DNA of 36,855 nucleotides from Omnitrophica WOR_2 bacterium RIFCSPHIGHO2_02_FULL_48_11 (lineage in GTDB: Bacteria > Omnitrophota > Gorgyraeia > Zapsychrales > GWA2-47-8), in assembly GCA_001805615.1 (NCBI GenBank), contig MHGP01000013.1, positions 1 to 36,855 on the forward strand, given 5' to 3'. A model generated the notes under the pieces. It had not been told where the DNA came from. It made no database searches and saw only the letters and a program-made list of their open reading frames with translations. Below are positions 1 through 36,855 of the stretch, piece by piece; the stretch's first letter is position 1; each line of letters begins with the position of its first letter. The translations under genes were made by a program, and so were the position numbers.

Positions 1-640
1 CCATAAAAGGAACTAATTTTTCACAGGTCTTCGCAATGGACTGAATGCCTCCCAGGATCACCACCGCGGTCAGAAAAGTTATGACAATGCCGGTCCACCA
101 CGGTGAGATATTAAATGTTTCTTTGACCAGCGAGGCAATGGAATTGGCTTGCACCATATTGCCGATCCCAAACGCCGCTACCGCGGTCAAGGCGGCAAAA
201 ACAATTCCCAACCAGCGACATTTCATGCCGCGCTCCAAAACATACATCGGCCCGCCCGCCATGACGCCTTGCGAGGTCGTAATCCTATATTTGACCGACA
301 AAAGAGCTTCCGAATATTTAGTGGCGATCCCAAAAACTCCGGTGAGCCACATCCACAATACCGCTCCCGGCCCGCCGGAAGCAATCGCGGTAGCAACCCC
401 GACGATATTTCCGGTCCCGATCGTGGCGGCCAGGGCCGTGGTCAACGCGCCGAACTGGCTGACATCGCCGTCGCCTTCTTTCCCCCGTCCCAGAGAGATC
501 TTGATCGCCTGGACCATGTAACGTTGAATAAATCTCAAACGGAAGGTAAGAAAAAGATGTGTACCGAATAAAAGCAGCAGCATCGGCGGTCCCCAAACCA
601 GGTTGCTGATATCCCCCAATATTTTTTCCAATGCCTGCAT
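1..640 (-). CDS. Sodium:alanine/glycine symporter, AGCS family (C-terminus cut off by window edge)
   Basis: The minus frame is open from an ATG at 640 to the window edge, giving about 213 N-terminal residues. An SD-like AGGCGGG lies just upstream. The translation has several hydrophobic segments and the family segments TGNIVGVATAI and GGPMYVLERG, typical of sodium-coupled alanine/glycine carriers in the inner membrane. Members of this family usually have about 450 residues, so roughly half is outside the window. Substrate preference (Ala, Gly or other) cannot be told from this part. The next gene upstream (DUF2062) is also on the minus strand, about 60 bp away. Confidence 0.88.
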   Translation of the reverse strand, partial: MQALEKILGDISNLVWGPPMLLLLFGTHLFLTFRLRFIQRYMVQAIKISLGRGKEGDGDVSQFGALTTALAATIGTGNIVGVATAIASGGPGAVLWMWLTGVFGIATKYSEALLSVKYRITTSQGVMAGGPMYVLERGMKCRWLGIVFAALTAVAAFGIGNMVQANSIASLVKETFNISPWWTGIVITFLTAVVILGGIQSIAKTCEKLVPFM

Positions 641-703
641 GTATTCCCGCCTTTCATTACTTCGAATAGCGAGGCTCGCCAACTTTTAAAAAGTGGGCGG
701 CTC

Positions 704-1201
704 CTAACGATTACCGGGGTTGATTCTTTTCCGCCGGGCCGTGACCACGGTCAGGGCCAAAAAATAGGTCACCAGTCCCAACGTTAAGCCGATCAGCACA
801 TACCCTACGATCAGCGGATAAAAAATTCGCATCACTGAAACATCAAATAGATTTTCCCAACGAAAATCCTGCCAGAGAGTTTTCACGCTCTCTTGAACCT
901 CGCTCCATTGCGCGCCCGTCACCCACGAACCGACCTTGACCGCAAATAAAAAAGTCACAAAACTCAACCAGGTATTCGTCAAAAGGCTTCCGGTCAAAGC
1001 CGCCACGCGGTTCACCCGAAAAATCACCGCCAAGACCAGAGAGGCCACCGGCCCCGTTCCCGGTAATATTCCCGCAAAGACCCCCAATCCGAACCCTAGC
1101 GCGATCTTTTGCGGCGTGTCATTGATCTTCACCAGTTTCTCATAAAGCACCTGCCAAAAATTTGGCCGGCGAGAAACAGGATCAGGCAGCGGGTTTGTCA
1201 T
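704..1201 (-). CDS. DUF2062 family membrane protein
   Basis: 165 residues. An N-terminal amphipathic stretch is followed by hydrophobic segments. The segment IALGFGLGVFAGILPGTGP (about residues 33-51) is the recognisable DUF2062 signature, followed by more membrane segments and a basic C-terminal tail (ARRKRINPGNR). The family is an inner-membrane protein of unknown function, sometimes found fused to or beside glycosyltransferases; no such partner is visible here. The ATG at 1201 has no clear SD. The intergenic region to the divergent LOG-family gene is about 200 bp. Confidence 0.8.
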   Translation of the reverse strand: MTNPLPDPVSRRPNFWQVLYEKLVKINDTPQKIALGFGLGVFAGILPGTGPVASLVLAVIFRVNRVAALTGSLLTNTWLSFVTFLFAVKVGSWVTGAQWSEVQESVKTLWQDFRWENLFDVSVMRIFYPLIVGYVLIGLTLGLVTYFLALTVVTARRKRINPGNR

Positions 1202-1344
1202 ATATGACGATATTGTTTGGACAACAAAATCAGTTTGAATATCAATATACTACTCAACAGCGAAAACAGTGTCAATTTATAAATCGCTTTTTCATCGCTC
1301 CCGCGTCCTGGCCACGCCAAACAATGACATTTCCTTATATCTTA

Positions 1345-1372
1345 TTGCAATTTATTTTCGATTTGCTATGAT
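1345..1372 (+). promoter_or_regulatory. Sigma70-type promoter of the LOG-family gene
   Basis: TTGCAA at 1345-1350 and TATGAT at 1367-1372 are separated by 16 bp. The implied transcription start is near 1379. An AAAGGAT ribosome binding site follows at about 1388-1394, six bases before the ATG at 1400. Confidence 0.6.
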
Positions 1373-1399
1373 TCCTGTAGCATAAAAAAAGGATAGATC

Positions 1400-2284
1400 A
1401 TGTCAGAACAACATTCTCCTGAGGAACAGCCAACACAGCCCATCCATCTGCAAAAGTCTTATGAGAACGTGGAATTTCTTAAAAGTCCTCCCGCCCGTTT
1501 GATCCGGGTCCTCTGCGAGCTTATTGAACCGGAGGTCCGCTTCCGGCACCACAAGATCAAAGATACGATCGTTTTTTTTGGCTCGGCGCGCACCATTTCA
1601 AAGGAGGCTGCTGAAAAAAATCTTCAAGAAATTGAAGTTCATATGAAAAAAAAGGGATCTTCCGCACCGCTGGAACTCCTGGCGCAGTATGAAAAGGCCC
1701 AATCTGATCTGAAGATGTCCCGTTATTATGAGGATGCCGTAGAACTGGCCGAAAGAATGACCCGCTGGTCCATTGAACTGCGCGACCCGGGAAATCGTTT
1801 TATCGTTTGCTCCGGCGGCGGCCCCGGGATCATGGAGGCAGCGAACAAAGGCGCGCAAAAAGCCAGGGGCCATTCGGTAGGACTGAACATCAGCCTGCCC
1901 TTTGAACAATCCCCCAATCCTTATCAAACTCCCGAAATCTCATCGGAATTCCACTATTTCTTTATCCGCAAATTTTGGTTTTTTTATTTAGCCAAGGCTT
2001 TGATTGTGTTCCCGGGAGGATTTGGGACCATGGACGAACTCTTTGAGTTGCTCACTTTGGTGCAGACCAGAAAATCCAAAAAATACATGCCCATTATTAT
2101 GTACGGGACAGAATACTGGAATGAATTGATCAATTTTAAAGCCATGGTGCGCTGGGGGGTCATCAATGCCGAAGACTTAAAGCTCTTCCACCAATTTGAC
2201 AATGTCGACGAAACTTTTAAATTCCTCACCAGCGAATTGACCAGGCTCTATCTCGATAAGCCGCACCGCCACAAAGAAGATTAA
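1400..2284 (+). CDS. LOG family protein (nucleotide 5'-monophosphate phosphoribohydrolase-like)
   Basis: 294 residues. The Rossmann-like core carries CSGGGPGIMEAAN near residue 137 and PGGFGTMDE at about 205-213. The latter is the PGGxGTxxE motif that binds phosphoribose in LOG (Lonely Guy) proteins. Family members hydrolyse cytokinin riboside monophosphates or other nucleoside monophosphates to base plus ribose 5-phosphate. This copy has an N-terminal extension of about 60 residues and a helical insertion (residues 75-115), so it belongs to the longer bacterial group and its natural substrate is uncertain. The stop codon overlaps the stop of the convergent TerC gene. Confidence 0.85.
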   Translation: MSEQHSPEEQPTQPIHLQKSYENVEFLKSPPARLIRVLCELIEPEVRFRHHKIKDTIVFFGSARTISKEAAEKNLQEIEVHMKKKGSSAPLELLAQYEKAQSDLKMSRYYEDAVELAERMTRWSIELRDPGNRFIVCSGGGPGIMEAANKGAQKARGHSVGLNISLPFEQSPNPYQTPEISSEFHYFFIRKFWFFYLAKALIVFPGGFGTMDELFELLTLVQTRKSKKYMPIIMYGTEYWNELINFKAMVRWGVINAEDLKLFHQFDNVDETFKFLTSELTRLYLDKPHRHKED

Positions 2285-3213
2285 CTCTTCCCGATCCCGT
2301 TTTTCCCCTTCGCCTTTATCACAGAAACGCTCACCGAAACGATCAAGGTCACGACAATAAAACCCAACGTAGCCCAAATGGGAACATGCACAAACTCTTC
2401 GCTCAGCATTTTGAGCCCCACGAAAATCAAGATCGCTCCCAAACCGTAATGCAGGTATTCAAATAATTTCATCAGCCCGGCGAGAGCAAAATACATCGCT
2501 CTTAATCCCAGGATCGCAAAGATATTCGAGGTATAAACGATGAACGGGTCCTTGGTGATGGCCAAGATGGCCGGGATCGAGTCGACAGCGAAAATAAGGT
2601 CGGTCGTTTCTACCACGACCAGGACCACCAATAAGGGCGTGGCGTAAAGGACACTTCCTTTTCTCACTAAAAACCGGCCGTTCTCAAAATCTGTCGTCAC
2701 CGGCATCATTTTACGAAAGAGCCGTAAAACAATATTTTTTTCGGGATGGATCTCTTTTCCTTTTTCTGCAAATAACTTAACCCCCGAAATGATCAAAAAG
2801 ACCCCGAAGATATAGATCACCCAATGGAACTGATTGATGATCGCTACCCCACAGACGATAAAAAGCGCCCGCATGACCTGGGCGCCGAGGATCCCCCAGA
2901 ATAACACCTTGTGCTGATATTGATGCGGAACTTTAAAATAGGAAAAGATCAGCAGGAAAACAAAAAGATTGTCGACGCTCAAAGATTGTTCAACCAAATA
3001 ACCGGCCAGGAACTGTAACGCGGGCTCTTTTCCCTTCCAGAAATATATCCAGATATTGAACAGAAAGGCCAAGCCGACCCAAATAGCGCTCCCCAGGACG
3101 GCCTCTCTCATCTTGATCTCATGCGCCTTGCGGTGAAAAACAAAGGCGTCAATAACAAGAACGCCGACCACAAAAACGTTGAACAAAACCCAGGCGAGAA
3201 CCTGCTCAGACAT
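2281..3213 (-). CDS. TerC/Alx family integral membrane protein
   Basis: 310 residues with about eight to nine membrane segments. The hallmark acidic residues lie in membrane segments: EQSLSVDNLFVFLLIF near residue 75 and ETTDLIFAVDSIPAILAI near residue 201. TerC/Alx proteins are implicated in metal homeostasis (manganese export in several bacteria) and tellurite resistance; the exact cargo here is not known. A strong SD, AGGAGG, precedes the ATG by four bases. It lies just downstream of a small secreted protein on the same strand (8-bp gap) and is probably co-transcribed with it. Confidence 0.9.
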   Translation of the reverse strand: MSEQVLAWVLFNVFVVGVLVIDAFVFHRKAHEIKMREAVLGSAIWVGLAFLFNIWIYFWKGKEPALQFLAGYLVEQSLSVDNLFVFLLIFSYFKVPHQYQHKVLFWGILGAQVMRALFIVCGVAIINQFHWVIYIFGVFLIISGVKLFAEKGKEIHPEKNIVLRLFRKMMPVTTDFENGRFLVRKGSVLYATPLLVVLVVVETTDLIFAVDSIPAILAITKDPFIVYTSNIFAILGLRAMYFALAGLMKLFEYLHYGLGAILIFVGLKMLSEEFVHVPIWATLGFIVVTLIVSVSVSVIKAKGKNGIGKS

Positions 3214-3221
3214 GTAACCTC

Positions 3222-3707
3222 CTAATATTTCTTTTCAATATACACCGCGACTTTACTGGCATGCACGGTTCCTTCCAGCTCCACCGCTTGGCCGACGGAA
3301 TATCCTGCTTCGTTTTCCGCGACCAAAACCATGACATTGTAACCCATTTCACGGTTGCCGGATAAATTTTCCGCGATAAAGATCCGCGGCTGACCGCACC
3401 CTCCAGCGCCGCTGGGACAGGCCTTTTCTCCCAAGATCGCTTCCACCACAAACCCGGAAATTTTTATCTTTTTTCCATTCAAGGCAGAACGGTGGTGCAC
3501 CAAAAAACGGGGCGTGACCGGAGAACTGGGAATGGCTGACAACGGAAGATCCTCAAAAAGAGCAAGCCCGGCTTGGTCGGGATTTTCCGCGGTCGCGGTT
3601 GCCGATGCAGGGAGAATTTGACCGGCCCCCGGCCAGCCCTGCACCAAAGAAGGACCCAACGATAAAAGACTCAAGACCGATCCTAAAAAAATCACACCTT
3701 TACGCAT
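3222..3707 (-). CDS. Secreted protein of unknown function, OB-fold-like C-terminus
   Basis: 161 residues from the ATG at 3707. I chose this start because AAAGGA sits eight bases upstream, while the in-frame ATG at 3731 overlaps the -10 box of the promoter. The N-terminus (MRKGVIFLG... to about residue 24) is a signal peptide. The rest is a low-complexity Ala/Pro stretch and a beta-rich domain with KIKISGFVVE and VGQAVELEGTV, reminiscent of small OB-fold modules. Two cysteines (CPSGAGGC) may form a disulfide in the periplasm. Not recognised as a named family. It is the first gene of a two-gene unit with TerC. Confidence 0.7.
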   Translation of the reverse strand: MRKGVIFLGSVLSLLSLGPSLVQGWPGAGQILPASATATAENPDQAGLALFEDLPLSAIPSSPVTPRFLVHHRSALNGKKIKISGFVVEAILGEKACPSGAGGCGQPRIFIAENLSGNREMGYNVMVLVAENEAGYSVGQAVELEGTVHASKVAVYIEKKY

Positions 3708-3729
3708 TTTTCTTTTCCTTTGATTTTTC

Positions 3730-3758
3730 ATTATATAGTTTTAAAAAACTATCGTCTA
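3730..3758 (-). promoter_or_regulatory. Promoter of the secreted protein-terC unit
   Basis: On the minus strand, TAGACG (3753-3758) and a perfect TATAAT (3730-3735) are 17 bp apart. The -10 box overlaps the upstream in-frame ATG at 3731, which supports translation starting at 3707. Confidence 0.55.
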
Positions 3759-3806
3759 TACTAAAATAGAAATACTAAACTTTAAAACTTCTTACAAAGG
3801 CTTCCC

Positions 3807-4370
3807 ATGAACCGACTTTCGCTTTCCCTTGTTCTTTGGCTTGTGCTTTTCGTTCCGCAATGGGGCTGGGCCGGAGGCGCCGTGGCCCGGCCGAAACAAA
3901 TAAAAGCTCAGCGCCAGCAGATGCAAGAAAAACAACAGATCATGTATCAGCAGCAAATGCAGCAGCAGGAGCGGGCAAAAGCCGCTGCCAGAGAACCGGT
4001 CGATGAATCCGAGGTCCAGGAGGTCGTAGACCTTCCCCGGCTTTTAGCCACCTTCGAGACCTCGAGCGAGGCCTGGCCGCTGATTATCGACAATGAGGCC
4101 AAAGAGACGGTCGTGGCCCATTACATCGCCGAATTTCAAAAACAAGGGATCGCCATTCAAAATCCTCCGGCCCTCTACGTCAACGCCATTGACACGATGT
4201 CGGGCGGTGATACGGCCATGCTCAAGCAGCCGTTCCCGAATATCTTAAGAGTGGTGGCAATTGTCGAGTATGATTTTAACAACGGGCAGGACAAAGATAA
4301 GATGGCTTTGCAGATCTTAGGGGAAAAAAGCTTTAAGACGAATAAGGAACGCTTGCTGCGGCGGCGTTAA
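3807..4370 (+). CDS. Secreted protein with Gln-rich coiled coil, function unknown
   Basis: 187 residues. A signal peptide (MNRLSLSLVLWLVLFVPQWG, cleavage near residue 23) is followed by a Lys/Gln-rich helical stretch with QQMQEKQQ-type repeats (residues 30-60). The C-terminal alpha/beta domain (residues 75-187) contains SEAWPLIIDNEAKETVV and a basic end (RLLRRR). An AAAGG site lies six bases before the ATG. Its stop codon overlaps that of the convergent gene by the shared bases TTAA. Not recognised; the coiled coil suggests an envelope-associated role. Confidence 0.7.
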   Translation: MNRLSLSLVLWLVLFVPQWGWAGGAVARPKQIKAQRQQMQEKQQIMYQQQMQQQERAKAAAREPVDESEVQEVVDLPRLLATFETSSEAWPLIIDNEAKETVVAHYIAEFQKQGIAIQNPPALYVNAIDTMSGGDTAMLKQPFPNILRVVAIVEYDFNNGQDKDKMALQILGEKSFKTNKERLLRRR

Positions 4371-4651
4371 TTTTCCGTTCCCGGGAGATGATACAGGTCG
4401 ATCTGTTCGGCTTGCTCCAATTGCATTTTTTCAAGACGCTTGATTTCGCTGACCGTACTGTTTAGAATTCCTTGATGCGAGGAGGTATCGATATTGAGAT
4501 CATGAACGATATCTTTGGTAGCTTCATCAAGGGCTGGCCGGGTAGGATTGCGATTAAAGAAAAAATAGTAGAGCAGGCCTAAAATGAAAACCGTTAAAAG
4601 CAGGCCAACGAATCCCGCAAAACCTCGCGCGTTATGATAGCGGATAGCCAT
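4367..4651 (-). CDS. Small single-span membrane protein, unknown
   Basis: 94 residues. A basic N-terminus (MAIRYHNARG) leads into one hydrophobic segment (GFVGLLLTVFILGLLYYFFF, residues 14-33). A soluble helical C-terminal part follows, with EIKRLEKMQLEQAEQIDLYH, which could form a coiled coil. The topology suggests an anchored periplasmic or cytoplasmic helix. There is only a weak SD before the ATG. It lies 60 bp downstream of an even smaller membrane peptide gene on the same strand. No family recognised. Confidence 0.6.
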   Translation of the reverse strand: MAIRYHNARGFAGFVGLLLTVFILGLLYYFFFNRNPTRPALDEATKDIVHDLNIDTSSHQGILNSTVSEIKRLEKMQLEQAEQIDLYHLPGTEN

Positions 4652-4713
4652 GTTTTCATCTTAGACTGGACAAGGTTTCTTTTCAAGTTCTGTTTCATAT
4701 TTGTTTCTCTGTT

Positions 4714-4806
4714 TTACTTCCCTAGCACTAAAACCGCGATGCCACCGGCTGTAGCTAAGATAACGATAAGTCCGGTGACAATCAAGAAGACTTTTAAGCC
4801 TTTCAT
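4714..4806 (-). CDS. 30-residue single-span membrane peptide
   Basis: Short ORF with an excellent SD (GGGGGTGA, five bases before the ATG at 4806) and a TAA at 4714-4716. The translation begins MKGLKVFLIVTGLIVILATA and ends GGIAVLVLGK: two lysines, one membrane span of about 23 residues, and a terminal lysine. The SD and the unbroken hydrophobic span are the evidence that it is real. No family recognised; it could be a membrane-protein regulator or a type I toxin-like peptide, but no antisense RNA is evident. Confidence 0.55.
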   Translation of the reverse strand: MKGLKVFLIVTGLIVILATAGGIAVLVLGK

Positions 4807-4951
4807 GACAATCACCCCCTTTTATCAGTACCCATTGATCCCCTTGGATCTACTATAAGTATAAAACATTTCAAGGGGGCCTGCCAGCCCATATATCCGG
4901 GCCTTATTATTACATAAATATTTGAAATATAATGAGTTATGGTAAAACACA

Positions 4952-4982
4952 AAGGCCTGGTGCTGTTTGAGCACCAGGCCTT
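4952..4982 (-). terminator. Intrinsic terminator closing the aldolase operon
   Basis: A perfect 13-bp inverted repeat (arms 4952-4964 and 4970-4982) with a five-base loop. On the minus strand it is followed by TTTGTGTTTT. It lies 28 bp after the stop codon of the aldolase gene. Confidence 0.85.
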
Positions 4983-5010
4983 GAATTTTTGCCCTATTTT
5001 CTCGTATTTT

Positions 5011-6066
5011 TTAGGCTACCGCGACCTCTTTACAGAGATACACGTCCTGAATAGCATTGAGAAGCGCTACACCCTCTTTCATGGGCTTCTGGAACGCTTT
5101 ACGGCCAGAAATCAGCCCCATGCCGCCCGCCCGTTTGTTAATAACGGCTGTAGCCACCGCTTCCTGCAAATCATTGTCCCCGGAAGCGCCGCCGGAATTG
5201 ATCAAGCCGATCTTGCCCATATAGCAATTGGCGACCTGATAACGGGTCAAATCGATCGGATGGTCGGAACTCAATTTTTCATAGACCAGTTTATGTGTTT
5301 TTCCAAATTTAAGTGCATTGTACCCGCCATTATTTGTCGGAAGTTTTTGCTTGATAATATCCGCTTCGATCGTCACCCCCAAATGATTCGCCTGACCGGT
5401 CAGATCCGCTGCGGTGTGATAATCCTTATCCCCCTGCTTAAAAGCGGCATTACGGGTATAGCACCAAAGAATGGTGAACAATCCCAACTTGTGCGCCTGG
5501 GCAAAGGCCCGGGTGACTTCCTGGATCTGCCGGGCGGATTCATCCGAACCGAAATAGATCGTCGCCCCAACACCGGCCGCGCCCATATCAAAGGCCTGCT
5601 GAACATTCGCGAAAAGGATCTGGTCATATTTGTTGGGGTAGGATAAAAATTCATTATGATTGATCTTTACCACAAAAGGGATCTTATGGGCATAACGGCG
5701 CGAGGTAAGGCCCAAGACACCCAGCGTCGACGCGACCGCATTGCAGCCGCCTTCGATGGCTAATTTTACGATATTCTCCGGGTCAAAATATTGCGGGTTC
5801 GGAGCAAATGACGCCCCGGCGGAATGTTCTATCCCCTGGTCAACCGGCAGGATGGAAAGATACCCGGTTCCGCCCAAGCGGCCGTGGTGATACATCCAGT
5901 TGAGATGCTTTAAAACATTATTGGGGCGGTCCGATCCTATAAAACTCCGGTCGACAAAATCGCCGGACGGTAAGGTCAGATCTTCTTTAGGAATGGTATT
6001 GCATTTATGATCAAGCAATGTTTTCGCGTCTTTTCCCAAGACTTCCGTTATTTTCGTGATATTCAT
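5011..6066 (-). CDS. fbaB: Class I fructose-bisphosphate aldolase (DhnA/FbaB type)
   Basis: 351 residues, the same size as E. coli FbaB (350). It cleaves fructose 1,6-bisphosphate to dihydroxyacetone phosphate and glyceraldehyde 3-phosphate, or the reverse, in glycolysis and gluconeogenesis. The family segments [17 protein letters not shown] and [11 protein letters not shown] are clear. The lysine in ADIIKQK near residue 238 is the likely Schiff-base residue. [13 protein letters not shown] near residue 293 is the phosphate-binding Gly-rich stretch. An SD-like AGGAAG precedes the ATG. It is the last gene of the operon, 41 bp after the lipoprotein gene, and ends at a strong terminator. Confidence 0.95.
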
Positions 6067-6107
6067 TACTTCCTGCTCCTTCTTGACTGGTTAACCTATT
6101 TTAAATT

Positions 6108-6704
6108 TTAAAATTTTCCGCCGATGCCGTCTTCTTTAAAAAGTTCATATTCATCGATAAGTTTCGTCTCGACCCTGGCCTCTTTAAACTGCGGATACCG
6201 CTCCTTAAAAACTCCGCTGACATCCTGACGCTCGTCTACAATTTCATTCTCGGTGATCGGAGCCAAACGATTGAGCGAATGCTTGAGATTTTTTACCTTG
6301 ATCGTCCCGATATACACGATCGAACTTTTGGGGATCGTCACGTTGGCATGCAGCAAATAGGCGTCAACGATCTCAAACGTTTGATGGACCGCGGTAATCT
6401 CGCGGATACTGTAATGTCCGGCCGGCAGCTCGATAAAGTAGTAGTAATCCGTGGTCCGCTCGTCTTGACGAGTGCGGGCCGGCGCAATTTTGATCGGATG
6501 ATCCTGCTCGGTGGCGGCGTCCTGAAGAACGAACAGGAGCTGGCCAAAACCCGGTTCGATCCCGACAAAAGTTATTTTTCCAAGAACAAGGCTGCTTTGC
6601 GTTTTTGCGTTAATTTTATACTGCGCGGGAATGTTCGAAATCGTCGAATTGGCGCACCCCGCGGCAATAGAGGCTAATAATATCAAAAAAATACCTTTTT
6701 TCAA
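6108..6704 (-). CDS. Lipoprotein of unknown function
   Basis: 198 residues starting at TTG 6704. The signal sequence MKKGIFLILLASIAAGC ends in a lipobox with Cys17, so the mature protein is lipid-anchored. The mature part is beta-rich (FIELPAGHYSIREI), a pattern seen in small envelope proteins with carboxypeptidase-regulatory-like or transthyretin-like folds; this is only an impression. The start TTG overlaps the TGA stop of the NUDIX gene (TTGA), so translation is probably coupled. Confidence 0.75.
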   Translation of the reverse strand: MKKGIFLILLASIAAGCANSTISNIPAQYKINAKTQSSLVLGKITFVGIEPGFGQLLFVLQDAATEQDHPIKIAPARTRQDERTTDYYYFIELPAGHYSIREITAVHQTFEIVDAYLLHANVTIPKSSIVYIGTIKVKNLKHSLNRLAPITENEIVDERQDVSGVFKERYPQFKEARVETKLIDEYELFKEDGIGGKF

Positions 6705-7261
6705 GAAATTTTCGTCCTTCCGTTCTTATTGAGAAAATAGAGCCCGGCATAAACTTTCGGGTCCACCAAGCGTCCTTTTTTTTGCATTTGTGCCAGCCAG
6801 GATTCGGCCTTAGCCAGCGGGACCTCGTAAACAGCAATATTTTCTAATTTATCCCCGCCCCCCGGCCCGGCCTTCTTGATGTCCTTCGCCTGCAGAACCG
6901 TGACCATGTCCGAGGTAAAACCGCTCGAGACCGGCCCGTCCAGCAATCTCACCATTCGCCCGGCCCGGTACCCCGTCTCTTCCAAGAGTTCGCGCTTCGC
7001 CGCCGTAAAAATACTTTCGTTCCTAGATTCGTCATTGACCAGCCCGGCCGGAAATTCAATGACCCTCTTTGATACCGGCGGACGGTACTGTTCCGTAAAA
7101 ATGACCTTACGATCATCCGTCATCGCCAAAATGATCACGATGGACGTGCAGTTGGTCCGCTCCACGAATTCCCATCTACCCAATTTCAAAAAACGGATAT
7201 ATTTTCCTTCGTGAATAACGCTGATCTTTTTATTTTTAAAACTGTTCTTGCTCAAAGTCAT
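6701..7261 (-). CDS. NUDIX hydrolase, ADP-ribose pyrophosphatase-like
   Basis: 186 residues. The Nudix box is clear in its second half (AAKRELLEETGY, about residues 95-106), and FPAGLVNDES precedes it. The spacing from the first Gly to the first Glu is eight instead of five residues, a three-residue insertion. The N-terminal beta-sheet domain and VIEFPAG resemble ADP-ribose pyrophosphatases (NudF group), which hydrolyse ADP-ribose and other NDP-sugars to AMP plus a sugar phosphate. Substrate is inferred from overall similarity only. It overlaps the next gene by four bases. Confidence 0.85.
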   Translation of the reverse strand: MTLSKNSFKNKKISVIHEGKYIRFLKLGRWEFVERTNCTSIVIILAMTDDRKVIFTEQYRPPVSKRVIEFPAGLVNDESRNESIFTAAKRELLEETGYRAGRMVRLLDGPVSSGFTSDMVTVLQAKDIKKAGPGGGDKLENIAVYEVPLAKAESWLAQMQKKGRLVDPKVYAGLYFLNKNGRTKIS

Positions 7262-7309
7262 GAACTGACACTTCTCCCCACAAATACGGGTGACCCTCTG
7301 TTGACAAAA

Positions 7310-7642
7310 TTACCAATTGGCGTTAAATTTGGCCGTATTTCTGATCTTGAGTTTCTGATTGGGCAGGATCGCTTGCACCGCGTCGAGCAGAACAAAACCG
7401 TCGGTATTATTGAGGGTAAACTCGGCCGGACGAACCACCAAAAAAATTCGCTCCCCTATTTCCTGCAGCCGTATAATATTGACTTGCGTGATGACGCTGA
7501 GCGTGTTTTCATCGCTCTGCAAATAGATATCATAACTCGTCTGCTTATTAAAAATGACATCCAGATCCTGCGCCGCCCGGACCGCCGGGACGCTTAAAAC
7601 GGACAAAAAAATAATCGCAAAAACACACGCTCTCTTGATCAC
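7310..7642 (-). CDS. Small secreted protein, unknown
   Basis: 110 residues from a GTG at 7642. I prefer this start to the upstream ATG at 7687 because GGAG lies seven bases before it, across the stop codon of the preceding gene, and a classical signal peptide begins at once (VIKRACVFAIIFLSVLSVPA, cleavage after AVRA). The mature protein is about 88 residues and beta-rich. It lies four bases after the stop of the coiled-coil secreted protein, so the two are almost certainly co-translated and may act together in the periplasm. Family not recognised. Confidence 0.7.
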   Translation of the reverse strand: MIKRACVFAIIFLSVLSVPAVRAAQDLDVIFNKQTSYDIYLQSDENTLSVITQVNIIRLQEIGERIFLVVRPAEFTLNNTDGFVLLDAVQAILPNQKLKIRNTAKFNANW

Positions 7643-7646
7643 GGCA

Positions 7647-8327
7647 TTACTCCGGCTTCTTAAGGTCCAATTCGATCGAAGTGACATCCAGCGAGCATTC
7701 CATATATTCCAAATTCTTGGGGGAATTCACCGGGATATCGACGTGCAATTCATTCCAGGTCCCGGCGTTCAGCCGCAGCGTCGACGTGTACGCCGCGCCC
7801 GTCAAACTGTTGCGCCAAGCCTCGTAATCTTTCAGATTATCGGAATCGAATTTTTTGCCCCATAACACCTTGAGCTTCAGGCCGCTGTAGTTGCCAAAAT
7901 TAGGGTTGCCGATATGGAACGTCAGCTTGTATCCTCCCTTGATCGGCTCAAATTTCTTGATCCCGATGAGAAAATAGCCCGAGTTGGTGTCGATCTTACG
8001 GTATTCCTTGGACAAAATATCCAAGACCGCGACCCGGTCGTTCACCCCCTGCAGGCGCTGATCAAGATTGAACTGCAAATGATCGGCAAAATTCTGCAGG
8101 TTGGCCTGCAGCCCCTGCTGCAAACTCGTAAAATTGGTCGCGATATCCTGCTGGTTTTTATTCAGGGTCGGCTGGATCGTATCGATATAATCTTCCAGTT
8201 CCCGCACCCGGGTGTTCAATTCAAAGACCTTCTGCTGTAATTCGTCGTCGGCAGAGTTGGCTTGCGGCGGCGCGCTAAAAGAAAAAGCCGTGAGTGCTAT
8301 AAAAAATATGGCAGAGCGAGTGGGCAT
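7647..8327 (-). CDS. Secreted coiled-coil protein, possibly DUF3251-like
   Basis: 226 residues from the ATG at 8327, chosen over the ATG at 8351 because AAAGGAG lies at the right distance (eight bases). It has a signal peptide (MPTRSAIFFIALTAFSFSA), then a long heptad-rich coiled coil (residues 27-105, with ELNTRVRELEDYIDTIQ). The C-terminal beta domain (about 115-226) contains SGYFLIGIKKFEPIKGGYKL and HIGNPNFGNYSGLKLKV. Coiled coil plus beta domain resembles DUF3251 (YajI-type) proteins; this is a memory-based match and needs a profile search. It is followed by another small secreted protein four bases on. Confidence 0.7.
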   Translation of the reverse strand: MPTRSAIFFIALTAFSFSAPPQANSADDELQQKVFELNTRVRELEDYIDTIQPTLNKNQQDIATNFTSLQQGLQANLQNFADHLQFNLDQRLQGVNDRVAVLDILSKEYRKIDTNSGYFLIGIKKFEPIKGGYKLTFHIGNPNFGNYSGLKLKVLWGKKFDSDNLKDYEAWRNSLTGAAYTSTLRLNAGTWNELHVDIPVNSPKNLEYMECSLDVTSIELDLKKPE

Positions 8328-8368
8328 ATGTCTTTCTCCTTTGATCGGCATTTATTTTACCTTAAGTA

Positions 8369-10096
8369 TCACTGCAATTCCACTTTTATCGCCTGCATGA
8401 GCGGCGCGATGGTTTTTTCGGAGAAATCAAATTTGAGGCCGGCCGCGGCGAACAATTCCGGCAAGGGACGCGAGGAGCCGAGGCTTAAAGCCTTGCGGTA
8501 ATCGCTCAACGCCTCGCCTAAATTCTTTTTGGCCCTCGCCCACAGCTGCAAGGCCCCTAACTGCGCGATGCCGTATTCAATGTAATAAAACGGGACTTCA
8601 AAAATGTGCAGCTGCCGGTGCCATAGCGAGCCTTGTTCTTTTTCCAAGCCGCTCCAGTCAAGCAGGTCCGCCCCGAAACGCCGCTGCACGCGCAGCCACG
8701 CCTGGGACCGCTCTTCCGCTGTATGCTGTGGGTTCTCATAGATCCATTGCTGGAACGCATCGATCGTCGCCACCCAGATCAGGATATAAACCATCTCTTC
8801 CAATTGAATAAAATTAGAACGCTGCCAGTCCTCGGTATTATAGAAAACCGACAGATATTCCCCGCCCAAGAGCTCCATGCTCATCGAAGCCACCTCACAA
8901 AACTCCATCGGCGCGTGCCGGTACGCAAACAACGGATGGTGGCTGCTCGCCAGGGCATGGAACGCGTGGCCTGATTCATGCAAAAGTGTGCGCACATCAT
9001 CATCCACGCCGACCGCGTTCATAAAAATAAACGGCTTGCGGGCCTCGGCCAAAACCGTCTGATACCCTCCCGGCGCTTTCCCTTTATAACTGGCCAGATC
9101 CAGCAGTCCCAGCTTCATCATCTCAGAAAACTGTTTGCCCAGGTCCTGATCCATTTTCAAAAAAATATTTTTAACGCCTTCCACAAGCTCCGCCACTTCC
9201 TGAAACGGCTTCAGCGGCCCCTTGCCCAGCGGATCCACGGCCGTATCCCAGGGCCGAAGTTTATCGACCTGCATGCTTTGCCGGCGTTTTTCTAAAATTT
9301 CCTTCCAGAGAGGGACCACCAAGCGCTCAATGGCCTGGTGATATTTTTCACAATCCTGCTGCGTGTAATCAAAACGATGATAGCCACGGAACTGGTATTC
9401 GCAAAAATTCTGCAACCCGGCGTTGCGGGCGATGGTGTCGCGGAGTTTTAACATTTTATCAAAAAGTTCGTCGAGCTTGGCGCGGTCCTGCAGGCGCCTT
9501 TGAGCCGTGGCCCGCCAGGCTGCCTCACGCACCCCGCGGTCCGGCTCCAGCAAAAATTTTCCCATTTGCGGCAGGGTCTGCTCTTTCCCTTGAAAATTTA
9601 TGGTCATCGCGCCAAAGATCGTCTGATATTCCTGCGAAAGCAGTGCCACCTCGGTTTGCAAAGCCACATTCTCCTGACGGAAGAGGTCCATATCGCTGCG
9701 GATCCGCCGGTCGTACAAGGCAAAATGCGCCGGGTCCAGCGGAAAATCACGCGCCGCCTCCAAATATTTTTTATTCAGCTGATCATCCAAGGGCTTAACC
9801 GCAGGAATAACCGCCTCAATAAAATGCTGGTACGCCTTGGCCTTTTCCTGGTCATTGGTCTGACAGGTCATGCGGATGTAAAGCACCGAACCGGCCTGGT
9901 CCAAGGCGGTTTCCAGTTCCGAACGGTCCAAAAGCCACTGCTCCAACTCCGGCGCGGAAGCAATGGCCCGGCCCAGCAGCTTCTCATAGATAGCAATGAC
10001 TTCTGCTTTTTGGCTGAAATCGATCTCTTTCGGCAAGAATTTGCGTTCTTGATAGCGGGGGAGTTTTTCTAATGAGGATTTTTCAGTGGACGACAT
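8369..10096 (-). CDS. M3 family oligoendopeptidase (PepF-like)
   Basis: 575 residues, the usual size for oligoendopeptidase F-type M3 enzymes. The zinc-binding HExxH is in TLLHESGHAFHALAS near residue 371. The downstream glutamate is probably in FCEVASMSMELL, about 25 residues later. There is no signal peptide, so it is cytosolic. It cleaves short peptides, probably recycling signal-peptide or degradation fragments. The SD AAAGGAG lies six bases upstream of the ATG, and a promoter is visible 30 bp further up. It is the first gene of the operon ending with the aldolase. Confidence 0.92.
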   Translation of the reverse strand: MSSTEKSSLEKLPRYQERKFLPKEIDFSQKAEVIAIYEKLLGRAIASAPELEQWLLDRSELETALDQAGSVLYIRMTCQTNDQEKAKAYQHFIEAVIPAVKPLDDQLNKKYLEAARDFPLDPAHFALYDRRIRSDMDLFRQENVALQTEVALLSQEYQTIFGAMTINFQGKEQTLPQMGKFLLEPDRGVREAAWRATAQRRLQDRAKLDELFDKMLKLRDTIARNAGLQNFCEYQFRGYHRFDYTQQDCEKYHQAIERLVVPLWKEILEKRRQSMQVDKLRPWDTAVDPLGKGPLKPFQEVAELVEGVKNIFLKMDQDLGKQFSEMMKLGLLDLASYKGKAPGGYQTVLAEARKPFIFMNAVGVDDDVRTLLHESGHAFHALASSHHPLFAYRHAPMEFCEVASMSMELLGGEYLSVFYNTEDWQRSNFIQLEEMVYILIWVATIDAFQQWIYENPQHTAEERSQAWLRVQRRFGADLLDWSGLEKEQGSLWHRQLHIFEVPFYYIEYGIAQLGALQLWARAKKNLGEALSDYRKALSLGSSRPLPELFAAAGLKFDFSEKTIAPLMQAIKVELQ

Positions 10097-10125
10097 TTTT
10101 TCTCCTTTGCTGAATGACTTTTTCG

Positions 10126-10153
10126 ATTATAACAAATTTCAGGGCAGAGACAA
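10126..10153 (-). promoter_or_regulatory. Promoter of the M3 peptidase-aldolase operon
   Basis: On the minus strand TTGTCT (10148-10153) and a perfect TATAAT (10126-10131) are 16 bp apart. The SD of the peptidase gene follows about 20 bp downstream. Confidence 0.65.
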
Positions 10154-10177
10154 GGAGAGTTTCGTAACAAATAAGCT

Positions 10178-10412
10178 AAGGGCTTTGGTAGCAAATCACG
10201 CGCGCAGTTCCGCAACCGATAAATTTCCTTAGCTTATGGTTTAGCCATACTATCATTCGCTCAGACAGTCCTCGCACCACGTCTTTTACCTAAATAAAAT
10301 TTAATGAAAGCCGTGGGCTGTGGAACTCGCTCGGTGATAATATGGCTAAACCATATTGAAAAATTTAGCGAGTGAGGACATGTTTGAGCACGGATTTGCT
10401 ACCAAAGCCCTT
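10178..10412. repeat. 235-bp imperfect palindromic element upstream of rpmB
   Basis: The outer 20 bp are perfectly inverted (AAGGGCTTTGGTAGCAAATC at 10178-10197 against 10393-10412). An inner pair of 14 bp is also perfect (ATGGTTTAGCCATA at 10236-10249 against 10341-10354). Between them the arms have drifted but remain similar (AAATTT..., CGCTC/GAGCG). There is no ORF of note inside. It could be a non-autonomous mobile element (MITE-like) or a large folded RNA. Confidence 0.6.
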
Positions 10413-10432
10413 ATTCTCTTTTAAAACATCTT

Positions 10433-10551
10433 TGGGGAAAATAGAGATTGCCCTGATTTTCCTTTTACAACTAATATATCTTCAGAAGAAATCAGGACTA
10501 CCCCTATCTCCTCTATTAATCTATTAATCTTTTTGAGGAAAATAGGGATTG
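10433..10551 (+). repeat. Pair of 18-bp direct repeats in the rpmB leader region
   Basis: TGGGGAAAATAGAGATTG (10433-10450) and TGAGGAAAATAGGGATTG (10534-10551) differ at two positions. The second runs into the -35 box of the rpmB promoter. The first is followed by TTGCCC and, 18 bp later, TAATAT, so it may mark a second, weaker promoter. CCTGATTT and AAATCAGG between them could form a hairpin. Confidence 0.35.
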
Positions 10552-10576
10552 ACAAAATTATGTTTTAAAGTATACT
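10549..10576 (+). promoter_or_regulatory. Promoter of rpmB
   Basis: A perfect TTGACA (10549-10554) and TATACT (10571-10576) are separated by 16 bp. Transcription should start near 10583. AAGAGGA at 10598-10604 is the ribosome binding site for the ATG at 10611. Confidence 0.75.
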
Positions 10577-10610
10577 TTGAATCTCAACTTTATTACCAAG
10601 AGGATATTCT

Positions 10611-10835
10611 ATGAGAACATGCATAATTTGCGGAAAAGGTTCCATCCCAGGGAACAAATATAAAAGACGCGGTGCCATCAAGCGTACCGGTGGTGCCGGT
10701 TCCAAGATCACCGGTAAAACCCTGCGCCGTTTCTTCCCCAACCTCCAAAGAGTTAAAGCCAACCTCCGCGGAACCATCAAAACAGTCCTGGTCTGCACCG
10801 GCTGCATCAAAGCTGGCAAGATCACCAAAGCGTAA
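10611..10835 (+). CDS. rpmB: 50S ribosomal protein L28
   Basis: 74 residues. The family pattern is present: CIICGKGSIPGN at the N-terminus, RFFPNLQRV in the middle and VCTGCIKAGKITK at the end. Cys4/Cys7 and Cys62/Cys65 form two CxxC pairs, so this is the zinc-binding version of L28. The protein is part of the large ribosomal subunit. It is monocistronic, with its own promoter and SD. The last 60 bp of the gene are repeated exactly 1729 bp downstream. A 12-bp hairpin (10857-10885) follows but has no U-tract. Confidence 0.95.
   Translation: MRTCIICGKGSIPGNKYKRRGAIKRTGGAGSKITGKTLRRFFPNLQRVKANLRGTIKTVLVCTGCIKAGKITKA
10776..10835 (+). repeat. 60-bp direct repeat, copy 1 (3' end of rpmB)
   Basis: These 60 bp, ending exactly at the rpmB stop codon, are identical to 12505-12564. 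Similarity ends abruptly on both sides. The pair brackets the ATPase cassette, like the att repeats left when an element integrates at the 3' end of a gene and rebuilds it. Confidence 0.9.
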
Positions 10836-10856
10836 GTATCTTCGTCCGCCGCTTCC

Positions 10857-10885
10857 TTTTGAGGTTCCAATTTGGAGCCTCAAAA
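10857..10885. other. 12-bp hairpin after rpmB
   Basis: The arms TTTTGAGGTTCC and GGAGCCTCAAAA pair over 12 bp with one G-U and a five-base loop (AATTT). Neither strand has a following T-run, so it is not a standard intrinsic terminator. The stop codon of the small minus-strand gene lies in one arm. Confidence 0.45.
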
Positions 10886-11101
10886 CATTCGTCTCCTCTT
10901 TTGTAAGTTGATTTCCCAAAAATAAATAATATAAAGATCTAAAAGACGCTTTAGCCTGGATAATTTATTAAATTCAGCCGCAGATTCCTTGAACTCTTCA
11001 TTGTGTTCTAAATCATAGATATCTTTATCCGCCATCTTAAAAATAAGATGACCTAATGCTTCTGCAATGAATTCTGTATTCTTTGGATGCTTTTTATTCA
11101 A
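10880..11101 (-). CDS. Small helical protein downstream of the AAA ATPase, unknown
   Basis: 73 residues from a TTG at 11101, preceded by AAGGTGG four bases away. It is predicted to be all-helical and charged, with NKLSRLKRLLDLYIIYFW and a basic end (QKRRRMF). It follows the ATPase gene by 20 bp on the same strand, and both lie inside the segment bracketed by the rpmB repeats. Its close coupling suggests a partner of the ATPase. No family recognised; the TTG start is inferred from the SD. Confidence 0.5.
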   Translation of the reverse strand: MNKKHPKNTEFIAEALGHLIFKMADKDIYDLEHNEEFKESAAEFNKLSRLKRLLDLYIIYFWEINLQKRRRMF

Positions 11102-11121
11102 TCATCCACCTTCATCCAAGA

Positions 11122-12273
11122 TTATCCAAATATTCCTGCCATCCCACCGGTAATTGTTTGAAGCGGCACGACATTGATCTTCTTATGAAGTGAATATCGT
11201 TTCTCTCCAGGATAAATGACAGCAATACGTTCAAGTTTCAAATCTTCCAACGCAATACGCATGGATGGCGTCATAGTTGGCGCGTCGGCACGCTTTACTT
11301 CAATACCATACATCCTTCCACCCTTCGTGAAAACTAAATCAATCTCAGCGCCCTGATGCGTCGCCCAGAAATATACGTCATCAGGTTCCACTGAATGGAT
11401 GACTTCTTCGATCACATATCCTTCCCACGAGGCACCGCAACTAGGATGACGCAAAACTTCCGCTTCTGTCTTTAACCCCAATAGTGAGTTAAGCACTCCC
11501 GTATCACGGATATATATCTTCGGCGCCTTGACCTGACGCTTCTTAATATTTGCATACCACGGTTGAATTTGGCGCACCATAAATACGCCCGTCAAAATAT
11601 CCAAATACCGCCTGACTGTTGGTTCCGTTATCCCCAATGAAGTCGCGAAAGGAGCAGCATTCCATATTTGACCGTGACTGTGAGCCAACATAGCCCAAAA
11701 CCGATGCAATGATACAGCTGGAATATTAATGCCCTGCTGACGCAGGTCTCGTTCAAAAAATGCCTGAATAAAACTTTTTCTCCAAGCAAAACTATCCGCA
11801 TCATTCTTAGCGAGGAATGATAATGGGAACCCTCCACGCAGCCAAAGACGCGAAGCTTCCTTTTGTCCGACCTCGGACAAACCAAAACCATCCATCTCGA
11901 TCATTTCTAGGCGTCCAGCAAGAGACTCGGAAGATTGCTGTAGTAAATCAGGTGAGGCGCTACCTAAAATTAGAAATTTGGCAGGCAAAGGACTGCGGTC
12001 TAAAAGTACACGTAAAATAGGAAAAAGATCAGGTCGACGTTGAACTTCATCAATGACAACAATGTTCTTTAATGAAGAAAGTGAAGTTTTTGGATCAGCT
12101 AAACCAACCAGGCTACTTGGATCTTCAAGGTCAAAATAATTAGGTGAATCTTTATCGACTAATTCCCGGGCTAAGGTGGTCTTGCCGCATTGACGCGGCC
12201 CCAAAAGAGCCACAGCCCGGCTTCGTCCAAGCGCCTCTTCAATATGTTTCTTATATTGCTCTCTTTTGATCAT
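11122..12273 (-). CDS. AAA family ATPase with C-terminal DUF4143 domain
   Basis: 383 residues. Walker A is GPRQCGKT (25-32). Walker B is VVIDEVQ (72-78), followed by the family arginines (RRPD). A winged-helix-like middle (SLGITEPTVRRYLDIL) leads into DUF4143. That domain ends in a nuclease-like motif, GAEIDLVF...GIEVKRA (about 302-325), related to PD-(D/E)xK folds. These proteins are common, often laterally transferred, and of unknown role; some act in genome conflicts. The promoter has 6 bp between the -10 box and the ATG, so the mRNA is probably leaderless. The gene lies in the cassette flanked by rpmB repeats. Confidence 0.88.
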   Translation of the reverse strand: MIKREQYKKHIEEALGRSRAVALLGPRQCGKTTLARELVDKDSPNYFDLEDPSSLVGLADPKTSLSSLKNIVVIDEVQRRPDLFPILRVLLDRSPLPAKFLILGSASPDLLQQSSESLAGRLEMIEMDGFGLSEVGQKEASRLWLRGGFPLSFLAKNDADSFAWRKSFIQAFFERDLRQQGINIPAVSLHRFWAMLAHSHGQIWNAAPFATSLGITEPTVRRYLDILTGVFMVRQIQPWYANIKKRQVKAPKIYIRDTGVLNSLLGLKTEAEVLRHPSCGASWEGYVIEEVIHSVEPDDVYFWATHQGAEIDLVFTKGGRMYGIEVKRADAPTMTPSMRIALEDLKLERIAVIYPGEKRYSLHKKINVVPLQTITGGMAGIFG

Positions 12274-12279
12274 GCTTAA

Positions 12280-12325
12280 ACTATACCATGAAAATAGAAT
12301 ATGTCAATTTCTTATTTCATGGTAT
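12280..12325 (-). promoter_or_regulatory. Promoter with 11-bp palindromic operator for the AAA ATPase
   Basis: On the minus strand a perfect TTGACA (12302-12307) and TATAGT (12280-12285) are 16 bp apart, and the ATG starts 6 bp after the -10 box. The perfect inverted repeat ATACCATGAAA (12283-12293) / TTTCATGGTAT (12315-12325) covers the -10 box with one arm and flanks the -35 with the other, as expected for a repressor site. Confidence 0.65.
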
Positions 12326-12335
12326 TAAAATTCAT

Positions 12336-12378
12336 AAAATAGCCCTACTCCGACGATAAATCGAAGCAGGGCTATTTT
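12336..12378. other. Hairpin in the 12.3-12.5 kb non-coding segment
   Basis: AAAATAGCCCT (12336-12346) pairs perfectly with AGGGCTATTTT (12368-12378), and TTTT ends the plus-strand arm, so it could terminate plus-strand transcription. A second small stem (GACGCC/GGCGTC) follows at about 12379-12402. From there to 12504 I see no gene. Confidence 0.45.
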
Positions 12379-12504
12379 GACGCCTGGTTTCGCACTGGCG
12401 TCCTATCTGGAGTACTTTGATGTACAGAAGTCGAATCTGGGATCTACCTGTCGTTACTCTTTTAATTGGGCGCTGTCCCCGATTGCGCAGTCCCGATTGC
12501 CCCG

Positions 12505-12564
12505 ATCAAAACAGTCCTGGTCTGCACCGGCTGCATCAAAGCTGGCAAGATCACCAAAGCGTAA
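12505..12564 (+). pseudogene. 60-bp direct repeat, copy 2: detached 3' end of rpmB
   Basis: Identical to the last 60 bp of rpmB including the stop codon. It encodes IKTVLVCTGCIKAGKITKA with no start or upstream part of the gene. It marks the far end of the segment holding the ATPase and the 73-residue protein. No substitutions have accumulated, so the duplication is recent, under gene conversion, or an assembly artefact. Confidence 0.9.
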
Positions 12565-12570
12565 TTTCAA

Positions 12571-12598
12571 AAAAAGGGCGGTCACAACTGTGACCACC
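12571..12598 (-). terminator. Intrinsic terminator after the small lipoprotein gene
   Basis: On the minus strand a 9-bp stem (GGTGGTCAC / GTGACCGCC with one G-U pair) and a four-base loop are followed by CCTTTTTTT. It lies about 40 bp after the stop at 12637. Confidence 0.75.
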
Positions 12599-12636
12599 TC
12601 TACGCTGCGAATCTCTCTAATTTCGAGCTACAAGCT

Positions 12637-12966
12637 TTACCGCACTCCCTTTTCCGGGGTCTTAACACCAAAATAAGTCCCTCCCTTTGGATCAGGGGTC
12701 AAGGTAACAGGATATGAAATCTGCTTTCCGCAACTCTCCACAATCCATTCTTCATTAACGCTATTGCCGGTCGTTCCAATAAATTTTGTATCCACTACTT
12801 TATGTGAGCACCCAGGCGCCTGAGCATTCTCAATCATATTAATCATGTTAAGAATGTCAGCTTTTAATGTTAGCGAAGCGCTTGTCTGGCCTGGGATATT
12901 CGTCGCCTGCATCGTGGCGCAACCGGTCAAAAGAATGAAAAACGGCAATAATAATCTTTTTCTCAT
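12637..12966 (-). CDS. Small lipoprotein, unknown
   Basis: 109 residues from the ATG at 12966, chosen because AAAAAAGGAG lies five bases upstream; the upstream ATG at 13026 has no SD and would bury the signal peptide. MRKRLLLPFFILLTGC ends in a lipobox at Cys16. The mature part has two more cysteines (GCSHK, ESCGK) and reads as a small beta domain. It lies 13 bp after the GIY-YIG gene and ends at an intrinsic terminator. Family not recognised. Confidence 0.72.
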   Translation of the reverse strand: MRKRLLLPFFILLTGCATMQATNIPGQTSASLTLKADILNMINMIENAQAPGCSHKVVDTKFIGTTGNSVNEEWIVESCGKQISYPVTLTPDPKGGTYFGVKTPEKGVR

Positions 12967-12979
12967 ATAGACTCCTTTT

Positions 12980-13498
12980 TTAGGGCCTGTCATCTTTTTT
13001 CTTATATCCATAATCTTCCGGTGCATGGTCTTTTGGCTTTAGCCGTTTTTTCTTACCTTTATGAATCAATCGGACGCAGGAATAAGAATATTTCTTTAAA
13101 TCGGGTTCGTCCTGTTTCAAACTCGAATTGTAATTAGGAGTATATTTATAAACCAGGATCGCTTCGGCGATATCGACATCTTTTTTCCACTGCCGCGAAC
13201 CTCTGTCTTTCTTTGGGTCAGCTTTCACTTTTCCCAAATGAATCTTGCAACCACGCTCGTACCGCATCCAGTCCTTCTCGTGCTGTTTGAACCGCGCCGA
13301 AAAAGTCTGTTGTACAGCTTGGCCGACGTAAAGCAAAGCATTTTTCCCTGCCAGAATGTGCCTACCGTAAATCTGGTAGAGGCCGTAATCCTCGCCTGAC
13401 CATTTATTCTTTTTAGACCCACCGTCTTTCATTTTATTGATAACGTGGCGGCAAGTGTATGGGCCTGACCAGTTGATTTCGATTATTCGCTTGAACAT
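12980..13498 (-). CDS. GIY-YIG superfamily nuclease-like protein
   Basis: 172 residues. GLYQIYG (39-45) and LLYVGQA (56-62) give the GIY and YIG elements. Arg69 in SARFKQHE and Glu111 in DIAEAILVYKYTPNYN occupy the expected catalytic positions, and the Asn after TP completes the pattern. The C-terminus is very basic (KGKKKRLKPKDH), fitting nucleic-acid binding. Such proteins are often mobile or restriction-type endonucleases. An SD is not obvious. It is located in the accessory segment with an HNH gene nearby. Confidence 0.75.
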   Translation of the reverse strand: MFKRIIEINWSGPYTCRHVINKMKDGGSKKNKWSGEDYGLYQIYGRHILAGKNALLYVGQAVQQTFSARFKQHEKDWMRYERGCKIHLGKVKADPKKDRGSRQWKKDVDIAEAILVYKYTPNYNSSLKQDEPDLKKYSYSCVRLIHKGKKKRLKPKDHAPEDYGYKKKDDRP

Positions 13499-13531
13499 GA
13501 CTATCTAAGTGTCCCCGGAAATCCGGGAATC

Positions 13532-14017
13532 TCACTGCCTCATGAAATAGCAAATCGACAAAATCAGGAAAACAATGATCGCCAGAGCGATAACAATGAC
13601 CCCGATCCAGGTTTTGATGTGCTCCTGGCCTTCAAAGACCGGACATTTCACGCTATTTTTGACCACGGATACAAGAAAATCAAAGGCTTGGCGGCCAGGG
13701 AAAAGCCACGACAAAATTGACCCGCCATCTTCCCTCTGCACCACAAAGTTACGGACCTTTAATATCCGTTTTCCCGGAAAATGAATGATCAAATAGCGCA
13801 TGGGATTGCCGTCATCATCGACGTAATCATGAGGGATCCTGACACGCTCGACCCTGCTCCAAGGGATAAATTCATTTTTATATTCAATCCCCGAACTGCG
13901 CAGCGTAAATAAAGGAGTAAAATACATCCCCAAAATCCTGTAGCCGAAAACCCCGGATTTCAGTTTATAAGACGTGTCTTCAGTTAGTTTTCTTATGTAG
14001 TAAGAAAAATCTTCCAT
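13532..14017 (-). CDS. PH-like protein with C-terminal membrane anchor, unknown
   Basis: 161 residues from the ATG at 14017; a GTG at 14041 is an alternative start adding eight residues. The soluble beta-rich part (ITLRSSGIEYKNEFIPWSR style, residues 35-110) resembles bacterial PH-like domains, where a short LRSSGIEYKNE...W pattern is common. It ends in a single membrane segment (TWIGVIVIALAIIVFLILSI). So it is probably a C-tail-anchored cytoplasmic protein. The family assignment is an impression only. It lies between the GIY-YIG and HNH genes. Confidence 0.6.
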   Translation of the reverse strand: MEDFSYYIRKLTEDTSYKLKSGVFGYRILGMYFTPLFTLRSSGIEYKNEFIPWSRVERVRIPHDYVDDDGNPMRYLIIHFPGKRILKVRNFVVQREDGGSILSWLFPGRQAFDFLVSVVKNSVKCPVFEGQEHIKTWIGVIVIALAIIVFLILSICYFMRQ

Positions 14018-14142
14018 TGAAAATTCTTCGCCCCAAGGCACCCGAAAGCAAAGGAACTGTCCCCTTCTCTTCTTTTGCGCGAGCGACGAGCGCCTATTTT
14101 TTGGTACCCGGTCCTTAGTTTAGTTTGGGTCATTTCGTGTCC

Positions 14143-14811
14143 CTACAGAATCTTATTTGCCTTGGCTCTGTTGCATCTTTCACAAAGTAATTCTATATTT
14201 CGCACTGTGTTGCCTCCACCTTTTGAAACAGGAATTATATGGTCGTATTCTAGCTTTTCTCTACCTCCGCACTTTACACACTTGCCCTCATCTCTCCGCC
14301 AAACTGCAATCCTGGTTTCCTCAGGAATGCTTTCCCTCAAACCTTCTCTTTCAATTTCCTCTGTTTGACTAAATTTTTTCTTGAGCCGCTCAAACTTACG
14401 CCGCTCTTCATCTTCTAAATCCATGATCTGTAAAAGCATTTCCTCTTCTGAATACCCGGCTCGATCAAATTTATACATATTATCCTTATATAAACAGTAA
14501 ATTAAGCTACTTCCCTGTTCAGGGCGGATGGGGTCTCTCTTTAAAATATATAATGGAATTGGTTTTAAAAACGATTCATTTCGTAGGTCACTTGAAATTT
14601 TATTTGCGCGCTCCTTAATTTCTTCATTCGATTCCTCCCAATTTACAGACTTTGATTCTGATTCGCCCCTAAACAATTCCCTTGATAAAGATATTAATCT
14701 AGGAGATACAAACATATCCAAAGTGCCTTCAACCCCACATGTAATAAGTGTATTCGTCAACCAGAACTGGGGAACTATTAAGCTCGCTTTCCCAATTTTT
14801 CTCACTGACAT
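14143..14811 (-). CDS. HNH endonuclease domain protein
   Basis: 222 residues. The C-terminal HNH domain is clear: CVKCGG, then YDHIIPVSKGG (His-containing first motif), then NIELLCERCNRAKANK, which supplies the Asn/His element and the second CxxC of a zinc site. The N-terminal 140 residues are not recognised; they are followed by a charged helix (EEERRKFERLKKKF) linking to the nuclease. The architecture suits a restriction or anti-phage nuclease, or a mobile endonuclease; there is no methyltransferase nearby to support restriction. Confidence 0.82.
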   Translation of the reverse strand: MSVRKIGKASLIVPQFWLTNTLITCGVEGTLDMFVSPRLISLSRELFRGESESKSVNWEESNEEIKERANKISSDLRNESFLKPIPLYILKRDPIRPEQGSSLIYCLYKDNMYKFDRAGYSEEEMLLQIMDLEDEERRKFERLKKKFSQTEEIEREGLRESIPEETRIAVWRRDEGKCVKCGGREKLEYDHIIPVSKGGGNTVRNIELLCERCNRAKANKIL

Positions 14812-14917
14812 ATATTATTCTCCGCTTCGGAAACGGGGTCAACTCCCATTTCACCACTAACAAAAGGGACTTGACCCATTTTTAAGTCAAGCTTCATTCC
14901 CCCCACCCCCCAATGCC

Positions 14918-15166
14918 TCACTCCGTCACATGCGACAGCCAAACCTGCAGGCCCAAACCTTCGGCACTCCTGTCTTTATAAGCAAACCAGTTTTTCTTTT
15001 TGCAATGAACGCACAAGAGATATTCGCTGCCCCCGGTCCCCTTTTTCATAGATTCATATTTATCTTCATCTTCCTCATAAATACCCCACGCTAAACCCTT
15101 TTGATCCAAGGGGCCGATCCGATAAAGGGTATTCCCACAAGATAAACATTTTACTTCCTTAAGCAT
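14918..15166 (-). CDS. Small zinc-ribbon-like protein
   Basis: 82 residues. Two CxxC pairs (CLSC near residue 8 and CVHC near residue 53) could bind one zinc. The start ATG overlaps the 3' end of the XRE gene by 8 bp, with an AAGGAT site inside that gene, so it is the third gene of the toxin-like operon. Function unknown. The sequence between the pairs is acidic (YEEDEDKYESMKKG), unusual for DNA-binding ribbons. Confidence 0.65.
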   Translation of the reverse strand: MLKEVKCLSCGNTLYRIGPLDQKGLAWGIYEEDEDKYESMKKGTGGSEYLLCVHCKKKNWFAYKDRSAEGLGLQVWLSHVTE

Positions 15167-15713
15167 GACTTATCCTTCTCTCAATCCAGCTGGGTCTTGA
15201 ATCTATAATGATCTGCTCTCCTAAAAAATTAAAAATCTTCTCAAGCGTCAAGAGCCGGATATCGTTGCGTCCTTTTTCCACACGGGAAATGATCTGCTGG
15301 GATATGCCGATCTTTTCAGCCAACTCACCCTGCGTGAGCCCCAAAGAGCGGCGGCACAGCTTGACCTTCTCGGCAATTGTCCGGATCAATTGATCGGCCG
15401 GCTCCTCCATTTTGGCCGGACGAAGCGCTATCCCCTTGGCCATAAATTCCGCCCCGAGCTTTTCATACACCGCCTGCCAAAAAATGATCCGCGGATCGTT
15501 CCAGGCGTCTTTGCGCATCTGGCGCTTGATCCGCGCCCAATTTTGAACAAAAATTTTCTGGTCAAGATACCGCGCAAAAACTTCCCGAGGAGTGTTGTTA
15601 CGCGACAAAAGAAGGGCCGCTATATTAAGAAAACGTTCATGACGCGGGTCTTTCAATATCTTCTTAATTTCCTCCGAAGAAATATTTTTATCCCATAACC
15701 ATTCCGGGCGCAT
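15159..15713 (-). CDS. XRE-family helix-turn-helix protein, probable antitoxin
   Basis: 184 residues from the ATG at 15713. I prefer it to the TTG at 15719 because the SD GGAGG, embedded in the last codons of the upstream gene, would touch the TTG but is six bases from the ATG. The C-terminal HTH (about 110-162) contains LGLTQGELAEKIGISQQIIS and RVEKGRND. The N-terminal part (residues 1-95) is helical with WLWDKNISSEEIKKIL and is not recognised. It follows an AbiEii-like toxin with overlapping ends, so it is likely the antitoxin and autorepressor. Confidence 0.75.
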   Translation of the reverse strand: MRPEWLWDKNISSEEIKKILKDPRHERFLNIAALLLSRNNTPREVFARYLDQKIFVQNWARIKRQMRKDAWNDPRIIFWQAVYEKLGAEFMAKGIALRPAKMEEPADQLIRTIAEKVKLCRRSLGLTQGELAEKIGISQQIISRVEKGRNDIRLLTLEKIFNFLGEQIIIDSRPSWIERRISHA

Positions 15714-15715
15714 AA

Positions 15716-16426
15716 TCAACCTCCGATCAGAGTTTCTAAAAGTTTGTCGATCTCTTTTTTAAAATGAGCTTCAATCAATCTAAAATCAGGTTCATTTGCT
15801 GTCACAAGCCCTAAAAGGCCGAGCTTCATATCGGTGCGGTCATACGTGCGATACCAGCGGACAACGCCTTCCTGAACGGCATTATTGCAATGCCGCGAAA
15901 CGAATTCCGATAAAGGCATCGTGATCGTCGATAAACAGTATATATCATAAAAATCCTTGGCGACTTGCCTGCCGCCCAGCATCACCTTTTGGCCTATCTC
16001 ATTCAGCGCCGGGACATGGCCTGCGATGGCATAAATTTTACGTAAATAAATATCTTCCAATGAGAGGATATCAACGCCGTCCACGCGCTTTAACGGATGA
16101 ATGAGCGGCACATAATCCTCGACAAAGTCAATCTTGCATTTTTTCTCATCCCCGATATGGACGAGATAAATAGCGACCCGGATCAGATTTTCCCTGTTTT
16201 GCTCGGACAAAAGCTCAACCTGCCAGCCGGAATCTTTTTCTAAATTCCGGGAGATCTTAAGGACCTGCTCGCTGGAAAATGTTTGAGTAAAAAAATCCAG
16301 ATCAAATGATTCCCGGTGCTGATAATAGAACATCGAAAGGGCTGTGCCTCCGGCCAGATAATAGCCGTCAGCCTTGTTTTTCAAAAATGGCAGAACCTGA
16401 TCAGGAAGTGAAAAGCTTATTTCCAT
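15716..16426 (-). CDS. AbiEii/AbiGii-type nucleotidyltransferase toxin
   Basis: 236 residues from the ATG at 16426; the promoter overlaps the upstream in-frame ATG, ruling that start out. The DNA polymerase-beta fold signature is present: LAGGTALSMFYY with SFDLDFFT (the Asp-x-Asp metal site). Later motifs are LEDIYLRKIYAIAG and VAKDFYDIY (family KDxxD-like element). AbiEii enzymes are toxins of type IV toxin-antitoxin / abortive infection systems and can modify tRNA by nucleotide transfer. Here the toxin gene precedes the regulator, the reverse of AbiEi-AbiEii. Confidence 0.82.
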   Translation of the reverse strand: MEISFSLPDQVLPFLKNKADGYYLAGGTALSMFYYQHRESFDLDFFTQTFSSEQVLKISRNLEKDSGWQVELLSEQNRENLIRVAIYLVHIGDEKKCKIDFVEDYVPLIHPLKRVDGVDILSLEDIYLRKIYAIAGHVPALNEIGQKVMLGGRQVAKDFYDIYCLSTITMPLSEFVSRHCNNAVQEGVVRWYRTYDRTDMKLGLLGLVTANEPDFRLIEAHFKKEIDKLLETLIGG

Positions 16427-16432
16427 GGCCAA

Positions 16433-16461
16433 AGTATACAACATATATGTAGTATTGTCAA
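16433..16461 (-). promoter_or_regulatory. Promoter with palindromic spacer, toxin-XRE operon
   Basis: On the minus strand a perfect TTGACA (16456-16461) and TATACT (16433-16438) are exactly 17 bp apart. The ATG at 16426 lies 6 bp after the -10 box, implying a leaderless mRNA. A near-perfect 20-bp palindrome (16436-16455, ATACAACATATATGTAGTAT) fills the spacer, a natural binding site for the XRE protein. Confidence 0.7.
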
Positions 16462-16517
16462 TATAATACAACTTATAATATGTATATCATTTTCACCCCA
16501 CCTTACTTCACCCCTTA

Positions 16518-18218
16518 CTACATCGTGGCGCGGATGTCTTTCAACTTCAACTGCACAACCGGTTCTTTATTCCAATCATCAATGGAGAGATTGTAGGCGA
16601 GATCTACGGTCTGTCCGATGCGGATCAGATCCCGGTAACCGGCCATACCAAAACCGACCGCGGAAAAAGCGGCCTGGCCGTCGCTGACCCAGAATTTGAG
16701 GGTGTCTTTTCCCAAGACAGAAGGCGGGCTTTTGACAATAAGGTTGCGGGAACAAAACACCGGCAGAGGATTCCCTTCCCCGTACGGTTCCAGCGAATCA
16801 ATGATCTCGACCAGTTTCAAGTTCAGATCCGACAAAGAAATTTCGCAGTCAATTTTTAAAGTGGGAATGAGCTGTTCTTCCAGCAGGACACCCTGCGCGA
16901 ATTCATTGATCAGGTCGCGGAAAGGGTCGATGTTCTCTTCTTTGATGGTCAAGCCTGCCGCGAGGCGGTGGCCGCCGTAGCCTTCCAGCACCTCGGCGCA
17001 ATGCGCGAGGGCTTCGTGCAGATGAAAGCCGTCGATGGAACGGGCCGAGGCTGTCCCCATGCCGTCAGTGAACGAGATCACAATGCTCGGCCGGTAATAC
17101 GTTTCGGTCAAGCGCGAGGCCACAATGCCCAAAACACCTTTGTGCCACCCCTGCTTGCCTACCACGATGATCTTATGGTCCTTAAAGTTGACCTCCCGCT
17201 CCACGATCGCCAGCGCCTCTTGCACCACATCCCGCTGCATTTTTTGCCGATGGGAATTCTGTTTTTCTAAAAATTGCGCCAGAGTATGCGCCTCTACGGC
17301 ATCTTCACTTAAAAATAATTCCAAAGATTTCTGGGCAGAGTCCATCCGGCCGGTCGCATTGATGCGCGGGCCTAGAATAAACCCCACATAAAACGGCCTC
17401 ATTTCTTTGCCTTTAATTTTGGCAATGTCCAAGAGGGCAGAAAGCCCGAGATTTTTCGTCTGCGCAATTTTAGGTAAGCCGTTCTTTACAAAGATCCGGT
17501 TCTCTCCCCGCAACGGCACCACATCCGCGATCGTCCCCAGCGCCACCAGATCCAAATACTCGGGATCGATCTTCCCCCAAAGCGCCTGCATCAATTTGGC
17601 CATCAAACCGACAGAAGCCAAATTTTTAAAAGGATAGGAACAATCCGCCCGTTTAGGGTTCACCACGGCCACAGCCTCCGGGATCCCCTCTTCGGAAGGC
17701 TCATGATGGTCAAAAATAATGACATCGACACCTAAGCGGTTCAAATTTTTCACTTCACTGTGCGCCGTGATGCCGCAATCCACGGCGATCAGGAGGCTCG
17801 CTCCCTTTTCTTTGGCCAGATCCGCGATGTCATGGTTCAGCCCATACCCGTCGTGCATCCGGTGCGGGATAAAGTGCATCACTTGTACGCCGATCTTTTT
17901 TAAAATAAAATTCAAAAGCGCGGACGAAGTCACCCCGTCCACGTCATAATCGCCGAAGATCAAAACCAGTTCCTTATTGTCCCGGGCTTGATGAATGCGC
18001 TTAACGGCGACGTCCATATCTTTGAGCAAAAAAGGATCATACAGCTGCGCCAGATCCCCTGAGAGGAATTGCCGGGCCTCGGCTTCGCTCGTGATCTCAC
18101 GGTTGATCAAAAGCTGGGCAATGATCGGATGGACCTGCAGGGCATTGCTTAACTTAACTTGCAAATGCGGATTAAGCGGTTTTGTGGACCAACGTTTTGT
18201 GGTAAGTAAAGGGCTCAT
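16518..18218 (-). CDS. recJ: Single-stranded-DNA-specific exonuclease RecJ
   Basis: 566 residues, the usual RecJ size. DHH-family motifs: GDYDVDG at 89-95, VDCGIT near 146, DHH at 170-172, then GPRINATGRMDSA in the middle. The C-terminal half has GYGGHRLAAGLTI (DHHA1-type GGGH element) and an OB-like end. It degrades single-stranded DNA 5' to 3' in recombination repair and mismatch repair in the cytoplasm. It follows argS by about 100 bp. The space holds a tandem repeat reaching to within 3 bp of the start codon, so no SD is visible. Confidence 0.95.
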   Translation of the reverse strand: MSPLLTTKRWSTKPLNPHLQVKLSNALQVHPIIAQLLINREITSEAEARQFLSGDLAQLYDPFLLKDMDVAVKRIHQARDNKELVLIFGDYDVDGVTSSALLNFILKKIGVQVMHFIPHRMHDGYGLNHDIADLAKEKGASLLIAVDCGITAHSEVKNLNRLGVDVIIFDHHEPSEEGIPEAVAVVNPKRADCSYPFKNLASVGLMAKLMQALWGKIDPEYLDLVALGTIADVVPLRGENRIFVKNGLPKIAQTKNLGLSALLDIAKIKGKEMRPFYVGFILGPRINATGRMDSAQKSLELFLSEDAVEAHTLAQFLEKQNSHRQKMQRDVVQEALAIVEREVNFKDHKIIVVGKQGWHKGVLGIVASRLTETYYRPSIVISFTDGMGTASARSIDGFHLHEALAHCAEVLEGYGGHRLAAGLTIKEENIDPFRDLINEFAQGVLLEEQLIPTLKIDCEISLSDLNLKLVEIIDSLEPYGEGNPLPVFCSRNLIVKSPPSVLGKDTLKFWVSDGQAAFSAVGFGMAGYRDLIRIGQTVDLAYNLSIDDWNKEPVVQLKLKDIRATM

Positions 18219-18221
18219 ATG

Positions 18222-18305
18222 TCACATGGTCACATGGTCACATGGTCACATGGTCACATGGTCACAGGAAAAACCTAAATACTTGTGTCCTTGTGACTTT
18301 GTGAC
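18222..18305. repeat. GTCAC-type palindromic repeat with an 8-bp tandem array (argS/recJ)
   Basis: Five exact copies of TCACATGG (18222-18261) plus a partial copy are followed by AAAAACCTAAATACTTGTG and then GTGACTTTGTGAC. The two ends are complementary (GGTCAC.../...GTGACC), so the segment can fold. The right half matches the repeat between trpB and trpA. On the recJ strand each unit reads CCATGTGA, containing ATG directly followed by TGA. Confidence 0.75.
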
Positions 18306-18321
18306 GTGTGACCCTTAAATT

Positions 18322-19992
18322 CTACATCTTCTTTGGCGTGCTCACGCCTAACAAACGAAGGCCATTGGCAAAGACAATGCGGCTGGCATCCAGGAGAGCC
18401 AAGCGTTCTGCGGCCAGGGCGTGATCCTGGTCAATGACCCGGTGCTTATCATAAAATCGATGAAAGATCGTGGCCAGCTCGTGCAGATAATTGACCAACG
18501 CGTAAGGGTCCAATTGCTCGGCGCATAATACCAACGCTCCGGAAAATTGCCCGATCTTTTTCAACAGGTCCAATTCTTCCTCATTATTCAGGAGAGAAAA
18601 ATCCGCGTGCTTCGCCCGCAAGTTCAGTTCTTTGGCCTTGTCCCACACGCTATAGATCCGCGCGTGAGCGTATTGAATGTAATACACCGGATTTTCCGGC
18701 GTTTCTTTTTTGGCCAATTCCAGATCAAAATCCAGATGCGCGCTGATCCGGCGCATGAGAAAGAAAAACCGCGCGGCATCCACGCCCACCTCAGTCATAA
18801 CCTCCCGCAAACTGATATATTGCCCCCGGCGGGTGGACATCGAAATCGGCTGGCCGTTACGATAAAGTGTCGCCAGCTGCACGATCAACACTTCCACATC
18901 ATCCCGGTCATAGCCGAGCGCTTCAACCACTGCCTTGATCCGCGGGATATACCCATGATGATCCGGCCCCCAGATATTAATGATCTTCTCGAAACCGCGC
19001 TTAAATTTATTCTGGTGATAAACAATATCCGGGGTCAAATAGGTATAATTGCCGTCGCTTTTCTCAACGACCCGGTCTTTATCATCGCCGAAATCCGTTG
19101 ATTTAAACCACAGCGCGCCTTCTTTTTCGTAGAGAAACCCTTTTTCGCCCAAAAAATCCAATACCGCTTCGATATTGCCTTGCGTGCCGATCTTTGACTG
19201 GTGCGACCAGACATCGAAGTGCACGCCAAAATCATCCAATTCTTTTTTGATCACATCCAGCAAATAATCCACGGCAAACTGCCGGATATGGTCGGCTTTA
19301 GCGGAAAGGTCCGCCGCCTTTTTTATTTTATTTTGGTCCAGATAGATCCGGGCCATGTCGCGGATATAATCGCCCTGATAACAATCTTCCGAGAATTCCA
19401 CTTTTTCGCCCAAGAGTTCTTGAGCGCGCAATTCGACCGAGCGGCCCAGGATATTGATCTGGTTGCCCTCGTCATTGACATAAAATTCTTTTTTAGCGGC
19501 AAAGCCGGTGAAATTGAGAATATTCACGAGCGCATCGCCGACCGCTGCCTGCCGGGCGTGTGCGACGCTCAACGGCCCGGTCGGATTCGCGCTGACAAAT
19601 TCCACCTGGATCTTTTTATTTTTCCCGAACGAGGCGCGGCCGTAATTCTCCCCCTGCGCCAGGACATCGCTTAACGTGCCGTACAACGCCTGCGGGCTTA
19701 AATGAAAATTGATAAAGCCCGGCCGCACCACGTCGATCTTTTGAACATTGGCGTTGATCGGGCTTGCCTTGATATTTTTTTGAATGGAGACGACCAGCTG
19801 CGCGGCGAGATCCAGCGGCGGCTGTTTGAGCGGCTTGGCCAACTGCAAAGCGATATTGCACGAAAACTCCCCGTGCTTTTTGTCATTGGGGATCTCCAGG
19901 ATGACCGGAGGAAATTCTTTAAGGGATTTGTGGGATTCGCGAAGGGATTGAACAACAACTTCTTTTAACTGCTCTTGTAGAGTCGATAGCAT
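18322..19992 (-). CDS. argS: Arginyl-tRNA synthetase
   Basis: 556 residues, the usual length for ArgRS. It attaches arginine to tRNA(Arg). The class I signature region is SANPTGPLSVAHARQAAVGD: the HIGH motif reads SVAH (142-145), with the first His replaced by Ser. The KMSKS region reads SMSTRRG, lacking the first Lys, which is known to vary in ArgRS. The N-terminal Add1-like tRNA-binding domain (1-115) and the C-terminal DALR anticodon domain (from about 440) are present. It lies 64 bp after rsfS and about 100 bp before recJ, on the same strand. Confidence 0.95.
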   Translation of the reverse strand: MLSTLQEQLKEVVVQSLRESHKSLKEFPPVILEIPNDKKHGEFSCNIALQLAKPLKQPPLDLAAQLVVSIQKNIKASPINANVQKIDVVRPGFINFHLSPQALYGTLSDVLAQGENYGRASFGKNKKIQVEFVSANPTGPLSVAHARQAAVGDALVNILNFTGFAAKKEFYVNDEGNQINILGRSVELRAQELLGEKVEFSEDCYQGDYIRDMARIYLDQNKIKKAADLSAKADHIRQFAVDYLLDVIKKELDDFGVHFDVWSHQSKIGTQGNIEAVLDFLGEKGFLYEKEGALWFKSTDFGDDKDRVVEKSDGNYTYLTPDIVYHQNKFKRGFEKIINIWGPDHHGYIPRIKAVVEALGYDRDDVEVLIVQLATLYRNGQPISMSTRRGQYISLREVMTEVGVDAARFFFLMRRISAHLDFDLELAKKETPENPVYYIQYAHARIYSVWDKAKELNLRAKHADFSLLNNEEELDLLKKIGQFSGALVLCAEQLDPYALVNYLHELATIFHRFYDKHRVIDQDHALAAERLALLDASRIVFANGLRLLGVSTPKKM

Positions 19993-20056
19993 GGCGATAC
20001 GAAATCATCTCAAACGTGCGGGAAATATTTTTAAAAAAAATGAGGGGTGGTTTTTC

Positions 20057-20407
20057 CTAATTCACCTTTTTGGCATCCTGCCAGAGGTAATCCAGGCCGT
20101 AAAATTCACGCGTGAACTTCTCAAAGATATGAACCACGACGTTGCCGAAATCCATCACGATCCAACGCGAATCATTCATACCTTGTTTCTTAGGGGATCG
20201 AAGAGCAAGCTCGTAGCATTTCTCTTCGATCCCTAAGGCGACCGCTCGAACTTGGCGATCCGTATTCCCGGTGCAGATAACAAAATAATCGCAGAAATTT
20301 GCCACCTTACGCATATCAAGGACAGTGATTTCAGTAGCCTTTTTATCTGAGGCGCATTCTGCGATTAATTTGGCAAGCTTCAGAGGTGTTAAAGATACGT
20401 CTTTAAT
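20057..20407 (-). CDS. rsfS: Ribosomal silencing factor RsfS, non-standard start
   Basis: From the first ATG (20314) the ORF gives only 85 residues. The same frame upstream continues the conserved family N-terminus (LAKLIAECASDKKATEITVL) directly into DMRKVANFCDYFVICTGNT. No ATG, GTG or TTG occurs between that ATG and the in-frame TAA at 20429-20431. The best candidates are ATT at 20407 (SD-like AGAAAGG about 11 bases before) or CTG at 20383. With ATT the protein has 116 residues, normal for RsfS. RsfS binds L14 and blocks subunit joining when nutrients are short. It follows the small basic protein gene directly. Confidence 0.85.
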   Translation of the reverse strand: MKDVSLTPLKLAKLIAECASDKKATEITVLDMRKVANFCDYFVICTGNTDRQVRAVALGIEEKCYELALRSPKKQGMNDSRWIVMDFGNVVVHIFEKFTREFYGLDYLWQDAKKVN

Positions 20408-20428
20408 ACGACTTACAGCCTTTCTTCC

Positions 20429-20602
20429 TTACTTCTTTGCCTTGGCAGCTTGGTCTTTGCTCAAAACTCTCCAGCACTCATGCGTGCCGGCTTTGGATTT
20501 GGCTACAGCAAAAAAACGGCCAGATTTTTGTTTCACCGAGTATTCACCTGTCTTAAATTTTGCTTTGGTCTTTACATCATAGAATGAGAGTTCTTCTGGC
20601 AT
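20429..20602 (-). CDS. Small basic protein, unknown
   Basis: 57 residues from the ATG at 20602, chosen over the ATG at 20611 because the SD AAAGGAGG is nine bases from the former but overlaps the latter. The protein is basic, with FYDVKTKAKFKTGEYSVK, RFFAVAKSKAGTHECWRV and a Lys-rich end (QAAKAKK); it looks like a small beta-barrel nucleic-acid or chromatin-type protein. No family recognised. It is separated from rsfS, in the same frame, only by its TAA stop. Confidence 0.7.
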   Translation of the reverse strand: MPEELSFYDVKTKAKFKTGEYSVKQKSGRFFAVAKSKAGTHECWRVLSKDQAAKAKK

Positions 20603-20684
20603 AATACACATCCTCCTTTAATACTTTTGCTGTTAAGGTTGAAGAATCTGACCCAGTCTATCCAATAATCAAGCGCTTGTCAAA

Positions 20685-21986
20685 TCAAAAAGTATTTTTG
20701 ATGGCGATATCTTGTCCCGCACCGATCAAAGCAGCGAGGTCCCGCTTTTGTGTTTCGGTGATGGGCCCGACCAGCGCCAGGTTAAAGCGCTGCTCATTAA
20801 AGATATCAACGGCGAGGCGCTGGATCTCTTTCATGCTCACCTTGTTGACCTGCTTGATAACTTCCGGAAGCGTACGCACCCGGCCGTGCGAAACGATCTC
20901 TTCGCCGATCCACAGCATATGGTCCATCGTCTCTTCCATGCTCAATAAAAGCTGCCCCAAGGCATAATCCTTGGCGCGGGTGAATTCGCTCTTGCTGATG
21001 CCTTCCCGCTGGACCTTCTTCAATTCCTGCAGGATCACCTCGACCGCTTTGACGATCTTCTGATTATCCACTCCGGCGCGCACCATAAAGACACCTGTGT
21101 CCTTGTAAGATTTCACTCCAGTCCCGATCGAATACGCCAGGCCGTGTTTTTCCCGGATCTCATTGAAGAGGCGGCTCGACATGTTCCCGCCCATAATGAT
21201 ATTCAATAGTGTTAAAACATAGCGGTCCTTGTGCCCTTCGGGAAGCCCCAGGGTCCCTAACGCCAGATGCATTTGCTCAATATCCCGCTGCAGAAAGTCA
21301 GCCCGCGGCCGGGATTGGGAATTATCCGCCGGCTGAAAATCGCGGCTGCTGGCTTGGGGGATCTTGCTTAAGGCCCGTTTGACGAGGTTGACGAATTTTT
21401 CGTGCGGCAGGTGTCCGCACGCCGCCACCACAATGTTATTAGGAGAATAATATTCCCGGTGAAATTGGTGCAGGTTTTCTTTGGTCATGCTGCCCACGGT
21501 CGCTTCGGTGCCGGCTAAATTTTTTCCCAAAGGATGATCGGGCCACATCAGCCCATCGAGCAATTCCATGACCCGGTACTGGGGCAGGTCATGGTACATC
21601 TTGATCTCTTCAATGATGACCGCGCTTTCCTTCTGCACATCTTCTAAGGCAATGACCGGGTGAAAAACCATGTCGGCCAGGACAGCAAAAGTCCCTGCCA
21701 AATGCTTAGCCGGGATCTTGGCGTAATAACAGGTGATCTCCTCGGCCGTGAAGGCGTTCAAGGTCCCGCCGATCCCCTCGATATTTTCTTTGATCTTATC
21801 ACAGGAATATTTTTGGCTTCCTTTGAACAGGATATGCTCCAAGAAATGCGCCGCCCCTTTAACCTGATCTTCTTCATAACGCCCGCCGGTGGAGACCAAA
21901 AATCCCAGCGAAACGCTGTCGCGGTGCTTCATCTCATGCGTAACGATACGCAAACCATTCTCTAAAACTGTTTTTCGATAACTCAT
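20685..21986 (-). CDS. M16 family zinc peptidase (processing-peptidase/YmxG-like)
   Basis: 433 residues, the size of one-unit M16B peptidases. The inverted zinc motif HFLEH is at 47-51, with the distal Glu likely in AFTAEEITCYY, about 75 residues on. RSxYxxG-like and C-terminal M16 domain segments (NMSSRLFNEIREKHGLAYSI) are present. There is no signal peptide, so it is probably cytoplasmic and degrades short peptides; its exact substrate is unknown. Its ATG immediately follows the stop codon of trpA (TAGATG), a strong sign of translational coupling. Confidence 0.93.
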   Translation of the reverse strand: MSYRKTVLENGLRIVTHEMKHRDSVSLGFLVSTGGRYEEDQVKGAAHFLEHILFKGSQKYSCDKIKENIEGIGGTLNAFTAEEITCYYAKIPAKHLAGTFAVLADMVFHPVIALEDVQKESAVIIEEIKMYHDLPQYRVMELLDGLMWPDHPLGKNLAGTEATVGSMTKENLHQFHREYYSPNNIVVAACGHLPHEKFVNLVKRALSKIPQASSRDFQPADNSQSRPRADFLQRDIEQMHLALGTLGLPEGHKDRYVLTLLNIIMGGNMSSRLFNEIREKHGLAYSIGTGVKSYKDTGVFMVRAGVDNQKIVKAVEVILQELKKVQREGISKSEFTRAKDYALGQLLLSMEETMDHMLWIGEEIVSHGRVRTLPEVIKQVNKVSMKEIQRLAVDIFNEQRFNLALVGPITETQKRDLAALIGAGQDIAIKNTF

Positions 21987-22781
21987 CTATACCGCCTTGG
22001 CTAATTGTGCGACAAAACGACTGACGTTTTGTATTAAATTTTTCTTACCTTTGTTTTTTGCAATAGCTCGGATGATCGCACTCCCCACAATGACCCCGTC
22101 GGCCAACCGGGCGACCGCCTTCACCTGCCGGGCATCAGAAACACCGAACCCGACACACACCGGTTTAGCTGTTAAACGGCGTGCCGCGGTGACCTGTTTT
22201 TTGATCTGCTGCGCCAGGATCGTTTGGCTGGTTCCGGTAATACCGGTCACCGAAACATAATAAATAAAACCTGTTGAGGCATCGACGATCTTTTTCATAC
22301 GACTAGGAGTGGTGGTCGGCGAGAGAAAAAATACCGTAGCGATACTTTTTTTGCGGGCCAGCTTGCTAAGGGACGCGGCTTCTTCCGGAGGCAGATCCGG
22401 CACGATCACCCCGTCCACGCCGACGCTCTTGGCCCGGGCCATAAATTTTTCTTCCCCCAGATGAAAAACCGGATTGTAATACGTCATCAAGGCGATCGGG
22501 ATCTGGGAACGGGTGCGGATACGTTTTACCATCTGGAAAATTTTCTCAAGCGTTATGTGGTGCTGCAGCGCCTGCTGTGAAGCGGCCTGGATCGTTTTGC
22601 CGTCGGCCAAGGGATCGGAGAACGGCACGCCCAGCTCGACAATATCGACGCCGGCTTTTTCAAAAGACAGAACCAGCTGCTCGGTCACATGCAGGTTGGG
22701 ATAGCCCGCAGTGATAAAAGCGATGAAAGCTTTCTCTTTTCTCTTTTTTAATTTTTTAAATGCTTGGTCGATACGATTCAT
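21987..22781 (-). CDS. trpA: Tryptophan synthase alpha chain
   Basis: 264 residues. Cleaves indole-3-glycerol phosphate to indole and glyceraldehyde 3-phosphate; indole passes to TrpB. Catalytic Glu49 and Asp60 are in VDIVELGVPFSDPLADG, at the same numbers as in Salmonella TrpA. GVDGVIVPDLPPEEA and the phosphate-binding GFGVSD are present. It lies 83 bp after trpB, the gap filled by a GTCAC-type repeat. The only SD-like bases (GGTGA) before the ATG come from that repeat. The other trp genes are not in the window. Confidence 0.96.
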   Translation of the reverse strand: MNRIDQAFKKLKKRKEKAFIAFITAGYPNLHVTEQLVLSFEKAGVDIVELGVPFSDPLADGKTIQAASQQALQHHITLEKIFQMVKRIRTRSQIPIALMTYYNPVFHLGEEKFMARAKSVGVDGVIVPDLPPEEAASLSKLARKKSIATVFFLSPTTTPSRMKKIVDASTGFIYYVSVTGITGTSQTILAQQIKKQVTAARRLTAKPVCVGFGVSDARQVKAVARLADGVIVGSAIIRAIAKNKGKKNLIQNVSRFVAQLAKAV

Positions 22782-22789
22782 ATTTAAAA

Positions 22790-22861
22790 GTCACCAGGCC
22801 ACATGGTCACAACGTCACACGTAAAAACTTAAAACTACTTGTGACCTGGTGACTTTGTGAC
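22790..22861. repeat. GTCAC-type palindromic repeat between trpB and trpA
   Basis: It starts GTCACCAGGCCACATGGTCA and ends CTTGTGACCTGGTGACTTTG TGAC, with the A/T-rich middle AAAAACTTAAAACTA. The outer parts are inverted repeats of one another (GTCACCAGG / CCTGGTGAC). The middle and right half match the argS/recJ copy at 18268-18305. On the trp strand its 3' end supplies GGTGA just before the trpA start. Confidence 0.75.
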
Positions 22862-22864
22862 ATT

Positions 22865-24046
22865 TTAACCATTCAGATTTTTTAAAGATCCCACATCTTT
22901 ATCCCCGCGGCCCGAAAGACAGACGATCACACTGGCTTTTCCTTTGACCTTCCGGGCGAGCTTCTGCAAATAACTGATCGCGTGGGACGTTTCCAGGGCG
23001 GGAATGATGCCCTCGGCCCGCGAGAGAAGTTTTAATCCATTCAAGGCTTCTTGGTCGGTCACGGTAACATATTGGGCCCGGCCGATCTTATTGTAATAAG
23101 CATGCTCCGGCCCGACCCCGGGATAGTCAAGGCCGGCCGCGATAGAATGCGCGATCTTCACTTGTCCGTCTTTGGTTTGCAAGAGTCCGCTTTTACTGCC
23201 GTGCAAAACACCGATCTGACCGCTGGCGATCGCGGCCGCATGCCTGCCGGTGCGCATTCCTTCCCCGGCCGCTTCCACGCCGATCATCTTGACATTTTTA
23301 TCTTTTAAAAAAGCATGGAACAATCCCAGGGCATTGCTGCCGCCGCCGACACAGGCCAGCAGATAATTCGGCAGACGTTTTTCTTTTGCTAAGAATTGCC
23401 GTCGGGCTTCGCGGCCGATCACCGACTGAAATTCGCGCACCATCCAAGGATACGGATGCGGCCCGGCCACCGAACCGATCACATAAAAAGTCTCGCGCAC
23501 ATTGGTGACCCAATCGCGGATCGCTTCGTTCATCGCATCTTTCAAGGTTTTAGAACCGCTGTCCACCGGAAAAACTTCCGCACCCAACAATTTCATGCGA
23601 AAAACATTCAGCGCCTGGCGTTCGATATCTTCCGTTCCCATGTAAACCCGGCAAGGCAAACCAAATAAAGCCGCGGCCGTTGCGGTGGCGACCCCGTGCT
23701 GTCCGGCGCCGGTTTCCGCGATGATCCGCTGCTTCCCCATGGCCTTGGCGACCAAGATCTGTCCCAGCGTGTTATTAATTTTATGCGCACCGGTATGCAG
23801 CAGGTCTTCCCGTTTTAAATATACCTTCAATGTTTTAAGGTGCTTGCTCAAGCGCTCGGCAAGATAAAGATTGGTCGGGCGCCCGGCGTATTCTTGAAGA
23901 TAAAAATGAAATTCTTTCTGAAATGCCTTGCTCTTTTTTAGGCGCACGAATTGCTTTTCCAATTCCTCCAACATCGACATCAGAGTTTCTGGAACATACT
24001 TGCCGCCGAATTCGCCAAAATGGCCTTTTTTATCAGGGTAGGTCAT
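22865..24046 (-). CDS. trpB: Tryptophan synthase beta chain
   Basis: 393 residues. PLP-dependent condensation of indole and serine to tryptophan. N-terminal [15 protein letters not shown] is typical of TrpB1. The PLP lysine is Lys89 in [13 protein letters not shown]. The phosphate-binding loop is [10 protein letters not shown] near 231. Ser-binding and C-terminal elements (SGRGDKD) are intact. The ATG at 24046 has a weak SD. It lies 90 bp after the DUF3108 gene on the same strand, and trpA follows, so alpha2-beta2 assembly is expected. Confidence 0.97.
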
Positions 24047-24135
24047 ATTCCGTTGCCTGGTAATACCTTTAATTTTACGTTTTGAGTTTCAATTAAACCA
24101 CAATTTATTTGGTCTGTCAAAAGATGAATACCGCT

Positions 24136-24861
24136 TCACGGGTGATATTCCGACAAGACCAGCGAGGTGTTGACAATGCCCATGGCTCCGTCGATACGCA
24201 GCGGAACCAGCCGCGGGCCCGCCTCGAACCAGATCTTATATTCCTTGGGATCGCTTTCCAGGTAAACCGCCTCATAAGTACGGCCGGCCACCTTGACCTT
24301 GGACTTGTCCTTGACCTCCAGCTGCACATTTTTCGTGGGCAATTGCATCGTAAATTTCAGCCCTTTATCGGCTTTGCCCTGCCCCCGGAAACGGTAAAGA
24401 AAACAGTAAATATTATCGGCATTCTTCTTGCCCGCGATGACCTGTTCGGAAATTTTGCCGCCTGCCTCCTTAACGATCTTAATATCTCCCGAGGCCGCAT
24501 CATAATGTTCCGTGATTCTTTCTTTTTTGCCGAAGATATTCAAATTGCGCTGCACAAGCCGGGGATAGAACGTCTGGGGATCGATAAATATCTTTTCCTC
24601 GTCGAAGAAATTCGGCGCCTTGGCGACAAAAGTGATCCGATAAAATTCCCGTCCCTCGATCTTTTCCAACCCGCCAAAGGCCAACGTGGCTTCCCCCACC
24701 TTGACCCCAAACTTTTTGATCGTGTAGCTGATCGATTCCCCCACCGGAAGCGGCCGCGGCGGATTTTGGGCGTGCGCCAACCCCGGCCACACAACAAAGA
24801 CCGTCAGGGCCAGCCACAGCCTCAGCACCCGGGCTTTATTTAAGACTGTGATAGAAGTCAT
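24136..24861 (-). CDS. DUF3108 family secreted protein
   Basis: 241 residues from the ATG at 24861. A GTG at 24828, eight bases after the preceding stop codon, is an alternative and would start right at the signal peptide (VLRLWLALTVFVVWPGLAHA). The mature part shows the DUF3108 pattern: GESISYTIKKFGVKVGEATL, FVAKAPNFFD, and the end VPLRIDGAMGIVNTSL, a beta-rich envelope protein. Function unknown. Some relatives occur in cell-envelope gene clusters. It overlaps the 3' end of the preceding gene. Confidence 0.8.
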   Translation of the reverse strand: MTSITVLNKARVLRLWLALTVFVVWPGLAHAQNPPRPLPVGESISYTIKKFGVKVGEATLAFGGLEKIEGREFYRITFVAKAPNFFDEEKIFIDPQTFYPRLVQRNLNIFGKKERITEHYDAASGDIKIVKEAGGKISEQVIAGKKNADNIYCFLYRFRGQGKADKGLKFTMQLPTKNVQLEVKDKSKVKVAGRTYEAVYLESDPKEYKIWFEAGPRLVPLRIDGAMGIVNTSLVLSEYHP

Positions 24862-25279
24862 CGACGAATATTTTGGCTTTATCAAAATCATTTCTGATCC
24901 GGTAGATCAAAAAATACCCCAACGGTTTTAAGGGGTTGAATATCTGGTCGGCGATCAAATGCGTCGTGAGCCCTAAGGCCAACCCGCTCCAAAAATACCC
25001 TAAATGCAAGAACATGATAAGGAGCCAGAAAAGCGCCAGCAGTTCGTAGGAATGAAAAAACAGGTACAATTTTCCGGTCTTTTCTTTTTCACAAAAATAC
25101 AGCAGTTCGCTGTAGCGCAAGGGAATTTTTCCCTTTTCCAAATAAAAATCGAGGTGGTGATCCAGGTCGATAAAGATCCCGCTAAAAAAACAAGCCACCG
25201 CTCCTGCCCAGGAATGGGTAGAGTAAAGAAAAATACCGCCTGTTGCCGCCGAGATCACGACATGACTTGCCGGGGTCAT
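24836..25279 (-). CDS. DUF457/YdjM-like membrane-bound putative metal-dependent hydrolase
   Basis: 147 residues with three to four membrane segments. His/Asp motifs lie at membrane boundaries: IDLDHHLDF (about 38-46), FFHSYEL (about 74-80) and TTHLIADQIFNP (about 107-118). This pattern resembles the LexA-binding, inner-membrane YdjM/DUF457 family of predicted hydrolases. Function unknown. The ATG overlaps the stop codon of the M20 gene by four bases, so translation is coupled. Assigned by motif impression. Confidence 0.7.
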   Translation of the reverse strand: MTPASHVVISAATGGIFLYSTHSWAGAVACFFSGIFIDLDHHLDFYLEKGKIPLRYSELLYFCEKEKTGKLYLFFHSYELLALFWLLIMFLHLGYFWSGLALGLTTHLIADQIFNPLKPLGYFLIYRIRNDFDKAKIFVDDFYHSLK

Positions 25280-26448
25280 TGCTGATCGTACTCCTTTAAG
25301 AATCGTTCCAGTAAGCGCGAACCCTGGTAAAGTTTATTGACTTCCGCGTACTCATCGGTGGTGTGCGCCGTGCCTGACGAACCATATCCCGTCGCAAAAG
25401 CCGGGATCCCGTGTTTTTTAAAGAATGTAATGACCGTCGCCCCCTCGCTCCCTTTCAGCGTGGCCTTAAAACCCATGCGCCGCGCCGTGTCAACGTACGT
25501 TTTGACAAACGGATGGTGACGATCGATCTCATACGGTTGCTGCAGGTCATCGATCTCGATCTTAAATTTTTGAGCGACACTGCCGACGATCTCGGTGATC
25601 TTTCGCAGGACCGCTTTATCTTTCATCCCGGGCAAAAATCGCATATCCAGGGAAAATTCGCAAAAATCCGCGACCATGTTGACCTTATCGCCGCCCCGGA
25701 TCGTTCCGATATTCTTCGTCGGAGGATGGAGCAAAGGATGTTTTTTTAATTTTCCGCCTGAGGCGGATCCGCCTTTGGCGGAGAATTGGTGCGCCTTCAA
25801 TTTTTCGATCACCTTGGCCGCCAGTTCAATGGAATTAACCCCGCGCCAATTGTACGCGCCGTGCGCCTTTTTTCCAAAAATTTGGACCCGCAAATGCAGC
25901 AGTCCTTTTTGGGCGATGATCGTGTCGAACTCGTCGGAATCCATGATCAAAGCCACCTTCGGCCGCAAAATTTTCTTGTCCAAAAGCGGAATAATGCCGC
26001 AATGGCTCCCGGTTTCCTCATCAACCGTCGCCGCCATGATGATATCCTTGCGCACCCGGGCCCCGTCTTCCACCAGACTGCGCATCACTTCCATACAGCA
26101 GGTGAGATTGCCTTTGTCATCGCTCGCTCCGCGGCCATAAATGCGCCCCTGATGGATCTGTCCGCCGAGCGGATTAAATTTCCAGCCTGTCCCGATGGGG
26201 ACCGTGTCAAAATGCGGCGTGATCAGCACCGCTTCCCTGGCCGCCTGGGCCCGCGGCAGGGTTCCCTTGAGCGTCGCCACAATATTGGGACGGTTTTTTT
26301 CAAAAGAATATTTTTTGACCTCCAGGCCCAAAGACCGCATATCTTTCTCGATAAATTTCGAGAGGGCCAATTCGTTCCCCGGCGGATTGACGGAATTAAA
26401 ACGAATGACTTTTTGGGTCAATTTAACTAATCGGGATTTATTAATCAT
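25276..26448 (-). CDS. M20 family metallopeptidase (ArgE/DapE type)
   Basis: 390 residues. Metal ligands: His79 and Asp81 in ITPHFDTVP, Asp near 110 in GRGASDDKGN, the Glu pair in TVDEETGSH, Asp in MDSDEF, and His near 367 in GTAHTTDEY. It is likely a dinuclear-zinc deacylase or dipeptidase such as acetylornithine deacetylase or succinyl-diaminopimelate desuccinylase; the exact substrate is not clear. An in-frame palindromic repeat adds SAKGGSASGGK near residues 222-232, at the edge of the dimerisation domain. It overlaps the next gene by four bases. Confidence 0.9.
   Translation of the reverse strand: MINKSRLVKLTQKVIRFNSVNPPGNELALSKFIEKDMRSLGLEVKKYSFEKNRPNIVATLKGTLPRAQAAREAVLITPHFDTVPIGTGWKFNPLGGQIHQGRIYGRGASDDKGNLTCCMEVMRSLVEDGARVRKDIIMAATVDEETGSHCGIIPLLDKKILRPKVALIMDSDEFDTIIAQKGLLHLRVQIFGKKAHGAYNWRGVNSIELAAKVIEKLKAHQFSAKGGSASGGKLKKHPLLHPPTKNIGTIRGGDKVNMVADFCEFSLDMRFLPGMKDKAVLRKITEIVGSVAQKFKIEIDDLQQPYEIDRHHPFVKTYVDTARRMGFKATLKGSEGATVITFFKKHGIPAFATGYGSSGTAHTTDEYAEVNKLYQGSRLLERFLKEYDQQ
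25752..25785. repeat. Double-hairpin CCGCC/GGCGG repeat inside the M20 coding sequence
   Basis: Two adjacent small palindromes, CCGCCTGAGGCGG (25754-25766) and CCGCCTTTGGCGG (25769-25781), are joined by AT. They are in frame and encode a Gly/Ser/Lys linker in the peptidase. Such CCGCC...GGCGG elements are typical dispersed intergenic repeats, here captured in a gene. Confidence 0.7.
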
Positions 26449-26519
26449 ATTAGAAACTTTTTAAAGGCTTTTAGGGGTTAAGGATTTGAGGGGTTGAGTG
26501 GCCTTAATTCCTCTATTTC

Positions 26520-26822
26520 TCATTTCAAAAACTCCTCGGCTTTCAAAGCCCCGCTGATCCGGGCATAATCGTCATAATCCACCAAAGTGATGTAGGGATG
26601 GGATTCCTGCAGTTTCTGGACCTTCGGAAGATGCTGTTTCACGTTCCGGAAGGCGACGTATTTGAAATCGGTCTGGCACGACGGGCAGCGGAACACCTCG
26701 AACTTGATGTCCAGCTGCTTGCATTTCGAACAACTCGCCGACAGATCGCCGTAGATCAGCAGATGATCCCGGATGTCGTGAATATCCAATTTCTGATAAA
26801 CCCGGATAAATTTCTCCTGCAT
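26520..26822 (-). CDS. Small zinc-ribbon protein, unknown
   Basis: 100 residues from the ATG at 26822. The upstream in-frame ATG at 26864 overlaps a TATAAT, so it cannot be the start if that is the promoter. CSKC (about 32-35) and CPSC (about 45-48) form a zinc ribbon; the remainder is helical with HLPKVQKLQESHPYI. SD: AGGAG touches the ATG, GGGGA is further up. It is the first gene of the long minus-strand operon toward trpB, and the first gene downstream of the orphan riboswitch. Role unknown. Confidence 0.65.
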   Translation of the reverse strand: MQEKFIRVYQKLDIHDIRDHLLIYGDLSASCSKCKQLDIKFEVFRCPSCQTDFKYVAFRNVKQHLPKVQKLQESHPYITLVDYDDYARISGALKAEEFLK

Positions 26823-26862
26823 GCTCCTGTTCCCCGTAATAAATTTTAAATTACAGGTGTTC

Positions 26863-26868
26863 ATTATA
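26863..26868 (-). promoter_or_regulatory. -10 box upstream of the zinc-ribbon gene
   Basis: A perfect TATAAT lies 40 bp before the start codon at 26822. No good -35 is seen at the expected distance (GTCAGA or TGTCAG). Confidence 0.4.
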
Positions 26869-26971
26869 ACACAAGAGCAAATTTTTCTGACAGGTGATTT
26901 TGGATTTTTGAAAGAAAAACGGAACGAATTGCAGAACGGAAAAACTTGCGGATCGGTGAAACGGCTCTACT

Positions 26972-27040
26972 GGTCTTTTCCCTACCAATTACAATCTGTG
27001 GAAACCAGTATTAGACCTTTGCTATCTAGAAGAAAAGACC
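26972..27040. repeat. Inverted repeat between the riboswitch terminator and the zinc-ribbon gene
   Basis: GGTCTTTTC (26972-26980) and GAAAAGACC (27032-27040) are exact inverses, extended by near-matches (ACT / TGGT). Otherwise 26869-27087 holds no ORF longer than about 20 codons and no recognised gene. Confidence 0.4.
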
Positions 27041-27087
27041 TGGTATTGACTTCCTTATTCTGTTTAGTTGTACAAAGGTCATATAGG

Positions 27088-27134
27088 AAAAAAGAAGAGC
27101 CGATAAAGACAGGGATTTATCCCCATCGCTCTTC
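27088..27134 (-). terminator. Riboswitch expression-platform terminator
   Basis: On the minus strand GAAGAGC (27128-27134) pairs with GCTCTTC (27094-27100), GAT with ATC, and GGG with CCC inside, followed by TTTTTT (27088-27093). CTTTATCGG in its 3' half (27100-27108) is also complementary to CCGATAAAG at the start of the aptamer (27273-27281), giving an alternative fold. Confidence 0.75.
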
Positions 27135-27285
27135 GGCAACCCAGCCGCCCTATTGTCTCTATTCCCACCAGTTAGTCATTTTATGCCCACCCCACGGGGG
27201 GTTGAGGGCCTTCCCGGTTTTGCGACAACGTAGGCCTGTTGGCTTTGTGTCCCCGGGTTTCCCCGGGTTTACCTTTATCGGCTTG
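27131..27285 (-). ncRNA. c-di-GMP-I (GEMM-I) riboswitch-like aptamer with enlarged P3
   Basis: On the minus strand the GEMM-I elements occur in order: GGTAAACC (27266-27273), a CGGG/CCCG stem with a GAAA tetraloop (27258-27261), GGGGACACAAAGCC, GGCCTACG (27229-27236), P3 pairing TTGTC with GACAA (27224-27228 / 27153-27157) and GGCTGGGTTGCC at the 3' end (27135 on). The P3 loop holds a 66-nt insertion. The base equal to Vc2 G20 is G (27272), which points to c-di-GMP rather than cGAMP. A promoter starts the RNA exactly here and an intrinsic terminator ends it. Confidence 0.8.
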
Positions 27286-27290
27286 TTTTA

Positions 27291-27319
27291 AATATATCAC
27301 ATATTATGCCTTGCGGCAA
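27291..27319 (-). promoter_or_regulatory. Promoter of the GEMM-I riboswitch transcript
   Basis: On the minus strand TTGCCG (27314-27319) and TATATT (27291-27296) are 17 bp apart. The start falls at about 27285, immediately before the aptamer. Confidence 0.6.
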
Positions 27320-27407
27320 GGTCGGCCACGACAATATTTGTATCATAACATATTATATTGCAATTACTTAAGAATATGAATTAATTGGATTGGAATATAA
27401 TGAAGCC

Positions 27408-27425
27408 CCACGGCTTTAGCCGTGG
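27408..27425. repeat. Short perfect hairpin CCACGGCT/AGCCGTGG
   Basis: An 8-bp stem with a TT loop. Related sequence (CCCTACGGCTAAAATC) opens the similar repeat near 35.57 kb. Stems of this kind occur at ends of IS200/IS605-type elements, but no transposase is present. Confidence 0.5.
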
Positions 27426-27495
27426 TACCTAAATTATGACCCGTCTTCGCCAAAATGCTTTCGCTTTTGGCTTCGCCGGGTTCATCCGCCTTATC

Positions 27496-27584
27496 CAGAT
27501 AAGGGCGAACATCCGCCGAAGCCTCTTTTCTTCTTTCGCCTTCCTCCACTGGCAAGCCCGTGGTATCCGGCGTAGGCGGATGAA
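27496..27584. repeat. Dispersed palindromic repeat, copy 1 (3' of the subtilase gene)
   Basis: 31 bp (27496-27526) and 24 bp (27561-27584) are identical to 35583-35613 and 35637-35660. The outer arms CATCCGCC and GGCGGATG are inverted, so the unit can fold. It ends 8 bp before the subtilase stop codon. Confidence 0.8.
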
Positions 27585-27591
27585 TTGCAAC

Positions 27592-30500
27592 TTATTCAAG
27601 GGTTCCACGATTCTCTTGTGCCGCAGATGATTGGTCGCTGCAGTAACTGGGGTCTCCGCAATTATCAATGCATTGGCATACAGCATTGCATGTACCTGAG
27701 TTGCTCGGGCATTGAGTGCATTGGCTGCCGGGTGGTTCGCACTCTTCCCCTGCTTCTACGGTCCCATTACCGCAGATAGTTTCATTTTGAACGCACCCGC
27801 AATACGTATCACAGGTTCCTGCGGCGCCTGTACCCGGAACAGTGCAGGCGCTTCCCGGCGGATCGCATTCTTCGCCCATGTCTTTGCGGTTGTTGCCGCA
27901 GTACACACATTGACAAGAATTATCGCAGGTGCCATCATTTGCCCCACCGCATGTAGAACCGGGTGGATCGCATTCTTCACCTGCATCCGGTAACCCATTT
28001 CCGCACTTTGGCGCGCATTCGCAATTAAATTTGCAATATTTCCCTGGTCCGCACTCAACATCCTGCTGACATCTGGGCCGTTTTTTGACGGGCCTGCCTT
28101 TACAGCGAAAACCGGGTTCACAGCGGCAGCCAGGATTGCAGATCTCGTTTCTTCCGCATTCACTATCCTTTTGGCACTTCGGTTTGGATAAAACTTTCTT
28201 TCCTTTACACATATAAAATGTATTAGTGTTGTTTCCACCGGCGCAGCCGCAGTCCCAGCAGGAATATTGCGCGGTCCCTTGGGGCTCTCCGTATTTTTCC
28301 GCGCACACTTGTGATGTGAATGCCGCTGAGGTATCATCACATTCCTCATTCACATCTAATTCTCCATCGCCGCATCCTTGGCAGACTCCGTTTTCACAGA
28401 CCATAAACATACGGCCGGTCCCGTAACAGTCGGAATCGTTTGTACAGCTGCATTTGCAGGCCTTTCCCTCACCTTCCATCGCGCTGTAGCAGCCCAGGGC
28501 ACAACTGTCGTCGTTCACAGTGGGATCACACATTTCTCCGCGATCTTTGCGGTCATTTTCGCACAGAGGCGATTGGCAACGGATCGGATCGATGGTGCAT
28601 TGGGCCGTGCACAGCAACCGGTCGGCTCCGGTCGTCCCGCCGAAATCCTGGCAGGTTTTTCCGCCATAGTTAATTCCGCCGTAGACCCGGTCACATTCTT
28701 CTCCGAGATTAGGTTCGAAGTGACCGTTACCGCAGGTCGGCACATAATTATTGAGATCGCCGATGATCAAAACAAATTTTTGGTTAACATCCGGTGAGTT
28801 TAAATAATTCTGAAAGCGGACACAGGCGTACAAATGCGTTGTCTGTACGGTCATATTGTTTCGGATCACTTCGGGCGTAACAAAAACCTGTTCGACGTTA
28901 TCGCGATCATTGAATCCGCGGGTGGCCGGTAGCCAAGGATGCTGCCAATCGAGTTTGTAAGGGTGCTCAATAGGCACACCAGTTGCATCGCAAAAACTTA
29001 AATTCAAGTTATTAACCAACTCTCTGACTTCATCTCTGGGTTTGTTCCAGTTGTCAGGAGTGGATCCATGATCCAGGTAAACCAGGGTAATTTTTAGCGG
29101 CTCAGTCACGTTGATCCAAGCAGGAAGCGGTATAGGGTATTTTTTAACAAGATGCTTATTGTAATTGTTAAAGGTATCCAATACAAAATTGTTTCCTTCC
29201 AAAATATCCATCGCTGCCATGGGCTGGATCTCACCATAGCCGGATCCAAAATCTGGTCCGGGGTTATCCAGGTCTCTGGCGGTGTGGATCAAGGCGGCTT
29301 TGATCAGAGGTGATTCATAGTCCGCCGTTGCTCTTCCCGTATTTTGAAATCTTTCATTAAGAAATTCTTTTAAGAGGATCACATGTCCGGAAACTGACGG
29401 CGCGGAAAAGGATGTTCCATCGAGACCCCAAGTTGTGTATAGACTGGCCCCGGTCGTTGACACGGTTGTTGTCACGATATTTTCACCTAGAGATACAACG
29501 TCCGGTTTTATACGGCCGTCGTAGGTAGGGCCGCGGCTTGAGAAGCCCGAAGTCAGTCCATTGGGGTCAATTGACCCGACTGTTAATATATTTTTGCTAT
29601 CAGCAGGAACATTGAGACACTCCCAACGTCCACCCCGGGGAGCCGTTGACGGCCAATAATTGTCGGGATCACACCAAAGGCCGAATATGGCATAGGGACA
29701 ATTGCCTGGGGGATCTTGCTCATTACAGTCAGTGTTGCCGGCTGCGAAGACTATCGGAGTATCGTGGATCCGACGGGCAAGGGTGTTGAATGCTATTGTG
29801 TCAAAGCTCCCTCCTACTATTGGACCCGGACCTGTATTGGCAAAAGTCCAGGAGTTTGAACTAACTTCCATGCCATAGATGTCATGGAACCACTCCATTT
29901 CTCCTGTAGCATATAACACATCAAATGAATAGCCTTCGCTTTCTGGAGCAACCCCTTTTCGCAGGCCGCTGCTAGCTGTTCCATCGCCGAATACGACCCC
30001 CATGGTCTGTGTGGGATGGTCTTCATTGTATTGACTAAAAATAGGGCAGGACCAGTGGTGGCACTCGCTCCAACGCAGCCGCCAGCCAAAATCCAGATGA
30101 TCTTTTGCACCGCCAGCGTCCCAAAGGCCAAATTTGAGGGATGTCCCCTTGTATGGACTATTAAATGGGGTCTGACCATTTTGAATATCATAAGCATGGG
30201 TTCTGGTTCCGATATTCATGAGTGTTGGAACAGAGGCTGGGGCAGGAGAGACAAAATCAACCGCTGCATGCTGTATCAGATTGTTCATTACGGTCTGTAT
30301 GGTTCCGGGACTGCATCCTATTAAGGTCGTATGATAAGAATTGTCGCTAAATCTAAAAATATTGGCTAGTCCCAGCGATGTTAAATAAGAGCTGTAATCA
30401 TTCGTGTTATTAAAGAAGCGGACATCGATTTGACAGCGCATAATAGGGCTATTAGGTTCTGTGAAAACTTGCAACTTACTCATATCAATGCTGGCTAGAT

Positions 30501-30807
30501 TGATACCATATTTGGTCGAAGGATCAATAACCGCGTAGCTACGAATATAGCTTGGCAGCGGTAAGCCTCCCTGGGCTTCGCCGACAAAATGACGGCTGCT
30601 GATCATTTTGTATAAAAATACGCCATCATTACCTATTTTGAGACCTTCAATCTGGACATCTGTCAGTGGGGCGTGGCTTTCAAATTGAAAGATTCCGGGC
30701 GACATGTCGGGGACTGCAGAGTGACTTTCGCTGATACGCAATAGGAAGAATAAAAGAGAAAATAACAAAATAAATAGTTTTACGCAATTGTTTTTTTGGT
30801 TGCGCAC
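27592..30807 (-). CDS. Secreted S8 subtilisin-like protease with Cys-rich C-terminal repeats
   Basis: 1071 residues from a GTG at 30807 with SD GGAGGG six bases away. Signal peptide to about residue 30. The S8 domain (about 190-560) has the catalytic Asp in FGLWDAGG, His in EDHPTQTMG (usually HGTHVAG), the oxyanion Asn in FAAGNTD, and Ser in DGTSFSAPSVSGH. After a beta-rich domain come about six Cys-rich repeats of the CGNG..D.GEECD type (DUF4215/Myxococcus-like), from residue ~690 to the end. The product is probably extracellular or surface-bound. A GEMM-I-like aptamer precedes the gene. Confidence 0.9.
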   Translation of the reverse strand: MRNQKNNCVKLFILLFSLLFFLLRISESHSAVPDMSPGIFQFESHAPLTDVQIEGLKIGNDGVFLYKMISSRHFVGEAQGGLPLPSYIRSYAVIDPSTKYGINLASIDMSKLQVFTEPNSPIMRCQIDVRFFNNTNDYSSYLTSLGLANIFRFSDNSYHTTLIGCSPGTIQTVMNNLIQHAAVDFVSPAPASVPTLMNIGTRTHAYDIQNGQTPFNSPYKGTSLKFGLWDAGGAKDHLDFGWRLRWSECHHWSCPIFSQYNEDHPTQTMGVVFGDGTASSGLRKGVAPESEGYSFDVLYATGEMEWFHDIYGMEVSSNSWTFANTGPGPIVGGSFDTIAFNTLARRIHDTPIVFAAGNTDCNEQDPPGNCPYAIFGLWCDPDNYWPSTAPRGGRWECLNVPADSKNILTVGSIDPNGLTSGFSSRGPTYDGRIKPDVVSLGENIVTTTVSTTGASLYTTWGLDGTSFSAPSVSGHVILLKEFLNERFQNTGRATADYESPLIKAALIHTARDLDNPGPDFGSGYGEIQPMAAMDILEGNNFVLDTFNNYNKHLVKKYPIPLPAWINVTEPLKITLVYLDHGSTPDNWNKPRDEVRELVNNLNLSFCDATGVPIEHPYKLDWQHPWLPATRGFNDRDNVEQVFVTPEVIRNNMTVQTTHLYACVRFQNYLNSPDVNQKFVLIIGDLNNYVPTCGNGHFEPNLGEECDRVYGGINYGGKTCQDFGGTTGADRLLCTAQCTIDPIRCQSPLCENDRKDRGEMCDPTVNDDSCALGCYSAMEGEGKACKCSCTNDSDCYGTGRMFMVCENGVCQGCGDGELDVNEECDDTSAAFTSQVCAEKYGEPQGTAQYSCWDCGCAGGNNTNTFYMCKGKKVLSKPKCQKDSECGRNEICNPGCRCEPGFRCKGRPVKKRPRCQQDVECGPGKYCKFNCECAPKCGNGLPDAGEECDPPGSTCGGANDGTCDNSCQCVYCGNNRKDMGEECDPPGSACTVPGTGAAGTCDTYCGCVQNETICGNGTVEAGEECEPPGSQCTQCPSNSGTCNAVCQCIDNCGDPSYCSDQSSAAQENRGTLE

Positions 30808-30833
30808 TATTGACCCTCCATATTATTTCTAGT

Positions 30834-30955
30834 GGCAACCAGGCTGCCTCGGTGAGAAGAAGTGAGGTCCTTGGCTTTGTCAGCGTCGGGAGTACTTTTT
30901 AACGCTGCTTCCAGTGGTTGGAAGGCCCCATCCTCGCGGATGGTTTACTTTTTAC
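30834..30955 (-). ncRNA. Variant c-di-GMP-I (GEMM-I)-like riboswitch in the subtilase leader
   Basis: On the minus strand the GEMM elements are GTAAACC (30942-30948), a CATCC/GGATG stem with GCGA loop, GGGG, ACAAAGCC (30873-30880), GGACCTC, then AGGCAGCC and GGTTGCC (30834-30849), matching the Vc2 3' end. Two extra hairpins (CTTCCA/TGGAAG and CAGCGT/ACGCTG, 30881-30924) are inserted between GGGG and ACAAAGCC, so this is a divergent form. The aptamer ends 14 bp before the SD of the protease gene, suggesting translational control. Pairing was judged by eye. Confidence 0.6.
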
Positions 30956-31069
30956 ACTTCTATTGAAAATATAACATCTAAAGATGGGAAAAGAAGATAG
31001 GAACGGCCTTTTGCGGAAAGCGTTTTCTAAAAAAGGGAATATTCCGACGTGAACGAGGCGACGGGGGGA

Positions 31070-31741
31070 TTAAAATCTTATATATTTTTCCCAATACAAA
31101 TACAGTTCTTTAGTGGCGATGATGTCCCGCATGCAGTAGCGGGCGATGTCGTGGTATTTGCCTTGCTGAAAAAAATCTTTGACCTGCAGGCCGGTGATGC
31201 CCTCCTGCTTGGGGCTTTGGATCCCAAAGGCCTGGCACCACATATGCAGGCCGAACTTGCGGCGCAGGGCGTCATAAAAACTCAGCTGATCGGCCAGATC
31301 GACGTGCTGTTTGTAATCGTACCGGTAGGGCACCAAATTCTTGACGGCGCGGATCTTTTGGATCGCCGAGCGGATCATCACAAACGGGCAGTCAAAGACC
31401 CGTCCGTTAAAGGTCACAAATTGTTCATAACGGTTCAGCTGCGTCCAGAAATGATTGAGGATCTCTTTTTCGCTCCCGGAAATATATGTGATGCTCCCCT
31501 CGACAAATTTTTCTTTTTGCGGCGAGCCGTTTTGAAAATACACGATCCCCTGCTCGCTCTCCACCTCCAGCATGCCGATCGCGACAACCTGCGCGGTCAA
31601 GGGATAAAAATTGAGGCTGGCTTTGGCCTCCTCGATCTTTTCTTCTGTCTCGGCAAATTTTAAAAAATATTCTTTGGAGGCCTCGTCCAGGAGATCAAAA
31701 TCCTGCCCCACGGTTTCAATGTCAAAAACGATCTTCGGCAT
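31070..31741 (-). CDS. Predicted PolB-like 3'-5' exonuclease (DEDDy, RNase H-like)
   Basis: 223 residues. Exo I is VFDIETV (Asp7, Glu9). Exo II is TFNGRVFDCPFV (Asp near 117). Exo III is YCMRDIIATKELY (Asp near 204, with the Tyr four residues before, DEDDy type). It matches the stand-alone PolB-related exonuclease family (PF10108 type) found in many bacteria. Probably acts in DNA or RNA processing; the partner is unknown. Its ATG follows the stop codon of the HtrA-like gene in TAATATG, so it is the last gene of a coupled operon. Confidence 0.88.
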   Translation of the reverse strand: MPKIVFDIETVGQDFDLLDEASKEYFLKFAETEEKIEEAKASLNFYPLTAQVVAIGMLEVESEQGIVYFQNGSPQKEKFVEGSITYISGSEKEILNHFWTQLNRYEQFVTFNGRVFDCPFVMIRSAIQKIRAVKNLVPYRYDYKQHVDLADQLSFYDALRRKFGLHMWCQAFGIQSPKQEGITGLQVKDFFQQGKYHDIARYCMRDIIATKELYLYWEKYIRF

Positions 31742-31742
31742 A

Positions 31743-32651
31743 TTATTCCCTCACCCGCAGACGCTGTCCCACCCGCAGAGTCGGACTGGTCAGGCGGTTC
31801 CAATTTTGCAGTTGTTCAACGCTTTGCTCGAACTTCTTGGCGACCCCGTACAAGGTGTCTCCGGTTTGGACCGTATAAAATTTTGCCGCAATACTTTCCT
31901 CCCAGGCCAAAGGAGTTGTGGAACGGGGGATATTCCGCCGGGCTGATTCTTTATGAGAATGTCTGGCCGATCCCTTAACCTGCGCTGTTTCCCGCCGCAC
32001 CCGCCGCAAAAGCGGTTTGACATAATTGATCGGTATCGCAAAATTCAAATTTTGTCCTTTCAAGAGAGACGCCGTGGTGATCCCTACCACTTTGCCTTTG
32101 AGATCAAACAAGGGACCGCCGCTGCTGCCTTGCGACAAAGGAACGCTGGTTTGAAAAATTTTAAATCCCGGCTCGCCTTCCCGCACCGAACTGATCAGCC
32201 CGTCGGAAACCGTACTTTCCAAGCCGAGCGGATTGCCGATCGTGACCACCCGCTGGCCGATCTCCACTTTTTTGCTGTTCCCTAATTTGACGGCCTTTAA
32301 TCCTTGCGCGTTCACTTTCAATAAAGCGATATCTTTTTCTGCGTCGGCCCCGATGATCCGCACGTTACGATAGGCCCGGTTGTTGCGCAGTTTAACAACG
32401 ATCTGATCCGCCTGGCTGACGAGATGGGCATTGGTGACGATCAAGCCGTCTTCACTGACCACAAATCCGCTGCCCAATTTATTCTCCTGATGGTTTTTTT
32501 GCGAGACGGCGATCAGCACCACGGAATCCGCCTGCTTCTCAAAAAGATGCGTGATCCGCTCACCCTCCAGGGAAGCCAAAGCCGGCCGGGACGCGAGGAT
32601 CACGAAAACCAGGATCGCAGAAAAACTCATTTTAGAAAAAATTCGTGCCAT
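31743..32651 (-). CDS. HtrA/DegP-like serine protease fused to a C-terminal LysM domain
   Basis: 302 residues. The signal peptide (to about 26) is followed by a trypsin-like S1C domain with catalytic His76 (TNAHLV), Asp107 (EKDIALL) and Ser177 (GSSGGP). There is no PDZ domain. Instead a LysM domain (FYTVQTGDTLYGVAKKF ... VGQRLRVRE, about 256-301) is at the C-terminus, implying peptidoglycan binding. So it is a periplasmic or surface protease tethered to the cell wall. It is in an operon with the NHL and unknown secreted proteins. Confidence 0.9.
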   Translation of the reverse strand: MARIFSKMSFSAILVFVILASRPALASLEGERITHLFEKQADSVVLIAVSQKNHQENKLGSGFVVSEDGLIVTNAHLVSQADQIVVKLRNNRAYRNVRIIGADAEKDIALLKVNAQGLKAVKLGNSKKVEIGQRVVTIGNPLGLESTVSDGLISSVREGEPGFKIFQTSVPLSQGSSGGPLFDLKGKVVGITTASLLKGQNLNFAIPINYVKPLLRRVRRETAQVKGSARHSHKESARRNIPRSTTPLAWEESIAAKFYTVQTGDTLYGVAKKFEQSVEQLQNWNRLTSPTLRVGQRLRVRE

Positions 32652-32666
32652 GGGCGAGAAAAAGGT

Positions 32667-33392
32667 CTATTGAAAAAGGGTTGAATCCGGCATCCTTTGC
32701 AAACTCAATAAAATATCACTGATGTTGCCTTCAATAAATTGTATGCCTTCCGGAATACTAAATTTTTCTTCCGGGATCATTACTCCGGTCTGCAGGCTCG
32801 CGGCCGCAAACGTTGTATCAACGGTCTCTGACTTTGTTTCACTCTTTAAAGGGATCCAGTTCCACATCCAAAATTTACGCCCCTGCGGCACGATCTGCCA
32901 GACGTCGCACTTTTTCTCAACGATCAATTCTTTATCCATTTTTTCTCCGCCGGCGATCGCCATCATCCTCTTTCCCAGAGGAACTTTGTCACCCGGGCTC
33001 GACTGTTCCAGGGCTTTTTTTAATAATTCATTCCTGACCTTATTACCGATCCTTTTATCCAGATCGATCATATAAATCCATTCCCCATCGATAACCGTCA
33101 GCGTATTGGAAAAACCCAACCCGACAGTTTCGGACCGGGTATACCGGGCCTCGCGCATTCCCCAACGGTCAAAATAGGCGATCTCAATACCGTTTTGGGT
33201 CCCGCTGATCACGTACTCAATGATCCCCGACTCGACCAGATAACGTTTATGCGGGTTCACAATGACCGGCACCGGGGCTTCACCCGAGATCATATTGGCC
33301 GCCGGCAGGATGACCGCATCCTCAGCCGCGGCTTCTCTCCCCGTCATGAAAAAAACGATCAACACCAATCCGAAAATTTGTCTTTTATCCAT
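32667..33392 (-). CDS. Secreted protein of unknown function
   Basis: 241 residues from the ATG at 33392, the first base after the preceding stop (TAATATG), which makes re-initiation likely; the upstream in-frame ATG at 33473 lies inside the NHL gene. Signal peptide MDKRQIFGLVLIVFFMTGRE to about residue 24. The mature domain is beta-rich with two Lys-rich stretches, e.g. YMIDLDKRIGNKVRNELLKK, and YDRW-type segments. Its overall style recalls LolA-like or DUF4412-type envelope proteins, but I cannot assign it. Confidence 0.72.
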   Translation of the reverse strand: MDKRQIFGLVLIVFFMTGREAAAEDAVILPAANMISGEAPVPVIVNPHKRYLVESGIIEYVISGTQNGIEIAYFDRWGMREARYTRSETVGLGFSNTLTVIDGEWIYMIDLDKRIGNKVRNELLKKALEQSSPGDKVPLGKRMMAIAGGEKMDKELIVEKKCDVWQIVPQGRKFWMWNWIPLKSETKSETVDTTFAAASLQTGVMIPEEKFSIPEGIQFIEGNISDILLSLQRMPDSTLFQ

Positions 33393-33393
33393 A

Positions 33394-35460
33394 TTATTTC
33401 TTTTTCTTAGCCGGTTTCTTTTCCGGAGGAATATTTTTGGGCACACTGACGGTGACCTTGACCTGTCCGTCATTCAGCGTTTCTACCGATTCAATTTTGA
33501 CAAATTGTTTTAAATATTCTTCCCGGATGCTGAAACTGGTCATGAGTTCCTTGATCGCCGCCCGGGCAGCCGCCTCCTGCGCTAAAGCATATTTGGTCAT
33601 GTCGTTCGATTCCGGATCATCCGAGGGATAAGCGGTCTTGGTGGCATAAATCCGTTCCACCTTAAGCAATCCGTCGGGAAAATACCGGAAAATTTCAACC
33701 TGCTGATTTTTATAATCCGCGACAAAGATCCGGCCTTCCGACGTCGCGACAGCCGAAAGGCTCTCGAAGGAACCGAATTCCTTGCCGAATGATCCGAACG
33801 TCAGGATAAATCTTCGCTTGGGATCAAAGATCTGGATACGATGGTTCCCGGCGTCGGCCACGTACAAATTGTCATTTTCATCCAGGGTAATATCTACCGG
33901 ACGGTCGAACTGACCGGGGTCATTGCCTTTTTCGCCCAAGGCCGCCAAGAATTTTCCCTCTTCGCCGAAAATATAAATTTTATTACTTTCCGGCGCAAGG
34001 ACGTAAATTTGATCTTTGGAATCAACCGCCAGCGCCTTCGGCAAACGCAGTTCTATTTCTGAGCCGGGCAGGAATGGCTCCTCGCTCTTGCCGCCGAAAG
34101 CGGTTAAATAGATCCCGTCATGACTAAAAATCTGAATACGGTTATTTTGTGTGTCAGCCACCAGGATCTTTCCCTTGCTATTGACCGCGACACCCTGGGG
34201 GCTGCTGAATTGTCCGGCCCTGGTCCCGTTTTTTCCAAACTCATACTGCAGCGACCCCTCCGCATTAAAAATTTGCAGACGATGATTTCCCGTATCCGCC
34301 ACAAATATCCTGCCGTCAAGAGTAACGCTCAAGGCCATCGGTTTTTTAAATTCCCCGGGGTTCTTACCTTCCTTGCCGAACACATTATTGGCAGAACTGT
34401 ACCATAAAAAATGCGCGGCCTTGTCCGAAAGGGCAAACAATCCCCGTCCCGGGACCGAGACCAGATCGACCAAGCCTTCTTCCGCGTTACGGACCAAGTC
34501 AAAATCGACGACCGGCGGCGAGTTGGCCACTGCGGGAATAAAATTCTTTTTGCCCCCCGTGATCTTCAGGATCTGAACACGTTTATTTTTTGCATCGGCG
34601 ATAAAGATCTGTCCTAACGTGTCCGAGGCGACCCCGACGGCTTCGGCAAACTGTCCCCGGCCGTCACCGGCAGATCCAAACGACAAAAGGACCACATTAT
34701 CCTTATCGATCTTTTTGATACTCTGCTCCGCGCTCTCCGTTACATAAATATCGCCGCGCATGTCCACGGCCAAACCGTTGGCTTGACTCAGATAATTGCG
34801 CTTATTCACCACGCCGGAGATTTCCTGCAATTTTCTTCCGGAGACGGAATATTTGACAATTTTACCGGCCTCCGGCAAGAGCACATAAATATTGCGCTGA
34901 ACGTCGACACCGATATCCACTGGACGAAATTCCGTATCGAACATCCCCAAAAACACGCCGTTGGGACTAAAAATCTCTACGCGCCGGTTCCCGGTGTCGG
35001 CCACAAAGATAAAACCAAACTGGTCGATGACGATGCCGACGGGCGAATTCAACTGCCCCGGCAAAGATCCCGGACTGCCGAATTGAGAAATAAATTCTCC
35101 TGCCTTATTAAAGACCTGCAGACGGTGATTGCCGGTATCAGCGACGATGATCTTATCGGTGGGCGAAACAGCGATGGAATGCGGATTATTCAATTGCGCC
35201 GGTTTTGTCCCCTTCTCCCCAAAGTTCAGCCGGACAGTCCCATCGGGTTCAAAAATAACGATCTGCGAGGTCTCTTCGTCGACCACGTAAATTTCTGTTC
35301 CGGAATTGGAAACCGCCACATCCACCGGTTTGCTCAGTCCGGCACTGAAGGCCTGGATAAAACGGATATTTTCCGGAATAGGGGCCGCCGTTTCCCCGCG
35401 GGAAGCGGCGAATAAAGTAAGGGCGATAAACAGATTGATAAAAATCCGCAATGAATTCAT
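33394..35460 (-). CDS. NHL-repeat beta-propeller protein, secreted
   Basis: 688 residues. Signal peptide (MNSLRIFINLFIALTLFAAS). About eleven NHL repeats follow, with the recurring IFVADTGNHRLQIFN and LNNPHSIAVS types; they may make two six-bladed propellers (roughly 30-310 and 330-600). The C-terminal 80 residues contain a helix and a beta segment (SVETLNDGQVKVTVSVPKN) and end in a Lys-rich tail (EKKPAKKKK). NHL propellers bind proteins or sugars in the envelope or outside the cell. It is the first gene of a four-gene operon with a sigma70 promoter. Confidence 0.9.
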   Translation of the reverse strand: MNSLRIFINLFIALTLFAASRGETAAPIPENIRFIQAFSAGLSKPVDVAVSNSGTEIYVVDEETSQIVIFEPDGTVRLNFGEKGTKPAQLNNPHSIAVSPTDKIIVADTGNHRLQVFNKAGEFISQFGSPGSLPGQLNSPVGIVIDQFGFIFVADTGNRRVEIFSPNGVFLGMFDTEFRPVDIGVDVQRNIYVLLPEAGKIVKYSVSGRKLQEISGVVNKRNYLSQANGLAVDMRGDIYVTESAEQSIKKIDKDNVVLLSFGSAGDGRGQFAEAVGVASDTLGQIFIADAKNKRVQILKITGGKKNFIPAVANSPPVVDFDLVRNAEEGLVDLVSVPGRGLFALSDKAAHFLWYSSANNVFGKEGKNPGEFKKPMALSVTLDGRIFVADTGNHRLQIFNAEGSLQYEFGKNGTRAGQFSSPQGVAVNSKGKILVADTQNNRIQIFSHDGIYLTAFGGKSEEPFLPGSEIELRLPKALAVDSKDQIYVLAPESNKIYIFGEEGKFLAALGEKGNDPGQFDRPVDITLDENDNLYVADAGNHRIQIFDPKRRFILTFGSFGKEFGSFESLSAVATSEGRIFVADYKNQQVEIFRYFPDGLLKVERIYATKTAYPSDDPESNDMTKYALAQEAAARAAIKELMTSFSIREEYLKQFVKIESVETLNDGQVKVTVSVPKNIPPEKKPAKKKK

Positions 35461-35492
35461 GGTTTTCTCACTAAGTGTTGTAGGTTGGATAT

Positions 35493-35521
35493 ATTCTAAC
35501 TGAGAAGCGAAGCAACGACAA
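35493..35521 (-). promoter_or_regulatory. Promoter of the NHL-HtrA-exonuclease operon
   Basis: On the minus strand TTGTCG (35516-35521) and TAGAAT (35493-35498) are 17 bp apart, 33 bp before the ATG at 35460. Confidence 0.6.
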
Positions 35522-35570
35522 GCAAAATGGCGGGAATGTTCTGCAGATATTTAAGAAATATGGAGCCCTA

Positions 35571-35660
35571 CGGCTAAAATCTCAGATAAGGGCGAACATC
35601 CGCCGAAGCCTCTACCTTCCTACACGGGTAAACCCATGGTATCCGGCGTAGGCGGATGAA
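35571..35660. repeat. Dispersed palindromic repeat, copy 2 (3' of the TPR gene)
   Basis: It opens with GAGCCCTACGGCTAAAATC, then carries the two blocks identical to 27496-27526 and 27561-27584. The arms CATCCGCC and GGCGGATG are inverted. It ends 10 bp before the stop codon of the TPR gene at 35671, the same position as copy 1 relative to the subtilase gene. Confidence 0.8.
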
Positions 35661-35670
35661 ATTGCCACGG

Positions 35671-36855
35671 CTATTTTCCCGCAGGGCCGCTCAGCATCCG
35701 CGAGAACAATGCCTCGCTTTTTTTATAATATTCCTCGGCCTTGGCCTGGTCTTTTAAAGCAGCATAAACCGCCGCTGCTTTCCGGTAAACATCGGCCCGC
35801 AACGGATTGATCACGAGCGCCTGCTCAAAGGCCTGCCGGGCGCTCTCCCAATCCCCCATTTGGCCGTAAACCTCTCCGCTGCGGATATAGGCTTCCAGAA
35901 ACGCCGGAGCAATGGCCATCGCCTGCCGGTACAGGCCGATCGCCTTGGCATACTCTCCCCACTTGGCATAAATATTTCCCACCCCTAAGAGAGCTTTATA
36001 ATTTTTGGGATTCAGATCCAGGGCCTTCTTAAAAAACACCTCGGCAGAGGCAACTTCCCCCTGGTCAAAATAGATCGCGCCCAACGAAACACAGGCTTTA
36101 TCCGTCGGCACTACTTTAAAACTATCCAGCAGTAAACCTTGTGCCTTCGCATAATGACCTTTGAGCACGGCAAAATACGCCAGGTTGATATACGCGTCGG
36201 CTGTTTGTTGGGGAAAAACCATCGATTTCTGAAATTCCGCTTCCGCTTTCTCATAATCTTTTAAATTCAAATAAACCACCCCGAGATTATTGTACAGCTC
36301 CGGGGAGGTCGGGTTGTACTCAATGGCTTTTTTAAAAAGTTCTATCGCCTTGGGGTAATCTTGGCGCGTCAAATAATGCACTCCTAAAACTTGATAAGGC
36401 CGGGCATGCCGCGGAGATTTGCGAATGGTATCTTCCCAAAGGGCCAGCGGCGAACGCCATAAGGAGTTGCGGGCAACGGTCAATAGGCACAACGTTAAAA
36501 GGATCGCTGCGATACTTTTGTTGCGGCGGCCGGCATCCGGCATCTTTTCGAATAAGAATGCCATTAAAAAGATCGCGAATCCCGCCATCGATATATACAC
36601 CCGGTGCTCCCAGATCGGGTCCATGGGTTTTAAACCCGAAGAGGTCGGGATAAGATAAATAAAAAACCACAGGATCCCAAACCCCTGCAAGGCGTGCCGT
36701 CTCAAGGAATAAACGGCATAGACGAGGATACCGGCCAAGGCGAGAAAAGACAGAAAGGTGTCGAGCTCAAAAAATGTTTTTGACCACCGGAAATAATAGT
36801 CGACATTCTGACCGACCGGCAAAAAACTCAACTGGATGTATTTTAAAACGACCCG
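35671..36855 (-). CDS. Membrane-anchored TPR protein (N-terminus cut off by window edge)
   Basis: The frame is open from the stop at 35671 to the edge, 394 residues visible; the upstream residues continue without a start (RVVLKYIQL...). The N-terminal part has four or so membrane segments (LSFLALAGILVYAVYSL, HALQGFGILWFFIYLIP, FLMAFLF, ILLTLCLLTVA). Then come seven to eight TPR units with the NPTSPELYNNLGVVYLNLKD pattern. The layout resembles TMTC/PMT-like glycosyltransferase-TPR proteins of bacteria, which have a membrane half before the TPRs. The catalytic part would lie outside the window. Confidence 0.85.
   Translation of the reverse strand, partial: RVVLKYIQLSFLPVGQNVDYYFRWSKTFFELDTFLSFLALAGILVYAVYSLRRHALQGFGILWFFIYLIPTSSGLKPMDPIWEHRVYISMAGFAIFLMAFLFEKMPDAGRRNKSIAAILLTLCLLTVARNSLWRSPLALWEDTIRKSPRHARPYQVLGVHYLTRQDYPKAIELFKKAIEYNPTSPELYNNLGVVYLNLKDYEKAEAEFQKSMVFPQQTADAYINLAYFAVLKGHYAKAQGLLLDSFKVVPTDKACVSLGAIYFDQGEVASAEVFFKKALDLNPKNYKALLGVGNIYAKWGEYAKAIGLYRQAMAIAPAFLEAYIRSGEVYGQMGDWESARQAFEQALVINPLRADVYRKAAAVYAALKDQAKAEEYYKKSEALFSRMLSGPAGK

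Follow-up and report, generated by a model that had tools for sequence, protein, structure and literature searches.

The reverse strand of the window (the whole 36,855-nt stretch of an Omnitrophota contig analysed here) encodes what is probably a self-contained gene for a c-di-GMP-responsive small RNA, a reading to which we give a probability of roughly 0.6 from sequence comparison. The unit runs from a promoter (27319-27291) through a GEMM-I aptamer with a GAAA tetraloop to a terminator whose U-run ends at 27088, as an initial annotation of the locus had described it. As expected of an independent sRNA gene, promoter and terminator are conserved along with the RNA. The annotation had left three options for the unit: a free ligand-responsive sRNA, action on a distant zinc-ribbon operon, or a leftover after loss of a target gene. 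The first is the best supported, given that 54 of 81 genomes of the order carry the unit, as do other families of the class, and that it stands before unrelated or convergent genes.

Rfam cmscan of the window, the search that the annotation had proposed, returned a single gathering-level match: the c-di-GMP-I aptamer (GEMM-I, RF01051) at 27283-27132 on the reverse strand, full length, with 64.9 bits against a cut-off of 35 (E = 1.2e-10). The aptamer exceeds the usual length because 68 nt are inserted in its P3 arm (27229-27152), which consists of a GUUGUC/GACAAU stem and inner stems; the P2 hairpin (27267-27252) with its GAAA tetraloop, GGGGACACAAAGCC and GGGUUGCCGAA are all retained. The length of the P3 arm differs among genomes, and large inserts are apparently tolerated at more than one aptamer position. 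Some units (L232, L237 and L241) have an additional arm inserted at the P2/P3 junction, after GGAC. The c-di-GMP-I-GGC variant (RF03167) was considered and rejected, since it scores 56.1 bits against a gathering threshold of 59 and the window has CAAA, not the consensus CGAA, at A47.

Nine units were aligned, and the order was searched with a covariance model of the whole unit (about 190 nt). The 54 genomes score at least 88 bits, nearly always with one copy, and the next matches reach at most 69 bits, which leaves a clear score gap between whole-unit matches and ordinary GEMM-I. The host genome has seven c-di-GMP-I aptamers in all; the other six are of the ordinary kind, and the best other match listed for the whole-unit model scores 39.4 bits. 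Two ordinary c-di-GMP-I aptamers (L004 and L007; G000:C41:39087-39178 and 39894-39986) are separated by 0.8 kb, and behind each of them lies a type IV pilin-like gene. Whole-unit matches also occur elsewhere in the same Omnitrophota class, with lower scores. In a phylum sample of 384 genomes, 169 have a match at E <= 1e-12, a threshold that also lets in some ordinary aptamers, and the strong matches fall in the unit's own order and class. The pattern AGCCGATAAAGGYAAAC matches GTDB contigs of many unrelated bacteria; when 80 of these AGCCGATAAAGGYAAAC loci were run against the model, strong scores appeared in records titled Omnitrophota. Named GTDB records with strong matches are likewise titled Candidatus Omnitrophota or Omnitrophica, and matches labelled Clostridia (L123, L176 and L110) resemble ordinary GEMM-I aptamers that lack the closing 3' strand. 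This conservation in many other genomes had escaped the initial annotation.

Features were compared in 88 units, 53 from the order and 35 from the class. The ligand contacts G20/G21 (the GG at unit positions 11-12) are intact in 87 of them and A47 in 86; G20 and A47 follow the c-di-GMP-I structure numbering, in which A20 denotes the c-AMP-GMP variant. The binding pocket of the window copy appears intact, and its predicted ligand is c-di-GMP. Signalling by c-di-GMP is likely in the host, since its genome has six GGDEF matches.

The promoter consists of a -35 element TTGCCG (27319-27314), a 17-nt spacer, and TG with a -10 element TATATT (27296-27291), with transcription predicted to start at 27283. 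A promoter scan of the window alone is weak (4 sites against 2.2 expected in shuffles). By the criterion of TTG at -35 and TAnnnT at -10 with a spacing of 16-18, a -35/-10 pair is present in 86 of the 88 units, compared with 2.4 in shuffled sequence and 1.3% of random positions, and it is this conservation that takes the promoter beyond chance. The promoters of these 86 units are positioned such that the start is AGCCGAUAAAGG, at AGCCGAU.

The 5' strand of the aptamer's P1, AGCCGAUAAAG (27283-27273), is also the predicted 5' end of the RNA, and it is the perfect complement over 11 bp of CUUUAUCGGCU (27108-27098), which bears out the earlier observation that the 3' half of the terminator complements the aptamer 5' strand. 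The 3' strand of this closing helix runs directly into the U-tract, which places the aptamer inside the closing/terminator helix. Positions 2-9 of the 5' strand are at least 97% identical across the 88 units, and the cells of the helix are 96.6% paired in both alignments. For the structure as a whole, 92.4% (order) and 94.4% (class) of cells are paired as against at most 49% in slid controls, pair counts that lean towards the model structure because the alignments were fitted to the nine-unit model. Two-sided changes occupy 124 (order) and 210 (class) cells, compared with 38 and 67 in shuffles, and none of 500 shuffles and no slid version scores as well as the whole structure. Compensatory changes are also found in the P2 hairpin and the P3 stem. 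In the closing helix, the class set has two-sided changes at pairs 1, 2 and 10; in the order set the helix is nearly invariant and its changes are one-sided.

The first terminator (27134-27088) can be drawn either as a local GAAGAGCGAU...AUCGGCUCUUC hairpin or as the closing helix, in both cases followed by the U-tract. A terminator-like hairpin lies at 27128-27101, ahead of a U-rich run that includes UUUUUU at 27093-27088, and at least five T within 8 nt follow the helix 3' strand in 63 of the 88 units. Within a further 130 nt, a second hairpin terminator is present in 40 of 53 order units and 23 of 35 class units (63 of 88 in total), as against 4.0 and 3.1 (about 7 in total) expected from dinucleotide shuffles. 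None was detected in 13 order and 12 class units, the window among them; in the window copy the local first terminator is stronger, and the second was perhaps displaced by a dispersed repeat. At the 3' hairpin, a hidden short ORF (GAGGUGAUG in L251) was considered and dropped, as it is not conserved.

What defines a riboswitch is that it controls the gene that follows it. In the window the next start codon lies at 26822, more than 260 bp beyond the RNA and behind a TATAAT of its own (26868-26863), just as the initial annotation had it; it belongs to a gene for a 100-aa zinc-ribbon protein (26822-26520, reverse strand) that is conserved in the order (48 of 54 related genomes). An ordinary cis attenuator, in which c-di-GMP would favour termination at 27088 and its absence would permit read-through into the zinc-ribbon/M20 peptidase operon, would account for the overlap of the terminator 3' strand with the aptamer's 5' partner, as is classic for attenuators. 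It would also suit the at least 26 genomes in which the unit and the zinc-ribbon gene share contig and strand and the unit lies upstream, sometimes by 50-230 nt. We nevertheless regard this explanation as doubtful, because the distance in those genomes can be as short as 50 nt or as long as about 13 kb, the genes that follow come from many unrelated families or are convergent, the second terminator in 63 of 88 units would stop read-through, and in the window itself a repeat separates the unit from a zinc-ribbon gene with a TATAAT of its own. Unusually long c-di-GMP-I matches precede the zinc-ribbon gene in several families, and in G012 the unit is on the strand opposite to it. Units in trp clusters are read in the order trpC-trpF-(exonuclease)-RNA-...-zinc ribbon-M20 peptidase; their first 12 nt are nearly identical and their 3' strands identical, and the genes that intervene before the zinc ribbon differ.

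A consistent position upstream of one kind of gene, in the same orientation, separates riboswitches from other ncRNAs (PMC7266159), and the units depart from this pattern, with next genes that are unrelated or convergent and distances of up to 13 kb. Many genomes have a co-directional gene within 250 nt of the unit. The next co-directional gene within 400 nt is YkgJ-like in 11 order and 2 class units, a zinc ribbon in 10, RsmE-like in 4, a large secreted protein in 4, a DAHP synthase in 2 and GH1 glycosidase-like in 14 (class), with many singletons and no such gene in 25 units; these family names come mostly from reading the sequences, and few were checked with Pfam. Among 28 ordinary c-di-GMP-I loci in related genomes, which served as a control, 27 have a co-directional next ORF and two have two terminators. 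Convergent genes are more frequent at the units than at ordinary GEMM-I loci, but this is no more than suggestive, as the convergent count comes from few clades, and the argument against a constant target therefore leans on the variety of genes, the second terminators and the lone units. Action on the zinc-ribbon operon, as the initial annotation envisaged, is thus possible where that gene lies within about 225 nt and fails as a general function.

Much of the gap between the RNA and the zinc-ribbon gene is filled by a copy of a dispersed repeat of about 114 nt (27080-26968, reverse strand), directly 3' of the RNA and outside it, which had also gone unnoticed before. A repeat search found about 12 copies in the host genome at 79-91% identity (L332-L342), and the element is multicopy in two relatives as well (G001 and G005). 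It starts with GACCTTTGTACAAC and ends with GGAAAAGACCAGTA, and three copies carry a 66-nt extra arm. Its interleaved inverted repeats, in which TACTGG/CCAGTA changes to TATTGG/CCAATA with both sides in step, suggest a pseudoknot; the element has no Rfam match. Another dispersed repeat, about 185 nt long (27600-27395, reverse strand), lies upstream of the RNA promoter, with at least seven copies in the host genome and a palindrome, ACCACGGCTAAAGCCGTGG, that we take to be reminiscent of IS200/IS605 or REP ends. These flanking repeats explain the long gap in the host genome, and we found no intact gene directly behind the RNA cut off here by an assembly gap. That the RNA is the evolutionary remnant of a riboswitch with a lost target, as the 260 bp without a gene in the window might suggest, is hardly credible: the unit is strongly conserved across families with promoter, pocket and closing helix intact, and the relatives share no common lost target.

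On the upstream side, trpF or an exonuclease gene is the nearest gene in 33 of 53 order units. In the host genome the exonuclease gene and the RNA are separated by a gene for a 1071-aa subtilase whose C-terminal part is rich in cysteine (30807-27592, reverse strand); other relatives have large secreted proteins on the opposite flank of the RNA. Six of the sampled class units (L249, L250, L252, L255, L288 and L289) have the RNA alone between a divergent gene and a convergent REC-GGDEF-MshEN gene, at a distance of -26 to 72 nt, possibly a c-di-GMP feedback or antisense arrangement. The RNA could accordingly be pictured as a regulatory 3' element of the trpF/exonuclease operon, or in some clades as a c-di-GMP-responsive antisense RNA of a kind already known among riboswitches (PMC9943018). 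Either role is very unlikely for the unit at large, which has its own promoter in 86 of 88 cases, whose upstream gene differs by clade and can be on the opposite strand, and whose convergent layout is confined to few lineages.

Under the preferred reading of a self-contained sRNA gene, the promoter would yield a free RNA of about 190 nt, a c-di-GMP-I aptamer with an enlarged P3 arm whose 5' end closes on the 3' end in an 11-bp helix directly before the terminator U-tract, and the shape of this RNA would be set by c-di-GMP. Bound ligand would stabilize the closed form and hide both ends. Without ligand, UCGGC of the terminator 3' strand could pair with the aptamer's own GCCGA (27137-27133), which contains ligand-binding bases; the binding site would be broken and the conserved 5' end AGCCGAUAAAG exposed, available to another partner, be it an mRNA or a protein. 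Both GCCG and CGGC are found in 75 of 88 units. By computed energies the closed and open forms of the window RNA are only 0.7 kcal/mol apart, and a two-state switch is plausible in this copy; over 78 units the median advantage of the closed helix over the open form is 6.5 kcal/mol, which makes a ligand-driven equilibrium switch uncertain in general.

What the exposed end might pair with was sought by seed. Exact CTTTATCGGCT sites, complementary to the 5' end, are few outside the unit and only slightly above a reversed-pattern control, and this search yielded no target in trans. Neither Hfq nor CsrA was found in 28 related genomes, leaving a chaperone-dependent sRNA route without a known helper; an Hfq-type sRNA and a CsrA decoy acting through GGA motifs were rejected as candidates on the same grounds. 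An abundant structured RNA with no base-pairing target, serving as a c-di-GMP buffer or protein decoy, would be consistent with a single-copy, very stable closed RNA with an intact pocket, with the lack of target sites and of Hfq in these searches, and with the precedent of Rli55, a riboswitch RNA that sequesters a protein (PMC8079631). Such a role would require high abundance, and one candidate partner, CsrA, was not found in the 28 genomes; we consider it rather improbable. More specifically than a self-contained sRNA gene, we tentatively propose, with odds somewhat against it, a lineage-wide, trans-acting c-di-GMP-sensing sRNA, in which each genome would have one independently transcribed receptor with distant targets, independent of Hfq and with a ligand-gated 5' end.

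The c-di-GMP-I aptamer thus appears here as the core of a gene of its own, which different families of a largely uncultured phylum have retained beside changing neighbours. Action in trans would make this RNA a receptor that senses a major second messenger and operates in the manner of an sRNA, as only a few riboswitches are known to do. A literature search confined to published papers, with subscription journals covered in part, found no paper mentioning both Omnitrophota and riboswitches; the aptamer is a member of a known family, and its stand-alone arrangement is apparently new. The window unit has the same aptamer core, ligand-contact positions and tetraloop as the RF01051 family, and differs from it in the large P3 insert, the placement of the aptamer inside the terminator/closing helix, its own promoter and the absence of a constant downstream gene. 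In Clostridioides difficile, no coding sequence follows five of the class I riboswitches (Cdi-1-4, -5, -6, -7 and -10), for which the authors suggest either no function or one beyond cis regulation (PMC6200980). These too are c-di-GMP-I RNAs without a gene behind them, but they are several copies in one species, whereas the Omnitrophota have one unit per genome across families with a common architecture, a concrete gene with which to ask how orphan c-di-GMP-I RNAs function. The convergent layout of antisense-acting riboswitches, which are transcribed towards a neighbouring gene (PMC9943018), matches the six sampled units of one class clade and not the window or most units. The HMP-PP (thiS) riboswitch likewise has its aptamer within an intrinsic terminator stem (PMC6478431), as in the Omnitrophota unit, but that aptamer is very small and acts in cis on thiamin genes. 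Listeria SreA (SAM) and Rli55 (B12) are riboswitch RNAs that act in trans, by base pairing and protein sequestration, respectively (PMC8079631); they bind other ligands, SreA also controls its own operon, and their trans action was shown by experiment, whereas that of the Omnitrophota RNA is predicted.
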